Of a DNA stretch of 64,000 bases, positions 1 to 64,000 are shown piece by piece (position 1 is the first letter of the stretch; every line of letters begins with the position of its first letter). Origin of the DNA: Cryomorphaceae bacterium 1068 (GTDB lineage: Bacteria > Bacteroidota > Bacteroidia > Flavobacteriales_D > Cryomorphaceae). The stretch covers positions 1 to 64,000 of the forward strand of contig JAPVXR010000006.1 in the NCBI GenBank assembly GCA_027214385.1, written 5' to 3'. The notes below the pieces were generated by a model. It worked only from the letters and a program-made list of their open reading frames with translations. It searched no databases and had not been told where the DNA came from. The translations under genes were made by a program, and so were the position numbers.

Positions 1-52
1 TAACATCTGTAAATAAAGTCACAAACCCAATTCTAAATCAAATCCAAAACTG

Positions 53-122
53 ACTCGAATACGTGTCCCCCGCTGGCGGGGGTGGATTCGACGACAGGAG
101 GAAGGAGAAGACGGGGGTGGGA
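53..122. repeat. GC-rich imperfect repeat, copy A
   Basis: This segment shares TCGAA-ACGTGTCCCCC, then GACGA-GGAGG and a final TGGGA, with the segment at 248-303. Within it, CCCCCGC at 67-73 is the inverted complement of GCGGGGG at 76-82. This resembles the palindromic intergenic repeats (REP-like) seen in many bacteria, but I cannot count genomic copies from one window. Confidence 0.5.
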
Positions 123-150
123 AGTTCGTCCCGCCTATCGCGGGAACTTC
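121..150. repeat. Imperfect inverted repeat
   Basis: GAAGTT (121-126) and CCCGC (130-134) pair with GCGGG (140-144) and AACTTC (145-150). The result is an 11-bp stem with a 3-base bulge and a 5-base loop. It abuts repeat copy A and may belong to the same element. No U-run follows, so it is not an obvious terminator. Confidence 0.45.
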
Positions 151-247
151 GTCTACCGCTCACTTTTTGTCCACGGATGTGCACCAATGGGCACGAATGG
201 ATTCGAATGGATATAAATGAGCACATATGAGAGTTATACCAAAATAG

Positions 248-303
248 AGTCGAACACGTGTCCCCCTCGGAGGAGTGGGTGCCGACGAAGGAGGCGGGGT
301 GGG
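248..303. repeat. GC-rich imperfect repeat, copy B
   Basis: This is the second, more diverged copy of the 53-122 segment, in the same orientation. The shared blocks are AGTCGAACACGTGTCCCCC-like at the left, then GGGTG, GACGAAGGAGG and GGGGTGGGA. The internal CCCCC/GGGGG palindrome of copy A is degraded here. Confidence 0.45.
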
Positions 304-414
304 ACTATTTTGGCTTGCAGCCAAAACCTAGCATCAGGAAGCCCAACCTCTTCTCTTTAATCCCATATTGTCAGCAACCGGAAGAGTGCTAATTTCACCC
401 CAAATTCAAAAACC

Positions 415-834
415 ATGCTCCCACCCTTTCACCTGGCCATACCCGTTAGCGATTTAGCATTAACCCGCAACTTCTACCACAAGGTATTGGGTTGTGAAGA
501 AGGAAGAACGGATACCCATTGGGTGGACTTCAACTTCTTCGGTCACCAACTGGTTTTACACCAAAAAGAAGGATTGAAGAAGGAGTCCGTTTCCAATCCC
601 GTGGACGGAAAAGAGGTGCCCGTCCCCCATTTCGGTGTGGTCCTTTCCATCGACGATTGGAATGCGCTCGCCGAGCGTTTGAAAAGTCAACATATCAAAT
701 TCATTATCGAACCTTATATCCGTTTCGAGGGTGAGGTGGGCGAACAACGGACCATGTTTTTTCAAGACCCTGAGGGAAATGCTTTGGAATTTAAAGCATT
801 TGCCGACATAAGCGGACTCTTTGCAAAGGATTGA
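415..834 (+). CDS. VOC family protein (extradiol-dioxygenase/glyoxalase-like)
   Basis: The 139-residue protein fits one complete vicinal-oxygen-chelate module pair. Its start, FHLAIPVSDLALTRNFYHKV, is the first beta-alpha-beta of the fold. The candidate metal ligands are the early His of FHLAIPV, the His in FGHQLVLH, and the Glu in GNALEFKAF near the C-terminus. It resembles the small cytosolic group of predicted extradiol dioxygenases (COG3565 type) more than true glyoxalase I, and the substrate is unknown. The ATG at 415 fits the start of the fold. It stands alone upstream of a secreted protein and shows no operon partner. Confidence 0.85.
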   Translation: MLPPFHLAIPVSDLALTRNFYHKVLGCEEGRTDTHWVDFNFFGHQLVLHQKEGLKKESVSNPVDGKEVPVPHFGVVLSIDDWNALAERLKSQHIKFIIEPYIRFEGEVGEQRTMFFQDPEGNALEFKAFADISGLFAKD

Positions 835-907
835 TCCTGAAAAGCCTCAAGTATTTACGAAGACTGAAAATATGTATCTTCGCGGAAATTTAAAACACAT
901 AACCATT

Positions 908-1279
908 ATGAAAGGCTTACTATTGGGATTGTTCGTGATTGCTCTCGGGACAACTGTTTCAGCGCAGACAACTAAGAGCATGAAAAAAATGAAGAAAGAC
1001 GCGAAAACGGAAGTGAATGCTACTGCCGATAAGCAAGACGAGCAGATCAAGGATGCTTTGATGAAAGATGAGGAGATTCAGAAAGCGACTCTTGACTACT
1101 TGACAGAAAATGAAGAAACACAAAAACAGGTGGCAAAGATTGCCAAGGAAGCCGAAGGTTCTAAAACAGGAATCATGGACGCAATCCTAAAGAACGAAGC
1201 ATTGACGACTGCAGCGATTGATTATGTGAAGAGCAATCCTGAATTGCTGGAAAAAGCAATGAGCTTAATCGGAATGTAA
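908..1279 (+). CDS. Small secreted helical protein, unknown function
   Basis: The 123-residue protein has a clear signal peptide (MKGLLLGLFVIALGTTVSAQ). The mature part is Lys/Glu-rich and alpha-helical, with a repeated pattern of 'ALMKDEEIQKATLDYL' and 'AILKNEALTTAAIDYV', an internal duplication of about 35-40 residues. An in-frame start exists at 821, but it would put about 29 non-hydrophobic residues before the signal peptide, so I use the ATG at 908. A promoter-like TATCTTCG lies at 875-882. A strong terminator follows at 1301-1334. I recognise no family. Confidence 0.8.
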   Translation: MKGLLLGLFVIALGTTVSAQTTKSMKKMKKDAKTEVNATADKQDEQIKDALMKDEEIQKATLDYLTENEETQKQVAKIAKEAEGSKTGIMDAILKNEALTTAAIDYVKSNPELLEKAMSLIGM

Positions 1280-1300
1280 TTCGAATACCTATTGAATTGA

Positions 1301-1334
1301 AAAGAGCAATCTCTATGGAGGTTGCTCTTTTTTT
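1301..1334 (+). terminator. Rho-independent terminator
   Basis: AAAGAGCAA (1301-1309) pairs perfectly with TTGCTCTTT (1322-1330). The inner CTC/GAG closes a TATG tetraloop, and the T-run extends to 1334. It sits 21 bases after the stop of the small secreted protein and must be its terminator. Confidence 0.9.
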
Positions 1335-1490
1335 GTGGGCTACTATTCCTGTTTTATTAATGAAGTTAAACTCCGATTCTCAATCATACCCAAAAGTGGA
1401 CATCTGCGCACATCCTCCGCTTCAGGCGGATGAGAACTATCCAAACTTCACCACTTTTAGAACCTTGACTTTCGCATTATATTCGTCAGT

Positions 1491-2483
1491 ATGAAACAGG
1501 CTCTTAAATTTTTTCTTTTTCTGATCTCCTTGTCGACATGCTTGAATGGAACTGCTCAGGAGCGAGAGATCAGCGTGCTCTTGTACCCGAGTTATGTTCG
1601 CGGAGGTTTCCCTGACGACCCCTCATCTTTGCAAGTTTGCTTTCTGCGCACGGCAGAGTGTGTTCCCGTTTCGAAAGAAGGCTTTTTCAGAATAAAATTA
1701 CCTACGCACCGGGATACGGTGACCCTCTATGTTTCGAGCATTTACCGTGGTGTGGTTCCCATAGAGGTGTCCACTCATACCGATTCAATCCAATTTGTAC
1801 GAAACGACAGGTATTCCATCCGTAACTGGATTTATCCATACAGCTACCCCAACTCGCCTACTGTTCAATCATCATTCGACTGGGGAGTTGACGGCAGTAT
1901 CGGGGTGGATTTGTCAAACTATTCCCTAACGGGATTTGAAAACCTTCTCACTCCGGATGAGTTCGGGATGATGACGGATTCTGTCACATCCTTATTTCTT
2001 TTCGATATAAACATCCGCTACAAGAGACTGGAAATGGCCATTGGCTGGGGATTTGCAGATCGGTTCGAGGATAAGGAATCCATTCGTTACGACGCAAGAA
2101 GAAGACGGTACGATCTCCGTTTGGGATACCGCTTAATCGACAAAGACTACTTTTTCTTTACCGGATACGGATCCATTCGTTGGGCGAGATGGCGCATTCT
2201 AAGTGGATATGACAATAAAGTCGATGACGAAACCTTCAACGAACGAAGAGATACAGATATTCGCATCAATCAGTTTTTCTGGGAAACGGGTATTCGATCG
2301 GGGCTCATCCTTCGATTCAAGGACTCAGACTTAGCAATTCAAGCAGGCTTTTCCCTTGGTTATCTCTTCCGGATGCATGATTCGCCCGGTGTCGCTTCAG
2401 ACATATCTCGAATTGACAATAACGCTAAAGTTACGGCTCAAGACCCCAGTTTCGGTATCTTCTTTAGTTTGGTAGTGCCCTGA
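1491..2483 (+). CDS. Secreted, probably outer-membrane protein of unknown function
   Basis: The 330-residue protein has an N-terminal signal peptide (about residues 1-22, ending in NGTAQ). Residues 25-105 look like a small beta domain. From about residue 130 to the C-terminus, alternating polar/aromatic strands such as RYDLRLGYRLIDKDYFFFTG and SDLAIQAGFSLGYLF suggest an outer-membrane beta-barrel, with a hydrophobic end (FGIFFSLVVP). I recognise no named family. The gene is monocistronic, followed on the opposite strand by the histidine kinase. Confidence 0.8.
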   Translation: MKQALKFFLFLISLSTCLNGTAQEREISVLLYPSYVRGGFPDDPSSLQVCFLRTAECVPVSKEGFFRIKLPTHRDTVTLYVSSIYRGVVPIEVSTHTDSIQFVRNDRYSIRNWIYPYSYPNSPTVQSSFDWGVDGSIGVDLSNYSLTGFENLLTPDEFGMMTDSVTSLFLFDINIRYKRLEMAIGWGFADRFEDKESIRYDARRRRYDLRLGYRLIDKDYFFFTGYGSIRWARWRILSGYDNKVDDETFNERRDTDIRINQFFWETGIRSGLILRFKDSDLAIQAGFSLGYLFRMHDSPGVASDISRIDNNAKVTAQDPSFGIFFSLVVP

Positions 2484-2530
2484 AAAAAGGATTAAAATGG
2501 GGAGGACAAAATATTGTACCGAATTCAGTA

Positions 2531-4471
2531 TCAATCCGTCCTTTTGTACTTGGAAATAGTGAGTCGGTTGAGGGTACCCGAAGAATCTGACTCTATTTCG
2601 AGGTTGGCCTCCAGTTGCCTGCTAAGGCTAGTGATCAGCTTTTGACCAAACCCTTCGCTTTCTGAATTGACTTTGGTATCGTACCCCTTCCCTGTATCAC
2701 TTACCTCAAGAAGCAAGGTATTTCCTTCTTCTCGAAGAGCAATGGCAATGGTTCCTTCTGCGGTTTCGCTTTGGGAAAACGCGTACTTGAGGCTGTTTGT
2801 GATCAATTCATTGATGATCAAACCCAATGGAACAAGTGTATCAACATCCAAACTGAAGGGATCTATATCGAGCTTGAGTTCGATTTCATCAGATTCGATC
2901 TTGTAGGTAGAAAGTAGCTCTGCACTTAGTTTTTCGAGGTACGGTTTTACGGCCACCCCTGTCAGGTTCTCGCCCTTATACAAGTTTTGGTGAATAAGCG
3001 CCATCGAACGCACACGGCTCTTTCCTTCGTTGATGGCCTGTAGCACGCCCGCATCACTCACACTTCTGCTTTGTAAGGAGAGCAAGCTCGATACGATCTG
3101 CAAGTTGTTCTTAACCCGGTGGTGAATTTCTTTTAGCAGTAGTTCTTTGGCACTTAATGCCGAAGAAAGGGCCATTTTTTGACGAAGGTATTTCCGCACC
3201 AATATGTAGAGGCCCAAGATCAACAAGCCAAAAATGATCAGGGCCGCCGCCCCAATCCAGATGGTCTTATTCTTTTGGGCGATGACTTCAGCAGCAGCAG
3301 AATTTTGGGTATCAAGCAGAGCGACTTTATTCCGCTGTTCGGCCAAATCAAACTTGGCATCCTTCTCGGCCACCGTCTCCAGAATGTCTTCGTTTAGAAT
3401 AGAATCTGAAATGAGTTTATAAGCCTTTTGCTGCTCCAATCCGAGGCGGTAGTTGCCCATAGCCTCATAAGCTCGAGCCAGCGTTTCATGCGCATTTTGT
3501 TGATGACTCAGTGAGTTGTGAAGGTCTTTATCAGCCAAAATCAAATTGGCCTGCTCGATGGCCTCGGGATAGCGCTCCATTTCGAGTAGAATATCACAAA
3601 GGCTAGAACGTGTTTCGCTCACATTGTAATGGCTCTCAAGTCCTTCCCTAATGCTCAAGGCAGTGAGGTGACTTTGATAGGCTTCGTCTAATCGGCCCTG
3701 CATACGCCGCAGGTAACCCATAAAGTCGAAGTAAAACCCAAGACCCCATTGCGTATTTAAGAGGCTATCGAGATGTCCTTGCTGATTCAGGTGGTACTCG
3801 GCGAGGTCGTACTCTTTCATATCGATAAGGAGGAGTCCCAAATTGGCGTGAACATTCCCACGACCCAAAGTATCATCCACTGCTTCATAAAGCACCAGTG
3901 CTTCTTCGTATCGGTCGCGGGCCTTTTCGTTTTGATTGATATTGCTGTAAAAAATGGCCAGACCATTAGTAGCTCCTGCAATTGCAGCAGTATCTCCTCG
4001 TGCTTTTTCCAATTCGTACACCTCGTTCATGTATTTCTGTGCAGCTTCATTGTAGCCCATAAATACATGCATGGATCCGAGATGATCGGCCGAAAAAACC
4101 CAACTGGACGTATCTTGATGATGACGGTAGTAGGCATAGCAGAGCTTTAATTCTTCGATGCTGCGCACGTAGTTTCCTATCCACCTGTTTGCACCACCCT
4201 GTATGCGCAGAGCTTCCATGTATAAGCTGCTATCGGCTTTTACGATGGGGTGCTCTAAAAGAACTGAGGTATATTCAACACAGCGCGGCCGATCTTCCGA
4301 TTCAGCCATTTCAGCGGCCTCCATCATCAAGGCTACTTTTTTCTCTTCAGCATCGGTTTGTTTCAAAACCTCGTCGATACTGTCGAGCCGCGAGTCAACG
4401 GTCTGTCCATAGACGGAGTTGACACAAATCGATCCCACGAAAAACCATCCGATCACGGAGAATTTCAGCAT
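2531..4471 (-). CDS. TPR-containing sensor histidine kinase (HisKA_2 type)
   Basis: From the chosen start (MLKFSVIGWFF...) the protein is 646 residues: signal peptide, about six TPR repeats over residues 30-365, a coiled stretch, one membrane segment (WIGAAALIIFGLLILGLYIL), then a kinase core. EIHHRVKNNLQ near residue 450 is the phosphoacceptor motif of the HisKA_2 family, followed by a HATPase_c domain with N-box (NELITNSLKYA) and G-box (DTGKGYD). The TPR region would lie in the periplasm and the kinase in the cytoplasm. No response regulator lies nearby. In-frame ATGs at 4483 and 4495 are alternatives; I prefer 4471 because it starts directly at the signal peptide and follows the stop of the upstream small ORF. 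Confidence 0.92.
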   Translation of the reverse strand: MLKFSVIGWFFVGSICVNSVYGQTVDSRLDSIDEVLKQTDAEEKKVALMMEAAEMAESEDRPRCVEYTSVLLEHPIVKADSSLYMEALRIQGGANRWIGNYVRSIEELKLCYAYYRHHQDTSSWVFSADHLGSMHVFMGYNEAAQKYMNEVYELEKARGDTAAIAGATNGLAIFYSNINQNEKARDRYEEALVLYEAVDDTLGRGNVHANLGLLLIDMKEYDLAEYHLNQQGHLDSLLNTQWGLGFYFDFMGYLRRMQGRLDEAYQSHLTALSIREGLESHYNVSETRSSLCDILLEMERYPEAIEQANLILADKDLHNSLSHQQNAHETLARAYEAMGNYRLGLEQQKAYKLISDSILNEDILETVAEKDAKFDLAEQRNKVALLDTQNSAAAEVIAQKNKTIWIGAAALIIFGLLILGLYILVRKYLRQKMALSSALSAKELLLKEIHHRVKNNLQIVSSLLSLQSRSVSDAGVLQAINEGKSRVRSMALIHQNLYKGENLTGVAVKPYLEKLSAELLSTYKIESDEIELKLDIDPFSLDVDTLVPLGLIINELITNSLKYAFSQSETAEGTIAIALREEGNTLLLEVSDTGKGYDTKVNSESEGFGQKLITSLSRQLEANLEIESDSSGTLNRLTISKYKRTD

Positions 4472-4476
4472 TCTAA

Positions 4477-4695
4477 TCACCATAACTTCCACCAAGGATA
4501 AGATTGTTTCTCAACCACTTTTGAAGATGTTAAACTCTCGCTTTCGGTGTCTCCACTCACGCGGGCTTCTTCCAGTTTTTTACTTAAATCCAGCAAATCT
4601 ATCCCCAAATACAAGAGGCTCAACTCTTTCTCTGTCTCTCCTGTTTTTGGATCGCTCAAAGAGTCAATAAAACTATTTGCCTTAAATGAAGCCAT
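4477..4695 (-). CDS. Small hypothetical protein upstream of the histidine kinase
   Basis: The 72-residue ORF ends 5 bases before the preferred start of the TPR histidine kinase on the same strand. The sequence is acidic and helical (ELSLLYLGIDLLDLSKKLEEA in the middle) and ends in an aromatic YPWWKLW tail. It has no signal peptide or membrane segment. The tight spacing and non-random composition suggest a real co-transcribed gene, but I recognise no family. A chance ORF remains possible. Confidence 0.5.
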   Translation of the reverse strand: MASFKANSFIDSLSDPKTGETEKELSLLYLGIDLLDLSKKLEEARVSGDTESESLTSSKVVEKQSYPWWKLW

Positions 4696-4844
4696 AGATG
4701 CAACTACCCGAGATTGAATTCGGTATCTCGAAGCTACGAATTAAGGAAGTTTAATTGATTGGCGCTTCACCCTTATGGGTGATAATCAGAAATAGGAGGT
4801 GCGTTTGGCTTATCCTCGCTAGCAAAATTTAGTTCGCCAAGATT

Positions 4845-5966
4845 CTAGCGCTTTATCGGTTTGATTCTTCTTGTATTGAACGGCACGCCGATATAGCCGG
4901 AAATGGCAAAACTCACGTAAGTAACCGCTCCGGGCTGTGCTATCGCATTTTCCAAAAGGTCGGGGTACCATCCTCCTTCTACTTTTAAAAAGAGGTATTC
5001 ATTTTTCTTTTCTTCTCTTTTCTCGGTACTTCTGAACAATTGCTGCAATTTAATATCCACGCAGAGGTTAAATCCATAAGCAATGAAGGAATCCGTTTCG
5101 ACATCGTCCAAAACATCATCACCATCACTAAATTCAAATTTCCGCCTTGAACCCATAACCGACGGAGTGATGGTAAAAAAGTCGGAGTTCAATACCTGAT
5201 AACCCAATCCCAACTCGCCACTTACTGAGGAAAGACTGGTATAAGATGTGTCCGGAGCTACCTCTGCGGCGGGCTCAAAGTCTAGAATAGATATCCTCGA
5301 TGCCACCCGAACCCGATTAAATATGAAGCCCAAACTTACCGCATTGATGATATAGCCTCTATTTTCTTTCAGCCCTGATTCGCCATTGAACCAAGCAGGC
5401 CCCACTGCCGCAGGAATATCTGCGTATAATCCGAAATAGTCGAGGCCTGAGGCGAGTCTGTAATTTGATTCTTGTGGTTGGGTAGAGATGGAGTACTCTA
5501 CAGTCGGCGATAGATCCCGATCCTTTAAGTAAGGTAAGGTTATGGATTTTCGATCTTTTGAAACCTGTACCCTCTTGAATCGACCAACTATGGTGGTGAT
5601 GGGCTCCTCGAAATTCAGGATAAGTAGCGTGTATAACTCTTCATATAAACAACTCTCCGATTTTTTAGATTCGATTGATGGATAGTCTATTTGAATGTAT
5701 TTCGCACTGTCACTCAGTGAAAAGGTTTGGTTGCCGCAGTGAGGAAAAACTTCAGAAATGCTATCAACCGGTACATTGTAGAAGGTGGTATCGACATACT
5801 GATGCACTTCTCCTTTCTCATAAAAAACGACTTTATTCACATCAGCTGTATCACCTTTTAAAGTGACGGTAGTGTACGCAGGGGCGCACGCCGCAGTGAC
5901 CAGTAATAACAAAGCGCTGCGTGCCGCGATTTTTGAGAAATGCCTGACATCATCTGAAAATTTCAT
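4845..5966 (-). CDS. Probable lipoprotein of unknown function
   Basis: The 373-residue protein has an N-terminal hydrophobic segment (SALLLLVTAACAPA) ending in a Cys at residue 27. This is a weak lipobox because Thr sits at -3. The first half (about 35-145) looks like a small beta domain. Residues 165-373 are rich in amphipathic strands (LGLGYQVLNSDFFTITPSVM, AVTYVSFAISGYIGVPF), compatible with a barrel. I recognise no family. It is transcribed alone, between the histidine kinase and a lipocalin-like secreted protein. Confidence 0.75.
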   Translation of the reverse strand: MKFSDDVRHFSKIAARSALLLLVTAACAPAYTTVTLKGDTADVNKVVFYEKGEVHQYVDTTFYNVPVDSISEVFPHCGNQTFSLSDSAKYIQIDYPSIESKKSESCLYEELYTLLILNFEEPITTIVGRFKRVQVSKDRKSITLPYLKDRDLSPTVEYSISTQPQESNYRLASGLDYFGLYADIPAAVGPAWFNGESGLKENRGYIINAVSLGFIFNRVRVASRISILDFEPAAEVAPDTSYTSLSSVSGELGLGYQVLNSDFFTITPSVMGSRRKFEFSDGDDVLDDVETDSFIAYGFNLCVDIKLQQLFRSTEKREEKKNEYLFLKVEGGWYPDLLENAIAQPGAVTYVSFAISGYIGVPFNTRRIKPIKR

Positions 5967-6018
5967 CGCGCAAAGGATTAAAATTGGAAATGACCTTAAC
6001 AGAAACTCAAGGAGTGTG

Positions 6019-6762
6019 TTAATCCTCTATTTCGAATACCCACCTTTCACTGTTAGATCCAAGAACCAATATCAATTCACTATCAGAGATTCCAATGATG
6101 TTCCATACTTTTTTACCCTCATCACCGGTTATAATGATGGAAGAATTGTCCTCTCCTAATTGCCAGTTTGCCTTTTCAGTAATACCCATGATATGAGCTT
6201 CTGACTTTCCTTTTGCAGAAAGTTTAAGGTAACTGCCTTTGAATAATTCAGCCTTGGCTTCTTCTACAAATGCTGAGGTCTCGTTGGTACTTTCCTTGCT
6301 CTTCAAAAACCACTTTTTGGCTACTTGATCAGTAGTGGCACTAACCAACTCGTATTTTGGATTGACTTCAGTGAGCACCTCCATCTCTTCTACGGGCATT
6401 TTGACCATCACAAAAGAACTTCGCTGTATAGACATGGTCAGGTTTTCATCCGTCAGTTCCATTATATTCATTGGGTTTACCGCTCCCTTATCTGAAGCTA
6501 AGAGAACGCTTGTATCATCTTGCATCTCCCATTTACCCTGCTCTTCCGTTCCCATAATAAAGGCTTTGTACAATCCATCATCGTTGAACTGGAAGGTCAT
6601 TTCTCCAAAAAGTTTCTCCATCATCGCGACTCCCGTCGAATCGAGTTTTTCACTTTCGTAGGCACTTTCAAATTTCCATTTTCCAATGAGTTTATCCGAA
6701 TTGCTCTGACCAAATGCGATCAAAGTCAAGCAAAATGTGACTGCGGTTAATGCTGTTTTCAT
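6019..6762 (-). CDS. Secreted protein with two lipocalin-like repeats
   Basis: The 247-residue protein has a signal peptide (residues 1-18, MKTALTAVTFCLTLIAFGQ). Two related modules follow at about 25-112 and 146-236. Each begins with a KW[KF] strand, then a helix-rich insert, then YKAFIMGTEEQGKWEM or SEAHIMGITEKANWQL, and ends with an 'I..L/IS..EL' strand. This matches the lipocalin-like single-domain secreted proteins common in Bacteroidota, duplicated here. A longer start at 6810 would place 16 extra residues before the signal peptide, so I use 6762. The ligand is unknown. Confidence 0.8.
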   Translation of the reverse strand: MKTALTAVTFCLTLIAFGQSNSDKLIGKWKFESAYESEKLDSTGVAMMEKLFGEMTFQFNDDGLYKAFIMGTEEQGKWEMQDDTSVLLASDKGAVNPMNIMELTDENLTMSIQRSSFVMVKMPVEEMEVLTEVNPKYELVSATTDQVAKKWFLKSKESTNETSAFVEEAKAELFKGSYLKLSAKGKSEAHIMGITEKANWQLGEDNSSIIITGDEGKKVWNIIGISDSELILVLGSNSERWVFEIED

Positions 6763-7068
6763 AGTAGTAAGTTTAATAATGTAATGTGCACTATTCGATT
6801 GTCGGCCCAAAGTATTAATGATTTTATGATTTCCGGCTTTGTTTTTAGAGTAAAGACGACAAGCTAAAAATGATCGGAGAGCCGAATGCAGCAGGTGTGC
6901 CTACCCACTTCTTGAGCATCCCGATTAATCCTCCGCTTATCATGGTAAGTGATAGCGTCGAAAATAGAGTACAAAAGATAATTATCAAACTTCAAATCCC
7001 GATGCATCACACATTGAGAAAATATTTACTTTCGGCATTTGGAACGAACGTTTTGTAAATAAAAAGAA
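6763..7068. other. Divergent intergenic region
   Basis: These 306 bases separate two divergently read secreted-protein genes and should hold both promoters. A promoter-like TACTTTCG lies at 7027-7034, 35 bases before the plus-strand ATG. A 62-codon plus-strand frame at 6870-7058 has no family likeness or coding character that I can see. No hairpin with a U-run is present. Confidence 0.5.
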
Positions 7069-7815
7069 ATGACTGAGAGTAAAACAACCCTTAAAAAAAT
7101 CCTATTTGCTTTTTTAGCTATAGGTATGATGACTGCTTGTTCTAATGAAGAACCAAAAGCTGCAGACGCGGAAGATTCAACAATGGAGCCAAGTGAGGAA
7201 ACGACCGAGGTAATCATTGAAGAGTACGACTGGATTATATTGGAAGATGGCTTTGGCTCAGACGGAGAGGACAAAGTATCACTCACTGAAACGAAACCTG
7301 CTGAAGAAGGAGAAGCTGCTGCAACGGTTATGGAACCAATTTCTCACGATGAATTTGCTGAGAGAATCTCACCTGTGGTATACATTGAGCCTGCACCTAT
7401 AGAAGTTGAGATTACGGAAACGATTATTCCCGTTTTAGAAACTGAAACAGTTACAGCATACAATAGCAAAGGAAAGGAAAAGGGAAGAATCGAAGTGGTT
7501 CACAACTCTCAATCCGGAGAAATCGTTTCGGTTTCGTACACTCACAAAGGCCACAAAGACGAATATGGCGCACAGCCTGGCATGAGTGCAAAGGAGGTGA
7601 AAAAGTTGCGTAAAGACATGAAGCACATGATGCACCGAGGGAAGTACTATCTCTACTCAGATGTATCGAATGTAATGTATGTGCTCGATGCCAAAGACAA
7701 TATGGGTAATGAGATTACCGAAATGGAAATGGACGAATATGTAGTTCAAGCCATCGTTTGGAAGGATAAAAAGCACCACACCGATATGGCTGAAGTGACA
7801 TTTCTAAGTGAGTAA
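7069..7815 (+). CDS. Acidic lipoprotein of unknown function
   Basis: The 248-residue protein has a lipoprotein signal: KILFAFLAIGMMTAC, with Cys at residue 24 followed by SNEE. A long acidic linker rich in Glu, Ala and Thr follows (residues 25-120). The C-terminal third (about 125-248) begins NSKGKEKGRIEVVHNSQSGE and is Lys/Met/His-rich (RKDMKHMMHRGKYY). I recognise no family. The gene ends 26 bases before a strong terminator, so it is probably monocistronic. Confidence 0.78.
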   Translation: MTESKTTLKKILFAFLAIGMMTACSNEEPKAADAEDSTMEPSEETTEVIIEEYDWIILEDGFGSDGEDKVSLTETKPAEEGEAAATVMEPISHDEFAERISPVVYIEPAPIEVEITETIIPVLETETVTAYNSKGKEKGRIEVVHNSQSGEIVSVSYTHKGHKDEYGAQPGMSAKEVKKLRKDMKHMMHRGKYYLYSDVSNVMYVLDAKDNMGNEITEMEMDEYVVQAIVWKDKKHHTDMAEVTFLSE

Positions 7816-7840
7816 TGAACTCAGCAGAGTCAATATAGTA

Positions 7841-7867
7841 AAGGGGAGCTAGAGGCTCCCCTTTTTT
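7841..7867 (+). terminator. Rho-independent terminator
   Basis: AAGGGGAGC (7841-7849) pairs with GCTCCCCTT (7855-7863) around a 5-base loop, and a T-run extends to 7867. It lies just after the acidic lipoprotein gene. Confidence 0.9.
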
Positions 7868-7945
7868 GTTCAATGAATTCTCTATTACCGATACGGTCAG
7901 TCCTAAGAAGATGAGCCAACCGAAGAACCAAGGTTCTCTCCCTGT

Positions 7946-8371
7946 CTATTCTTTAGAATTCTCGGCTACCAATTTCACAAAATCCATGGCGCTGATCATT
8001 CCGCGAATTTCTCCATCGTCCATTACGACAAGGTGATGCACCTGATGCTTAATCATCATCTTGGCAGCAGCCTTGGCACTGGAAGTGGTGTGAACAACGT
8101 GGACAGTTGATGAAGTCATCACATCATTCATGACAGCATCATTGTGCAGTTCCTTGTTGATATCGCTGGAAGTCACAATGCCTTTGATTATCATTTTGCG
8201 ATCTACGGTATCCGTAGTGTGGAATACAATCGGAATGGCATGGATGCCCTTATCCTTCATTAGCTCTCTGATATCTTCCACGCTGTTTTCTCCGATTGCA
8301 GTAATTACCGGTGCAGACATGAAATCCTTTACTTGAATGCGCATAGACCTTTTTTCTTTCAATATCGTCAT
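7946..8371 (-). CDS. CBS domain-pair protein
   Basis: The 141-residue protein is a minimal Bateman module. The first CBS domain covers about residues 17-75 (VKDFMSAPVITAIGENSVED...) and the second about 82-137 (VMNDVMTSSTVHVVHTTSSA...DFVKLVAEN). No catalytic or transport domain is attached. In known families such pairs bind adenosine nucleotides and regulate partners. The start at 8371 may be too early, since an ATG at 8344 (MRIQVKDF) begins directly at the first domain. It is read divergently from the helicase. Confidence 0.88.
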   Translation of the reverse strand: MTILKEKRSMRIQVKDFMSAPVITAIGENSVEDIRELMKDKGIHAIPIVFHTTDTVDRKMIIKGIVTSSDINKELHNDAVMNDVMTSSTVHVVHTTSSAKAAAKMMIKHQVHHLVVMDDGEIRGMISAMDFVKLVAENSKE

Positions 8372-8475
8372 TTTAAATTTTGTACGATATTTAAAATAGT
8401 CCTTGATTTACAGAAACAGTACATTCGCTGCTTGAGCCAACAGGAGCCCGGCGGAGGTAATTGAATAACCGAAAA

Positions 8476-9828
8476 ATGTCAACAAACATCAAAGATCAGC
8501 CTGAAGACAAGCGTGATAATCTCACCGAATCAATTCTCAAGAAATTTGATATCGTCGCGCTCAATGCAATGCAAGAAGAGGCGCGGCATGCGATCCTGAC
8601 AAAGTCGGATGTGGTACTCCTCTCCCCTACCGGTACGGGAAAGACGTTGGCTTTTCTCTTGCCGTTGATCGAATCGCTGGATGAGAGCTGTGAAGAAATC
8701 CAATTACTGATACTCGTTCCCTCGAGGGAGTTGGCGCAACAAATAGAGCAGGTAACTCGGGAAATGGGTTCCGGTTTTAAAGTTAATGCCGTTTACGGTG
8801 GCAGAGCAGGCGCCCTCGACAAGATTGATTTAAAACACCGTCCTGCCATTCTCATTGGCACACCGGGTCGCATAGCTGATCGATTTCGCAGGGATCGCTT
8901 TTCTTTGGAATCCATTCAAACCCTCGTTCTCGATGAGTACGACAAATCATTGGAAGTCGGCTTTGAAAATGAGATGTCGGAGATCATCGAAGCTCTTCCG
9001 AATGTCAAGCAAAGAGTGCTCACGTCGGCTACGAGCGATGTGGAAATACCAAGCTTCGTGGAATTGCACAAACCAATTGTGATCAATCATGTTCCTGAAG
9101 AGAAATCACAATTGAAAATCAAGACCCTGCTTACTTCTAAAAAGGACAAGCTGACCGCATTGGTGCAAGCTCTTGGGATCATTGGCAATGAACCCGGAAT
9201 CATCTTCGTCAATTTTAAAGAATCACTTGAAAGGGTAAGCGATTTCTTAGCAGAGCACGAAATCCATCACCAGTGCTTCCACGGTGACATGGAGCAAATG
9301 GATCGAGAGCGATCTCTTATCAAGTTTCGAAATGGTACCACACGGCTCTTGTTAGCTACAGATTTGGCCGCTCGCGGTCTGGATATTCCCGAGATAAAGT
9401 TCATCCTGCACTATCATCTTCCACCTCGCCTCAAGGAATTTACCCATAGAAACGGACGCACCGCGCGTATGAACCGCGATGGTAGCGCTTATATCCTTCA
9501 ATGGGATGGCGAGGAGCTTCCTGAGTTCATTCGTGAGATGGAGCCCGAGAGCTTGATTCTCGAAGAACAAGCTGTGCCGCCGATCTCCAAGTCTACTCAA
9601 TGGGTTACCATGTATGTAACGGGCGGCCGAAGAGATAAAATTTCCAAAGGCGATCTGGCAGGATTATTCTTGAAGCAAGGTCAAATTCAGAAAGATCAAC
9701 TTGGGGTTATTGAACTCCAACAAAACAGTTCCTACGTCGGAGTACGAGCAGAGGTAGCAGAGCAGTTGATTGAAAAGACCAATAACACCAAGCTAAAGAA
9801 GAAAAAGGTACGGATTAGCCTGATTTGA
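8476..9828 (+). CDS. DEAD-box RNA helicase with DbpA-like C-terminal RNA-binding domain
   Basis: The protein is 450 residues. RecA-like domain 1 carries SPTGTGKT (50-57), PSRELA (82-87), TPGR (129-132), DEYD (153-156, in place of DEAD) and SAT (184-186). Domain 2 carries DLAARGLDIPE and HRNGRTAR (324-331, where most family members have HRxGRxGR). Residues 376-450 (QWVTMYVTGGRRDKISKGD...) match the DbpA/CsdA-type RNA-binding domain, which in DbpA targets 23S rRNA. It is therefore probably a ribosome-assembly helicase, although the motif II and VI changes are unusual. The TTG at 8461 is an alternative start; I chose the ATG. Confidence 0.93.
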   Translation: MSTNIKDQPEDKRDNLTESILKKFDIVALNAMQEEARHAILTKSDVVLLSPTGTGKTLAFLLPLIESLDESCEEIQLLILVPSRELAQQIEQVTREMGSGFKVNAVYGGRAGALDKIDLKHRPAILIGTPGRIADRFRRDRFSLESIQTLVLDEYDKSLEVGFENEMSEIIEALPNVKQRVLTSATSDVEIPSFVELHKPIVINHVPEEKSQLKIKTLLTSKKDKLTALVQALGIIGNEPGIIFVNFKESLERVSDFLAEHEIHHQCFHGDMEQMDRERSLIKFRNGTTRLLLATDLAARGLDIPEIKFILHYHLPPRLKEFTHRNGRTARMNRDGSAYILQWDGEELPEFIREMEPESLILEEQAVPPISKSTQWVTMYVTGGRRDKISKGDLAGLFLKQGQIQKDQLGVIELQQNSSYVGVRAEVAEQLIEKTNNTKLKKKKVRISLI

Positions 9829-9867
9829 AATCGAGTGATTCAGTTGCTTAAAAGGAAGCAGAACGGG

Positions 9868-10554
9868 TTAAGCAAAAGCCTCCCACAACTCAGGATACCT
9901 GGATGGTAATTCCTTTTGCTTCCAAGGTTTTCCCGGTATTTTAAATCCCTCTTCATCATTATCCGGGCGAAGTGGAATTAGAGTGCTCGTTTTTTTAAAG
10001 TAGAGATCCGCAATCAAATCTTGGATGGTTCGTCCTTCCAATGCATTAAAAGACTTGCCAATAATCAGGTTAGGGTTATGACATGCATTTTTGAAAAATA
10101 CTTCTCCTTGCATGATGAATAAATTCATCAGGAGAATGGCCGCACTTGGTGATCCATCGCCAAAAATAATGGCAGTGGTAGCAGTAAGATCCTGGTTGAT
10201 ATTTTCTTCTATTAAAAAAGAGTACAAATTATCGAGTTCAATCAATTCATCTTTCTCAAGATTGGACAACTTATCCCTCAAGACCCCTAGCTGAAAGGTG
10301 TAGCCGTCTTTAGCTCTTGAAGTGGTGTCATCAATCATTTTCCAAAATCGCTCTTCTGAAAACTTCTGATCGTTAGTGCGTTCTTCTCTGGTTTCGATGA
10401 TGCGGGTCAACTCTTTTTTGCGAACCTCTTCTTGGTAGCTAGCTTCCTCAGATTGCTGCTTTTTTGCCTGAATATGGCGAAAAACGGTCAACACTAATAA
10501 AACCAATAGTGCGAATGAGCCGGGAAAGTAAAAGTCAGATATTGAAAGAAACAT
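9868..10554 (-). CDS. Membrane-anchored DUF4240-like protein
   Basis: The 228-residue protein has one N-terminal membrane segment (YFPGSFALLVLLVLTVF), a charged coiled stretch of Lys, Glu and Arg (about 27-68), and a domain beginning ERFWKMIDDTTSRAKDG. That opening resembles DUF4240 proteins, which start with an FW-x-x-ID helix and a region counting residues between acidic helices. The function of DUF4240 is unknown. The C-terminus is Pro/Lys-rich. It is transcribed on its own, downstream of the adenylate cyclase on the same strand. Confidence 0.7.
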   Translation of the reverse strand: MFLSISDFYFPGSFALLVLLVLTVFRHIQAKKQQSEEASYQEEVRKKELTRIIETREERTNDQKFSEERFWKMIDDTTSRAKDGYTFQLGVLRDKLSNLEKDELIELDNLYSFLIEENINQDLTATTAIIFGDGSPSAAILLMNLFIMQGEVFFKNACHNPNLIIGKSFNALEGRTIQDLIADLYFKKTSTLIPLRPDNDEEGFKIPGKPWKQKELPSRYPELWEAFA

Positions 10555-10666
10555 GTCGCAAAAATCTTAAAACTTATTTCAAGTCACAATTGCCGTAAAT
10601 ATCAAACATTGAAATTTTAAACGGAGTGAGGAGGTCGAGTACCTCCCACTCAGATTCGTAGTTTGA

Positions 10667-12577
10667 CTAAACCCGAGAAACAAACCACATCTCAATATCT
10701 CCTTTCCCTTTGGCTTTGATTCTTCCACGGCTTTCAAAAGTGTATTTTGCTTCGTCCTTGATGACATCATAAACGGCTTTGCTGATATTTACTTTCCCCA
10801 CTTCTCCATTCGACTCAATGCGACTGGCCGTATTTACCGTATCTCCCCATAAATCGTACTGAAACTTCTTGACACCTACGATACCTGCTACAACCGGACC
10901 TGCATGGATTCCGATCCGCATTTCAAAAGCAGGTATCCCCTTTTTGTCCATTGAAGATTTGCGCTCACGAATGAACTCCTGCATTTCCAATGCCGCATCT
11001 ACTGTATCTTTTACAGTGTTTCCCTTTTGATGCGAGAGTCCGCCGGCTGCCATATAAGCATCGCCTATGGTTTTGATTTTTTCGACTTCGTACCTTTCCA
11101 TGATGCCGTCAAAGGCTTGAAAGCAAGCACCGATTTCTGCTACTAATTCCTTTGGGCTAAATAGCTCCGACTTTCGCGTGAACTCTTTAAAATCAGAAAA
11201 GAGGATGGAGACTGTGTCGTACTCGCGGGCATCTGCTTCTCCCTTTGCCTTGAGTTCTTCCGCCACATCTTCGGGCAAAATATTCAGTAGAAGATCATCC
11301 GAACGCTTCTTTTCAAAAGTGATCGCTTCATTCAACTCAAGTAAGGACTTTTCTGAATCCCTCTTAATCTTGTATCGGTTGAAAACCAAGACAAGTAGAA
11401 CCAGCAATAGTACGGATCCCAGTATAGTAGAATTGCGAATAATCTTTTCCTTTAATATTTCTGCTTCAGCAAGTTCCCTGTCCTTCTGTTGACTTAATTT
11501 TTGAAGATTCATTTCCTGCTCAAAGGCGAACATACTCTTCATATCAGCCACCTTTTGCTTCAGGCTACCTGCAGTTACGTTATCATTGGCCCTATTGAAT
11601 ATTTTGAGGTACCGATGTGCCTCCTCGTAGCTGCCTTTTTGCTCATAGGCTGCAGCCAATACCTTAGCCGCTTGAGTGATATTTATTTCATCTCTCGGGT
11701 TCTTTTTGCTGTCTTCGATTGCAAAGCATAACTGACCGTAGTAAATGGCTTTATCAGGATCTCCTGATTCCAAATACACCTCTGCAAGAAATGAGTATGG
11801 CCGCGAAAAGGAATAGGGATCGTCATCCTCACTTCTAACATCTATGGCTTTATTGATATAGTGAAAAGCCGAATCGAGAGAAGCCGTTTTTAAATATAGC
11901 TTGCCCAGATAGAGGTAGCACTCGCTAAGTCTGTAGGTATTCCTTTGATCGGCATAAGACGTAATGGCTTTAGAGAAATACATTTTAGCCAGATCAATAC
12001 TATCAAGCTCGGTGTAAGAAAGAGCCATCAGATAAGTGGAAAAATCATTGTTAGAGGCATTCAATGAATTGCGAAAGTTTGCAATAGCATCTTCATAATA
12101 CTCCAACATATAACTGATGAGCCCAAGCTGCATATAACACTTAGAAACGCCTGCATCATCTTTAAATGAGGAAAACAACTCCATAGATCGGAGCAAAAAA
12201 CCCGTCGCATCAGCAGGATTATTCTTTATGGCCAAATGGTACTTCCCCAAATCGTAAAGTGCTTCTGCCCTACCGTGATCGTAATTTAGCTTCTCGGCCA
12301 GCGCATTGGCTTTGGTGGAAAACAAGAGTGATGAATCTTTTTGAATCGACGTGTTGCTCCGATAAAAAGCATCCGACAACTCACAGAGGAGATCGACTTG
12401 TTCGGTAGTTTCCGACTTCTCATCCAGGAGGCTGATCAGTGAATCTCGAACGGCTTGAGAAGCATTTTGAGCAGATACCATACAAGTCGAAAAGAGTATC
12501 AGCATGAAGAGAAATGCAGACTTCGTCCTTGCATTTTTTGCAAAGATCAGAATAGCTCTATGGATGGCAGAGTTCAA
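10667..12577 (-). CDS. TPR-containing class III adenylate cyclase
   Basis: The protein is 636 residues: signal or anchor segment near residues 20-37, TPR repeats over about 45-350, a coiled stretch, one membrane segment (about 384-400), and a class III cyclase domain from about 425 to the end. Metal-binding Asp residues are in ILFSDF (462) and TIGDAYM (506). The base-selecting pair looks adenylate-type: Lys in EKIKTIGD (about 502) and Asp in YDLWGD (about 575), where guanylate cyclases have Glu and Cys. Transition-state Asn and Arg are in NTASR (582, 586). It probably senses an envelope signal through the TPR domain and makes cAMP in the cytoplasm. Confidence 0.93.
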   Translation of the reverse strand: MNSAIHRAILIFAKNARTKSAFLFMLILFSTCMVSAQNASQAVRDSLISLLDEKSETTEQVDLLCELSDAFYRSNTSIQKDSSLLFSTKANALAEKLNYDHGRAEALYDLGKYHLAIKNNPADATGFLLRSMELFSSFKDDAGVSKCYMQLGLISYMLEYYEDAIANFRNSLNASNNDFSTYLMALSYTELDSIDLAKMYFSKAITSYADQRNTYRLSECYLYLGKLYLKTASLDSAFHYINKAIDVRSEDDDPYSFSRPYSFLAEVYLESGDPDKAIYYGQLCFAIEDSKKNPRDEINITQAAKVLAAAYEQKGSYEEAHRYLKIFNRANDNVTAGSLKQKVADMKSMFAFEQEMNLQKLSQQKDRELAEAEILKEKIIRNSTILGSVLLLVLLVLVFNRYKIKRDSEKSLLELNEAITFEKKRSDDLLLNILPEDVAEELKAKGEADAREYDTVSILFSDFKEFTRKSELFSPKELVAEIGACFQAFDGIMERYEVEKIKTIGDAYMAAGGLSHQKGNTVKDTVDAALEMQEFIRERKSSMDKKGIPAFEMRIGIHAGPVVAGIVGVKKFQYDLWGDTVNTASRIESNGEVGKVNISKAVYDVIKDEAKYTFESRGRIKAKGKGDIEMWFVSRV

Positions 12578-12775
12578 GAGGTTTAGTAGCTAGCGTGCAA
12601 TTTAATCGAATTTTGGTTTTCACCTGATTAAAGATTCATTATTCACAGCTTTTCACGGATGGAGATGCTTACTTAAAAAAGGAAAAAAGACAAGCTGTGC
12701 GCCCTTTTCTGACCGCGGTTATTGCTTTTAAAAAGACACGCATAAAGAGGCTTTAAGTTACGAATTTTTCTGCTT

Positions 12776-12826
12776 TTGACATATAACCTAAGTCACTATA
12801 ATTCAAAGTATCCAGAGTTAATTTTG
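12776..12826 (+). promoter_or_regulatory. Promoter region of the beta-helix surface protein
   Basis: TAATTTTG at 12819-12826 is an exact match to the Bacteroidota -7 element TAnnTTTG, 26 bases before the chosen ATG. No TTG stands at the expected distance upstream. A TTGACA at 12776-12781 with TATAAT at 12797-12802 (15-base spacer) also looks like an E. coli-type promoter, but the primary sigma factor in this phylum does not normally use that pattern. Which one fires cannot be told from sequence. Confidence 0.4.
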
Positions 12827-12852
12827 CGGTGCAAACCATAATACCACACACC

Positions 12853-15090
12853 ATGAAAAATACACTCTTTACGGCAGTGCTGTTCCTACTGTCGTTTTCT
12901 CTATTTTCTCAAACTACCCTTTACGTTTCACCTACGGGAACGGGTGATGGATTGTCGCCCGACGATCCAATTGAATTACAATTTGGTCTCAGCACTGCTT
13001 ATAACAGCGGCGGCGACTATGAATTGCGCGTTTTACAAGGAAACTATTCAGGCTTTACTCTCTACATCGATTTCGATGATAATTCCGGTTTTGAAAACAT
13101 CACCGTTTCCGGAGGCTGGTTGGCAGGTTATGTAACCCAAGAGGCCGATCCAAGCCTTACCATTCTCGATGGTGAGGAAGTTCGGCAAGTAATTGACATT
13201 ACACCAGGCTCGCAAACTTTAAGTGGCGATTTGGAGTTCTCAAACCTTACAATCGCCAATGGGTACTCAAACGATAAAAGTGGAGGAGGTATATTGGTAG
13301 AATCAGGCGAGGGAGAAGTTAGTGCGCTTATCACTTTGGTTTTTGATCGAGTCCATTTCTTGAACAATGTCGCCGACGACATCTATTCAGGAGGCGCAAT
13401 ATCTACTGGTTTAGGGTTCCGCATCAATGATTGTCTCTTCGATGGGAATTCAGGTAGCAGCGGTGGAGCCATTCATTCATATTCGTCAGAAAACACGCTC
13501 GCCATGGATAGGCTGATTACAAATACCACCTTTGAGAACAACTCCAATTACGGAAACCAAGGTTCGTCGATCTACACGAGTAGTTCTACTTTGACGATCG
13601 AAGACTGCGAGTTTTATGGAATGACAGACGGTACCGATTCAGGGAATGGCTCAGGAATCTACTCTGCCCATGGTCACTTGATCGTAGACCGATGTAAGTT
13701 CGAAGGCATCCGTATTAATTATTGGGCCAGTGCCATTCAGGGATGGAACTCAAATGTAGATATCTACAACTCACTTTTTCTGGACAACAAAGCAGGAATT
13801 ATGAACGGCTACGGTACTGTAGCGTACTACCATGCCAACGGCGTAGACGATCAATTGATGCGGATTGTCAATTCAACCTTTGCGGGAAATGAAGCCCAAG
13901 GAGCGGGTAATTTTGCCAGCGCCGTTCACTTCCGTGGAAACGGTAACGACCAAATAGATATTCACAATTCCATCTTTTGGGACAATGGAGCAACCGCCGT
14001 ATACCGGGAGTCGGGTATTGCCAACATCGGATGGTGCATCAGCGAGAACGACGCGCTTGGGTTTACCAATGAAGGTTCTGTTATTAACGATGATCCACTG
14101 TTTGAAGATGGTCATAGATTGGCCACTAACTCACCTGCCATCGATGCAGGAAACAACAGCTACCTAGACCCCGAATGGACTGATCTGGATGGGGGCATTC
14201 GCCTGTTGGGTATGGCGGCTGACTTTGGAGCTTTCGAATTCAATGAACCTCCGTCAGACATATGGGTAGGTATTACCCAAATCGAAGAAAACAACATTGC
14301 GGGAATGAGCTTCACCACCCTCGAAGCTGAAGGGCAAACGGGAGATGAGCATGTCTTTACCCTCGCAACGGGAGATGGTTCAAATGATGCAGACAATGAT
14401 AAATTTTCAATTGTAGACGACCTATTAGCCTTGGATGAATCTGCCAACTTTGAAGAGCAGAACACTTACTTCATTTACCTCAAAGCCACTGATACCGACG
14501 AACAGGAAGTAGAAGTGCCTGTACAGATTTTGGTATTGGATGTGAATGAAGCGCCATTCATCGTGGGCAACTTGATGGACCAAGACGGCTTGGTAGGGGA
14601 ATTCTCTTCCTTCACTGTTGACCTCGGTATTTTTAACGACGAAGATGAAGGAGATGCGTTGACCTTCTCTTCTACCCTCGCCAATAGCGATGATCTTCCT
14701 GCATGGCTAAGCTTCGACCCCGAAACGGGAAGTTTTGAAGGAACACCAATACAAACGGAATTATTGGAAATCAAAATCATCGCTACGGATATGATGGGGC
14801 TTCAGGCCGAAGACACCTTTATTTTGAACGTCATGCCACTTGGACTTTATGATCGGGACTACTTAGACTTAAATATCTATCCAAATCCTACCCGAGATTA
14901 TGTTTACTTCGATGGAGAAATCGGTCAAGGTCGATACACGATTTACAACTTGGAAGGAAAGGCCATGGAATCAGGAGTTCTGACGGTAAATTCCACGAGA
15001 ATCGATGTCAGAGCGCTCAAGTCGGGAATATACATCCTTGTTCTTTCAGGCGAGGACTGGTATAGCTCCTACCGCTTCATATTTGAGTAA
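12853..15090 (+). CDS. T9SS-secreted beta-helix/cadherin-like surface protein
   Basis: The 745-residue protein has a signal peptide (residues 1-19). A right-handed parallel beta-helix, polymorphic-outer-membrane-protein style, covers about 25-455, with many 'FxNN', 'GGAIHS' and 'NSTFAGNEA' turns. A cadherin-like domain follows (about 475-570, ending VQILVLDVNEAPF), then a putative-Ig/cadherin-like domain (about 575-665). The C-terminal type A sorting domain (about 675-745) starts LNIYPNPTRDYVYF. It is exported by the Por/type IX system and anchored at or released from the surface. An upstream in-frame GTG at 12829 is less likely as a start. It is probably an adhesin or matrix protein; the partner is unknown. 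Confidence 0.9.
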   Translation: MKNTLFTAVLFLLSFSLFSQTTLYVSPTGTGDGLSPDDPIELQFGLSTAYNSGGDYELRVLQGNYSGFTLYIDFDDNSGFENITVSGGWLAGYVTQEADPSLTILDGEEVRQVIDITPGSQTLSGDLEFSNLTIANGYSNDKSGGGILVESGEGEVSALITLVFDRVHFLNNVADDIYSGGAISTGLGFRINDCLFDGNSGSSGGAIHSYSSENTLAMDRLITNTTFENNSNYGNQGSSIYTSSSTLTIEDCEFYGMTDGTDSGNGSGIYSAHGHLIVDRCKFEGIRINYWASAIQGWNSNVDIYNSLFLDNKAGIMNGYGTVAYYHANGVDDQLMRIVNSTFAGNEAQGAGNFASAVHFRGNGNDQIDIHNSIFWDNGATAVYRESGIANIGWCISENDALGFTNEGSVINDDPLFEDGHRLATNSPAIDAGNNSYLDPEWTDLDGGIRLLGMAADFGAFEFNEPPSDIWVGITQIEENNIAGMSFTTLEAEGQTGDEHVFTLATGDGSNDADNDKFSIVDDLLALDESANFEEQNTYFIYLKATDTDEQEVEVPVQILVLDVNEAPFIVGNLMDQDGLVGEFSSFTVDLGIFNDEDEGDALTFSSTLANSDDLPAWLSFDPETGSFEGTPIQTELLEIKIIATDMMGLQAEDTFILNVMPLGLYDRDYLDLNIYPNPTRDYVYFDGEIGQGRYTIYNLEGKAMESGVLTVNSTRIDVRALKSGIYILVLSGEDWYSSYRFIFE

Positions 15091-15133
15091 TTTAGGAATC
15101 ACTTTATCAAAAGATAGAATGGCCGACCAAAAG

Positions 15134-15161
15134 AAGGGCGAAATCTCAGGATTTCGCCCTT
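15134..15161. terminator. Perfect inverted repeat between convergent genes
   Basis: AAGGGCGAAAT (15134-15144) pairs perfectly with ATTTCGCCCTT (15151-15161) around a 6-base loop. It lies between the convergent ends of the surface-protein gene and the carotenoid dioxygenase gene. The flanks are only modestly T-rich on either strand (CCTCAATTTT on plus, CTTTTGG on minus). It is therefore a likely bidirectional terminator, but not a textbook one. Confidence 0.65.
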
Positions 15162-15223
15162 CCTCAATTTTGGGTTTGACGAATAACGAGTCAGTAAAGA
15201 GACAGAATGGATTTGGCTACCTC

Positions 15224-16129
15224 TTAGGCACCTCTCTTCTTGTAAAACCTCTCCATCACAATGGAGTGTGGAAGCGTAAGTACGGAAATGAGGATGAAAA
15301 CCAAGAGTAAATTGGATATCGGGAGCCAATCCATGTAAGAAATAAAAAGCAATAGCCCTGATCCAAAAAGGCTCAAAAGTGTATACGGCCAAAGCATTTT
15401 GAGAAAAAGGCCAATGGAGAATTTAGTGCGAAGATTCAACATGAAATCGTATTCATCCGAAAGGACCTTCAGAGAATGAATTACCACAAAGAAAAGCGTG
15501 AACGAGGTCAAAATCGGGAATACCATAAAGCTGAATTGAATCAATCCCATTACAAAGACCTCAATTGCTAAGCGCTCGAATGTGATCATTCTTCGGCTAA
15601 GGCCAAATATCAATATGCCCGCTACTATAGCTCCTGATACGGCGAGTAGAATCAAGTAAAATTGTGGATCCATGACTGCAGAAAGGTTGGCCATTTCTTC
15701 ATTCGAACGGGCGATTTCGGCTATCTCTGATCGATTGAAATAAATCAGCCCTGACAATACGGTACTTCCCCAAGCGAAATATAAGAGAGGTTTGAGCATT
15801 CGGGAAAAGGAAAGATCGGCAAACTGGGATTGACCAAAATGATAAGCTGACAGCGCCAAAAACAAAGCCATACTCAACGCTGGTGCCACCAGCCACAATG
15901 CTACGTAAAGCCCTATCAGACCAAGATAAAAAAGGTAGAAGACCAAAGGTGACCAAGATGATTTTTCCAAGAAGAGAATATGATCTATAGCACCATGAGG
16001 AATTCCCAAAAGGGCTATAAAGGCGATGGCGGGCACAACTTGTACGGTTGTATTAAACTCGCTGACGCCCGAATAGAGCGCTAACAAGATGAAGAAACAA
16101 GAAATGAAAACGAAGGTAATCTTGTTCAT
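15224..16129 (-). CDS. blh: Brp/Blh-family beta-carotene 15,15'-dioxygenase
   Basis: The 301-residue polytopic membrane protein carries the four histidines typical of the Brp/Blh family: H45 and H50 in GIPHGAIDH, H97 in SAYHFGQSQF, H218 in VVIHSLKVLSDEY and H288 in TLPHSIVMERFY. The family cleaves beta-carotene into two retinal molecules in the membrane, normally to supply rhodopsin chromophore. No rhodopsin or carotenoid gene (crtB/I/Y) lies in this window, so its partner must be elsewhere. The length is normal for the family. Neighbours give no metabolic link. Confidence 0.9.
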   Translation of the reverse strand: MNKITFVFISCFFILLALYSGVSEFNTTVQVVPAIAFIALLGIPHGAIDHILFLEKSSWSPLVFYLFYLGLIGLYVALWLVAPALSMALFLALSAYHFGQSQFADLSFSRMLKPLLYFAWGSTVLSGLIYFNRSEIAEIARSNEEMANLSAVMDPQFYLILLAVSGAIVAGILIFGLSRRMITFERLAIEVFVMGLIQFSFMVFPILTSFTLFFVVIHSLKVLSDEYDFMLNLRTKFSIGLFLKMLWPYTLLSLFGSGLLLFISYMDWLPISNLLLVFILISVLTLPHSIVMERFYKKRGA

Positions 16130-16284
16130 GGATGATGGATAGGTATCAGTATAACCGAGTTCGGTGCCGTATTGTTGGATTTGACTTTCCTATCGATTCG
16201 CATTTTGGTGATAACCGGAAACCAAAACAACTTTTTACCTTCGCACAATTGCTGGCTTTATTTAAAGAAATTCAATTGCAATAG

Positions 16285-17364
16285 ATGAAATACCAACCCC
16301 AATCCTCTATCTTATTCACCTCGGGCCACACCATGAAGAACCGCTTTATGCTGGCCCCGATGACCAATACCCAAAGCCACGAAGACGGCACGCTCTCTGA
16401 CGATGAATACCGTTGGCTGACCATGCGAGCAGAAGGTGGATTTGGCTTGACTATGACTTGCGCAAGCCATGTACAGGCTATCGGCAAGGGGTTTCCGGGT
16501 CAGTTGGGAATCTTCTCCGATGTGCACATTGAGGGTCACCAAAGACTGGTCGCAGGAATCAAATCCTACGACAGTCTGGCGGTGATTCAACTACACCACG
16601 CGGGAATGCGTTCTCCTGAAGAGCTGATTGGAGAAAAGCCAGTCTGTCCATCTGACAATGAGAAGACCGGCGCTCGTGCTATGACTTTAGCCGAAGTGGA
16701 GCAACTGCGCGACGATTTTATCACCGCTGCTTTGAGAGCCAAAAAATGTGGCTACGATGGTGTAGAGGTGCACGGAGCGCATGGGTATACCCTCACTCAG
16801 TTTCTCAGTAGCGAGATCAATCACCGCACCGACCGTTACGGCGGTAGCCTGGAAAACCGATCTCGTCTGATGTTTGAGATTGTGAACGCCATCCGCGAAA
16901 AATGCGGCCAAGATTTCCTTTTGGGAATAAGGCTTTCACCCGAGCGGTTTGGCATGAAGCTCAGTGAAGTGAAAGAAGTGGCTCAACGGTTTATCGACGA
17001 AGGAAAGATTGACTTCTTGGACATTTCCCTTTGGGATTCCTTCAAAGAACCCGAGGAGGAAGAACACCAGGGCAAGTCCTTGTTGGAGCATTTTGCCGAA
17101 CTGAATCGAGGAGATATCAAGCTGACGGTAGCAGGACAAATAAGAACAGGAGAAGATGTTCGAAAAGTTTTAGATTCGGGAATTGACTTTGTTACCGTCG
17201 GTCGCGCAGCCGTGCTTCACCACGACTTCCCGGAATTGGTAATGAAAGATCCTTCCTTCACTCCCATCGATACGCCCGTATCCGAAGATTATCTTCGCAA
17301 AGAAGGCTTAGGTGAAAAGATGGTGACGTATATGAAGCGTTGGCCCGATTTCGTAGCTGAGTAA
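16285..17364 (+). CDS. NADH:flavin oxidoreductase (Old Yellow Enzyme family)
   Basis: The 359-residue protein is an FMN-binding TIM barrel. Characteristic residues are QLHHAG (about 102-107), the substrate-binding pair H163/H166 in EVHGAHGY, Y168, and the signature FLSSEINHRTDRYGGS with R184. The end, GIDFVTVGRAAVLH, is the phosphate-binding strand of FMN. Family members reduce activated C=C bonds using NAD(P)H, and the physiological substrate is unknown. No iron-sulfur or second FAD domain is present, so it belongs to the short (YqjM/NemA-like) group. A promoter-like TACCTTCG lies at 16236-16243. Confidence 0.92.
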   Translation: MKYQPQSSILFTSGHTMKNRFMLAPMTNTQSHEDGTLSDDEYRWLTMRAEGGFGLTMTCASHVQAIGKGFPGQLGIFSDVHIEGHQRLVAGIKSYDSLAVIQLHHAGMRSPEELIGEKPVCPSDNEKTGARAMTLAEVEQLRDDFITAALRAKKCGYDGVEVHGAHGYTLTQFLSSEINHRTDRYGGSLENRSRLMFEIVNAIREKCGQDFLLGIRLSPERFGMKLSEVKEVAQRFIDEGKIDFLDISLWDSFKEPEEEEHQGKSLLEHFAELNRGDIKLTVAGQIRTGEDVRKVLDSGIDFVTVGRAAVLHHDFPELVMKDPSFTPIDTPVSEDYLRKEGLGEKMVTYMKRWPDFVAE

Positions 17365-17493
17365 CCTCAAAAACGAAAGAGTCAATTTAAACGAAGACCG
17401 CTATCTTTCGCATTCTTGATCTTATGGATGGTCGCATTGTTTGGTCTTTCCGACAATCCATTGAAAGCTCTAGATGAGAAATACAAATAGTAT

Positions 17494-18222
17494 ATGATCA
17501 AATTCTTTAGACGCATCCGTCAAAAATTGGTAGCCGAAAGCAAATTCTCGAAGTACCTGATCTATGCAGCTGGCGAAATCGTCCTGGTAGTCATCGGTAT
17601 TCTCATAGCGCTGCAGATCAACAATGCAAACGAAAACAGAAAACTGCGGAATGCAGAAATCAAAATTCTGAAAGAGTTGGTGGTCAATCTGCGAACAGAT
17701 TCAATTGACCATTCGGCAAATCTTGAATGGTACGTCAAGAGCGCGAATGCTTCGAGATTGGTTGTAGAGGCCCTCGAGTCGAAATCGCCTTGGAACGACT
17801 CTATGGGAGTTCATTATGGCTGGATATTCCTAAAAGGCTTGTCCAATCTCAACACATCGGCATACGATAACTTAAAAGCTCAAGGCTTTGGCCTGATCAG
17901 CAATGATAGCATCCGCCTTGGCTTAACCAATCTATACTCCGGTCATTATGACCGATACTTGAAGTACGAACAGGAATTTGCAGTAATGAACTACAACCAG
18001 GTGGTCTCGCCGGTGCTTCTCAGTCGTTTAAAAATGGACCGATGGTTTCATGCTACACCCTTAAATTACAACGCGTTGCTTGAAGATGAGGAGTTCAGGG
18101 AGGTCGTAAGATGGAAGGGGATTAATATGGCATTTGTCGGGACCCACTGCCGCACTGCCCGAGATGGTGCGAGTGAGCTTATCGCCGATATTGAACGTGA
18201 AATTCAACGACTTGAAAACTAG
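17494..18222 (+). CDS. DUF6090 family membrane protein
   Basis: The 242-residue protein has the highly recognisable family N-terminus: MIKFFRRIRQKLV, a short basic stretch, then one membrane helix (YAAGEIVLVVIGILIALQIN) followed by N-N-x-N-E and a long helical region. The remainder (60-242) is predicted to be soluble and helical. The function of DUF6090 is unknown. These genes are abundant in Bacteroidota and often occur alone, as here. Confidence 0.88.
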   Translation: MIKFFRRIRQKLVAESKFSKYLIYAAGEIVLVVIGILIALQINNANENRKLRNAEIKILKELVVNLRTDSIDHSANLEWYVKSANASRLVVEALESKSPWNDSMGVHYGWIFLKGLSNLNTSAYDNLKAQGFGLISNDSIRLGLTNLYSGHYDRYLKYEQEFAVMNYNQVVSPVLLSRLKMDRWFHATPLNYNALLEDEEFREVVRWKGINMAFVGTHCRTARDGASELIADIEREIQRLEN

Positions 18223-18300
18223 CTTTACCTAGCTGGTTTCATACGTAACATTTAGATTTGTCTACTTTTTTGCAAAAGCCTTAAACACAATCTGACATTT

Positions 18301-18825
18301 ATGGCTTCTAGCTTTTTCGCCCTTTTCGATGATATCGCCGTGCTGATGGACGAAGAAGTGTTGGAGTTTGCTGATCACATCCAAACTTTTGCGATGGATG
18401 GATTTGACAGGGATAAGGCGCGGCAAGTCTATCTGGCTCGCTCTGTGTGGCGACCAAGGTTTTTAAAAGATCCCTCAAATCGGATCGAAGTTCCCGCTAT
18501 GAGATACTCCGTTCCCGGTCAGGCCGGGATGTCTTTCAATCTAGCCTTTGGAACCAGAGAATCGTTAGAAAGAACATTGGAAACGCCTATTGAAGACAGA
18601 GATGAGGCGAAACAGTACATTGGTGCACTGCTTCAAGATAGTCTGCGACATGAGTCTCTATGCCGGAAATTGAAAGATTGCAATAGACCTGATGACGTCG
18701 AAAAAGGAATGAAGAGGGCTTTTGGCGATAATCTAACCACGATGGAGGAACCTGAGGAATTCAATGCGCAAACTATGGAGTCATATATCGGCATATTGGA
18801 CTGGCAGCGAAAACACATTTTTTAG
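18301..18825 (+). CDS. Hypothetical cytosolic protein
   Basis: The 174-residue protein lacks a signal peptide or membrane segment and is rich in Asp, Glu and Arg. The N-terminus (MASSFFALFDDIAVLMDEEV) is hydrophobic and amphipathic, and the middle and C-terminal parts look helical with many charged residues. I recognise no domain. It starts 78 bases after the DUF6090 gene and ends 36 bases before the next small gene on the same strand, so the three may be co-transcribed. Confidence 0.7.
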   Translation: MASSFFALFDDIAVLMDEEVLEFADHIQTFAMDGFDRDKARQVYLARSVWRPRFLKDPSNRIEVPAMRYSVPGQAGMSFNLAFGTRESLERTLETPIEDRDEAKQYIGALLQDSLRHESLCRKLKDCNRPDDVEKGMKRAFGDNLTTMEEPEEFNAQTMESYIGILDWQRKHIF

Positions 18826-18861
18826 TTTAAGCAAAAAGTGTTGAAATAGGACATTGGATAG

Positions 18862-19314
18862 ATGACTTGGTTTCTCACAATAGGACTACTTATTATCGGC
18901 ATCATCTTGCTGGTCTCTCTGATCAGATGGAATGTAATCAGGGCACTCCGCAAAAGCCTTACTCTTTCAGATTACGATATCTACGATAATAAACGCGTAA
19001 CGGCTATAGCCAAACGCAAAACGGGAGATACCTTCGGGTTTCCGTTAAAATGCACTGTGGCTATCGGTCAGCGCGACATTCACGTTATCCCACTTCGATT
19101 CAACCCGTTCTTATTTATGACCGACTACCCGATTGCGTTTTCTAAAGCCACCAATAAGAAATTGAAAATTCAGCGTTCAGAGTACACTGAAATTATCTTC
19201 ATCGGAAAGCAACGAAAATCGAGCGTTTTTGGCTCAGTAGTTGAAATCACCATTCAGGTGTACGATCAAGAAGAAAAGAAGGAATTGGTCCGTAAGCTGA
19301 AGAATTGGAAATGA
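18862..19314 (+). CDS. Small membrane-anchored hypothetical protein
   Basis: The 150-residue protein has one N-terminal membrane helix (WFLTIGLLIIGIILLVSLI), followed by a Lys-rich beta-strand domain of about 115 residues (RDIHVIPLRFNPFLF, TEIIFIGKQRKSSVFGSVVE). The strand pattern recalls small PH-like domains of bacterial membrane proteins, but I cannot assign it. It lies directly downstream of another hypothetical gene on the same strand. Confidence 0.7.
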   Translation: MTWFLTIGLLIIGIILLVSLIRWNVIRALRKSLTLSDYDIYDNKRVTAIAKRKTGDTFGFPLKCTVAIGQRDIHVIPLRFNPFLFMTDYPIAFSKATNKKLKIQRSEYTEIIFIGKQRKSSVFGSVVEITIQVYDQEEKKELVRKLKNWK

Positions 19315-19402
19315 ATGCCGGGTGTTCATATGCCCGATACCTTCTCAAACGATTTTCTATCGATCGAATTCGCGTAAGTTTTTATGATATTTTCGGCGTC
19401 TA

Positions 19403-20362
19403 ATGAAGAAAAAAAAGAAAGGTCTTCTCCTACGCCTACTCACATCGCTAGGGTTTCCCATTCTCTTGGTGGTTTTACTTTTTGGGCATTCCGATATTCC
19501 GCTGAAGGATCTCAAAGACAAATATGCTTTGACGTCATCTGAGTTTATGCCACTTGAAGGAATGGACGTTCACTACGCCAACGAGGGCAATCAGAGCGAT
19601 TCTATCCCGGTAGTTTTGATCCACGGAACGGGATCCAGCCTGCATACCTTCGATGGATGGGCTGATCGCTTGCAGGAAGAACATCGGGTTATCCGCATGG
19701 ATCTCCCGGGTTACGGATTGACGGGTCCCTTTCCCGATGGTGACTATTCTAAAGAACACTATGTGGACTTTTTGAAATCATTTCTAGACGAGTTAGATAT
19801 AGATCAATGTGCTCTAGCAGGAAATTCCCTCGGCGGAGGAATAGCTTGGCGATTTGCGGAACATCACCCGGAAATGGTCGACAAGCTAATATTAATCGAT
19901 GCCGCCGGATATCCTAATAGAGCGAGCATTGAACCGATTGCCTTTAAAATCGCAAAAGTACCTGTGCTAAAAAATATTTTCAAGTTCATTACCCCTCGTT
20001 TTGTTGCCAAATCCAGCTTAGAGAATGTTTATGCCGATAAATCGCTGGTAAATGATGAACTGGTAGATCGCTATTTTGAGCTGACATTACGAGAGGGGAA
20101 CCGACAAGCTTTTCTGGATCGGTTTGAGGCAAAGAACGACACAGCCGCTTATTTGAGAATACCATCAATCGAAACTCTAACACTGATCCTTTGGGGAGAA
20201 AAAGATCAATTGATCCCAATTGAATCGGCAGATCGGTTTCACGAAGATCTACCGAACGGTACATTGGTTATTCTTCCAAATTTGGGACATGTACCGATGG
20301 AAGAAAGTCCAAAAGAGAGTTTGCTACCTGTTCTTGAATTTTTAAATCGAAATAATCATTAA
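19403..20362 (+). CDS. Membrane-anchored alpha/beta hydrolase
   Basis: The 319-residue protein has an N-terminal basic stretch and one membrane segment (about 8-27), then a classic alpha/beta-hydrolase fold. It shows the oxyanion-hole motif HGTGSS (74-79), nucleophile S142 in GNSLGG, acid D268 in WGEKDQLIP and base H296 in LGHVPMEE. This is the complete triad of the epoxide-hydrolase/lipase-like group, but the substrate cannot be named. A promoter-like TATTTTCG at 19388-19395 ends only 7 bases before the ATG, which would give a very short leader. Confidence 0.9.
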   Translation: MKKKKKGLLLRLLTSLGFPILLVVLLFGHSDIPLKDLKDKYALTSSEFMPLEGMDVHYANEGNQSDSIPVVLIHGTGSSLHTFDGWADRLQEEHRVIRMDLPGYGLTGPFPDGDYSKEHYVDFLKSFLDELDIDQCALAGNSLGGGIAWRFAEHHPEMVDKLILIDAAGYPNRASIEPIAFKIAKVPVLKNIFKFITPRFVAKSSLENVYADKSLVNDELVDRYFELTLREGNRQAFLDRFEAKNDTAAYLRIPSIETLTLILWGEKDQLIPIESADRFHEDLPNGTLVILPNLGHVPMEESPKESLLPVLEFLNRNNH

Positions 20363-20484
20363 GACGCTTTACTCAGATTTGTCTTCTTCATTAGAAGTGC
20401 ATAGATACAGTAGCTTCTATGATTTTCACTTCGGGAATCATCTAATTAAAGACTAACTACACAAGACTTAGATTCGCCTAACTC

Positions 20485-21342
20485 TTAATTGCTGTAATGC
20501 GATTTGTGCTGATTGAATCGAGATTCGTTGATCAGGTAATCCAAGTTGATGTGATAGGCATTTGGAGTATCCCAGAACGATTGTTGGGCGTTGGTGTAGA
20601 CTGTCTCTCCCAAAACGTCAAAAATATTGACATCAACTATAGTTTCGAAATGCTTTGGAGAGATGGAAGCTCCCGTTCTGTGGCCTTTGGGATCTTCCAA
20701 AGATTGATTCTCAGTTGCAAAAGAATCCGAACCGTCTTGTGTGACAAATATTGGAGTGACCAAAACACTGCCATACACAACATATTGAACACCTAGCTTG
20801 TCACAAATTTCACCAGGAGAGTAATCTCTAATATTGGTCCAATCGATGTCGTTCTGCGCCAAAAGCAAATTGGTAGAATCTGCAGGCTGTATTTTGAGGT
20901 AATCATTTACGCGCCTTAAATCTTCTATACAGTCTTTTTGAACGATAAGGCTAATATTCTCCTTCACGTTTTTATTGTAAGCATCAGCATACACAAATGG
21001 GACAACGGCAATGCGATTCTGATACATTTTCATTTTCGTCTCCCAATCGACGTAAGTTCTTGGTGGCAAACCGAAGTTTAGTAGCTCAGTTTCGCCATCT
21101 CCAAAATCAATTCTGACAATATCTGATTTATCAATCCGAACGGGTATATCTTGTCCTGTCAAATGCATTGTAATAGTGGTTTCGTCTTGAGCTTTTACGT
21201 CACCAACTTTAATTAGACCGCTCATCAGAAACACTTTGTCTAATGAGTTTTTGTCTTGTGAGAATAGGTTCCCTCCGAAAAGAACAAGCAGAGATAGAGT
21301 GACAAATACAGGCTTTAAGCGACCAAGGCTGAAAAGAGACAT
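20485..21342 (-). CDS. Secreted protein with a TolB/LpoB-like nucleotide-fold domain
   Basis: The 285-residue protein has an N-terminal signal region (about 1-28, LSLLVLFGGNLFSQ) and a small beta domain (about 30-95, SGLIKVGDVKAQDETTITMHL...). Its main domain begins RIAVVPFVYADAYNK and later has CDKLGVQYVVYGSVLVTP. That pairing, an 'IAVxPF' strand and an 'LGxxYxVxGS' strand, is typical of the TolB N-terminal/LpoB/CsgG-like fold of envelope proteins. The assignment rests on those two strands only. The role is unknown, and no outer-membrane partner is adjacent. Confidence 0.75.
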   Translation of the reverse strand: MSLFSLGRLKPVFVTLSLLVLFGGNLFSQDKNSLDKVFLMSGLIKVGDVKAQDETTITMHLTGQDIPVRIDKSDIVRIDFGDGETELLNFGLPPRTYVDWETKMKMYQNRIAVVPFVYADAYNKNVKENISLIVQKDCIEDLRRVNDYLKIQPADSTNLLLAQNDIDWTNIRDYSPGEICDKLGVQYVVYGSVLVTPIFVTQDGSDSFATENQSLEDPKGHRTGASISPKHFETIVDVNIFDVLGETVYTNAQQSFWDTPNAYHINLDYLINESRFNQHKSHYSN

Positions 21343-21525
21343 ATGTATAGCTGATTAATTTAAGCGCCAAAGTAATAAAATCGGTTAAAAGGAAGTCGGA
21401 CAACTTCAAAAAGGTAATACCATAAAGCCGATGATACCTGTGCGAATAACCGTTTCAGAAAGCTGAACGATAATCACCAAATGCATTGAAGCTCTATACT
21501 CTTACCTCAGAAAAAAAATCTCTGC

Positions 21526-23979
21526 CTAGGTCTCTGTTTCATCAGGAGCGGAATCAGCCTGATCATTTGGTTGATTCAAAACAATTTGCGGGTACGGTAT
21601 TTCAATTTTTGCTTTATCAAAGGATTCTTTGACCAGCTTCATGGTATCACTTTTTGTCTGGAGCCAAATCTTTTGGTGTACCCAAAAAAGAATCCGTAGG
21701 TCAATGCTACTGGCTGCAAACTCATTGACGTACACAACCGGTTCGGGTGACCGTCGAATACGTTTATCCGCTTTGAGTATTTCCATCACAATCACCGAAG
21801 CCTCTTCTAGATTGGTTCCGTAATTCACCCCTACCAGTAATTCAACGCGCCTGAACTTGCTACTGAGCGTCCAATTAATCAAATGGTTATTCAATAAATC
21901 TCCGTTTGGAATAATAACATCTGCTCCGTCAAAAGATGTAACGGTACTGCTTCTGAAGCCGATGCTCTTCATCTTTCCTTTTTGCCCGGCTATTTCTACC
22001 ACATCTCCAATATTCAGAGGCTTTTCAAATGCGATAATCAAGCCCGAGACTAAATTGCTTACCAGGCTTTGCAGACCAAAACCAATACCAACACTTAATG
22101 CCCCAAAAATGATGGCAACTTTATCCAGTGGTATACCTGTGGCCGCAAAGGCGAGTAAGACTCCACAGGTGATTATGACAATTCGGATTAGCAATACCCA
22201 TCTACCTATACCTCCTCTTACGTCTTCTGAATTCACATTCTCACCGTCACCCGCGAAATACGAAACCAATTTCGAACTCACCGCTGAAATCAATAAAATA
22301 CCTGCGAAGACGAGAATGTCTGTGATGCTGAATTCCAATGAGCCAATAGCATAATCAGTCTGTAAGAACTGCTTTATCGGGAAAGCAATTTCTTCATAGA
22401 TGTAAAAATTCCTCCCAACCAAAACAAACCAACCCAAGAAAACCAAGTAGTATAAATAAGACGGGGTTTCTTTCTTTATTCGGTCAAAGTCTACGTAGTA
22501 TCTTTTCTTCTCATCTTCTCTGTAAGCTTCTGCGCTTAGGGCGAATAGATCGTTAATCAAGTGCATGGTCCACAAGAGGTATGTGCCTATGATAATATTA
22601 AAGACGCCTGAGGTAAACATTGCCTTGCTCAGATTATACCTCCCAAAGACATTGCCAAAAATGGAAACCGCAACAAACACCAAGAATACAATGATGAAGA
22701 GAAAAATTCCACGTTGTCGAAGTTCGGTCACACGCCCGCTGAAAACGACCACAATTCCGAAGACGAGACTTATAGATGAAAGTATCAACATAAATTCTCT
22801 TTCCAATCTGGAAGCTTGCAAAACGAGATTCAAGGCACAAGTAGCTAAAAACACCAAAAAGAGAAACGAGAAAGACAACTTCCAAAACGTTGAGGTCTCA
22901 AACCAAATCACCCTTGCAAGCATAATGGTGATAAGGATCCATATCAATGCCTCAAATACGAATGGAGGTGACGGAAAAATGAATTGCCCCACAGCCAGAG
23001 TTATGACGGATGCTGATAGCACGGGAGATTTTAAAGCTTCTTGGGTCAAGTCTGTTTGATTCGATGACTTTGCCGCGAAAATATTGCGCTTTAAATTCTT
23101 AATATACCTGTTTATCAGAAAGAAAACGAAGAGCAAGAGAAGGATTTGAAATACCTGATTCTCGATATAAAAAATGAGCACCAAGAATGATTTGAGTGCT
23201 GAGTAATGAATTATTTCCTCAAACGGCCTGGTATATCCAACAGGGCCATAAATATTGGCCAATTCTCGTTTGAACGAAAGCCCCGACAATTCCTCCTGAA
23301 ATTTGCGGATTTCTTCTCGTTTAAGCCTCAAATTGGCGATCATAACATTGGCTCGGACCTGTGTAGCACCCATTTTTTTCAAATAAGCATCTAGCATCTT
23401 TTCAGTTGGGCCAAAATCACTTCGGATCGATGCTACTTTTTGAATGTACTCCTCAACTTCCGCAGAGTCTCTCGGCAAATAAAATAATAAGGTGTCGCTA
23501 GCAACGGAATCAATGCGCAATCTAAAACCCTCGAGGCGTTCCTTAGTCCGATCAATCTGTTCCTTCTTGAGCTCTAGATTCTTTTCAAACCCGAGAAGCA
23601 AAGCTGATGATGTCGCTAAGTTGCGTGAAGTTTGTATGGTTCCCTGATTGTAAAAAATACCATCAAAAGCCGTTTGAGCGCCTTCTTTAATCTTCTTAAT
23701 TCCTATTTCATAAGAGGCTGTGTCTATACCAGGCTCTAAATAATCGCGGGCTTTTTGAAATTCCGTTCTAAGGCCATTAAAAAGCAGATTTTGTCGGCTT
23801 AAAATACTGCGCTCACGCAACTCCCCTTCCAGCATTTTACTGCTCTCCAACATTTTATCCTCAAGTACCTCGCGTATCGAAGAATCAACGACAATAGGCT
23901 TTAATGCTGTATCAATCTGGCCTTGAATCCTTGTAAAAGAAATGGCTAGTAGCACCAATAAATAAATGCGAAATTTCAT
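21526..23979 (-). CDS. Large mechanosensitive ion channel of the MscS family
   Basis: The 817-residue protein has a signal peptide, a long helical/coiled periplasmic region (about 25-265), about ten membrane helices, and the conserved MscS core at the end. The pore helix starts near residue 623 with IIFGALSVGIGFGLQSLVSN. It is followed by the beta-domain (GDVVEIAGQKGKMKSIGFRS, about 676) and the C-terminal cytosolic domain. The architecture resembles the large MscK/MscM group, which protect cells from hypo-osmotic shock. The end, PNDQADSAPDETET, is an acidic tail. A TATCTTTG -7 element lies upstream. Confidence 0.93.
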   Translation of the reverse strand: MKFRIYLLVLLAISFTRIQGQIDTALKPIVVDSSIREVLEDKMLESSKMLEGELRERSILSRQNLLFNGLRTEFQKARDYLEPGIDTASYEIGIKKIKEGAQTAFDGIFYNQGTIQTSRNLATSSALLLGFEKNLELKKEQIDRTKERLEGFRLRIDSVASDTLLFYLPRDSAEVEEYIQKVASIRSDFGPTEKMLDAYLKKMGATQVRANVMIANLRLKREEIRKFQEELSGLSFKRELANIYGPVGYTRPFEEIIHYSALKSFLVLIFYIENQVFQILLLLFVFFLINRYIKNLKRNIFAAKSSNQTDLTQEALKSPVLSASVITLAVGQFIFPSPPFVFEALIWILITIMLARVIWFETSTFWKLSFSFLFLVFLATCALNLVLQASRLEREFMLILSSISLVFGIVVVFSGRVTELRQRGIFLFIIVFLVFVAVSIFGNVFGRYNLSKAMFTSGVFNIIIGTYLLWTMHLINDLFALSAEAYREDEKKRYYVDFDRIKKETPSYLYYLVFLGWFVLVGRNFYIYEEIAFPIKQFLQTDYAIGSLEFSITDILVFAGILLISAVSSKLVSYFAGDGENVNSEDVRGGIGRWVLLIRIVIITCGVLLAFAATGIPLDKVAIIFGALSVGIGFGLQSLVSNLVSGLIIAFEKPLNIGDVVEIAGQKGKMKSIGFRSSTVTSFDGADVIIPNGDLLNNHLINWTLSSKFRRVELLVGVNYGTNLEEASVIVMEILKADKRIRRSPEPVVYVNEFAASSIDLRILFWVHQKIWLQTKSDTMKLVKESFDKAKIEIPYPQIVLNQPNDQADSAPDETET

Positions 23980-24017
23980 GCAGGTGTCTTACAAAGAGTG
24001 ATGAAAATTATTCTGGC

Positions 24018-24025
24018 CAAAGATA
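24018..24025 (-). promoter_or_regulatory. -7 element of the MscS-family channel gene
   Basis: On the minus strand this reads TATCTTTG, an exact match to the Bacteroidota -7 consensus TAnnTTTG. It lies 38 bases before the channel start codon. No TTG is seen 19-22 bases further upstream. It sits in the divergent region shared with the DUF4421 gene. Confidence 0.45.
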
Positions 24026-24255
24026 AATGATTGTGTTATGATTTAATTCGACTTGATTTTTCAGTAATGTGCACCATATTAGATGAAAGCAGTGCTTTCA
24101 AAAGTTTTCGTTTTAATCTCTCGTTAGAGTCCCTTTCACTAGGCGTAAAACGTTGTGTCCTTTTCACCTCAGCTTTGTACCCTTTTCACAATCAATTTCA
24201 TACTTTTCAGCTCCAAACACTGGAATTGATACTTCACAAATTTGCAATTTTGGCA

Positions 24256-25302
24256 ATGATCGCGCGAAAACAGAATTATCCTGTCGGAATTGGTATTCTT
24301 CTGCTATTCTTGAATTCGGTAGCTCCAGCTTTGTTTGGACAAGGCGAAGACACAATCGTTGCACTCGATTCGGAGAAATGGATTGAAAAGATGAACGATA
24401 AACTAGCCATTGATCTCTCAGCCAATAACGATTTTCACCGATTTGAGTTGCGAACAGATGATTTACGACTCGTATTATACCCAAACACACCAACCAATTT
24501 GAAGTTAAAATTGAACTATCGATTTCTTTCCGTTGGAATTAAATATGCTCCAACCTTTATTCCAGGCAATGACGATACAGAACAGCGGGGTACTACAAAA
24601 AACTTTGGGCTGCAAACTGAACTCATCTTTGACCATTGGTTTCTTGATCTCGCTTACAATTCCGTGAATGGTTTTTATTTGAGAAATTCGGATGAACTGA
24701 TTTCAGAACTTGAAGAAGGTGAGTATCTCCTTTTTCCGGATTTAAAATACCGAGGTTTTCGAATAAGTTCTGGGTATTCGCAAAACACAAATTTCTCGTT
24801 GCGAAGTTTAACGACCCAAACGGAGCGCCAATTGAAGAGTGCAGGAAGTTTCATGCCAATGATTAATTTCAGATACTATATTATAGATGACCAATCTGAT
24901 GGGAATACCACACAAAAATCAAATAATACTGAAGTTGATATAGGCCCAGGATACGCCTATACCTTCGTCATGAATGAGAATTTTTACTTTTCTCTGGGTG
25001 GATCTGCCAATATGGGCTATTTACGCACCAAGCTCACTACTCGCTTTCCCGATGGGGATTTGGTTACGAATAGCGATAACCTCGTGCTCAGACTCGATGG
25101 AAGAACGGGAATAGGTTACAATGGCGATCGATTCTATACAGGTCTTTACGCCACCTTGTCAGAAACGCGCTACCGTCAAGAAAGTACCACTGCGATAAAC
25201 TTTGACACACGTCTCCTCTATCACCTCTTTTTCGGAGTCCGGATAAAAGCTCCTCGATTTATTGAGAAGCCAGTAAAATCAGTGGAAAAAAAGTTGCAGT
25301 AG
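24256..25302 (+). CDS. DUF4421 family outer-membrane protein
   Basis: From the ATG at 24256 the protein is 348 residues: signal peptide (MIARKQNYPVGIGILLLFLNSVAPALFGQ), then a long beta-barrel. Recognisable family features are the early RFELRTDDLRLVLYPNTPTN, KLNYRFLSVGIKYAPTFIPG, and later repeated aromatic strands ending in a polar C-terminus. DUF4421 proteins are predicted outer-membrane barrels of unknown function. An in-frame start at 24031 would add 75 residues without signal character, so I rejected it. It is divergent from the MscS gene. Confidence 0.85.
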   Translation: MIARKQNYPVGIGILLLFLNSVAPALFGQGEDTIVALDSEKWIEKMNDKLAIDLSANNDFHRFELRTDDLRLVLYPNTPTNLKLKLNYRFLSVGIKYAPTFIPGNDDTEQRGTTKNFGLQTELIFDHWFLDLAYNSVNGFYLRNSDELISELEEGEYLLFPDLKYRGFRISSGYSQNTNFSLRSLTTQTERQLKSAGSFMPMINFRYYIIDDQSDGNTTQKSNNTEVDIGPGYAYTFVMNENFYFSLGGSANMGYLRTKLTTRFPDGDLVTNSDNLVLRLDGRTGIGYNGDRFYTGLYATLSETRYRQESTTAINFDTRLLYHLFFGVRIKAPRFIEKPVKSVEKKLQ

Positions 25303-25542
25303 AGCTAAGGGAGAGACAGTATCGTTGTACTCACTTCGACAATGTTTCTTGAAAAGGAAATTAATCTTTTGCACCCATATATAAAGAGAATTTGTACTTG
25401 TTCCTTTGAGCACAAAGGAAATAGGCAAGCCTTTATTAATAGTTTTGACGGGGTAAAAGATGCAGGAGCATGTTGGAAATTCCATCCGTTAATGCACGGA
25501 AATTGATCCCCTTGGGGAAGAAGAAATTTATTGAAAATTAAA

Positions 25543-26415
25543 ATGGCGAGCACTAAGGAACCTAAAATCATCATCGGCTGCATGTCTTGGGGAGCATGGG
25601 GAAAGCGACTCTCACAAAGCGAGCAAACTCGACTCATTGAGTCTTGCGTCGAAAACGGAAACACCACCTTCGACCATGCCGATATCTATGGCGATTATAC
25701 CACCGAAGCAGAGTTTGGTTTGGCCTTTCGGCAAAGCAACGTCAGTCGAGATCAAATTGAATTGATCACTAAATGTGGTATCCAATACGATGGAAAATCG
25801 CGAAACAACTCAATCAAGCATTACGATTACTCCAAAGACTACATCATATGGAGTGCGGAGGAATCGCTTAAAAACCTCGGGACGGACTACCTCGATACCT
25901 TTCTGCTCCACCGCCCCAGCCCTTTGATGCACCCCGATGAAATTGCCGAAGCCATCACGCACCTTCTGGAATCGGGTAAGATCAAGGAATTCGGAGTCTC
26001 CAATTTTACTCCTTCACAGGTTTCCCTGGTTTCCGGCAAGGTCAATATCTCGGTAAATCAAGTGGAATTCTCCCTGACCCAGCACTCTGCCATGGAAGAT
26101 GGCACTTTTGATTACCTTCTTCAAAACGGCATTCGTGCGATGAGTTGGAGTCCTTTGGGAAGCGTTTTCAAAAAGGACGACGAGCTAAGTCAACGCGTGA
26201 AAAAGATTTTGGCATCGCTTACTGACAAGTACCAAACAACCGAAGATGTCCTTCTTCTTGCGTGGATTCTAAAACATCCTATCAAAGTTTCGCCGGTGAT
26301 CGGCACCACCAATCGCGAGCGAATCAAAAACAGCAGCCGCGCATTGGAACTCGAGCTGGAATTGGAAGATTGGTTTGAATTACTGAAAGCAAGTCAGGGG
26401 CGTAAGGTGCCTTAA
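25543..26415 (+). CDS. Aldo/keto reductase (YdhF-like)
   Basis: The 290-residue TIM-barrel NADPH-dependent reductase has the complete catalytic set: D44 and Y49 in FDHADIYGDY, K77 in LITKCG and H123 in FLLHRPSP. C-terminal cofactor-binding residues follow PVIGTTNRERIKNS. The sequence is close to the YdhF-like group. The physiological carbonyl substrate is unknown. I use the ATG at 25543; an in-frame TTG at 25531 is weaker. It precedes the AraC-type regulator by 70 bases on the same strand. Confidence 0.92.
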   Translation: MASTKEPKIIIGCMSWGAWGKRLSQSEQTRLIESCVENGNTTFDHADIYGDYTTEAEFGLAFRQSNVSRDQIELITKCGIQYDGKSRNNSIKHYDYSKDYIIWSAEESLKNLGTDYLDTFLLHRPSPLMHPDEIAEAITHLLESGKIKEFGVSNFTPSQVSLVSGKVNISVNQVEFSLTQHSAMEDGTFDYLLQNGIRAMSWSPLGSVFKKDDELSQRVKKILASLTDKYQTTEDVLLLAWILKHPIKVSPVIGTTNRERIKNSSRALELELELEDWFELLKASQGRKVP

Positions 26416-26485
26416 TTCGAATCGGCCATCAGTCGAAATCCACCACCAATTTCTACTTTAGGGATCTGAAACAATAGACAGTAAC

Positions 26486-27715
26486 TTGATTTTTGATTTT
26501 CCTTTCAGCTTTGGACAGAAAAGTTCCTTGCTGCTTATCTTTTTCTTTTTCGGCTTGGTGTTCTCTCTGCTCACTTTGAGAATAGGAGTACTTCGAGAGA
26601 ACAAAGCAAGCAAGTGGCTAAGCCTTTTACTCTTCCTTTGCACGATGTATATCACGCCCTATATGCTGGGGTATGCGAATTGGTATTCAGGAGGCGTTAC
26701 CCGCGAGATTCTATTCTTTGTCCCTTTCATGCAAGTGTTCCTGATAGGTCCTGTGGTATTCTTTTACATGAAAAGCTTACTGGACAGTGGTTTTCGTCTT
26801 TCACAACGGGAATTTTTGCACTTTTTGCCTGCCGTTCTCTATGGGGTCTACAGTTTAGTCGTTTTCGTTACCGACAAATTAATCCTCGATGAATTCTACT
26901 TCTATGCGGATGGACGGGATAAAGATCTGGCGAATTGGTATCAGGCATCGGGCTTATTCTCGATGGCGATCTACTTAATTCTCAGCTTAAAATACTACAC
27001 AGATTACAAGAAACGGATATTCAATGAGGTAAGTTATGCCGACACCATCTTGTTTCAGTGGATCCGAAATTTTACGATCGCGTTTTTAGGTATTCTCATT
27101 TTGAGAGTGCTGTTTTTTATTATCAACCCCGATTGGGGAGAATTTGGCAGTCAATTTTGGTACTACCTCTCCTTCTCATTCATCTTTTCATATGTTGCGA
27201 TTGCGGGGTACACCAATGTAGTGAAGTACACAACACTTTCCGAGATTGGTCAGTCAGGATTTAATAAATATCAAAAGGTTGAACAGAAAGAAGTCGAGCA
27301 GGATGATAAATCTCAACCTGACTCCTCCTTGCTAAAAGAGACCAAGCCGAATCAGCTAGACGAAGCCCGAATTGTTGAATGGAAAACAAAACTTCAACAT
27401 TTGATGGGTGAAAATCGGCTCTATGAAAACCCGAGACTAACCCTCACCGATGTCGCTCAAGAATTAGGTACGACTTCAAAACTAATTTCCACTGTAGTGA
27501 ATCAAGGCTTCCGAATGAACTTCAATGACTACGTAAATCAATTTAGAGTAGAAGCGGTGCAGCAACGACTCAAGGCAGGTGAACATATTTCAAAAACATT
27601 GCTCGGTGTGGCATTGGAATGTGGCTTCAACAGTAAGGCGACTTTCAATAGAGCGTTTAAAAAGAATACCTCCATTTCGCCTAAAGATTTCCTTGAATCT
27701 TTAACAAATGAGTAG
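26486..27715 (+). CDS. 7TM-AraC family transcriptional regulator (probable TTG start)
   Basis: The 409-residue protein has about seven N-terminal membrane helices (first SLLLIFFFFGLVFSLLTLRI, last SFSFIFSYVAIAGY near 230), a linker, and a C-terminal AraC-type DNA-binding domain (about 310-405). That domain has two helix-turn-helices: LTLTDVAQELGTTSKLISTVVN and GVALECGFNSKATFNRAFK. The frame opens at 26462 after a stop and has no ATG before the first helix, so the TTG at 26486 is the most reasonable start. This is a membrane-anchored sensor-regulator. Its target may be the adjacent serine hydrolase, but that is a guess from position. Confidence 0.88.
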   Translation: MIFDFPFSFGQKSSLLLIFFFFGLVFSLLTLRIGVLRENKASKWLSLLLFLCTMYITPYMLGYANWYSGGVTREILFFVPFMQVFLIGPVVFFYMKSLLDSGFRLSQREFLHFLPAVLYGVYSLVVFVTDKLILDEFYFYADGRDKDLANWYQASGLFSMAIYLILSLKYYTDYKKRIFNEVSYADTILFQWIRNFTIAFLGILILRVLFFIINPDWGEFGSQFWYYLSFSFIFSYVAIAGYTNVVKYTTLSEIGQSGFNKYQKVEQKEVEQDDKSQPDSSLLKETKPNQLDEARIVEWKTKLQHLMGENRLYENPRLTLTDVAQELGTTSKLISTVVNQGFRMNFNDYVNQFRVEAVQQRLKAGEHISKTLLGVALECGFNSKATFNRAFKKNTSISPKDFLESLTNE

Positions 27716-27787
27716 GTCTCAAATCAAGATTTGCAGCGATAGCAGCCTTTACCAAGTGCACCTTTGACAAAACAAATCGCCCTAGAT

Positions 27788-29884
27788 ATGAAAAAATTGA
27801 TTCTGCTACCCGCCTTGCTTTTTGCAATCGCTACCTTTTGTCAAAGCCGGAAAATTCAGCTCGATTCATTGGTCAATTCGAAGATTGGTACAGAAGATCC
27901 TTCTGTTATGGTCGGAGTCGTCAAAGATGGAGAGATCATCTATACAAGCATTCGAGGCATGGCTAGTCTCCAGCACATGGTTCCTGCCAATGAAAATACC
28001 CGATCAAATATCGCTTCTACCGCCAAGCAGTTTACCGCTTTAATGGTTTTGGATCTTTCTATGAAGGGAAAGCTTAGCTTGGAAGATGACATCCGCGAGT
28101 TTATTCCAGATCTGTATCCTGAAGTCAAAGAGGAGATCAAAATCCGTCATTTACTCAATCACACGAGTGGTGTAAGAGATTACTGCGATCTGATGGGCAT
28201 TCAACAAGATCCATGGTGGAGACGAGAAGGTCTTGATAACGACGAAGTGATAGAGTTTTTAACGCAACAAGAAACCGTCGCTTTTGAACCAGGGTCAGAA
28301 TATGAATACAGTAATTCAGGCTATATACTTCTAGCCAAAGTTATAGAGGTCATTACGGAAGAGGAGTTTCACGAGTATTCAAGGCGCTACTTTGAAGAAA
28401 TGGGAATGAATCAAACTAGATTTTTGGAAGACTACATGCGAATTGTTCCTAATCAAGCCCTGCCTTACTCCGATTGGGGAGATGGGGAATGGAAGCAATT
28501 CCCAATGATGACAAGCACCTATGGCGAAGGGTTTCTATTTACTACTCTCAATGATCAACTCTCTTTTGAAATACTGATTCAGCAAGCGACAGAATCTGGA
28601 AACGAACTATTGATAAAAAGTCAGGAGCCTATTCCAAATAGTGAAATTGAACAATATGGATTTGGGTTGGAACTATCGGATAAACTGGGATATATATCAG
28701 TCCATCACGCAGGTGGAACAGGATCTTACGGTTCGCAAATGGTTAGATATCCTGAAGAGAAGCTTTCCATATTTGTGATGAGCAGCAATAGTAAAGTATG
28801 GACAGGAGGGCTGGCTGACGAAATAGCCAGTGTATTCTTAGAAGAAATAGTGACCCCGATTGAATACGCCTCTCGTCTTGACTCAGTTCCCACGAAAAAA
28901 CTCTCCAAGGACTTCAAAGGACAATATCTCGCATCTGATGGTCGATTGATTCGCATCGAAGAAGAGGAAGGTAATGTCGTTTGGAAATACGCCAACCAAT
29001 ATTCTATTCCGATTATTAAGGAGGAAGAAAATCTCTACCATGCCAGTTATGACGAGAACCTAAAAATCGGATTTTTTGAAACAGAAGTGGTGCTTTTCGA
29101 TCCTGACGGAGAGACGACCATTTTTAAAAAGCATAAAATTGAAGAGCCTACACTAGCAGACTACGAGAGTTTTGTAGGCAAGTACTACAGCGATGAGTTG
29201 GACATGAACTTTAGCCTATCCTTGGTAGAAAACGACTTAATGATCGACTTAGACGGGTGGAGCAAGAAGAGAAAAGTAGAGGTTCTAAACCAAGATGACT
29301 TTTTGGTACGCAACTATATTCTCAAAGTGGAAAGAGATGAATTCGACCGTGTAGTTGCCATTTCAGTTAGCCTGAGTCGCGCCAAGAATAATAGGTTCGC
29401 CAAGAAATCCAATTTGCAGTTTCAACCCAAAATTGAAATCGCAGGTGGCACGATCAGCGTCACGACTATTGGTTCTGTAGATGGATCAGCCTCAGATATT
29501 TTGCTTACCAAAAACTACGAGAACGGGAATGAGATTTGGTCTCAGCAATTTGGCGGAAGCAGCTACGACAAGGCTAGCTCAATCATCGATACGGAAGATG
29601 GTTATTTGATCGTTGGCTCGACAAGTTCATACGGCAAGGGCAATTATGATATGTTCGTCATAAAGACCAATAAAAAAGGAAAGAAGGTGTGGCAAAACAC
29701 CTTTGGTGAAAAAATGAATGAATATGGTTATACGGCAGAAATTACACCGACCGGTTATTTGATCAAAGGAACCACACAACATTGCACTGATGGCGATGTC
29801 TTTGATTGCACTACCAATATTTGGATGGTTTCTATCGATGAAGATGGCAACCAATTATCGAGCAAAGTTCTGGAAGAGATGTAA
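27788..29884 (+). CDS. Secreted serine hydrolase (beta-lactamase fold) with C-terminal repeats
   Basis: The 698-residue protein has a signal peptide (1-19). The class C beta-lactamase/DD-peptidase-like domain (about 25-365) carries S77-x-x-K80 (STAK), Y174-S-N and HHAGGTGSYG near 315. A central beta region follows (about 370-560). The end (about 565-698) is a beta-repeat stretch (ASDILLTKNYENGNEIWSQQ..., 'GYLIVGSTSSYG', 'DMFVIKTNKKGKKVW') like the WD/PQQ-type repeats of secreted proteins. It is a catalytic esterase or peptidase with a probable propeller partner. It lies 72 bases after the AraC regulator. Confidence 0.88.
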   Translation: MKKLILLPALLFAIATFCQSRKIQLDSLVNSKIGTEDPSVMVGVVKDGEIIYTSIRGMASLQHMVPANENTRSNIASTAKQFTALMVLDLSMKGKLSLEDDIREFIPDLYPEVKEEIKIRHLLNHTSGVRDYCDLMGIQQDPWWRREGLDNDEVIEFLTQQETVAFEPGSEYEYSNSGYILLAKVIEVITEEEFHEYSRRYFEEMGMNQTRFLEDYMRIVPNQALPYSDWGDGEWKQFPMMTSTYGEGFLFTTLNDQLSFEILIQQATESGNELLIKSQEPIPNSEIEQYGFGLELSDKLGYISVHHAGGTGSYGSQMVRYPEEKLSIFVMSSNSKVWTGGLADEIASVFLEEIVTPIEYASRLDSVPTKKLSKDFKGQYLASDGRLIRIEEEEGNVVWKYANQYSIPIIKEEENLYHASYDENLKIGFFETEVVLFDPDGETTIFKKHKIEEPTLADYESFVGKYYSDELDMNFSLSLVENDLMIDLDGWSKKRKVEVLNQDDFLVRNYILKVERDEFDRVVAISVSLSRAKNNRFAKKSNLQFQPKIEIAGGTISVTTIGSVDGSASDILLTKNYENGNEIWSQQFGGSSYDKASSIIDTEDGYLIVGSTSSYGKGNYDMFVIKTNKKGKKVWQNTFGEKMNEYGYTAEITPTGYLIKGTTQHCTDGDVFDCTTNIWMVSIDEDGNQLSSKVLEEM

Positions 29885-30013
29885 TCGCCAAAGAGTCGAT
29901 CGAAAATATCTCAACCCGTTTCAGAATTCCAACTCCCTACTGCTGATAGTTCAATAACCAATGGAACTTCTGACGAAATGCCTTTATTTGTTCTTAGAGC
30001 AGATGATAAAATT

Positions 30014-31279
30014 TTAGGAGCCGCTGTTCTCAGAAAATAAAGCACTTTTTCTCAACAGCTCTATATCTTCAGGGCTGGCCATAGACTGCTCAGCTCGGCT
30101 AAAAGCTCCTTTTGAATGCTTGAGAGATGCCTCTCGAATGATTCTATTTTTCATGAGGTGCAGCGAATGAAATGCCTTTTGCATCTTCAACATGACTTCA
30201 ATATTACCCGCACCGTCACGGGCAACTGCTCTGAAGGAGTCTTCAAACAGATCCTCCAAATTGAGCTTCGGAACCTCAATACGATCATATTTAACCCTTT
30301 CGTCAGATTCAGGTGAGTATTGATCCCACAAATAAAATAGTCGTTCATTGGTACCGATGATTTGAATTGCCGTTCCCGGATCGTTTATACCCGTTGAAAG
30401 GGCGCGGCTCGCAATTTCTGATAGTGCGATCAGACCGAATCGCGGGTCGGAATCGAAATCACGAGTTTTACCTATTGAGAAGCCCTTATTGATAGCTTGA
30501 TTTACTTCTTTTCTCTCTAATGGTCCGTCAATATTGATAAATGCAATTGGTGTTCCGGGGTTGACAAATCTCCCCGGCATAGAATTAATACGGATCGTCA
30601 ATTCCCTCTTTTCCGCGAAAGCTTGAAGTTTTTGAAAATTAATACTCTGGATATAGCCCGTTACGTTGCTAAACACCGCAGTGCTTGGAGGCTGATTGTT
30701 ATCATATGGCTTAGCCTTGAGGTAAGGATATTTGAGTCGTTCAATGATAGCTATGCTGGTAGCTTCCTCTATTTTATGGATGGTATGCTCAAGACGGCCT
30801 AATCTTGAAATACGATCTACCCAACGCAAAAACACCAAGATGATTAAGGCAAAAAATACCAATGCAAAAAGAAACAAAATAAATCTCCCGGATTTTCCAA
30901 AGTAACCGTTGTTGATAGCAACCGATGCAACTATTCCAAATATAAACGCACTTATAAATACAGAAAGCGCATTTTGGGAGACATCGTCGGCAATTACTAG
31001 TTTGAAAGATCGAGGTGTTGCTGCGTTTTGTGCTGCAGAAAATGCGGAAAGCATTGATGTAACTGCAAAAATGGATATAACCAACATGCTGGATGCAATA
31101 GTATCCAGGAGCCATTTTACTGATTCCATTTTAATTTCGGGAACAAGATCATCTAAAAAAGTTCCATCAGCCTCTGAAGCTATCAAGGCTAGTACAATAG
31201 CAGCTGCACAAAACAAGGCAGGTCTAAACCAAAGCCGTTGTTTCAGCTTGGACCAGAAAAGGGTAAGTTTATTCTTCAT
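30014..31279 (-). CDS. DUF2254 family membrane protein
   Basis: The 421-residue protein has four N-terminal membrane helices within about 1-155 (ALFCAAAIVLALIA, SSMLVISIFAVTSMLSAFSAA, ALSVFISAFIFGIVASVAI, FILFLFALVFFALIILVFL). A large cytosolic domain follows (about 160-421), with GYIQSINFQKL and DPRFGLIALSEIASRALSTGINDPGTA, the latter a hallmark of DUF2254. The function is unknown. It is transcribed alone. Confidence 0.88.
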   Translation of the reverse strand: MKNKLTLFWSKLKQRLWFRPALFCAAAIVLALIASEADGTFLDDLVPEIKMESVKWLLDTIASSMLVISIFAVTSMLSAFSAAQNAATPRSFKLVIADDVSQNALSVFISAFIFGIVASVAINNGYFGKSGRFILFLFALVFFALIILVFLRWVDRISRLGRLEHTIHKIEEATSIAIIERLKYPYLKAKPYDNNQPPSTAVFSNVTGYIQSINFQKLQAFAEKRELTIRINSMPGRFVNPGTPIAFINIDGPLERKEVNQAINKGFSIGKTRDFDSDPRFGLIALSEIASRALSTGINDPGTAIQIIGTNERLFYLWDQYSPESDERVKYDRIEVPKLNLEDLFEDSFRAVARDGAGNIEVMLKMQKAFHSLHLMKNRIIREASLKHSKGAFSRAEQSMASPEDIELLRKSALFSENSGS

Positions 31280-31489
31280 TAATGTGAAACTTGAACCGTG
31301 TTGAAAGGATAAGCATAATAACTTAAAGACCTAGGCAAATATGCCAAAAGGTTCGTACCAAGAATAATTCTCCTCCAATTAAACCATTTCTTTGTCCTTG
31401 AGTCCAAGGGACTATTACACTTCGAATACTCACTAAATCTATCATTCGCTCATCGATTTTCGATGCGAGAAAGCACAAGTACGTCCAGC

Positions 31490-33760
31490 ATGAAAAAACT
31501 CTTTTCACTTTTTGCCCTTTTGGCGCTCTCATTGATCAGCACCGCTCAATCTTTTTACGATATCAACACCATCCAAACCATCGAGCTCACTTTTGAGGAA
31601 TCGAATTGGGATGCGCTGCTAGACGCTGAAAAAGCAGGAGACGGCGATTACATCATGGCGCAAAGCGTTTTGATCAACGGACTGGAATACGACAGCGTAG
31701 GTGTGAAGTACAAGGGAAACAGCACTTACAATGCCAACCAAGTCAAGAATCCGTTTCATATCGAACTCGATACTTACAAGGATCACGAGCACGACGGATA
31801 CACGGATATCAAGTTGAGCAATGTGGCCAAGGATCCCTCATTTTTACGAGAGGTCCTCTCCTACCAAATCCTACGAGATTACATGGACGCTCCGCTTTCC
31901 AATTATGCCAATGTATATGTAAACGGAGATTTGATCGGGCTTTACAGCAATTCAGAATCGGTGTCAAAGAAGTTTGTGAATAGCCGTTTTGGCTCAAATG
32001 ACAATACATTTATCAAATGTAATCCCGTGGATGGCGCGGGTCCTGGTAGCAATGAATTGCCCGATCTGGTTTATCTGGGTCAAGACAGCGGAGACTACGA
32101 TGAAGCCTACGAGCTCAAGTCTGACTTTGGTTGGGAAGACTTAATCAACCTGTGTGACACGTTAGAAAACCACATCGGAGATATTGAGGAGATCCTAGAC
32201 GTAGACCGGGCACTCTGGATGTTGGCCTTCGACAATATTTTGGTCAACTTGGACAGTTACATCGGCGGATTCAAACAGAACTACTACCTCTACCGTGACG
32301 ACAACGATCGATTCGTTCCCGTGGTTTGGGATCTCAATGAGTCATTCGGAACCTTCTCCATGACGGGATCTGGAAATCTCAATAACACCACCTCGAAACA
32401 GCAGATGAGCCATCTTCTTCACGAAAACGACGAGGATTTCCCATTGATAAGTCAATTGCTGAGCAATCCTTCTTACAAGAAAATGTACCTCGCTCATTGC
32501 AAGACCATCTTGGAAGATCACTTCGCCAATGACGATCAATATGTCGCAGCGGCAGAGGCACTGCAAGATATTATCGCAGCCGATGTACAGGCCGACGACA
32601 ACAAGTTTTACACCTACAACAACTTCATTTCCAACCTCAATTCGGATATCGGAGGAGGAGGCCCTGGCCCAGGCGGAATGAGCGTCCCGGGCATTACCAA
32701 TTTGATGGACGGGCGATACAGCTACTTGATGAATCAAGATGATTTTGAAGCTACTCAGCCGACCATAGACGATATTCAAATATCCATTGAGACACCGACT
32801 GTTGGAGAGCCTATTACAGTTACAGCTACAATTCTCAACGAGAACACGGCCTTTCTCGGGTACCGATCGGAGCCCAATACTCCCTTTCAGAAGGTAGAAT
32901 TGCTTGACGACGGCATGCACAATGACGGATCGGCAAATGACGGCGTCTTTGGCGCAGAAATGCCGATTGAGAGCAATTTAGTGGAATACTACCTCTATGC
33001 CGAAAACGATGATATCGGAGCCTTCTCTCCCACCAATGCCGAGCACGAATTCTATTCAGTGTCTGCCACTAATGTGGTGATTGGTGATATCGTCATCAAC
33101 GAGTTTATGGCTTCCAATGATGCCACTGCCATTGACCAAGACGGAGAATACGATGATTGGATTGAGCTCTACAACCGTGGCGATGAAACGGTAGAATTAG
33201 ATGGCTACCACTTGAGTGATGACGAATCTGAACTAGGAATATTTACTTTTCCGGAAGGAGCCATTTTACAAGCCGATGACTACCTCGTGGTTTGGGCCGA
33301 TAAGGATCTTGACCAAACAGGATTTCATGCCGACTTCAAACTATCGGCTAGCGGCGAGTCTATTTACCTTTCAGATTCTGAGTTCACTCTACTCGATGCC
33401 ATCACTTTCAATGAACAAACTACGGATATCTCCTTTGGGCGTTCGCCAAACGGGACTGGAACTTTCCAATTTATGGAGCCGACCTTTGCTGCGGAAAACG
33501 ATGTGCCATTGGGTATTGAGGAAGCGGTAAATCAAGACGGTACGATGAAGCTCTACCCCAATCCGACGCAAGAAAACTTCACGATTGAACTCTCAGGATT
33601 TGAAACCACCACGCAGGAAATCCTCGTTTACGACCTCCAAGGAAAAACCGTTTTCCAAGGATCGGTGCGAGATACCATTATCATAGACGCGAGCGACTGG
33701 ACTGCTGGATTTTACGTGGTAACGGCTGGTAGCTTGAGAACGAAGTTGGTGGTTTACTAG
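31490..33760 (+). CDS. T9SS-secreted CotH-kinase-family protein with lamin-tail domain
   Basis: The 756-residue protein has a signal peptide (1-18). A CotH-like kinase domain (about 25-400) contains VKYKGNSTYNANQ and the catalytic-region pattern VVWDLNESFG. A linker or Ig-like region follows (about 425-530), then a lamin-tail domain (about 535-655, IVINEFMASNDATAIDQDGE... and 'DDWIELYNRGDETV'). The C-terminal type A sorting domain is at about 685-756 (MKLYPNPTQENFTIEL). It is exported by the type IX system. CotH proteins in spore formers phosphorylate coat proteins; activity and substrate here are unknown. The in-frame start at 31463 is rejected because it precedes the signal peptide. Confidence 0.92.
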   Translation: MKKLFSLFALLALSLISTAQSFYDINTIQTIELTFEESNWDALLDAEKAGDGDYIMAQSVLINGLEYDSVGVKYKGNSTYNANQVKNPFHIELDTYKDHEHDGYTDIKLSNVAKDPSFLREVLSYQILRDYMDAPLSNYANVYVNGDLIGLYSNSESVSKKFVNSRFGSNDNTFIKCNPVDGAGPGSNELPDLVYLGQDSGDYDEAYELKSDFGWEDLINLCDTLENHIGDIEEILDVDRALWMLAFDNILVNLDSYIGGFKQNYYLYRDDNDRFVPVVWDLNESFGTFSMTGSGNLNNTTSKQQMSHLLHENDEDFPLISQLLSNPSYKKMYLAHCKTILEDHFANDDQYVAAAEALQDIIAADVQADDNKFYTYNNFISNLNSDIGGGGPGPGGMSVPGITNLMDGRYSYLMNQDDFEATQPTIDDIQISIETPTVGEPITVTATILNENTAFLGYRSEPNTPFQKVELLDDGMHNDGSANDGVFGAEMPIESNLVEYYLYAENDDIGAFSPTNAEHEFYSVSATNVVIGDIVINEFMASNDATAIDQDGEYDDWIELYNRGDETVELDGYHLSDDESELGIFTFPEGAILQADDYLVVWADKDLDQTGFHADFKLSASGESIYLSDSEFTLLDAITFNEQTTDISFGRSPNGTGTFQFMEPTFAAENDVPLGIEEAVNQDGTMKLYPNPTQENFTIELSGFETTTQEILVYDLQGKTVFQGSVRDTIIIDASDWTAGFYVVTAGSLRTKLVVY

Positions 33761-33865
33761 CCGTCAACTTGCCGACCTCTTGATCATAATTTGCATAACT
33801 AAACGATAGCGCTTTGTCGAGTTCAGGTGCTCTGCAACCCTTTCTGAAGTGATCTCAAAAGAGAC

Positions 33866-34366
33866 TTACACATTGAACTCAATTTTGATCTTCTCTGAAG
33901 TCAATTTTTTAATAAGCCATCCATAGAGAACGCTAAAACCAAGTGCCACAAGAATTGAGAAGAGACCAACTGTAAAAACAAATCCATCTAATTCCTGATC
34001 GGTCCCGTCAAAATCACTAAAATACTCCCCTGCAGGATTCATCGTATAGATAAGCGTACCGACATTATAGGCAATTCCAATACCGAACAAAATCACGTAA
34101 GAGACTCTTGCCCAATTTCTTCTCCTCAAAAGTCCGATGGCGCTGATAAATGCGTAGATGATTATCAACGGATATGCGAATACCCAGAGGATTTGTATGC
34201 TATCCCACAAGCTAACCGATGAATCAAATAATGAGTCCAACACTTCCAAAATGAAGCTGAAAAAAAACAATTGAAAAATGGACATCACCGTTGAAAGTGC
34301 CGATAGTACGATGAGTATCCACGCTAAAACCGTTATAAAAGTTGACTCCTTATGTACTTGCTCCAT
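33866..34366 (-). CDS. Hypothetical four-helix membrane protein
   Basis: The 166-residue protein has about four hydrophobic segments (FITVLAWILIVLSALSTVMS, ILWVFAYPLIIIYAFISAIGLL, VSYVILFGIGIAYNVGTLIY, FVFTVGLFSILVALGFSVLY), with short polar loops between. The C-terminus (KLTSEKIKIEFNV) is basic and short. I recognise no family. It is convergent with the CotH gene upstream. Confidence 0.72.
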   Translation of the reverse strand: MEQVHKESTFITVLAWILIVLSALSTVMSIFQLFFFSFILEVLDSLFDSSVSLWDSIQILWVFAYPLIIIYAFISAIGLLRRRNWARVSYVILFGIGIAYNVGTLIYTMNPAGEYFSDFDGTDQELDGFVFTVGLFSILVALGFSVLYGWLIKKLTSEKIKIEFNV

Positions 34367-34731
34367 TTTCTTTTCTATAGACCTATTAAACTGCTATCTG
34401 ACTTACAACAAGCCAAAAGTAGACGAATCAGATTTGCCGACAAGTATTCACCAATTTTAAACTGATCCCAATAATAGAGTAGCCCTGACGGGTGGATAGT
34501 TATCAGTCTATTTATAAGGCACTCTCGTTCTTTGGATCAATACTTGTAAATCTGGATCTCGGTATTCGCCTATACGCATATGTACTGTTTTGACGAGCTC
34601 AGAGAGATTGACACCTCATTCATTTGCTTGGTCATTAAGGAAAACCCCATAGGCTATGTGTGCATATGGGGTTGACCTTTAAAATTAATCAAAGGTGTAT
34701 CCCTTATTCTGAGGCGGCCTGGAAATTGTAA
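34367..34731. other. Intergenic stretch without a gene
   Basis: I see no gene in these 365 bases. The right part holds the terminator candidate of the NTF2-like lipoprotein gene (34641-34673). The left part should carry the promoter of the membrane protein gene, but no clear TAnnTTTG stands out. No repeats are evident. Confidence 0.5.
34641..34673 (-). terminator. Probable terminator of the NTF2-like lipoprotein gene
   Basis: AACCCCATA (34643-34651) pairs perfectly with TATGGGGTT (34665-34673) around a 13-base loop. On the minus strand the stem is followed by a short T-run (TTTTCC). It lies about 60 bases downstream of the stop codon of the NTF2-like lipoprotein gene. The T-run is short, so efficiency is uncertain. 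Confidence 0.6.
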
Positions 34732-35628
34732 TTAGAACCCAAACATCCCGTTTTGATTCGCTAATCCTTCGGTAGGAATCTCTTGAATCACATCCCAGTG
34801 CTCGACGGCTTTGCCATTTTCGAATCGGAGTAAATCGTAGAAAACATGACTCTTTCCGCTCCACTGGCCTTCGCTTACGGTTAGCACAAAATCTCCTTCG
34901 CCCAGTACTTTGTGAATCTTCGTGTACTTAAACATGTTGTTTTGTGAAGTGAGGTATTCCACGGCTTCTACAATGCCTGATAGGCCGTCTTTGATACCAG
35001 GATTGTGCTGGTCGTATTGCTCGGCACTGATGTAGTCGGCGATCTTACTGGGGTTCTTTCCCATCAAGATGTCTTCTACCATTGACTTTGCAATCGCTTT
35101 GTTTTCCTCAGTTTTGTCGAGGTCTTTGGGAGTTGTCGGCCCGTCGGTTTGAGATCTGCCGCTCGCAGTTTCTTTAACAAGGGGAGTCATGGCGTCCCAG
35201 TGCTCAGCCACTTTTCCATTTTCATCTACACGTATAATGTCAAACGACACCATTTCATCAGCTCCGAAAGGAGCGGCGTTTCGCCAGATATTGTGCATGA
35301 AAACATAGTTTCCGTCCTGGAACATTCTCACGTTTTCGGCGGTGGTTCCATTTTCCTGAAGCACGGGCAGCATTTTTATAAATGGCTCAAGTCCCGTTGG
35401 GATAAATGGATTGTGCTGGATATAATCGTCATTGGCGTGCTCACGCATGGTCTCTTCATCTCCTTGAAGTACGGCGCCCAAGAAGGTGCCTACCGTTTCT
35501 TTATTAGTCATTGTTTTGGATGTTTTTGTGTTCGTTTCACTAATAGTTGATTGCGCTGTTTGTGAATTTGTGTCTTGGCATGCCCATAAAAGGGCTGTGA
35601 GCGTTAGAAGAGTTATCGTATTTTTCAT
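34732..35628 (-). CDS. Lipoprotein with two SnoaL/NTF2-like domains
   Basis: The 298-residue protein has a lipoprotein signal (LLTLTALLWAC, Cys at 17). Two related alpha+beta barrel domains follow, about 42-150 and 175-285. Each contains a 'YxQHNP' motif (DDYIQHNPF, EQYDQHNPG) and ends with a 'GKxxEHWD' strand, which is typical of SnoaL-like/NTF2-like polyketide-cyclase-type domains. The catalytic role is unknown, and such proteins often bind small molecules. It is divergent from an HxlR regulator gene, with a good promoter at 35660-35689 and a palindrome over it. That arrangement suggests the regulator controls it. Confidence 0.88.
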   Translation of the reverse strand: MKNTITLLTLTALLWACQDTNSQTAQSTISETNTKTSKTMTNKETVGTFLGAVLQGDEETMREHANDDYIQHNPFIPTGLEPFIKMLPVLQENGTTAENVRMFQDGNYVFMHNIWRNAAPFGADEMVSFDIIRVDENGKVAEHWDAMTPLVKETASGRSQTDGPTTPKDLDKTEENKAIAKSMVEDILMGKNPSKIADYISAEQYDQHNPGIKDGLSGIVEAVEYLTSQNNMFKYTKIHKVLGEGDFVLTVSEGQWSGKSHVFYDLLRFENGKAVEHWDVIQEIPTEGLANQNGMFGF

Positions 35629-35645
35629 TTTCTATAGTTTATTGC

Positions 35646-35662
35646 TTGCTTTATGAAAGCAA
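35646..35662. promoter_or_regulatory. 17-bp palindrome, candidate HxlR operator
   Basis: TTGCTTT-ATG-AAAGCAA is a perfect 7-3-7 inverted repeat. It overlaps the end of the -7 element and the expected transcription start of the NTF2-like lipoprotein gene. It lies in the 115-base divergent region between that gene and the HxlR gene. HxlR proteins bind as dimers to imperfect palindromes, so this is the natural operator candidate. Binding there would block RNA polymerase at the lipoprotein promoter. Confidence 0.55.
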
Positions 35663-35689
35663 AATTACACAATAGCTTTTTAAATGCAA
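35660..35689 (-). promoter_or_regulatory. Promoter of the NTF2-like lipoprotein gene
   Basis: On the minus strand, TTG (35689-35687) is followed 19 bases later by TAATTTTG (35667-35660). This is an exact match to the Bacteroidota TTG-N19-TAnnTTTG promoter. The expected start is near 35654, about 26 bases before the ATG. Confidence 0.75.
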
Positions 35690-35696
35690 GTAATAA

Positions 35697-35729
35697 TTGA
35701 AGATTAATTTCATTTTAAAAGTAATTTTC
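35697..35729 (+). promoter_or_regulatory. Promoter of the HxlR regulator gene
   Basis: TTG (35697-35699) is followed after 22 bases by TAATTTTC (35722-35729), one base off the TAnnTTTG consensus. It ends 14 bases before the HxlR ATG. It is divergent to, and not overlapping with, the lipoprotein promoter. Confidence 0.5.
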
Positions 35730-35743
35730 ATGAAATTTGTCCC

Positions 35744-36184
35744 ATGCCACAGGATTTTAGATGCGATTGCCCGATCACCTCAGCCCTTGATATAGTTGGC
35801 GATAAATGGATGCTAGTTATCGTGAAACAGATGCTAATGGAGGGAGCGGAAACCTTTAAGGATTTCACTAACAGTCCTGAAGCCATTGCCACCAATATTC
35901 TTTCGGCAAAGCTCAAAATGCTCGAAGAGGCGGGTATCCTTACGAAAAACAAGTTACCCAACAACAAGAAGACAAATATCTACCTGCTGACCGAAAAAGG
36001 ATTGGCGCTCACACCCGTTATTGTAGAATTGGCCAATTGGAGCGATAACCATCTCAGAGATGTACATCCCAAAATTCAGGATGGAGAAGGCATGGAGTTC
36101 TTGCGGTCTGATAAGGAAGGGATGGGCAAAGCTCTCGTGAATGGCTACCGAGAGAAAGTTGCCGAACGGGAGTATCTGGATTAA
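35744..36184 (+). CDS. HxlR family transcriptional regulator
   Basis: The 146-residue protein is the full-length family. It opens with FRCDCPITSALDIVGDKWMLVIVKQML, the HxlR signature, then a winged helix (DFTNSPEAIATNILSAKLKMLEEAGILTK), the wing, and a helical C-terminus for dimerisation. The cysteines Cys7 and Cys9 lie near the N-terminus, as in redox- or aldehyde-sensing relatives; whether this one senses anything by Cys is unknown. It is divergent from the NTF2-like lipoprotein gene. Confidence 0.9.
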   Translation: MPQDFRCDCPITSALDIVGDKWMLVIVKQMLMEGAETFKDFTNSPEAIATNILSAKLKMLEEAGILTKNKLPNNKKTNIYLLTEKGLALTPVIVELANWSDNHLRDVHPKIQDGEGMEFLRSDKEGMGKALVNGYREKVAEREYLD

Positions 36185-36259
36185 TTAGGATATTTCACGC
36201 TGTATCTAAAAAGCAGATTACTACATTCAACGCCTTTAAAATAAAGAAGATCGCCATTC

Positions 36260-36754
36260 ATGGATTTTATCGAATACGCAAACAATTGGGCAAAAAGCGA
36301 GGTCACTCAAGGGCATATCATGATCGGGCTGGGTGTGCTGATTCTTGCCGCCTTAGTCGGCATAATAAGAAGTGAGGTAGAATTTCTGAAAGGAGCCACT
36401 ATTCCTATCGCGCTGATGCTGGTGATATTGATAGGCTATGGAGGATACATTCTTTTTAGTCGACCTGCACATGCCAAAGAAAGTATTGCCCTTTTCCAAA
36501 AATCTGAGAAAGAGGCAATCGAACAGGAGATTGTCAAACATACCAACGACAATAAAGCGGGTAAAACGCTGATGAAGATTTACCCCATCCTGGCTATCGT
36601 TTCTCTAGCACTCTTGATGTTCCTTTCGAGTCCATATTACAAAGGGATGGCGGTAGGATTCGGATTCTTATTTTTGATGGCCTATGTAGTTGACAACGGA
36701 TTCGTTTCGCGTTCTGACGCGTTTCTTGAATATTTGAACGAGTGGAAAGCATAG
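36260..36754 (+). CDS. Hypothetical membrane protein
   Basis: The 164-residue protein has about four hydrophobic helices (HIMIGLGVLILAALVGII, TIPIALMLVILIGYGGYILF, YPILAIVSLALLMFL, GMAVGFGFLFLMAYVVDN), with a charged loop (about 73-106, KESIALFQKSEKEAIEQEI). I recognise no family. It stands between the HxlR gene and an erythromycin-esterase-like gene. Confidence 0.72.
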   Translation: MDFIEYANNWAKSEVTQGHIMIGLGVLILAALVGIIRSEVEFLKGATIPIALMLVILIGYGGYILFSRPAHAKESIALFQKSEKEAIEQEIVKHTNDNKAGKTLMKIYPILAIVSLALLMFLSSPYYKGMAVGFGFLFLMAYVVDNGFVSRSDAFLEYLNEWKA

Positions 36755-36865
36755 AAATTCACCAAAGCTCCATTGCTTGCGCGAGCAAACCACCAAAGCC
36801 CTGCTTCACCTATTTCGACTATTGATGAGTTTGTTTTTGTAAAATCGGTAAGAAATTATTCCTTC

Positions 36866-36873
36866 TAAATTTG
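36866..36873 (+). promoter_or_regulatory. -7 element of the erythromycin-esterase-like gene
   Basis: TAAATTTG is an exact match to TAnnTTTG. It ends 11 bases before the ATG of the downstream gene. The nearest TTG upstream (36837-36839) is 26 bases away, longer than usual. Confidence 0.4.
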
Positions 36874-36884
36874 TCCGAAAACCA

Positions 36885-38156
36885 ATGAAGAGAAGCCTCG
36901 AAAATTCCTTAATGTGCTTATTCATTGCCTTGAGCTTGTCTTCATTCGCCCAATTGCTTACAGGTAACTCCAAAGAATTCATCTACCCATTTCAATCGCA
37001 GCACGACGAGGTGCTTTCGAACCATATCAGCGCCATAACCGACGGTGCTGCGATCATCGGATTGGGCGAAGTGAGCCACTACACCAAGGAGTGTTACGAA
37101 TTGAAGCACCAAATAATTAAGACGCTGATCAACCAGGGATATGACGCTTTGGTGCTGGAAGTAGATTTTGGACAGGCAGTTTTGTGGAATGATTACGTGA
37201 CCAATGGAAACGGAAATATCGATTCGCTGATTGCGGAGTCCGGCTGGTTTACCTACCGCACCCAAGAATTTAAGAACCTACTCATTGACGTCCGTAATCA
37301 CAACCTTACCGCCGACCAACCTTTTCAGGTATTTGGGATGGAAATGACCGCCATGCACAACAATCTGCCTTGGCTGGAAAACTACTTATCGGAGCATTCT
37401 GCAGCGTCTGAAGAACTGGTAGCGCTTCTTATAAAAGAACAGCCCGTAGTCGCTTTTCAGCAGCACAGCCGTGTGGAAGTAATGGACTATTGGAATTTGT
37501 ACTACGAACTCAGTGGATTCTTATCAGAGCACCGTGATGAACTGATTAATTCAGGAGGAGAAAAGAACTATGCCACGGCCCAACGGATCTCCGAAATAAC
37601 CCGCCAATATGCCACTTACATTTCACAGGATGAGTTTATGATACAAGTAGAACTGCGCGATCAGTTTTCTTCGCGGAATGTAATGTGGTGCATGGAACAA
37701 CTCGGAGAAGACAGTCAAATCGCTATCTGGGCTCATAATGGACATGTGGTTAAAGAATCTGTCCTGTTTGGTTACGATATTCTTGGCTATTATTTGAGCA
37801 AATGGTTTGGTGATGAGTACTATTCCATTGGGTTTACGTTCAATCAAGGAGAGTTTGGCGCATACTCTTCCAATGGGTTTAAGAAATGGGAATTGCCCTC
37901 GGTTCAGGTACCGTCATTAACCAAAGAGTTAGCTGAATTCAATAGCCCATATTTGCTCTTCGATATCCGCCGTCTTCTTCATGCCGAGCCTGATCTTCCT
38001 CTTTTTGAAAAGTCCGTCCCCATTCGTACGGATGTTTCAGAATCATTCAATGATGATAACAACCCAATGATGGAAATTGACCTTTCCAATTCTTACGATT
38101 GTTTGATTTATATCGATCATACCAATTATCCAACAACGATAGAATGGAAGCAATAG
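36885..38156 (+). CDS. Secreted erythromycin-esterase-like protein
   Basis: The 423-residue protein has an N-terminal signal segment (SLMCLFIALSLSSFAQ). The family core begins with IIGLGEVSHYTKECYELKHQI (about 55-75), including the Glu and His of the EreA/EreB active-site motif, and ALVLEVDFG (about 88). A second conserved His region, IAIWAHNGHVVKES, occurs near 286-298. Family members have diverse roles, and only a minority hydrolyse macrolides, so resistance should not be assumed. It is followed by a VOC gene 35 bases later on the same strand. Confidence 0.85.
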   Translation: MKRSLENSLMCLFIALSLSSFAQLLTGNSKEFIYPFQSQHDEVLSNHISAITDGAAIIGLGEVSHYTKECYELKHQIIKTLINQGYDALVLEVDFGQAVLWNDYVTNGNGNIDSLIAESGWFTYRTQEFKNLLIDVRNHNLTADQPFQVFGMEMTAMHNNLPWLENYLSEHSAASEELVALLIKEQPVVAFQQHSRVEVMDYWNLYYELSGFLSEHRDELINSGGEKNYATAQRISEITRQYATYISQDEFMIQVELRDQFSSRNVMWCMEQLGEDSQIAIWAHNGHVVKESVLFGYDILGYYLSKWFGDEYYSIGFTFNQGEFGAYSSNGFKKWELPSVQVPSLTKELAEFNSPYLLFDIRRLLHAEPDLPLFEKSVPIRTDVSESFNDDNNPMMEIDLSNSYDCLIYIDHTNYPTTIEWKQ

Positions 38157-38191
38157 CAGCGTTCTGTTCGGAAATTTAATCAGCTAGAACT

Positions 38192-38587
38192 ATGAAATTC
38201 GCCTACACCATCCTCTACGTCCGCGACGTGACTGCCACCATCGAGTTTTATGGAAATGCCTTTGGCTTCCAACGGAAGTTTATCACCCCCGAAAACGATT
38301 ACGGTGAGCTGGCCACAGGAGAAACCACTATCGCATTTGCCTCTGTTGAATTGGGCAATTCAAATTTCAAAAGTGGTTTTCAAAAGAGCTCATCGGCCGA
38401 CAAACCTTTTGGCATTGAATTGGCTTTTACTTCCGAAGATATCGAGGCCGACTTTCAAAAAGCGCTAAACGCAGGAGCCATCCCATTTGAGCCACTCATC
38501 GAAAAACCTTGGGGTCAAAAAGTAGGATACGTGAGAGATATCAATGGATTCCTCATTGAGATTTGCACTCCAATGAAAGCTGAGTAA
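38192..38587 (+). CDS. VOC family protein
   Basis: The 131-residue single-polypeptide VOC protein begins KFAYTILYVRDVTATIEFYG. It contains AFTSEDIEADFQKALNAGAI and ends with GFLIEICTPM, with Glu in the last strand as candidate metal ligand. The first-module His is replaced by Tyr (YTILYV), so metal-dependent catalysis is uncertain. It could be a binding or resistance-type VOC protein. Confidence 0.85.
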   Translation: MKFAYTILYVRDVTATIEFYGNAFGFQRKFITPENDYGELATGETTIAFASVELGNSNFKSGFQKSSSADKPFGIELAFTSEDIEADFQKALNAGAIPFEPLIEKPWGQKVGYVRDINGFLIEICTPMKAE

Positions 38588-38878
38588 GCCCATTTTTGGG
38601 TCGGTATGATCACTCCTGTTTGTACTTAGAATAGTTCAGAACTATCGGTAAGGACTGTAGAAGAAAAGTGAGTCAAGAGCATTCATCCGGATGTTCACCA
38701 GTCTCTGGCAAATTTTAGGGCGAGCATTCCCTACATTACTTTTATTCCATTCAATGATTGGGATGACCCCGCATATTCTAGTACTTTTCGAAACCCGAAA
38801 GGCAAAACTTCCGACAAAAAACTAAACTGCAAAGAGCCTTTTTTCAGGGCGCATCCCTAAATAAATCACCCGACTAGA

Positions 38879-40381
38879 ATGACACAGAAAAGAGAAAACT
38901 CCATAGAAATGAGCAAGGCCGAATTTCAAAAGATCGGTTACGAGCTCGTTGACACCATAGCTGGTTTTTTTGATGTCATTGGCGAAAAACCCGTCACCAC
39001 AACCAAGTCTCCGTTGGAATTGCAAAAAGAGCTGGGGACTTCTTCCTTACCGGAAAACGGAAAGCCCGCTGAAGAGTTGATCCACTCTGCCGCTCAACTA
39101 TTAATGGACAATTCGCTGTTCAACGGCCACCCAAAGTTTTTTGGTTTCATCACCTCGTCGGCTGCGCCAATCGGAGCATTGGCAGATTTGCTGGCGGCTT
39201 CGGTCAATCCCAACGTGGGCGGACAAATACTGAGTCCGATGGCCACCGAGATCGAAAAGCAAACGATTCAATGGTTGGCTGAATTTATTGGGGTCTCCCC
39301 CACTTATGGCGGCGTATTGGTGAGCGGTGGCAATATGGCCAACTTTACCGCTTTCCTCGCTGCGAGAACCGCCAAAACACCCAAGAGCATCAAAGAAGAC
39401 GGTCTTTCAAACACGACAAACCAACTGATCACCTACTGCCCGAAATCTACTCATACTTGGATTGACAAAGCAGCCATCCTTTTTGGACATGGTTCCAAAT
39501 CGGTGCGTTGGATCCCGACTGATGACTCCAATAAAATGGACAATGCTATTTTGGAGAAAACCATAAAAGAGGATCTGGCCTGTGGACACCAACCCTTTAT
39601 GGTGGTGGGCACCGCAGGAGATGTGAGCACGGGTGTCGTGGATGATCTCGAAGCCATTGCCGCTATTTGCAAAACCTACGACTTGTGGTTTCACATTGAT
39701 GGTGCCTATGGCATTCCCGCTGCCGTTATTCCCGAGTTAAGGGAATTGTTCACCGGAGTAAAAGACGCTGACTCCATTGCGCTCGATCCACACAAATGGC
39801 TCTACAGTCCGTTGGAAGCGGGTTGCACTTTGGTGAAAAATCCCCAACACCTGATCGACACCTACAGTTCACATCCCGAATATTACAATTTTAGTCTAAC
39901 GGAAGAAGGTGGGTCAGTGAATTTCTTTGAGTACGGACTCCAAAACTCACGCGGATTCCGTGCATTAAAAGTATGGCTGGCCTTGCAGCAAATAGGTAGA
40001 AGTGGCTACGAGAAGCTTATAAAAGAAGACATCGAATTGTCAGAGCACTTCCATGACTTGGCCGTCAAAAACACCGAACTGGAGGCCATCACGCAAAACT
40101 TGAGTATTAACACACTCAGATACGTTCCCGATAATCTCGAGCTATTTGGCGAAGAAAGAGATACGTATTTGAATACATTGAATGAAGAAATAGTAAACGA
40201 GCTACAAGCCGGTGGCCGAATGTTCTTATCCAATGCAATCGTAAAAAAGAGGTATTGCATGAGAGCTTGCATTGTCAATTTCAGAACGACCGAAAAGGAC
40301 ATCGAAGAGTGCATCGACATCATCATTGAAGAAGGTCGAAAGATCAATCAAAGACTTCAAAAACTATCATCAACCCATTGA
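38879..40381 (+). CDS. Group II PLP-dependent decarboxylase (aspartate/glutamate/aromatic type)
   Basis: The 500-residue fold-type I decarboxylase has PLP-binding features THTWIDKAA (H192 stacking on the cofactor), D274 in HIDGAYG and the Schiff-base Lys K306 in DPHKWLYSP. The substrate is not obvious from sequence. The stop codon is only 10 bases before a ketopantoate reductase gene, which suggests an alternative L-aspartate 1-decarboxylase giving beta-alanine (PanP-like). Glutamate, tyrosine and 2,4-diaminobutyrate remain possible. The ATG at 38879 starts the family's N-terminal helix (FQKIGYELVDTI). Confidence 0.9.
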   Translation: MTQKRENSIEMSKAEFQKIGYELVDTIAGFFDVIGEKPVTTTKSPLELQKELGTSSLPENGKPAEELIHSAAQLLMDNSLFNGHPKFFGFITSSAAPIGALADLLAASVNPNVGGQILSPMATEIEKQTIQWLAEFIGVSPTYGGVLVSGGNMANFTAFLAARTAKTPKSIKEDGLSNTTNQLITYCPKSTHTWIDKAAILFGHGSKSVRWIPTDDSNKMDNAILEKTIKEDLACGHQPFMVVGTAGDVSTGVVDDLEAIAAICKTYDLWFHIDGAYGIPAAVIPELRELFTGVKDADSIALDPHKWLYSPLEAGCTLVKNPQHLIDTYSSHPEYYNFSLTEEGGSVNFFEYGLQNSRGFRALKVWLALQQIGRSGYEKLIKEDIELSEHFHDLAVKNTELEAITQNLSINTLRYVPDNLELFGEERDTYLNTLNEEIVNELQAGGRMFLSNAIVKKRYCMRACIVNFRTTEKDIEECIDIIIEEGRKINQRLQKLSSTH

Positions 40382-40391
40382 TCAAGAAAAA

Positions 40392-41318
40392 ATGAAAATA
40401 GCCATAATCGGAACAGGCGGAGTCGGAGGATACTTCGGAGGAAAATTGGTGAAGGCGGGATATGACGTCACCTTCTTAGCCAGAGGAGAACACTTAAAGG
40501 CGCTGCAAACCGAGGGCCTAAAAGTAAAAAGCATTCAAGGCGACTTCGAGGTGCGCGACTTTCGAGCTATGGATCAGATTTCAGACATGGGAAGCCCCGA
40601 CCTGACGATGGTTTGTGTAAAAGCCTGGCAGATCAAAGAAATTCGAGAGGATCTTAAAACGCTAGCAGACTCAGGCAGCATGATCTTGCCTTTGCAAAAT
40701 GGCGTGATGGCTGCAGAAGAATTGATGGAGGCCATAGACAGAGCAAGCATTATTGGCGGACTCTGTCGGATCATCAGCATGATAGAGGCTCCGGGAGTAA
40801 TCAATCATATCGGGGTCAACCCCACGATCATATTCGGGGAAATCGATGGGCGACAAACCCAACGAGTGAAGGACATTCAAGAGGTGTTGACAACCGCAGG
40901 AATTGAATCGAAACTAACCAATAACATTCAGGCCGAACTATGGAAAAAGTTCATGGTGATTTGCACCAGTGCCCTCCTCGGTATCACCAAAGCGACTTAC
41001 GGTGAGATAAGGGAGCTGCCCGAAACCAGAAAGTTGATGATCGACTTGGTCACTGAAATCTACCACCTCTCACAAAAAATCGGAGTAAACATCGAACCCG
41101 ATTTCGTGGAGAAAACCGTTTCGTTTATCGACACCTTTCCACACGATTCTACCTCGTCGCTTACGAGAGATGTCTGGGAGGGAAAACCATCGGAGATTGA
41201 ATACCAGAATGGCACCGTGGTCAAACTAGGAGAAAAATACGGCGTTGATACTCCTATCAATCGTTTTGTTTACCAATGTGTTCTGCCGATGGAACTGAAG
41301 GCAAGGCACAAGAAGTAA
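40392..41318 (+). CDS. panE: 2-dehydropantoate 2-reductase (ketopantoate reductase)
   Basis: The 308-residue protein has an N-terminal Rossmann fold starting IAIIGTGGVGGYFGGKL (G-x-G-x-x-G). Catalytic Lys is probably in ELWKKFMVICTSALLG, and the C-terminal helical domain has STSSLTRDVWEGKPSEIEYQNG. It matches the ApbA/PanE family, which reduces 2-dehydropantoate to pantoate using NADPH in pantothenate and CoA synthesis. An earlier in-frame ATG at 40272 lies inside the upstream gene and is rejected. Coupling with the PLP decarboxylase suggests both halves of pantothenate are supplied here. Confidence 0.9.
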   Translation: MKIAIIGTGGVGGYFGGKLVKAGYDVTFLARGEHLKALQTEGLKVKSIQGDFEVRDFRAMDQISDMGSPDLTMVCVKAWQIKEIREDLKTLADSGSMILPLQNGVMAAEELMEAIDRASIIGGLCRIISMIEAPGVINHIGVNPTIIFGEIDGRQTQRVKDIQEVLTTAGIESKLTNNIQAELWKKFMVICTSALLGITKATYGEIRELPETRKLMIDLVTEIYHLSQKIGVNIEPDFVEKTVSFIDTFPHDSTSSLTRDVWEGKPSEIEYQNGTVVKLGEKYGVDTPINRFVYQCVLPMELKARHKK

Positions 41319-41360
41319 AGTCCAGTGTGAATTGCTCATTGCGACACCTCTTTCAAAGGA

Positions 41361-42140
41361 TCAGTAGTTTTTGAAAGTAAACCCGAAAGTCAAGAATCGG
41401 TCTTGTTGCTTTTGATCGGCCACAACAATACTCTCGTAGGTGTGGAGGTAGTTGACCTTGAAGTTGATGAATTTTGAAATGGGCATTTCAAGGCTTAGAT
41501 CAGCTTGCCAGCGAAAATTATTGCTCTCTTCGAGTGATTGTTGGAAATAAGCTTCATAACCCGCGATGAGCTTCTTCTCGAATAAATAGTGCTTTCCATT
41601 GATCCAAAAGGTACCGCGCAACGTGTTGATCGATTCGCTTCCATTGTACTCTTCCAAATTAAACCGACTTCTGGAGAAGTTTGTGCTCTCGTATTCGCTG
41701 GATACCGAAAACTTTAGCATGTCCTCCTTATCCCTCAAAAGTTCATAGGTCACTCCAGCTCCAAGGATGGTTCTCAAATCTATTTTTCTTCGAAAGTTTG
41801 AGCTTATAATCCCAATAAGCAATGGAGACCATGTGGCGTCAGGAGTGAAGTACAAAAAGTTGAGACTAACGATGTCCAAATCTGCTTTGTCTCTGTCAAA
41901 CTCCTGATACAAATAAGAGTTTCGGTTGTTGAACAGCCACTTGTTCCATGGTTTATAAGCTATATCTGACTTGGCTCTGAAAATGATAGTCTCCACATTT
42001 CCCGACTGGAAAATACCCGTGAGCGAAAGGCTGGCTTTCAATTTCAGCGAGTCTGTCTCGCTCGCAAGCGTATCGCTTTTGCTTGTTTGGGCTGACAGCC
42101 AAAAAGGGAAAAACAAAAGGCAATAAAAAAGCTTTTTCAT
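41361..42140 (-). CDS. DUF481 family outer-membrane protein
   Basis: The 259-residue protein has a signal peptide (MKKLFYCLLFFPFWLSAQ) and a beta-barrel-like body of about ten amphipathic strands. It begins LKLKASLSLTGIFQSGNVET and ends with RFLTFGFTFKNY. This is the DUF481/YdiY group of putative outer-membrane proteins, some of which respond to salt or acid. The function is unknown. It is convergent with the ketopantoate reductase gene. Confidence 0.88.
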   Translation of the reverse strand: MKKLFYCLLFFPFWLSAQTSKSDTLASETDSLKLKASLSLTGIFQSGNVETIIFRAKSDIAYKPWNKWLFNNRNSYLYQEFDRDKADLDIVSLNFLYFTPDATWSPLLIGIISSNFRRKIDLRTILGAGVTYELLRDKEDMLKFSVSSEYESTNFSRSRFNLEEYNGSESINTLRGTFWINGKHYLFEKKLIAGYEAYFQQSLEESNNFRWQADLSLEMPISKFINFKVNYLHTYESIVVADQKQQDRFLTFGFTFKNY

Positions 42141-42281
42141 GCTACTTCACTGAAAATATCTCGTCTTAAAGTGCTTGACAAGCTATACCCCGCTGGCTGC
42201 AAGTTTCAAAGATAGTTGCTTCGCTACTTGAACTGAATACAAGCGGGTTAAAGTCTGTACACAAAGGTTTTGTCGTATCAC

Positions 42282-43373
42282 TTAGTCATCGTTCATCACA
42301 TGCTCTTGCTGCGTAATACTCTCGTCGTGGACGCTTTGTAAATAGGCTTGGATAAAGTTCTCGCTCAAACCGTGGCTCTTGGCATATTCTCTTCCCTTTT
42401 CCAAGATCGCATTCCACCTTGTTTTCTGAAGAATGGTCAGGTTGTTTTCCTTTTTGAACTTACCAATGTCTCTGGCCACTTTCATTCTGTTGTCCAAAAG
42501 ATTTAATAATTCATCGTCAATGTGATTGATCTTCTCACGCAGCATATCCAGCTCGGCGTGATCCGTCCCCTCATCAAATTGAGGCTCGCGCACCACGATG
42601 GCGTTGATCATGTCATTCAACGTTTCAGGCGTCACCTGCTGTGCCGCGTCGCTCCATGCATTGTCGGGATCGATGTGCGACTCGAGCATGAGTCCGTCGT
42701 AGTCCAGATCCATCGCCTTTTGGGAAATGTGGTACAGCAATTCTCTGCGTCCACCGATGTGACTCGGATCGCAGATCAGTGGCAAGTCGGGCATCTCGTT
42801 GCGGTAAGCTATGGCCAATTGCCACTGCGGACGGTTGCGGTAATGCGTCTCGCCGAGGTTGGAAAATCCACGGTGAATGGCTCCAACGCGCTTCAATCCC
42901 GATTGGATCAAACGCTCGGTAGAGCCAATCCACAGCGCCAGGTCGGCATTGATCGGATTCTTGATCAAAACGGGAATATCAACTCCCCGAAGTGCTTCAG
43001 CGATTTCCTGAACGGTAAAAGGATTGACGGTAGATCGCGCTCCGATCCACAGCATGTCGATATCGTGCTTCAGCGCCAGCTCCACGTGGGCGGCATTGGC
43101 CACCTCGATGGTTACGGGAAGTCCCGTTTCGGCCTTCACTCGCTGCATCCACGGCAGTCCGATCTCCCCTACTCCTTCGAAGGAACCGGGTCGCGTTCTG
43201 GGCTTCCAAATCCCCGCGCGGATGTAGTCCACCTTTCCCGTGGCGGCCAGCCTTTTGGCGGTTTCCAATGTCTGCTCTTCCGTCTCAGCGCTGCAGGGGC
43301 CGCTGATGAGTATCGGCCCGCGCCCCGTGGAAATCCACGATTGCAATTTTGTAGTTGTCTTTGTCCCTTCCAT
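42282..43373 (-). CDS. Bifunctional DAHP synthase / chorismate mutase (type II AroQ)
   Basis: The 363-residue protein has an N-terminal 3-deoxy-7-phosphoheptulonate synthase domain of the beta/KDO8P-like type: ISGPCSAETEEQ, RAGIWKPRTRPGSFEG, and CDPSHIGGRRELLYHIS with metal-binding His and Asp. The C-terminal AroQ-type chorismate mutase (about 275-355) begins LDMLREKINHIDDELLNLLDNRMKVA. It gives both the first step of the aromatic pathway and chorismate to prephenate, so it feeds prephenate dehydratase encoded in the same operon. It is separated by 15 bases from the upstream aminotransferase gene. Confidence 0.93.
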   Translation of the reverse strand: MEGTKTTTKLQSWISTGRGPILISGPCSAETEEQTLETAKRLAATGKVDYIRAGIWKPRTRPGSFEGVGEIGLPWMQRVKAETGLPVTIEVANAAHVELALKHDIDMLWIGARSTVNPFTVQEIAEALRGVDIPVLIKNPINADLALWIGSTERLIQSGLKRVGAIHRGFSNLGETHYRNRPQWQLAIAYRNEMPDLPLICDPSHIGGRRELLYHISQKAMDLDYDGLMLESHIDPDNAWSDAAQQVTPETLNDMINAIVVREPQFDEGTDHAELDMLREKINHIDDELLNLLDNRMKVARDIGKFKKENNLTILQKTRWNAILEKGREYAKSHGLSENFIQAYLQSVHDESITQQEHVMNDD

Positions 43374-43388
43374 ACGTTCTCAATTAAT

Positions 43389-44570
43389 CTATGTCAGTTG
43401 TATTTTGTTCGTTTCTATCGCCGCCAATACGCGCCGATGTGCTTCTTTAAATAGCTCTAGATCTCCGCACAAAGAGATTCTCAAATGCTTGGTTCCGTTT
43501 TCGCCAAAGATCATCCCCGGGGTGATGAATACTTTGGCTTGAGCCAAAACTTCTTCCGAATAGGCCTCAGCCGAAGCTTTAAAGGAAGGGATTTCTGCCC
43601 AGACGAATAAGCCCGCCGTGTCTGCCTCGTATTCGCAGCCCAGCAAAACCATTATTTTCTGCGCCCATTCCTTTCGCTTGGCGTATTCCTCGTTTAGCGC
43701 AGCAAACCAGTCTTCGCCCTGCTGTAAGGCGATCACCGCAGCTTCTTGCACGGCTTTAAACATGCCCGAGTCCATATTGCTCTTAAACTTCAACACGGCG
43801 TTGATGTATTCGGCATTGCCGGCAAGGCAGCCCACTCGCCAACCCGCCATATTGTAACACTTGCTCAGGGAGCTTAGTTCCAAGGCGTGTTTCATCGCTC
43901 CTTCCACTTCGAGGATGCTCAGCGGCTTCTCGTTCAGGATGAAGGCATATGGATTGTCGTGGCAGATCAGTATGTCGTGCGCTTTCGCGAAAGCGATCAA
44001 ATCCGCAAAGAAATCGAGATCGGCTTGCGCTCCCGTGGGCATATTGGGATAATTGATCCACATGATCTTCACGGCACTCAGGTCGCGCCGGGCCAATGCC
44101 TTCAGGTCGGGGCGCCAGTTCAAGTCTTGTTCGAGCGGATAGTAAACCGATTCGGCTCCTGCCAATTTCGTGGCCGAGGCGTAAGCGGGATAACCCGGAT
44201 CGGGCACCAATGCCTGATCGCCGGGGCCCAGGAAGGTCATGGCGATGTGCATGATTCCCTCTTTGGAACCGATCAGCGGAAGGATCTCCGTCTCGGGATT
44301 CACCTTTGCACGAAAGTGCTCGCGGTACCAATCGGCAAAGGCCACGCGCAAGGCGGGCAGCGAGCGGTACGACTGATACATATTGGCTTCGGGCTCGTGC
44401 ACGGCTTCCTTCAATCGCTCGATCACGGCGGCGGGAGGCAGCATATCGGGACTCCCGATTCCCAAGTTGATGACTTGGTCGCCCGCCTCGTTCATTCGGC
44501 GAATCTGAGCGAGCTTATCGGCAAAGTAGTAGGTGCCGATTCCATCCAAACGTTTGGCTGTTTCAATCAT
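43389..44570 (-). CDS. Class I/II aminotransferase of the phenylalanine operon
   Basis: The 393-residue fold-type I PLP enzyme has the PLP Lys in ELSSLSKCYNMAGWRVG and NYPNMPTGAQAD near the cofactor. The pattern is like LL-diaminopimelate/alanine-type aminotransferases (DapC/AlaC group), but position in the operon points to phenylpyruvate transamination to phenylalanine or a related aromatic step. Its ATG overlaps the end of prephenate dehydratase by 8 bases, indicating translational coupling. The region is GC-rich, producing long antisense frames. Confidence 0.92.
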   Translation of the reverse strand: MIETAKRLDGIGTYYFADKLAQIRRMNEAGDQVINLGIGSPDMLPPAAVIERLKEAVHEPEANMYQSYRSLPALRVAFADWYREHFRAKVNPETEILPLIGSKEGIMHIAMTFLGPGDQALVPDPGYPAYASATKLAGAESVYYPLEQDLNWRPDLKALARRDLSAVKIMWINYPNMPTGAQADLDFFADLIAFAKAHDILICHDNPYAFILNEKPLSILEVEGAMKHALELSSLSKCYNMAGWRVGCLAGNAEYINAVLKFKSNMDSGMFKAVQEAAVIALQQGEDWFAALNEEYAKRKEWAQKIMVLLGCEYEADTAGLFVWAEIPSFKASAEAYSEEVLAQAKVFITPGMIFGENGTKHLRISLCGDLELFKEAHRRVLAAIETNKIQLT

Positions 44571-45399
44571 CGATCTCGGCTTTTTTATAAGTTCCCAAAA
44601 CTTCCAGCGACTCGGTGCATTCCTTCAAATCGTCCATGCAGGCTTCAAATTCGCCCAAGTTGTCAAATTCCAAATCGAGGTGGAAGTAGTAGCGGTTCAG
44701 CTCTCCCAATACGGGGTACGACTGCAGCTTGCTCAGGTTGATGTCGTGGCGGCTTATGGCCTCCAGCACCTTGAGCAGTTTCCCGCGGCCGTCCACCACC
44801 GTGAGGTAGATCGAGGCTTTATTGACCTGCACGGGCGGCACGGGTTTCCCCTTGGCTTGCACGATAAAGAAGCGGGTATAATTGACTTTCGACGTCTCGA
44901 TACCCTCGGCCAGTATTTCCAGACCGTAGAGTTCTGCAGCTCGCCTTCCGGCAATGGCGGCAATGCCCGTAGTCCGGTTCTCGGCGATGCGTTTGGCGCT
45001 CAAAGCCGTATCCTCCGATTCGACCATCTTCATGGGCTTGTCGCGGAGGTACACCAGGCATTGGTTCAAAGCCATGGGGTGGGAAACCACTTCCTTGATC
45101 TGCTCCATGTTTTGCCCGGGCAAAGCCATAAGGTTGTGCCTGATGCGCAGGTACACCTCTCCCACTATCCTGAAACCGTGCTCGCGCAAGATGCGGTAAT
45201 TCTGCAACAGACTGCCCGCAATGGAGTTTTCGATGGCCATAATGGCGATGTGGTCGCTCGGGTGCTTGTCCAACTGAGCGGCAAGAATCGGGAAAGACTC
45301 GGCGGGAACGAACGCATGTCCGTTTTGGCCAAAGTACTTCAGCGCCGCCTCCTCGTGGAAGCAACCCAACTCTCCTTGTATGATGATTTTATCTCGCAT
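44563..45399 (-). CDS. pheA: Prephenate dehydratase with ACT domain
   Basis: The 278-residue protein is a monofunctional prephenate dehydratase. The catalytic domain (1-185) has the typical EDTALSAKRIAE and the NYTRFFIV motif containing the catalytic Thr-Arg-Phe. The ACT regulatory domain (about 190-270) has GKLLKVLEAISRHDINLSKLQSYP, where families with phenylalanine feedback carry the GALV and ESRP motifs. It converts prephenate to phenylpyruvate. This is the first structural gene of the operon, and its ATG is preceded directly by seven U residues of an attenuator. Confidence 0.95.
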   Translation of the reverse strand: MRDKIIIQGELGCFHEEAALKYFGQNGHAFVPAESFPILAAQLDKHPSDHIAIMAIENSIAGSLLQNYRILREHGFRIVGEVYLRIRHNLMALPGQNMEQIKEVVSHPMALNQCLVYLRDKPMKMVESEDTALSAKRIAENRTTGIAAIAGRRAAELYGLEILAEGIETSKVNYTRFFIVQAKGKPVPPVQVNKASIYLTVVDGRGKLLKVLEAISRHDINLSKLQSYPVLGELNRYYFHLDLEFDNLGEFEACMDDLKECTESLEVLGTYKKAEIDD

Positions 45400-45428
45400 A
45401 AAAAAAGAGTCCCTGTTTGTAAGGACTC
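45400..45428 (-). terminator. Intrinsic terminator/attenuator in front of pheA
   Basis: On the minus strand, GAGTCC (45428-45423) pairs with GGACTC (45412-45407) around a 10-base loop, with G-T pairs extending it. Seven T residues (45406-45400) follow and run straight into the pheA ATG (45399). A terminator directly abutting a start codon is not a normal operon end, so I read it as an attenuator. The 5' arm AGTCC can instead pair with GGGCT of 45463-45471, freeing the terminator. Confidence 0.82.
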
Positions 45429-45462
45429 CCGTATTTTTAATCAGTTGAATGATTCAAATAGC

Positions 45463-45471
45463 AGCCCCGTT
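45463..45471 (-). promoter_or_regulatory. Antiterminator segment (segment 2) of the pheA leader
   Basis: AACGGGGCT on the minus strand lies just after the leader stop codon. Its GGCT and AAC can pair with AGCC and GTT of leader codons 9-11 (45495-45501). Its GGGCT can alternatively pair with AGTCC of the terminator arm (one G-U). It therefore has the mutually exclusive pairings expected of segment 2 in a 1:2 / 2:3 / 3:4 attenuator. The pairing was found by eye. Confidence 0.55.
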
Positions 45472-45525
45472 CTATTGACTAAAATAGAAGCAGAAACGGC
45501 TATAAAAATTCGTTGGTTTACTCAT
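45472..45525 (-). CDS. Phenylalanine operon leader peptide (pheL-like)
   Basis: This 17-residue ORF, MSKPTNFYSRFCFYFSQ, has four Phe and two Tyr, including F-C-F-Y-F at residues 11-15, only 3 codons before the stop. It precedes pheA by 72 bases. It fits the classic leader of ribosome-mediated attenuation, where stalling at Phe codons when charged tRNA-Phe is scarce prevents the terminator at 45400-45428 from forming. The peptide itself need not be functional. The frame is open further upstream for 68 more codons, but the promoter candidate and the core pattern favour this ATG. Confidence 0.75.
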   Translation of the reverse strand: MSKPTNFYSRFCFYFSQ

Positions 45526-45545
45526 GTTTTGTTTTGACAAGTGGA

Positions 45546-45576
45546 TAAATGTAAATGATCCAAAAGGGATAACCAA
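45546..45576 (-). promoter_or_regulatory. Promoter candidate of the phenylalanine operon
   Basis: On the minus strand TTG (45576-45574) is followed after 20 bases by TACATTTA (45553-45546), one base from TAnnTTTG. The expected transcript start near 45538 would put the leader ATG (45525) about 13 bases into the RNA. The position and short leader agree with an attenuator-type transcript. Confidence 0.55.
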
Positions 45577-45699
45577 GACTTTATCTGCAGAATTAATGAA
45601 GTAAGTGTCAAAAAGACGCAACGGGGTATTGATTTGTGGAAAATCACTTAAATCGGATAGAGACCACTTTGACCAACTCATTCTTTGGCTAACTTCATG

Positions 45700-45720
45700 G
45701 AAGTAAAAACAGAAATGGCT
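45700..45720 (-). repeat. Second copy of the leader-peptide core
   Basis: On the minus strand these 21 bases encode SHFCFYF, matching SRFCFYF of the leader (45481-45501). Sixteen of 21 bases are the same, and four of the five differences are third-position synonymous changes. The copy sits in the same long open frame, 219 bases upstream. It may be a duplicated, older leader unit. Confidence 0.5.
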
Positions 45721-45815
45721 AACTTGCAACAGAGGTGAGACCTTATCCGAGACTCATAGAACCAAAGAACATTTGTTATTCTCAAGCACTAATTCCTCTG
45801 ATACAATTTCGACCA

Positions 45816-46781
45816 ATGCAGACAAGACTTATTTCTACCTTTTTGGCGTGGGTCATTGCTATAGCGGGGTTTTCGCAAAACTTGGTGCCGAATGGTAGCT
45901 TTGAGGAGGGCACTAACTGTCCTTCCTTTATCGGGAATTTCGATGAAGAATGTCTGGATTGGTACAGCAGCATTCAGTATACTGATGGGTCAATCAATCC
46001 TACTCCTGAATGGTACTTCAACTGCGGAGATGCAGAAAATCTTATGCCACCCAACGTGGCTTTTGGGTTTCAAGAACCGCTTGATGGTGAGGGTTATGCT
46101 GGAGTAATTATACTTTTAGACCAATTTGGAGTGGAAGAGTCTTACAGAGAACCTATCGGAGTGCAACTAATCGAGCCTCTTGTTACAGGAAATAATTATT
46201 TAGTGGAATTTAGCATTGTTCGTTTGTATTCCCAAGCTACCACTCTTGCAGCGAATAACTTTGGATTCAAGTTTACCAATGTGCCTGTATTCAGCCATGA
46301 TTCTTTGTTAATAGACAATACGGCCACTTTCAAGATTGATACAATTGTGTCGGACACTACCAATTGGTTAACTATAAGCACGGAGATCGTCGCCGATTCT
46401 AATTATTCATTTGTGCACTTTGGTAATTTCTTCGACAATGCGAATACCGAGTTTATTGCAAATACTGATATCGGCATTTACGCTTATCTAGCATTAGATG
46501 CGGTAAGTATCACTGAAGTTCTTTCAACAAACGATGCTCGAGGTGCCAGTCTATCAGTTTACCCCAACCCCGCTTCCCAATATGTAAGTCTCGAATCCGC
46601 GGCAAATGAGATAAGAACTGTAAAGATACTCTCGCTGTTGGGAGAAGTGGTCTTTGAGCAAAGCTATGTGGGCCAAAAAGAATTGTCCATTGACGTTTCA
46701 GGTTTTGCTAAAGGTCTCTATCTGGTGAAAGTTCATGTTAGCCGGAATGAGTTTTCTACAACAGAACTCTTTATACGATGA
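45816..46781 (+). CDS. T9SS-secreted protein
   Basis: The 321-residue protein has a signal peptide (TRLISTFLAWVIAIAGFSQ). Its beta-rich body starts NLVPNGSFEEGTNCP, a common opening of secreted Bacteroidota beta-sandwich domains. The C-terminal type A sorting domain (about 247-321) begins LSVYPNPASQYVSLES. It is exported by the type IX system, and the function is unknown. Its end overlaps the ATG of the following truncated gene (ATGA), so the two were translationally coupled. The in-frame ATG at 45735 gives a long unlikely N-terminus and is rejected. Confidence 0.82.
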   Translation: MQTRLISTFLAWVIAIAGFSQNLVPNGSFEEGTNCPSFIGNFDEECLDWYSSIQYTDGSINPTPEWYFNCGDAENLMPPNVAFGFQEPLDGEGYAGVIILLDQFGVEESYREPIGVQLIEPLVTGNNYLVEFSIVRLYSQATTLAANNFGFKFTNVPVFSHDSLLIDNTATFKIDTIVSDTTNWLTISTEIVADSNYSFVHFGNFFDNANTEFIANTDIGIYAYLALDAVSITEVLSTNDARGASLSVYPNPASQYVSLESAANEIRTVKILSLLGEVVFEQSYVGQKELSIDVSGFAKGLYLVKVHVSRNEFSTTELFIR

Positions 46782-47122
46782 AACACTTTATAAAATACAT
46801 AGTGTACTTTTTGTCTTTTCTATCCTTTAGTGAAGTTTCAGGGCAATCTACAACTGATAATAATGTCCCTGTTGCGGGCAAATATCTTGGCTACAACGGC
46901 CCGGGAGACCTAGACTTGCGCACCAATAACATCAACCGCATGCGGCTAATGAAAACGGGAAACACAACAATAAGCGGATAAAATGTTTACACAGGCGGTC
47001 ATCTCGGTCTCAGCTTAACCCCTGACTTTTTCGGGACCGGACCTACAGGAAAAACGCCTTTTTCACTGCTGCAATTGAGTGGTTTTCAAAACAGCCCAAT
47101 CACCGGAGCGCAGAAGACTTGA
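46778..47122 (+). pseudogene. Remnant of a secreted surface-protein gene, in-frame stop
   Basis: A 67-codon frame with a signal peptide (YIVYFLSFLSFSEVSGQ) ends at a TAA (46979-46981). The same frame continues open for another 46 codons (HLGLSLTPDFFGTGPTG..., ending at 47120-47122) with the composition expected of this family, whose N-terminus is usually 'NNRMKLM..TGNTT.NGFTVNTSGHLGLSL'. An internal nonsense change plus loss of the rest is the simplest explanation. Recoding is very unlikely. The original gene was probably a long secreted protein of the type that follows a T9SS cargo. Confidence 0.65.
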
Positions 47123-47299
47123 ATACTGGATAGAACGGAAATCTATCTCTGTGCCAGGCATTACCTAAGACGCATGCGAGATTTCTTTAAAACGAAATTG
47201 ACTAATTTCAGACTGAATTAGCGTTTGCATGGGCACCAACGTATTCCACAAACTTTACGTTTCTTAGCCGTAGCGATTGGTTTGACACAAAAGAGAATA

Positions 47300-48010
47300 A
47301 TGACCAAAGAATTAATCATAGACATAATAGAGTGGGATATAGAAAATTGGTCAAAAGCAATTGATTTTTGGACAGAAAAAATTGATCTAAAAACCACTAA
47401 ACTCACTTGTCTTGAATTAGGAGGAAGAAGAGGAGGACTTTCTCTTTGGCTCGCTATTAATCACAATGAAGTTATTTGTTCCGACTTAAATTCACCACAA
47501 GAGCACGCTTCAGAATTACATGAAAAATATTCCTGCTCAGAGTATATTGAATATCGAAGCATTGATGCAACTGATATTCCATTTGATAACGCGTTTGATA
47601 TTGTCGTATTCAAATCAATTTTAGGAGGAGTAAGCAGAAATGGAAAAGACGAATTAAAGAAGCAAACTATAGATGAGATTTATAAAAGCCTCAAACCAAA
47701 TGGAAAATTACTGTTTGCAGAGAATCTTGAAGCATCATTCCTACATATGTACATTCGAAAAAGATTTGTCAAATGGGGAAGCAGGTGGAATTACCTAAAA
47801 TACAATGAAATTGACGAGGTGTTCGATTCATTTGATTCTATCCAATACGAAACGGTTGGTTTTCTCGCAGCATTTGGAAGAACAGAAAAGCAGCGAAATT
47901 TATTAAGCAAAATTGATCATATAATTAATCCATTTATACCAAAAAGACATAAGTATATAGTTTTTGGGATAGCTGAAAAAAGTGCTGAAGCTGCCCCTCT
48001 GGATCTCTGA
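47300..48010 (+). CDS. Class I SAM-dependent methyltransferase
   Basis: The 236-residue protein has the SAM-binding core: motif I LELGGRRGGLSLWLA (about 42-56), the acidic end of strand 2 in VICSDLN, an IDATDIPFDNAFDIVVFKSIL region for motifs III-IV, and YKSLKPNGKLLFAEN. Substrate unknown. Base composition is notably AT-rich and codon use (ATA, TTA, AAA) differs from neighbours, suggesting recent transfer. The ATG at 47300 starts a likely helical cap; the in-frame ATG at 47225 gives a non-conserved extension. Confidence 0.82.
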   Translation: MTKELIIDIIEWDIENWSKAIDFWTEKIDLKTTKLTCLELGGRRGGLSLWLAINHNEVICSDLNSPQEHASELHEKYSCSEYIEYRSIDATDIPFDNAFDIVVFKSILGGVSRNGKDELKKQTIDEIYKSLKPNGKLLFAENLEASFLHMYIRKRFVKWGSRWNYLKYNEIDEVFDSFDSIQYETVGFLAAFGRTEKQRNLLSKIDHIINPFIPKRHKYIVFGIAEKSAEAAPLDL

Positions 48011-48381
48011 ACCTAACACTCAGCCGTGCAAGAATTTCTGCCTGCATGACTTCTGCCCCCTCCAACACCAGCAGCAATCTTCCCATTTTTTTCATTAACC
48101 GAAAGAATCTCAATCCAAGCCACCGCCTTTTCAGCATAAGTTATCTCAAAATCAACACAAATCGTGGCCAAACTTAGCTAAGTTACAGCTACTCTTATAT
48201 TGAGATTTGCTATTCAAACTTATCAGAATCCTATTCGAGTATATATCCACAAATTTCCGTCGGCATAAATCATTCTCGGCTGGTCCTCGAACAGGAAATT
48301 TGAACTAATTTTAGCTCAAGCTTCACCTACGTTATGAGAAGGAAAAACGTCCATTTTAATGTTGAGCCTTTTGGGCATAAG
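48011..48381. other. Intergenic stretch beside the methyltransferase
   Basis: I see no gene in these 371 bases. On the minus strand a short open frame (about 48026-48169) reads like the end of a degraded protein (AEKAVAWIEILSVNEKNGK), without a start. It may be a relic or chance. No hairpin with a U-run is visible. The right end should carry the promoter of the pyrophosphatase gene. Confidence 0.4.
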
Positions 48382-49083
48382 ATGAAGGCAATAAACCATC
48401 GCTATATTCTGCTTTTTAGTTATTCGCTCTTCTTTCTCTTATTATCCTGTGGAAACACAGAGAGTGATGAAATAGAAAAAGCCGATAAGGCCTCTTCAAA
48501 AGACGAAAAAGGAAATACAAATTTCTTGGAGGATTATGAAGCTATCGGCGCAAATGGAACTGTGAATGCCATAATTGAAATTCCCTCAGGAACGGTCGAA
48601 AAGTGGGAGTTGAATAAGACCAATGGACAAATTGAACCTGAGCATGTCAATAATGCCCTAAGAATTATCAATTACTTAGGGTATCCCGGCAATTATGGGA
48701 TGGTTCCGAAAACCATACTCTCAAAAGAACTGGGTGGGGACGGCGACCCTCTCGATATTATAGTGCTTGGACCGCCCGTAGATAGAGGTGGCATAATTGA
48801 ATGCAAGGTTATAGGTATTCTATACTTGATGGACAACCAAGAACAAGATGATAAGCTGGTTGCCGTGTCTCCAAATTCAATGCTGTATGAAGTTGATGAT
48901 GTCAGCGAGCTTGAGGCAAAATACAACGGAATTTCAGAGATTTTAGAGATCTGGTTTACCAATTATAAAGGACCGGGAAAAATAACATCAAATGGATTTG
49001 GCAATAAAATCAGTGCTCTAGAAGTGCTGGCGGCCGCCATCAAACAATATGAGTTAAGCGATGCAGCTACAATACCAAAATAG
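48382..49083 (+). CDS. Lipoprotein inorganic pyrophosphatase (family I)
   Basis: The 233-residue protein has a lipoprotein signal peptide (YSLFFLLLSC, Cys near residue 24), followed by a complete family I pyrophosphatase domain. It shows IIEIPSGTVEKWELNK, GDGDPLDIIVLG (the D-x-D-P-x-D metal-binding signature), DDKLVAVSPNS and NYKGPGK. The usual 'DR' after the Glu-Lys motif (Arg43 in E. coli) is replaced by EPEH, which is odd. It would act at the cell envelope on extracytoplasmic pyrophosphate, unlike the cytosolic housekeeping enzyme. The longer frame from 48334 starts outside the signal peptide. Confidence 0.85.
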   Translation: MKAINHRYILLFSYSLFFLLLSCGNTESDEIEKADKASSKDEKGNTNFLEDYEAIGANGTVNAIIEIPSGTVEKWELNKTNGQIEPEHVNNALRIINYLGYPGNYGMVPKTILSKELGGDGDPLDIIVLGPPVDRGGIIECKVIGILYLMDNQEQDDKLVAVSPNSMLYEVDDVSELEAKYNGISEILEIWFTNYKGPGKITSNGFGNKISALEVLAAAIKQYELSDAATIPK

Positions 49084-49128
49084 GTTCAAGAAAAAGAGTG
49101 TAAATTTAGAATTATGAGAATGTTCAAT

Positions 49129-50238
49129 ATGAAACGATCTCCATTTGTTCTACTACTCGTCCTAGTTGGCCTGTCTGCTCAAGCTCAAAATGATTTTGAG
49201 CCCTACTCATTCTTTGTGGCGGGGCATGTCTATGGAGCGGTAGGGGCTAATAATATTGGGGTTCACCCACCGTTTAAGGCAAAGTTTCCCTACGTACAAA
49301 GCAGGTCTGAAATAGAATTTGGTGTTTTCGCCGGAGATATTGTACCTAGTACTCCTGTAGCCCAAGATTGGGAAGAGATTGACGCGGACGTCGAGGACCT
49401 AGGCATACCAGTGCATTTTGTCGCCGGTAATCACGAAGTGCGGAATCTACCCTTGTTTGAAGCTCGGTACGGCGATACATATTTTGACTTTACATACAAC
49501 AACGATTTGTTTATCATTCTGGACGCCAACATAGATGGATGGAGCATCGCAGGTGACCAACTGGAATATTTGAAAAATGTAATTAATGGTAAATGTGCCT
49601 CCATTGAAAAAGTCTTTGTTTTTTTTCATCAAATCCTCTGGAGAGATGATGATCAATTTAACCACATAAGCCCTAACTCATATGAGGGGAGAGTTGCTCC
49701 TGTGAACTTTTGGACAACTGTGATTCCAATTTTTGACTCCATAACAAATGATGTCTACATATTTGCAGGCGACCTTGGAGCCAGTTGGTCTTCAGTAGTT
49801 TCTTACGACCGCTACAACAATATTACATTCATTGCCAGTGGCATGGGAGGGCAAGATGGAGATAATTTCGTTGTGGTAAATATTGATTCAGATAAGACTG
49901 TTAGTTACGATTTGATTTGTTTAAATGACCAAGATCTATTTTGCTTGGGAGAGCTCAACGATTACTTGACTGTCGACATCACAACCTCTACAGAATCCGA
50001 AGAGCAAACCGGCACCAATTTTATTTATCCGAATCCTTCCGACCAATTTATCAATGTTTCAACCAATCAAGCGAGCATCCTTCAACTATACGACATGAAG
50101 GGAGCACTAATTCTTGAAGAAAACTGTAATGAATACTCAAATCAACCGATAAACATCTCTCAGCTGCAAAATGGGCTTTACACCGCCAAGCTTAGCAGCG
50201 AATCAGAAACCAGGGTCCAAAAGCTTATTATCCAATAG
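49129..50238 (+). CDS. T9SS-secreted metallophosphoesterase-like protein
   Basis: The 369-residue protein has a signal peptide (KRSPFVLLLVLVGLSAQAQ). A calcineurin-type domain shows FVAGHVYGAV, GVFAGDIVPSTP, HFVAGNHEV, FVFFHQILW and IFAGDLGAS, which are the usual metal-binding stations, although the first D-x-H is altered (GH only). The C-terminal sorting domain starts NFIYPNPSDQFINVS (about 300-369). It would hydrolyse phosphoesters at the surface. It lies 45 bases after the pyrophosphatase lipoprotein gene, on the same strand. Confidence 0.85.
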   Translation: MKRSPFVLLLVLVGLSAQAQNDFEPYSFFVAGHVYGAVGANNIGVHPPFKAKFPYVQSRSEIEFGVFAGDIVPSTPVAQDWEEIDADVEDLGIPVHFVAGNHEVRNLPLFEARYGDTYFDFTYNNDLFIILDANIDGWSIAGDQLEYLKNVINGKCASIEKVFVFFHQILWRDDDQFNHISPNSYEGRVAPVNFWTTVIPIFDSITNDVYIFAGDLGASWSSVVSYDRYNNITFIASGMGGQDGDNFVVVNIDSDKTVSYDLICLNDQDLFCLGELNDYLTVDITTSTESEEQTGTNFIYPNPSDQFINVSTNQASILQLYDMKGALILEENCNEYSNQPINISQLQNGLYTAKLSSESETRVQKLIIQ

Positions 50239-50332
50239 CCACCCTCTAAGGCCCCTTATAATTGTTGTTGAAAATTCGATTCTATATCTTCAGGCTCATT
50301 GACTGGACGCTGAAGCTTACTTCAAGTGAAAA

Positions 50333-53296
50333 TCAATAGAAGATTTCATACACATCTTTCGCCGTCCCTTCTATTTTTCTTTCCTCTAAATACACCGAAG
50401 AACCTCTCTCAATCAGAAATTTAGTTTCGCAATTCTTTATGGATAAACCTTTTGTTCTCAGCGTAGCGCCGCCATACTCAGGCTTCTTTTGCAAAGCAAC
50501 CAGTCCATAATTGGAATTGATAATTTCTACATCTTTAAGGTTTACCTGAGATAAATCCTTTGAAGCAACACCAATGTTGCAATTCTCTACGGTGCAATTG
50601 GTCACATTCAATGTTGACTGCTCTCCCCCACTTATTCCCTTATCGTTCGCATTTAGGATGTAACAGTTTGCTATGTCGATTTGGCTCGTGCTAAAATCAA
50701 TGGCGTCATTCCCGATTTTGTCAAAGGTGGAATTCAGTAGTTGTCCTGTGCAAAAATCAGAATCAAATGCATCGGAGTAAATGCCATAAAAGAATGAACT
50801 ATCAACTAAAAATGTCGACCGAATTATGTTCAGTGCGTCCTCACAATGATTATCCTCAAAGGTGGTGTGACTGAAGGTGACATCCGATTCATAAAAATTC
50901 ACGGCACCGGTTAATCCCCATCCTTTGTAGCTTAAGGTGCTCAAATTACTGAAGGTGGTATGGGATACATAGGATTCTCCATGGGCTTGAAGTACATTAA
51001 ATCCATTGGCTGAGGAATCGGAAGATTGAATCAAGATTCGCTCTTGTCCGGTACCATTGGCAATAATTCTGGAGTGAGAAACGATACAGGCTGAATCTAT
51101 CATATTCAAATGAACACCGGCTTCGAACAGAACAACTTTACCCTCGGGGATGAGTATCTTATTTCGCAGAACATAGTCCCCTTTCTTCAGAATCAAAGAA
51201 TCACCATTCTCAATGAACAGTTGATTTGGATTTGAGCTAGAGTCACTTTTCAATTTCTGATAAGGAGATTTCAGCGTATTCTTCTTCCATAGAGATAATT
51301 CGGCTGTGTACTCTTCATCTGAGTCAAGAGCTTTCAGCACAGCATATTTTGCCGTTGTGAAGTAAGGCATCGAAAGCATTGTATCAACCAATTGGCCGCT
51401 ATAATTATCTAAAATCAAATCGTCAAAGCTGTACAACTCTCGTTTCTGCTCATTCAATATTGCCATAAACTGAACCGGTCTCGCATTGTAATTCTCAACC
51501 AAGAGGGAAGCTTCATTTGCATTGGCTTTGGAGTAATATAAATTCACGAAATAAGGAACGAGTGATTTTGTCAAAGCCGTATTGAAAGGATAAGTTGGTT
51601 CTTTAAATTCAATATCTGTGAAATATCCATTTGTTCTTTTCTCTCTTAGCTTAGCTATTTGCGCTTTTAAATCCAATGCATTGCTCTGCAAAAAGTCTTC
51701 AGGTAAGTTATAATGCGAAAACTCCATATTTATCAGATCGGCGTGTTCATTGAGTTCATCGTCTCGTTGAACCAGAAATTCTTGAATAAACTCAGGATCA
51801 GTATACTCTTCCAAATAATTCAAGTACAGCTCAAGTAATTTTTCCGAACCAAAAAAGGAATGGATCATATTTTCATACTTCAGGTAAGTACTGTTTTTGT
51901 CAAATACTAAAGCCGACAAAGTAGCGCTACCGTCTTCATACTCTTCCGTATAATTGTCAAAATTTATTGGTTCAAGTTTGCACAAAACGGGATTGTAATA
52001 AAACCTCATATTGTGCCAAATAAACCCGTGTTTGCCATCTACGAGATCCATTAATGCCAGGTATTTGGCCAGTTTATCAAGATCAAACAAATCGTCAATT
52101 GAACTCTCTCTGTTTCTGAATTGATTGAGGAGACTTTGCGCGATAAGGAATTGGCCATACATTATCGTATCAGACAGCACTTTGTTCGTTCCAAACGGGG
52201 TGATTCTGCTCGTCTCGAACACAGGCATGTATGGGTACTCCACCCTGTCAGTCCCTACCGTTAATGCATTAACTCTCCAAAACGGATCTTCATCAAACCT
52301 AATAATTGGTCCTTCCCTTCTCAGGTTAAATTCAATCAATTGCTTGGCGAAATGTTCCTCAATTGCATAAAGGCCAAAGTTTTCCGTATTGAGATAAAGT
52401 GGAGTAAATGAATATCTGGTCGTCAGGATACCTTGATCTGTAAACAACTCATGTGCAAGGTATTCGTGTAAAAAATTTCGGCTAGCAGGAGTTTGGACTG
52501 AGAATGATCGCATGCGGCCAAACGTCCTATCTTCTCGTGTTTTCACCCGGAAAGACCATTTTCTGCCTTGCATATGATCCAACCAATCACCTTTCAAGCG
52601 AGCTTCTATGGGTATTACTATTTTCTCATCTGATAAAACCCCCTTAGACCAGCGGTCGCGGCTAAAATGAACACCTTCTCTAAAAGCTTCTTCTCTCTCA
52701 CTCTCAAAGAACGCCAACTCCTCTTCTGAGAAATAGAGATGTAAACCGGATTGACCCCTGAATTCAGGGTATTCTTTTCGACGAAAGGATTCTATAACCA
52801 GATCATCAAAATATCCTTCGTTTGACGGAGCACGCGCATAGATAGAGATAGCCTCCACCGCCGGCGGAAGTTCAAATTCTATTTCCAGTTTTTCCCATCC
52901 GTTCTCTCCCTTTTCTACCACTATCGGTTTTTCGAGATAGATTATACCCTTGGGTTCGCCGTCTATGACCAGTTTAGACGTTTTGTTTGGGTCTTTGCGC
53001 CAAATAGAAACTTTGAAATATTGATCTGTTTCTGCGTTTTCGATACGCGTGGTAAAGGCAAAAGAATTCTCTTTATCAATGCGCAAAGATGTGGGAGCAC
53101 TGTGAAATTCTTTATCCGTCTTTTCACCACCCAAGGTGGTTGCTATTCTTCCATTGAATCCCGTATTCACCTGCTCTTCCTCGTCAGAATTGCATTCAAT
53201 TCTGTAGCTGTCCTTGGTGTCATTGGTAGTGTTCTCCGCGCATGAAACGCAGAAAAACATGACAATGATTATACTCTTAAGAAGTAGTGGCTTCAT
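50333..53296 (-). CDS. CotH-kinase-family lipoprotein with C-terminal beta-helix
   Basis: The 987-residue protein has a lipoprotein-like signal (SIIIVMFFCVSC, Cys about residue 19). A beta-sandwich, carbohydrate-binding-like region covers about 30-170. The CotH-like domain (about 185-560) has RLKGDWLDHMQGRKWSFRVKT, RNFLHEYLAHELF and PINFDNYTEEYEDG. A helical stretch follows, then a right-handed parallel beta-helix (about 690-960, repeated 'SxFxx..N.A.DFSxSxxxIxNC'). It is the last gene of a DUF4956-VTC-CotH operon. It may phosphorylate envelope or surface components; substrate and phosphate donor are unknown. The ATG at 53320 is a longer alternative. Confidence 0.88.
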   Translation of the reverse strand: MKPLLLKSIIIVMFFCVSCAENTTNDTKDSYRIECNSDEEEQVNTGFNGRIATTLGGEKTDKEFHSAPTSLRIDKENSFAFTTRIENAETDQYFKVSIWRKDPNKTSKLVIDGEPKGIIYLEKPIVVEKGENGWEKLEIEFELPPAVEAISIYARAPSNEGYFDDLVIESFRRKEYPEFRGQSGLHLYFSEEELAFFESEREEAFREGVHFSRDRWSKGVLSDEKIVIPIEARLKGDWLDHMQGRKWSFRVKTREDRTFGRMRSFSVQTPASRNFLHEYLAHELFTDQGILTTRYSFTPLYLNTENFGLYAIEEHFAKQLIEFNLRREGPIIRFDEDPFWRVNALTVGTDRVEYPYMPVFETSRITPFGTNKVLSDTIMYGQFLIAQSLLNQFRNRESSIDDLFDLDKLAKYLALMDLVDGKHGFIWHNMRFYYNPVLCKLEPINFDNYTEEYEDGSATLSALVFDKNSTYLKYENMIHSFFGSEKLLELYLNYLEEYTDPEFIQEFLVQRDDELNEHADLINMEFSHYNLPEDFLQSNALDLKAQIAKLREKRTNGYFTDIEFKEPTYPFNTALTKSLVPYFVNLYYSKANANEASLLVENYNARPVQFMAILNEQKRELYSFDDLILDNYSGQLVDTMLSMPYFTTAKYAVLKALDSDEEYTAELSLWKKNTLKSPYQKLKSDSSSNPNQLFIENGDSLILKKGDYVLRNKILIPEGKVVLFEAGVHLNMIDSACIVSHSRIIANGTGQERILIQSSDSSANGFNVLQAHGESYVSHTTFSNLSTLSYKGWGLTGAVNFYESDVTFSHTTFEDNHCEDALNIIRSTFLVDSSFFYGIYSDAFDSDFCTGQLLNSTFDKIGNDAIDFSTSQIDIANCYILNANDKGISGGEQSTLNVTNCTVENCNIGVASKDLSQVNLKDVEIINSNYGLVALQKKPEYGGATLRTKGLSIKNCETKFLIERGSSVYLEERKIEGTAKDVYEIFY

Positions 53297-53326
53297 TATT
53301 CCGTTAGCCGAATAATTCATGTCGAT

Positions 53327-54040
53327 CTAAACAGCCAAATGAGGGTGAAAGATTTCAATACCCCTGACATACTTAGAAAACTTATTCAAACGCACCGGTA
53401 ACTGTGATGTGATCATCGAAACATTTTCGGCTTGTCGCTCATCGTATTTTAGTTCAACAATGATAGTGTTCTTCTCCTCGGCAAATTTCTTGAAATTATT
53501 GTTCTTCGACTTAAAATTATAAAACCTCAAAGCAATATCTACTGTAATTCGATACTTACTATCAAATGATTTGTAGTACTCACGTTCGTAGCTATTTAAT
53601 AGAGTCGGAACTAACCTTTTAACCTGATTCAATACATCCTCAGGTAAGTCTGAGTTTTGGAACGAGGTTATTAAATCTTGTTTGGTAGTGGCAGAATTAA
53701 GCTCAAAAGGTAGGAGTTTGTACGACTTTTTTTTTCCGACCAACGCACGTTTGGTCTTGAATTCTAAAATCGGATTCTCAATTTTGCCAAAAGTATCTCC
53801 ATACCACCTTATTCTAACCTTGGTTCTTGCGCTTTTACCAAAGTGGTTGTCATAGTAATTGTTAAGGTTGGGTGAGTCAAAATAAACGTTGTTGATACGT
53901 CTTGCTTGGAATACCTTGCGAAATCCGACTGGATTGACCTTGATCATCTGCCTGACGAATTGAACGGATTGGTTTTCAACTACAAACTTCCTTTCAAATC
54001 TTGCATTCTCTAAAACCGTGTATTCATCGCTATTCCGCAC
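53327..54040 (-). CDS. VTC-domain polyphosphate polymerase-like protein
   Basis: The 237-residue protein matches the VTC (vacuolar transporter chaperone) tunnel domain. It starts ARFERKFVVENQSVQFVRQMI and contains YFDSPNLNNYYDNHFG, ARTKVRIRWYGD, EFKTKRALVGKKKSYKL and IIVELKYDERQA, giving the ring of Lys, Arg and Glu residues that binds polyphosphate and metal. In eukaryotes this domain makes polyphosphate from ATP. It sits 2 bases from the DUF4956 gene and 30 bases from the CotH gene, so all three belong to one operon. Confidence 0.9.
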   Translation of the reverse strand: MRNSDEYTVLENARFERKFVVENQSVQFVRQMIKVNPVGFRKVFQARRINNVYFDSPNLNNYYDNHFGKSARTKVRIRWYGDTFGKIENPILEFKTKRALVGKKKSYKLLPFELNSATTKQDLITSFQNSDLPEDVLNQVKRLVPTLLNSYEREYYKSFDSKYRITVDIALRFYNFKSKNNNFKKFAEEKNTIIVELKYDERQAENVSMITSQLPVRLNKFSKYVRGIEIFHPHLAV

Positions 54041-54042
54041 GA

Positions 54043-54726
54043 TTAATAGCTTTTATTGTCTAGAAAGGAAAGGTTGCTGTTGGGATAAGTGCCCCGCAGT
54101 TCGTTTCTAAACTTTTCTAAATCTTCCGATTTCTTGGCTTCCACTACAAAAGACATTTCTACAGACTCATTCTGCTCATCAAATCGCTTCAATTGGTGCT
54201 TTTTAAAATGCGCTTTAAGAAGTGCAGTCACTTTATCCAATGAAATACCATCTTTCACATCGGAATCTATGTTTAAAAATATGCTATTGATAGACTCTTT
54301 CTTTTTTACGAGATGTCTTCCCCAGAGAATTGCCATAAAGACGGCGAAGGCGATCAAAACGATAGTAACTTGATTTGCACCTAAGCCCAGACCTATTGCA
54401 ATAGCAAAGAACAGAAATGAGAGTTCTTCAGGCTCCTTTATGGCAGCTCTGAATCTGACAATGGAGAGTGCTCCTACCAAGCCCAATGATAGAGCGAGTG
54501 ATGATTTAACAATCGTTATGATGAGCATTGTAGTAAATGCCAGCACCATGAAGTTAGATGAGAAATCTTTTTTATTCGATAGGCTCTTAGCGACTTTTTG
54601 GTATGTCCATCCCAACAACCCACACAATATGACGACCAATACAGAATTGATCAAAAAATCCTCAATTGAGATGTTCTCATTCTCGACTATCAAGAACTTC
54701 TGAAATAGATTCCACTTATCCTCCAT
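54043..54726 (-). CDS. DUF4956 membrane protein
   Basis: The 227-residue protein has about four membrane helices in its first half (SVLVVILCGLLGWTYQ, NFMVLAFTTMLIITIVKSSLALSLG, LFFAIAIGLGLGANQVTIVL, AFAVFMAILWG), with the conserved VGALSIVRFRAAIKEPEELSFL between helices 2 and 3. A cytosolic C-terminal domain follows (about 145-227). The family consistently neighbours VTC and CotH genes. The function is unknown; transport or anchoring for polyphosphate is a reasonable guess. It is the first gene of the operon. Confidence 0.9.
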   Translation of the reverse strand: MEDKWNLFQKFLIVENENISIEDFLINSVLVVILCGLLGWTYQKVAKSLSNKKDFSSNFMVLAFTTMLIITIVKSSLALSLGLVGALSIVRFRAAIKEPEELSFLFFAIAIGLGLGANQVTIVLIAFAVFMAILWGRHLVKKKESINSIFLNIDSDVKDGISLDKVTALLKAHFKKHQLKRFDEQNESVEMSFVVEAKKSEDLEKFRNELRGTYPNSNLSFLDNKSY

Positions 54727-54935
54727 AAGAATCGTTTAAAAAGGGCCACAAGATAGGCATTGCGTTAAGAAAGAATAAACCCAATGTGAAATTCCTTGAT
54801 ACATCAGCAAGTGCAGACTGACTCGATAAGGATGTGATTGCGTTTTTGATAAATAGAAACGCCAGGTCTAGAGTGCACTGAGTATATTGTCTTGCTCAAA
54901 TAGTTCCTTTGTTTCGCCCAAACCTTCCGCCTCCA

Positions 54936-55937
54936 TCACATCTCACACACAGTCGAGTGCACCTTAACAGTCCTGAGCTTCTCCCATATGTCATGTTCAA
55001 AGGGCAAGGGTGAAAATCGAAAAAGCAGAATAAGCTGATCTTTTTCTCCACAGTAATCCGAATAGATTCTGGCATGAAGAGTTAATGGTTCTTGAGTGAC
55101 AAATCCATCGAAGATAGTTAGTTCACCGGTAAATGCCACGCTGTCCTTTAGGTCGGTGTTGGGTAGAAATTGTGCTTTGGTCTTTGTCAGCTTAGACTGA
55201 TCCGTCCGACTCAAGCCACCAATCAATCCGTCAAAGTACAATTTCAGGTTGCCTTCCAATTCCTCGGCTGTAGTAGCTTGTTTGTCTTCCAATGCCCACA
55301 CAAATACATACGACCAAAAGTCTATGCTATCGGGCTTGATCCAGTTTACAGGAAATACCACTTCTTCTACTCCCCTGTATGGAATCTCTTCGGCAAAATG
55401 CAGCGGAAAATGAAAGAACTCTTTTCCCCAATCAGTCACCAACAATCCCATCCCCTTCAGGATGGTAATCTGATCTACTGCGTGGTAATTCTTTGGGTCC
55501 AGTTTCACGGACATTTCGTAATTCACAATAGCGAGCGAGTCCTCACCTGCAGCCATATATCCCTCTCCCAAGCTGTCATACGGATTAGCCGAATCGGGAA
55601 ACTCTGTTACGAGCAATTTAAAAATCTCAATAGCCGACCCGATTTTTCCTTCTGCAAGGAAATCATACCCCAACCGATTCAGCTCCTGCTCGTTTTCAAA
55701 ATTGTAGTCGTTTGGCGCATCGTGCTTCAATTGGTAATAAAGACCGATAAGCTCCTCCACCGAGAGGTGACTGTTTTGTTGCAGTTTCACGTAGACCGAT
55801 CGCTTTTCTTGATGAGCGATATAAACTTTATCCTTGTCGGTTTGCCTTGGCTGGAGGGCACTTGCATTGGAGCAGCCAAAAACTGCAAAGGCCAACACAG
55901 CGGTAAACCCTGCGAACCTGATCTTTTCACGAATCAT
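54936..55937 (-). CDS. TPR lipoprotein
   Basis: The 333-residue protein has a lipoprotein signal peptide (TAVLAFAVFGC, Cys at 22). It has two or three TPR-like repeats (about 85-160, with FLAEGKIGSAIEIFKLLVTEFPDSANPYDSLGEGYMAAGED) and a C-terminal beta domain (about 180-333). Tyr/Leu-rich helices before the TPRs suggest a folded N-terminal helix pair. The function is unknown. It is transcribed alone on the minus strand, 209 bases from the DUF4956 operon. Confidence 0.8.
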   Translation of the reverse strand: MIREKIRFAGFTAVLAFAVFGCSNASALQPRQTDKDKVYIAHQEKRSVYVKLQQNSHLSVEELIGLYYQLKHDAPNDYNFENEQELNRLGYDFLAEGKIGSAIEIFKLLVTEFPDSANPYDSLGEGYMAAGEDSLAIVNYEMSVKLDPKNYHAVDQITILKGMGLLVTDWGKEFFHFPLHFAEEIPYRGVEEVVFPVNWIKPDSIDFWSYVFVWALEDKQATTAEELEGNLKLYFDGLIGGLSRTDQSKLTKTKAQFLPNTDLKDSVAFTGELTIFDGFVTQEPLTLHARIYSDYCGEKDQLILLFRFSPLPFEHDIWEKLRTVKVHSTVCEM

Positions 55938-56232
55938 AATTTCATTTGCTTTGACCTGAAGATACGCGCCTCAGCAAGGCGTCCTGTGAATGAATGTAAA
56001 AGATTGTAAAAGCATGCTAAACGTTCGTTAGCGTTTATTTTTCCAACTGTCCATCGAAATATATCACGGGCAGTTTGAGTTTTACTACTACCACATTTCA
56101 CCTGGTAGCTCATGTGATTTTCTGAGCTCTACTAATAAAGAGAATCCAGAGAAACTCTCTTCGCAATTATTTAAAAAACCCTTCGTTGATTTAAACAATA
56201 GTTTACAACTTAGCGCACCAAACTGTCCTAGC

Positions 56233-56607
56233 ATGTCACCAAAAGTAAAGTCGACCTTTTTCAAACTATCCGAATACTACTTTATCATCATGGCCATCTT
56301 AGCCGGTTACACACCGCCATTGGAGCTCAATCCCATTTTCATGTGGATAGCCTTGATCATTTTGGTTCAACTCATCTTTCGAAACCGGATAATGGGACTT
56401 GTATTGGGCAGCATTTTCTTTGTAGTCAATTTACTCTTTCTGGGCGCATTGATTTCTGAGTTTCGAGAATTTGCTCAGTTTACCGACGATGCACAGCGAC
56501 TGATTCTTGTCGGCATGTCAATCTGGATTGGAAATGTGATTTTTAGCATAGCAATGATTTTCCATTACGCCAAGAAAGAGAATCGTAGTAATCCATTACC
56601 TGCGTAA
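56233..56607 (+). CDS. Small hypothetical membrane protein
   Basis: The 124-residue protein has about four hydrophobic segments (YFIIMAILAGYTPPL, FMWIALIILVQLIF, LVLGSIFFVVNLLFLGALI, LILVGMSIWIGNVIFSIAMIF), with short loops and a basic C-terminus. I recognise no family. It lies between the TPR lipoprotein gene (divergent) and the threonine operon. Confidence 0.7.
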   Translation: MSPKVKSTFFKLSEYYFIIMAILAGYTPPLELNPIFMWIALIILVQLIFRNRIMGLVLGSIFFVVNLLFLGALISEFREFAQFTDDAQRLILVGMSIWIGNVIFSIAMIFHYAKKENRSNPLPA

Positions 56608-56737
56608 CCAGAATCTCGATACACGCCTATATTGCTCAGCGCTCATCTCCTACACCTCTGAAATTATTGCATTCTGAGAAAGCCGAGGTGAATCTCTATC
56701 TATGTGATCATTAGACCCACACTTTTTCTCATCATCA

Positions 56738-56769
56738 TTGCCATGCTTCTAAAAAAAAACCTATTTTCG
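56738..56769 (+). promoter_or_regulatory. Promoter candidate of the threonine operon
   Basis: TTG (56738-56740) is followed after 21 bases by TATTTTCG (56762-56769), one base from TAnnTTTG. It ends 7 bases before the leader ATG, so the leader would be nearly leaderless in the RNA. Confidence 0.45.
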
Positions 56770-56776
56770 ACCTGAC

Positions 56777-56893
56777 ATGTCACTGAACACAAGAAATACA
56801 GCCACCTCAAATACCTCTTACGGAGTAACGGGGCCGTGTGCAAGGCTTATTACCATTATCCAGTTCACCCTCACCCTTCGGGGTTCTATCTAA
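56777..56893 (+). CDS. Threonine operon leader peptide candidate (thrL-like)
   Basis: This 38-residue ORF contains 8 Thr and 4 Ile, about 32% of its residues. The C-terminal part reads LITIIQFTLTL, where Thr and Ile codons (ATT ACC ATT ATC) cluster. It precedes thrA by 87 bases, and in enteric bacteria the thr operon is attenuated by Thr and Ile. The ORF also contains a UUCG-capped ACCC/GGGT hairpin near its end. I see no U-tract terminator before thrA, so the mechanism, if any, is unproven. A chance ORF is possible. Confidence 0.45.
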   Translation: MSLNTRNTATSNTSYGVTGPCARLITIIQFTLTLRGSI

Positions 56894-56925
56894 ACTTCGG
56901 ACATTCCGCATGTCAATCCAAAACC

Positions 56926-56945
56926 ATAGAAATCTGCATTTCTAT
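56926..56945 (+). repeat. Perfect inverted repeat upstream of thrA
   Basis: ATAGAAAT (56926-56933) pairs with ATTTCTAT (56938-56945) around a CTGC tetraloop. Only TT follows, so it is a weak terminator candidate at best. It lies 35 bases before the thrA start, inside the leader of the threonine operon. Confidence 0.4.
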
Positions 56946-56980
56946 TTCACAAGGCTATTTATAACACAAAACCTATCGCA

Positions 56981-59413
56981 ATGATTGTGATGAAATTCGG
57001 AGGTACCAGCGTTTCCTCCAAACAGAACCTCGAACATATAGAATCAATACTACTTAATAAAGACGACAATTACATCATCGTTGTTTCCGCCTTCTCGCAA
57101 GTCACCAACAAACTAGAGAATCTTGCCCGACAGGCCTTGAATGAAGATGTTTCTGATCTTCTGGAAGAGATCAGGAGAGTTCATTTTGAGCTAATCGGTC
57201 TACTGTTTACAGCTCAATATCAAACCGAATTGCACATGAAAGTTCAGCAAAAATGCACTGAACTAGAAGCCATTTGCAAAGGGATTAACATCCTGAAAGA
57301 GCTTTCTCCAAGAACTCTTGCCAATGTGTCGAGTTTCGGAGAACAACTTTCAGCCGTCATTCTCCACAAATACCTGGAAAGCAGTGGAAGCGAAATAAAC
57401 CTTTTGGATAGTAGCAAGCTCATCAGGGCCGAAGGAGATTACCTCAATGCCACGGTAGATTTGACCAAAACCACCAAGGCAATATCTGAAAAGGTAACCG
57501 ACAAAAACTACATTGCAGGAGGGTTTATCGCCTCCAATAAGGACGGCGAAATTGTGACACTCGGCCGAGGCGGATCTGACTATTCGGCTTCCATTTATGC
57601 CCATGCGGTGGATGCCAAGTACCTGGAGATCTGGAGCGATGTAAGCGGAATGCACAGCGCCAATCCCAAAATCGTTGGTAACACTGTTTCTATAAAGAAG
57701 ATCAGCTACGAAGAAGCGTTTGAAATGGCCTACTTCGGCGCTAAGGTATTGTACCCGTCCTCCATCCTACCCTTGATCAAAAAGGACATTCCGCTCTACT
57801 TGAAAAACACCCTCTCGCCAGAGGATGAAGGGACATTTATCAGCAATGAAAATAAGTCGGTCGAGCATAAAATCCACGGACTATCTTCTTTGGATCATAT
57901 TGCTATGATCACCATTTCGGGTATCGGCTTAGCCAAAAAGAAAGGTAGCGCAAGAAGGGTTTTTCAAGCTTTGGAAGAAGTGCAAGTGAACATTGTCTTG
58001 ATCACCCAAAGTTGCTCAGAACAAAGCATCGGGATGGGCATCGATCAAAAGAACATGGAGAAGGCCGAAGCGGCTATTAATCAAGAATTCAGTTACGAGA
58101 TTGAAAAAGGATTGATCAATCCGGTCAGTAGCCAAACCGACAAATGTATTATCGCCCTGATCGGCGATAATATGCGTCACAAAGTCGGACTTTGTGGAAA
58201 AGTATTCGGTGCCATCGGCGAGAACGGCATCAACATCACGGCCATTGCCCAAGGTGCTTCCGAAAGAAACATTTCCATCGTGATCGATCGAAAAGACGAA
58301 GCAAAAGCCCTGAACGTGATTCACGAAAAGTTCTTCAGCAATGTGGTGAAAGACGTTCACCTCTTCATCGCGGGAGTAGGAAATGTGGGGAGCGAGTTTT
58401 TGAAGATCATCGCTGACCAGAAAGAAACACTCATCGAAGAATACGGCATTAATCTCAAGGTCGTTGGCGTGGCCAATAGCACCAGAATGCTCCTGATCGA
58501 TGGAGATGAATTGAATCATGAAGACATATTAAGCATAAAAGAAAAAGGAAAGGAATACGGCACCCTGTCCAATTACCTCGACGAAATTATTGCCTTGAAT
58601 TTGCGGAACAGTATTTTCATAGACAATACGGCCTCGGAAGTGGTGAGCAGTGGGTACGCGCAACTATTGGAGAATAGCATCTCAGTGGTGACGTGTAACA
58701 AAATCGCGTGTAGTAGCGAGTATGAATTGTATGCCCGATTGAAAAGTTTGGCCAAAGAACACAATTGCTCTTTCAAGTATGAAACCTCTGTAGGTGCTGC
58801 CCTCCCGATTATAAAAACTATTCACGACCTAAATATCAGTGGAGACAAAATTCACAAAATTGAAGCAGTGATTTCAGGGAGCTTAAACTTCATCTTCAAC
58901 GAGTACAATGGCGAAAATAAATTTGCCGACGTGGTACTCAAGGCAAAAGAAGATGGCTACACTGAGCCCAACCCCCTGATTGACTTGAGTGGATTGGATG
59001 TAATGCGAAAGATCCTAATTCTGTCGAGAGAATCAGGATTAAACCGCGAATTATCAGACATTACTTTTAATGATTTTTTACCCAAAGAATGCTCCGACTC
59101 TGCAGATGTCCCAAGCTTCTTTAATAATTTGGAAAAGCACGAAGCACATTTCAAGGAGTTATATTCCAAAGCAACTTCCAATGAAAACAAATTGAAGGTC
59201 TTGGCTACGCTGGAAAATGGAAAGCTATCCGTTGCCTTGAATGAAATATCTTCTGACAGTCCTTTTTATAACTTAGAAGGAAAAGACAATGTGGTAGCCA
59301 TCAATACCAATCGATATGCAGTAGAACCACTGGTGATTAAAGGAGCCGGTGCAGGAGCCAACATAACGGCGAGCGGCGTCTTTTCTGATTTAATGCAAAT
59401 CATCAATAATTGA
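56981..59413 (+). CDS. thrA: Bifunctional aspartokinase I / homoserine dehydrogenase I
   Basis: The 810-residue protein has an N-terminal aspartokinase (MKFGGTSVSS, the ATP/aspartate-binding motif, to about residue 290) and two ACT-type modules (about 305-450). The C-terminal homoserine dehydrogenase is about 460-810, with FIAGVGNVGSEFLK as NAD-binding motif and catalytic Lys near YTEPNPLIDLSGLDVMRK. It catalyses aspartate to aspartyl phosphate and aspartate semialdehyde to homoserine, with probable Thr feedback. First gene of the operon thrABC; the thrB ATG starts 2 bases after its stop. A possible earlier start gives MIVMKFGG; the ATG at 56990 could also serve. Confidence 0.95.
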   Translation: MIVMKFGGTSVSSKQNLEHIESILLNKDDNYIIVVSAFSQVTNKLENLARQALNEDVSDLLEEIRRVHFELIGLLFTAQYQTELHMKVQQKCTELEAICKGINILKELSPRTLANVSSFGEQLSAVILHKYLESSGSEINLLDSSKLIRAEGDYLNATVDLTKTTKAISEKVTDKNYIAGGFIASNKDGEIVTLGRGGSDYSASIYAHAVDAKYLEIWSDVSGMHSANPKIVGNTVSIKKISYEEAFEMAYFGAKVLYPSSILPLIKKDIPLYLKNTLSPEDEGTFISNENKSVEHKIHGLSSLDHIAMITISGIGLAKKKGSARRVFQALEEVQVNIVLITQSCSEQSIGMGIDQKNMEKAEAAINQEFSYEIEKGLINPVSSQTDKCIIALIGDNMRHKVGLCGKVFGAIGENGINITAIAQGASERNISIVIDRKDEAKALNVIHEKFFSNVVKDVHLFIAGVGNVGSEFLKIIADQKETLIEEYGINLKVVGVANSTRMLLIDGDELNHEDILSIKEKGKEYGTLSNYLDEIIALNLRNSIFIDNTASEVVSSGYAQLLENSISVVTCNKIACSSEYELYARLKSLAKEHNCSFKYETSVGAALPIIKTIHDLNISGDKIHKIEAVISGSLNFIFNEYNGENKFADVVLKAKEDGYTEPNPLIDLSGLDVMRKILILSRESGLNRELSDITFNDFLPKECSDSADVPSFFNNLEKHEAHFKELYSKATSNENKLKVLATLENGKLSVALNEISSDSPFYNLEGKDNVVAINTNRYAVEPLVIKGAGAGANITASGVFSDLMQIINN

Positions 59414-59415
59414 GC

Positions 59416-60354
59416 ATGAAAAGTATAACCGCCTTCGCCCCCGCCACACTTGCCAACTTCAATGTGGGCTATGATATTCTGGGACTTTCTTTGAATAACA
59501 TTGGCGATGAAGTAGAGCTGACCTTTAACAATACGGGGACAAATAAAATCATCGAAATCATCAACGGTGACGGCCTTCCTTATGAGGTCGAAAAAAATTG
59601 CTGTTCAGTTGTGATCCGAAAAATGCAGGAAGCACAAAACGACTTTCGCGGAGTTGATATTCGACTGAAGAAAGGATTTGCCGCAGGGAGCGGACTGGGC
59701 TCGAGTAGCGCCAGCAGCGCTGCAGCCGCCTATGGTTACAACCACCTGATTGACTCACCCTATACCAGTAAAGAATTGGTAGCTTTCGCTGCCGAGGGGG
59801 AAAGAGTGGCTTGTGGTACTGATCACGTTGACAATGTGGCTCCATCTCTCCTGGGAGGCATCATCTTGGCCAAGGGAAAGAATCCCGACGACCTGATCAA
59901 ACTTCCTTTGATCGACAATCTTTATATCGTCACACTCTATCCCAACATTACCGTAAATACAGCTGATTCCCGAAAGCTCTTGGAAGACCAAGTTCCTCTA
60001 GACACGTATATCAAACAAGTGGCGTATATGGGAACATTTGTGGCAGGTCTTTATGAAAAAAACCTTCGTTTGGTTGCGGACTCTCTGCGCGATTTGGTCG
60101 TAGAACCCGCACGAAGTTTTCTCATTCCGCACTTTAAAGAAATGAAATCTATGGCTATGACCAATGACGCTATGTCTTTTGGTATTTCGGGATCAGGTCC
60201 GTCCATATTTGCACTTGCCGAAGGCGAAGAAAATGCCAAGCGCATTGAAGCGGCTCTGTTAAAAATATACGAAGATGGAAACATCGCAACTCAAACCTTT
60301 ATCAACGCGTTGGTCGAAAACAGCGGCGCACGAATTCTAAACCCGAAGCCATGA
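59416..60354 (+). CDS. thrB: Homoserine kinase
   Basis: The 312-residue GHMP-family kinase has the ATP-binding motif GSGLGSSSASSAAAA and begins ITAFAPATLANFNVGYDILGLSL. A C-terminal Gly-rich stretch, MSFGISGSGPSIFALAEG, is typical. It phosphorylates homoserine using ATP. The TGA of thrA is 2 bases before this ATG, and its own end overlaps thrC (ATGA), indicating translational coupling. A TTG at 59410 overlapping thrA is a weaker alternative start. Confidence 0.95.
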   Translation: MKSITAFAPATLANFNVGYDILGLSLNNIGDEVELTFNNTGTNKIIEIINGDGLPYEVEKNCCSVVIRKMQEAQNDFRGVDIRLKKGFAAGSGLGSSSASSAAAAYGYNHLIDSPYTSKELVAFAAEGERVACGTDHVDNVAPSLLGGIILAKGKNPDDLIKLPLIDNLYIVTLYPNITVNTADSRKLLEDQVPLDTYIKQVAYMGTFVAGLYEKNLRLVADSLRDLVVEPARSFLIPHFKEMKSMAMTNDAMSFGISGSGPSIFALAEGEENAKRIEAALLKIYEDGNIATQTFINALVENSGARILNPKP

Positions 60355-61637
60355 AGTACATCAGCACTAGAAAAAATGAGGAGAAGGCCTCATTCGAAGA
60401 GGCGGTCATCAACGGGCTCAGCCAAAACGGCGGTTTGTATTTTCCGGAAAGCATTCCTCAGCTTCCCGTTTCTTTTTTTGATCAAATTGAAAATCACGAA
60501 GACCACGAAATTGCTTTCCGAGTTCTTAAACCATTTGTGGAAGAATCCCTAACGGATGAACAACTCAGGCAAGTCATTGCGACCACTATTACCTTTCCAA
60601 CTCCCGTCGTTGAGGTAGAAAAGGACATCTACTCACTGGAACTGTTTCATGGACCCACACAGGCCTTCAAGGATGTCGGCGCTCGATTTATGTCGCGCTG
60701 CTTGTCGCATTTTTACAAGGATAAAAAAGAAGACGTCACCATTCTCGTGGCTACTTCCGGGGATACGGGAAGTGCAGTCGCTCATGGTTTTTTTGATCTG
60801 CCGGGCGTTGCCGTAACCATACTTTTCCCGAAAGGAAAAGTGAGTCCTTACCAAGAGTTTCAAATGACGAGCTTGGGAAAAAATATCCTTGTCGCCGAAG
60901 TAGAAGGGACTTTCGATGATTGCCAAAAACTGGTCAAAGAGGCTTTCAACGATAAGGAATTACGAAAGGAAATGACACTGAGCAGTGCCAACTCCATCAA
61001 TATCGCACGCTTGCTTCCGCAAATGCTGTATTACTTTTTTGCCTACAAGCAGCTCAAGTCAAAGCTCGGCGATAAAAGACTCGTGGTATCCGTTCCTTCG
61101 GGAAACTTAGGTAATCTTACGGCGGGCTTATTGGCCAAAAAGATCGGGTTGCCCATCGATCAGTTCATTTCAGCGCACAATGCCAACGATACTTTTTACC
61201 AATACCTCTCCACAGGTGAATTTGTAAAGAAAGCTTCCGTGCTCACTTATTCTAACGCTATGGACGTGGGCAATCCGAGCAATTTTGAACGGATAGAGCA
61301 CCTCTACAAAGGCAACATCACTCGAATGAAAGCCGATGTCAGTGCCAATCGATTCAGCGATTCTTCCACCGTTGAAGAAGTGGAGAAGTGCTATCGAGAA
61401 ACCGAGTATATTTTAGATCCACACGGCGCAGTTGGGAAATTGGCCTTATCCGAGCAACTCCATGAAAATGAGATCGGGGTGTTTTTGGAAACGGCTCATC
61501 CACAAAAGTTCTCGAAGATCATCGTCAAAGCCATTCCCGACTATCGATCTGAGAAAGTGAACCTGGAAGGCTGCAGCAAAGTCAGTATGAAAAATGACTA
61601 CTCCGATTTGAGAAAGCTTTTGATGAAGCGGAATTGA
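60351..61637 (+). CDS. thrC: Threonine synthase
   Basis: The 428-residue PLP-dependent synthase has the active-site Lys in FHGPTQAFKDVGARFMSR, and VATSGDTGSAVAHGF is the phosphate-binding/PLP Ser-Gly stretch. The length and N-terminus (MKYISTRKNEEKASFEEAVINGL) fit the short, bacterial-type threonine synthases. It converts O-phosphohomoserine to threonine and closes the operon. ATG overlaps the thrB stop by 4 bases. Confidence 0.95.
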   Translation: MKYISTRKNEEKASFEEAVINGLSQNGGLYFPESIPQLPVSFFDQIENHEDHEIAFRVLKPFVEESLTDEQLRQVIATTITFPTPVVEVEKDIYSLELFHGPTQAFKDVGARFMSRCLSHFYKDKKEDVTILVATSGDTGSAVAHGFFDLPGVAVTILFPKGKVSPYQEFQMTSLGKNILVAEVEGTFDDCQKLVKEAFNDKELRKEMTLSSANSINIARLLPQMLYYFFAYKQLKSKLGDKRLVVSVPSGNLGNLTAGLLAKKIGLPIDQFISAHNANDTFYQYLSTGEFVKKASVLTYSNAMDVGNPSNFERIEHLYKGNITRMKADVSANRFSDSSTVEEVEKCYRETEYILDPHGAVGKLALSEQLHENEIGVFLETAHPQKFSKIIVKAIPDYRSEKVNLEGCSKVSMKNDYSDLRKLLMKRN

Positions 61638-61782
61638 AGAAGTCGAACATCTCGATTCCTATTTGAATAGGGAGAATTCGATCTTGAATCTACCTCATTA
61701 CCCAAAGTGTTCAATTCCATTCGAACCTCACAATCATCACCATCAATTCAAAACCAATGCCAAACCTCAATTTGAATAGACT

Positions 61783-62994
61783 GTGATCAAGCGATTCTTC
61801 AAATGGACATTCAGACTTATATTGGGATTAATTCTGCTGATTGTAGTAGCATATGGAGGTTTTCATCTGGCAGAATACGCCACGGGCGGGAAGTACCTCG
61901 ACTATCTTATGGCAAATAGTGAGAGCGTGACTACCGAATCAAGTTTCACCTTCGAACTAATGGGTACCGATATCGAGAATAGTAAACTCATCCTTGTCGG
62001 AGAGATTCACGGATTTAAAACTCCACAACAGTTCGATCTCAACTTCTTTAAATACTTACATAGCGATCATGGCGTAAGCACTTATATAGCCGAGCTCGTC
62101 TTTGTTCAGGCTGAACTTATGAACGGATATATGGAGTCGGGAAGCGAAGATGAACTCTACCGATTTCTCGAAAACTGGGCTGTGGTTCAGGGGCAGAGAA
62201 ACATAGACTATTACGATAAGTACCGGAAGCTTTAGGAGTACTACCAGTCGCTCCCTCCTGACGAGCGCTTCCAATTTATCGGTATCGATCAAATTCAGGA
62301 TGAAGCGCTTTTTGCTGATTTTGTAAATAACTTAGTCCCCGATAGCCTTCTTCCTGAGTTTTCGACCATCAGTGATGCGACCCTTTCGGGGAAATTGAAC
62401 CTGCTCAAAACAGCTTTTGCCAATAGCGCTGATACCTTAACCATGCTTGATCACCTTCAAGCAAACTTGGAATATGAAAAGATCGGCAGGGAAGAAATCC
62501 TCTTTCGAAATTTTCATGCGCTGTACGAGCAACATAATCTTAGAGCCGAAAAAGTATACGGATATTTCGAGCTGTTTCATGTATTCCAATACCGCGTCAA
62601 TGGCAAACATCCATTGGCTTCGAAAATTAGAGAATCTGATTTAGGACTTTTAGAGAAAATTCTCTCCGTCAACTTTATGATGAATGAAAGCTATATGGTT
62701 ATGCCTAGCCGAGGTTTGCCTGAGTTTATGCGCACGGGGTCGGTCAATAGCAAGATGCCTATTTCTGCGGACAACATGCTCTTCATGCACATCTATGGTG
62801 TGAAGGACTTTAAGCGCACGACTCCCGAAAACCACAAGTCGCTTATCAAGCTCGACGTTGAAGCTAGCCCCTACGAATGTTCGAGTCGGATGAATAGCAC
62901 GATTCAAATACTTCCTGTGGCAGATAAAATGGAAATGACCGACGAGGGGGAGCCTTATGTTCAGTACACTGTATTCATTAGGAACTCAGATTGA
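61783..62994 (+). pseudogene. ChaN/EreA-like envelope protein gene broken by an in-frame TAG
   Basis: A 403-codon frame from a GTG at 61783 is open throughout except for one TAG at 62233-62235. Before it lie a membrane anchor (ILGLILLIVVAYGGFHLAEY) and a domain with LILVGEIHGFKTPQQFDLNFF, recalling the ChaN/Tiki-like or erythromycin-esterase group. After it the frame continues EYYQSLPPDERFQFIGIDQI, plausible for the same domain. A single nonsense change, or a base error in the sequence, is the simplest reading. Readthrough is possible but unsupported. Confidence 0.7.
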
Positions 62995-63035
62995 GCAGAG
63001 CCGATGGATCAATAGATTTTTGGCTTAGAACCAAA

Positions 63036-64000
63036 TTAAAAATCCAACGTCAACTGCCCTCCTTTACTTGGAGGCTCCGTATCGAGATTGCTCACCGAGA
63101 TGCCAAAGAGTCGAAAGGACTGCTCACGTGGATGGGCTTCTAGTAGCTCCAAGGCGATGCTGTATATCTCCTCCTCGCGATCAGTAAAATGATCGATGGA
63201 ACGGCTCCGCGTATGTGTGGTAAAATCGCTGTAGCGCAATTTGAGGGTGATCGTTTTGCCTCTGTACTTACCTTGTTTCATGCGTTGGCTTACCTCTTCG
63301 GATATGGGTTGTAACGCCGCTATTTGCTCCGTCAAATCTGAAATATCTTCGCTGTAAGTGCGCTCCGCTCCCACCGATTTGCGGATGCGATCGGGCCGCA
63401 CGGGTCGCTCATCTAGTCCCCGGCAAATGTGAAAATAGTAGCTACCACTCTTACCAAAGAGCTGAACCAATTCAGGGCGAGTGTACTTCCGCAAGTCTGC
63501 ACCGGTGTGAATACCCATCCCATTCAGTTTTTCGGCTGTGACCTTCCCGATACCGAAGAAGCGCTTGATCTCCAAATTGGCGGTAAACTCATCGATCTGT
63601 GTGGGATGAATCAATTTTTGCCCGTTGGGCTTGTTGATGTCCGAGGCTACTTTAGCCAGAAATTTATTGACCGAGATACCGGCACTGGCGGTAAGTTGGG
63701 TTTCATCCAAAATGCGTTGACGTATCTCGCGGGCTATTTCGGTAGCGCGGTTCATCCCGCGCTTGTTTTCGGTTACATCCAGAAAGGCCTCATCGAGCGA
63801 AAGTGGTTCCACCAAGTCGGTGTAGTCGTGAAAAATTTCGCGAATCTGTTGCGACACTTCTTTGTAGACTTCGAATCGCGATCTGGTAAATATCAACTCG
63901 GGACACTTTCGGGCGGCGATGGAGGAAGGCATCGCAGACCTAACGCCAAACTTTCGCGCTTCGTAACTTGCCGCAGCTACTACACCGCGTTCGCGGGAGC
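63036..64000 (-). CDS. dinB: DNA polymerase IV (Y family), partial at window edge
   Basis: At least 321 residues of a Y-family translesion polymerase are visible. The reading frame continues past the edge at 64000: SRERGVVAAASYEARKFGVR is in frame upstream of the first ATG at 63932, and this is a conserved family motif. Visible features are PLSLDEAFLDVT (catalytic Asp-Glu), ASAGISVNKFLAKVAS, GIGKVTAEKLNGMGI helix-hairpin-helix, the little-finger domain, and the C-terminal QLTLDF, a likely beta-clamp-binding motif. It copies damaged or stalled DNA with low fidelity. Its true start is outside the window. Confidence 0.93.
   Translation of the reverse strand, partial: SRERGVVAAASYEARKFGVRSAMPSSIAARKCPELIFTRSRFEVYKEVSQQIREIFHDYTDLVEPLSLDEAFLDVTENKRGMNRATEIAREIRQRILDETQLTASAGISVNKFLAKVASDINKPNGQKLIHPTQIDEFTANLEIKRFFGIGKVTAEKLNGMGIHTGADLRKYTRPELVQLFGKSGSYYFHICRGLDERPVRPDRIRKSVGAERTYSEDISDLTEQIAALQPISEEVSQRMKQGKYRGKTITLKLRYSDFTTHTRSRSIDHFTDREEEIYSIALELLEAHPREQSFRLFGISVSNLDTEPPSKGGQLTLDF

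Follow-up and report, generated by a model that had tools for sequence, protein, structure and literature searches.

The stretch of DNA analysed here (the window, 64,000 nucleotides) carries on its minus strand a prephenate dehydratase gene, pheA (PF00800; 44563-45399), followed by genes for a class I/II aminotransferase (PF00155; 43389-44570), whose first 8 bases are also the last 8 of pheA, and for a DAHP synthase/chorismate mutase (PF00793 and PF01817; 42282-43373). A small open reading frame rich in Phe codons and a hairpin with a U tract lie just upstream of pheA, and the question they raise is whether a ribosome translating the small frame governs transcription of the operon. We consider it very likely that this region is a ribosome-mediated transcription attenuator of the pheA-aminotransferase-DAHP synthase/chorismate mutase operon, with ribosome stalling, termination and a response to Phe and Tyr as its predicted workings. 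We base this reading on the parts of the element, their conservation, the covariation of its segment 2 with segment 3 and its geometry, all observed directly. No minus-strand ORF of at least 80 aa is listed between 45525 and 48500 other than a frame of which the leader is the last part, so that no gene further upstream on the same strand is in view whose transcription this terminator might end. Rfam, searched over the whole window at gathering cut-offs, gave no match to any family, T-box, Phe_leader and Bacteroid-trp included.

Read on the minus strand, the region begins with a promoter-like site, TTG-N20-TACATTTA (45576-45546), with two mismatches to TTTG-N-TANNTTTG, which we take to be the Bacteroidota promoter consensus. 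This site would place the transcription start about 15 nt upstream of the leader ATG. The leader, MSKPTNFYSRFCFYFSQ followed by a stop codon (45525-45472), has 17 residues including four Phe and two Tyr, and leaders occupy the same place in relatives. It also forms the last part of a longer frame of 85 residues (45472-45729) with a possible TTG start at 45729; since the promoter-like site lies inside that longer frame, the ATG at 45525 is the likelier leader start. The putative stall codons, Phe11-Cys-Phe-Tyr-Phe15 (45481-45495), give the pattern F-x-F-Y-F common to the window and two relatives, L003 and L011. Directly 3' of the leader stop lies the G-rich segment 2 (45460-45471), the 5' side of the antiterminator, which includes AACGGGGCT at 45471-45463 and whose pairing core begins about 2 nt past the stop codon. 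The terminator hairpin GGGAGUCCUUACAAACAGGGACUC (45430-45407) follows, with segment 3 as its 5' arm (45421-45430) and segment 4 as its 3' arm (45406-45414), and the T7 stretch encoding its U7 tract (45400-45406) abuts the pheA ATG at 45399. The promoter-like site, the leader with its Phe and Tyr content, the segment after the leader and the terminator whose U tract ends at the start codon are all as the preliminary description had them.

By itself, the window is only suggestive of an attenuator. Folding of the 166-nt leader is somewhat stronger than that of its shuffles (z=-2.14; 6/200 as good), and the duplex of segment 2 with the terminator 5' arm (-11.3 kcal/mol) is marginal against shuffles (p=0.04). 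A candidate segment 1, codons 9-11 of the leader (45493-45501), pairs with segment 2 in the minimum-energy fold, but this 1:2 pairing is within chance (p=0.235). The positions 45463-45471 had been proposed to pair either with these codons or with the terminator arm; in the window the second pairing is marginal and the first is not above chance. The two-mismatch promoter match is within chance, and so is the number of terminator-like sites in the scanned 1.6-kb region (1 found, 2.2 expected in shuffles). The significance of the attenuator comes from the recurrence of leader and terminator in relatives, not from the statistics of the window, and it is the relatives that decide.

The pheA products of L003 (same genus), L011 and L013 (a Saprospiraceae MAG) are 61-76% identical in protein sequence to that of the window, and upstream of these genes we found the leaders MAMTIFTFDSDFSFYFIE, MRTQDFIYSVFSFYFIE and MKQYSFSNYFYFYYFSQE, respectively. 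The more distant L009, of the same family and with 43% identity, has the leader MNCWTPFFHTFYFSFSSE, and each of the four leaders is followed by a U-tract hairpin just 5' of pheA. Among the three closest, the F-Y-F end and the stop codon align, as do the CGG with which segment 2 opens and the AGUCCU of the arm, and the distances of segment 2 from the stop codon and from the aromatic run are equal in the window, L003 and L011. The partner of AGUCC is GGACU in the relatives and GGGCU in the window, an A-U pair having become G-U, and the pairing in the window lies one base further along segment 2 than the columns of the alignment would place it. Aromatic leaders with hairpins are also present at the order-level loci L006, L007 and L008; L005 has two Tyr-rich leader units on a tandem plan below the scan threshold, and at L004, also an order-level pheA locus, no aromatic leader with a hairpin was seen. 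The sequence TTTTATGC follows the T run in L003, L011 and L009, as in the window. The ATG after the T run shares the reading frame of pheA in L009 but not in L003 or L011, and pheA of L011 may start at a TTG.

We surveyed the class more widely, the class of the surveyed genomes being taken as Bacteroidia. PF00800 was found in 78/295 genomes, and the upstream regions of pheA from 76 of them were scanned, the genome of the window and G185 (a partial PDT match beginning at model position 44) being left out. The scan looked for an aromatic leader started by ATG and then a U-tract hairpin within 10-70 nt. It found both in 48/76 class loci and did not detect the full element in the other 28. The same scan gave 0/20 at pheA loci of other classes of the phylum (one from each family label, among the matches listed for the 258 of 296 genomes that had one), 0/228 in composition-shuffled upstream regions and 0/29 at hisG upstream regions, and a His version of the scan gave 23/29 at hisG vs 0/76 at pheA. 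Two of the loci not found were near misses: L021, with a leader and no T-run hairpin, and L043 (G329), with the strongly aromatic frame KYNFYYYFYFYY and a terminator but no ATG, about 200 bases 5' of the pheA match; this frame could be a leader that starts at some other codon, or one that has decayed. At a further class locus, a few hundred bases 5' of the pheA gene, a Flavo-1 RNA was matched (L027:478-555; RF01705, 78.6 bits).

For the quantitative comparisons we used 53 elements: the 48 class loci, the window, L003, L009, L011 and L013, with L010, a fragment, left out. L072, a tandem locus whose terminator was first placed 198 nt away, was omitted from the swap and 1:2, nascent-fold, spacer-shuffle and codon-profile tests (n=52). 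The distance from stop codon to hairpin is 21-53 nt in 52 of the 53 elements. In 35/53 elements the region 5' of the leader ATG contains TTTG-N18-21-TANNTTTG with no more than one mismatch (exact in 16), compared with 3% of composition shuffles; L003 and L011 each have one mismatch.

The pairing on which an attenuator would depend is that of segment 2 with segment 3. For each element we computed the pairing of the stretch from aromatic run to hairpin with the terminator 5' arm and set it against 200 dinucleotide shuffles, which gave p<=0.05 in 39/53 and p<=0.01 in 30/53 elements, with a mean energy of -14.8 kcal/mol vs -7.9 for the shuffles; 14/53 elements missed p<=0.05. Native pairs were also better than pairs swapped between families (-13.0 vs -8.9 kcal/mol; native below the swap mean in 48/52). 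When a single locus was taken per family label, the energies were -12.0 and -8.5 kcal/mol, native pairs were better in 18/21, and 0/5000 permutations were as low as native, where the 21 labels may be 20, a Saprospiraceae locus possibly sharing a family with another label. Since native pairs beat swapped pairs, segment 2 and segment 3 change together, and the arms do vary (GUCCCG, AAUCCU, GCCUC, GGGAGUUCUC and others). A leader ORF and compensating changes in relatives, which the preliminary description had proposed to look for, are thus both present.

Segment 2 starts 4-14 nt past the last Phe/Tyr codon of the run in 52/53 elements, whereas relative to the stop codon it may start anywhere from -35 to +4 in those 52. 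Given the footprint of a ribosome, this is expected if exposure beyond a stalled ribosome is what matters. The 1:2 pairing reached p<=0.05 in 23/52 elements, the window not among them. Of the 1:2 / 2:3 / 3:4 layout first proposed for the window, 2:3 and 3:4 recur across the class, and 1:2 in the window is indistinguishable from chance.

We folded the leaders with and without a ribosome. In nascent RNA, segment 3 paired upstream (mean probability at least 0.5) in 52/52 elements when the ribosome was stalled and in 0/52 when it stood at the stop codon; with shuffled spacers segment 3 still paired upstream in 36% of cases. In nascent RNA without a ribosome the antiterminator formed in 43/52 (0.45 in the window), so that this calculation does not show a 1:2 hairpin that forces termination when the leader goes untranslated. 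At equilibrium, with the terminator complete and the ribosome stalled, the terminator was favoured in 38/52 elements (window 0.90). For this reason we rejected equilibrium folding as proof of switching; only the nascent-RNA calculation told the stalled and stop-codon states apart. A terminator that wins at equilibrium despite the stalled ribosome implies that control must be kinetic, as enteric attenuation is also considered to be.

The attenuator would then be expected to work as follows. When charged tRNA-Phe, and probably charged tRNA-Tyr too, is scarce, the ribosome would stall on the F-C-F-Y-F codons and leave segment 2 just beyond it. Segment 2 could pair with segment 3 once the latter has been made and before segment 4 is, which would pre-empt the terminator and allow the operon to be transcribed. 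When Phe and Tyr are plentiful, the ribosome would reach the stop codon and cover segment 2, so that the 3:4 hairpin with its U7 tract would form and transcription would end just before the pheA start codon.

Control might instead be mainly translational, the hairpin by the pheA AUG hiding the initiation region until stalling exposes it, with termination secondary; the U tract of the window touches the AUG and leaves no room for a separate initiation region, as such an arrangement would have it. Across the class, however, the hairpin ends 19-104 nt 5' of the PDT match in 47/48 elements (199 nt in the exception), and the T run needed by an intrinsic terminator is present in every element, as the selection required, and we regard mainly translational control as unlikely. 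We give very little credence to the leader being an arrest peptide that answers a ligand or a general block of translation in place of charged tRNA: it would suit the conservation of aromatic character rather than of one amino acid, but the leaders are otherwise divergent and match the operon product, those of hisG being His-rich instead. A last alternative, in which the aromatic ORF has arisen by chance and the hairpin is a terminator either ordinary or accidental, would fit the unremarkable count of terminator-like sites in the 1.6-kb region and is scarcely credible, since it is already contradicted by the recurrence of leader plus terminator across the class (48/76 pheA loci vs 0/228 shuffles and 0/29 hisG regions).

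The attenuator had initially been described as sensing Phe. Phe-rich leaders do recur, but Tyr is nearly as constant: among leaders picked on Phe alone (81 loci), Tyr was also in the run of 48/50. The runs contain 145 Tyr, compared with 37 Ser, 10 Leu, 6 Cys, 5 Ile and 4 Val, the other one-step neighbours of Phe codons. Trp, considered as a third sensed amino acid, was rejected as too rare, at 9/48 aromatic runs and 2.5% of non-Phe residues. L023, L050, L057, L059 and L067, with fewer than three Phe in 12 residues, were left out of that residue count. Counted back from segment 2, codons 3-7 specify 83-98% aromatic residues (n=52), with Tyr commonest at the fourth codon (63%) and Phe at the third (58%) and fifth (63%). 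Segment 2 was looked for downstream of the aromatic run, which accounts in part for the sharp edge of this profile but not for the F-Y-F order. Since the leaders mix Phe with Tyr, both amino acids are probably sensed by the leaders of the class.

Some loci carry the element twice. Tandem aromatic leaders, each with its own hairpin, were found in 5/87 loci (L006, L066, L067, L072 and L089; 86 distinct loci, as L002 and L011 are the same contig), spread over four family labels. The 2:3 pairing reached p<=0.05 in 7/10 tandem units; one unit each in L006 (p=1.0), L066 (0.11) and L072 (0.315) missed it. A broader reading, to which we give about even chances, is that of a class-wide dual Phe/Tyr attenuator in which the Tyr codons are an equal part of the sensor, which would govern joint entry into Phe and Tyr synthesis and which in several lineages has been doubled in series, an arrangement that would multiply the response.

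The gene tyrA lies within the operon in 15/25 loci examined in fetched stretches of up to about 6 kb, these loci being the window, L003 (through L012, the same contig), L009, L011 and L013, together with 20 of the 48 class elements. Tyr codons do not track it, and the idea was dropped: the mean Tyr share of Phe plus Tyr is 0.41 with tyrA in the operon and 0.39 without. The operons of the window (42282-45399), L003 and L011 do not include tyrA. In the genome of the window it lies elsewhere, at C1:489481-489933, where an aromatic leader was sought and none was found.

A sister system exists for histidine. In the same genome, hisG (L110, C5, upstream of the match at 139344-139808, minus strand) is preceded by the His leader MRTHLHHHFTLLFDSEQR and then a strong terminator; no sister attenuator was seen at two chorismate-binding genes, ilvD or thrA of this genome. 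A small upstream ORF with at least three His within eight residues was present at 26/30 hisG loci, drawn from 30 of the 56 class genomes with hisG and with gene starts approximated; one of the 30, with a short upstream flank, was left out of the scan for leader and terminator (n=29).

Members of this class, which rank among the major bacteria of the gut and the sea, for the most part initiate translation without Shine-Dalgarno sequences, and their amino acid control is little described in the searchable literature. A recurrent, covarying phe attenuator with His leaders beside it suggests that transcription and translation are coupled tightly enough for attenuation in the class. The element is a candidate family for Rfam, and thanks to its mixed Phe/Tyr codons and tandem units, both dual sensing and cascaded attenuation could be tested in laboratory strains. 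In the open-licence literature we found no class-wide survey, covariation, mixed codons or tandem units for pheA. Lopatovskaya et al. (2010; doi 10.1134/S0026893310010164), cited in PMC4833913, may have predicted some of this.

This kind of attenuator is known, and this element or close kin has already been noticed. For Flavobacterium psychrophilum, PMC9723704 reports strong clues that attenuation by leader peptides operates upstream of amino acid operons, and lists pheA and hisG, the same genes as here, among 5' elements present in other Flavobacteriaceae genera and without an Rfam match. Given these clues, signs of such control in the phylum predate those in the window. The F. psychrophilum pheA element is likely the same as ours, which may account for a flavobacterial 5' element that this RNA-seq paper termed original and worth study. 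Leader-peptide-like sORFs are mentioned in B. thetaiotaomicron in a passage of PMC7366714. In 2010, PMC2965389 stated that no leader peptide systems were known outside Proteobacteria and Actinobacteria, and itself proposed some in Firmicutes. The two short leader ORFs of the Salmonella mgtCBR tandem attenuators (PMC3641672) resemble the arrangement of the five tandem pheA loci, with the difference that the gene is another and that both pheA leaders are rich in Phe and Tyr.

Against Rfam, we searched 18 of the loci. The Bacteroid-trp motif, which we take to be of leader-peptide type, belongs to a different operon and had no match in these loci at E up to 5. It is entered as a cis-regulatory RNA motif for Bacteroidetes in Table 1 of PMC2864571 (RF01692). 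Phe_leader (RF01859), the enterobacterial pheA leader, matched 5/18 loci below threshold, on the gene strand and over the element, the best match scoring 39.3 bits (E 0.0021) and the other four having E 0.094-2.7; its gathering cut-off of 55 bits was reached in none of the 18, and the window had no match. Because Thr_leader and Leu_leader match L034 and L041 as weakly, this likeness to Phe_leader is not specific.

The enteric pheA leader has a Phe-rich leader peptide, an antiterminator and a terminator before pheA, as does the element described here. To our knowledge the enteric Phe leader is without Tyr, whereas the leaders of this class mix Phe with Tyr, and the operon downstream of them adds DAHP synthase and often tyrA.
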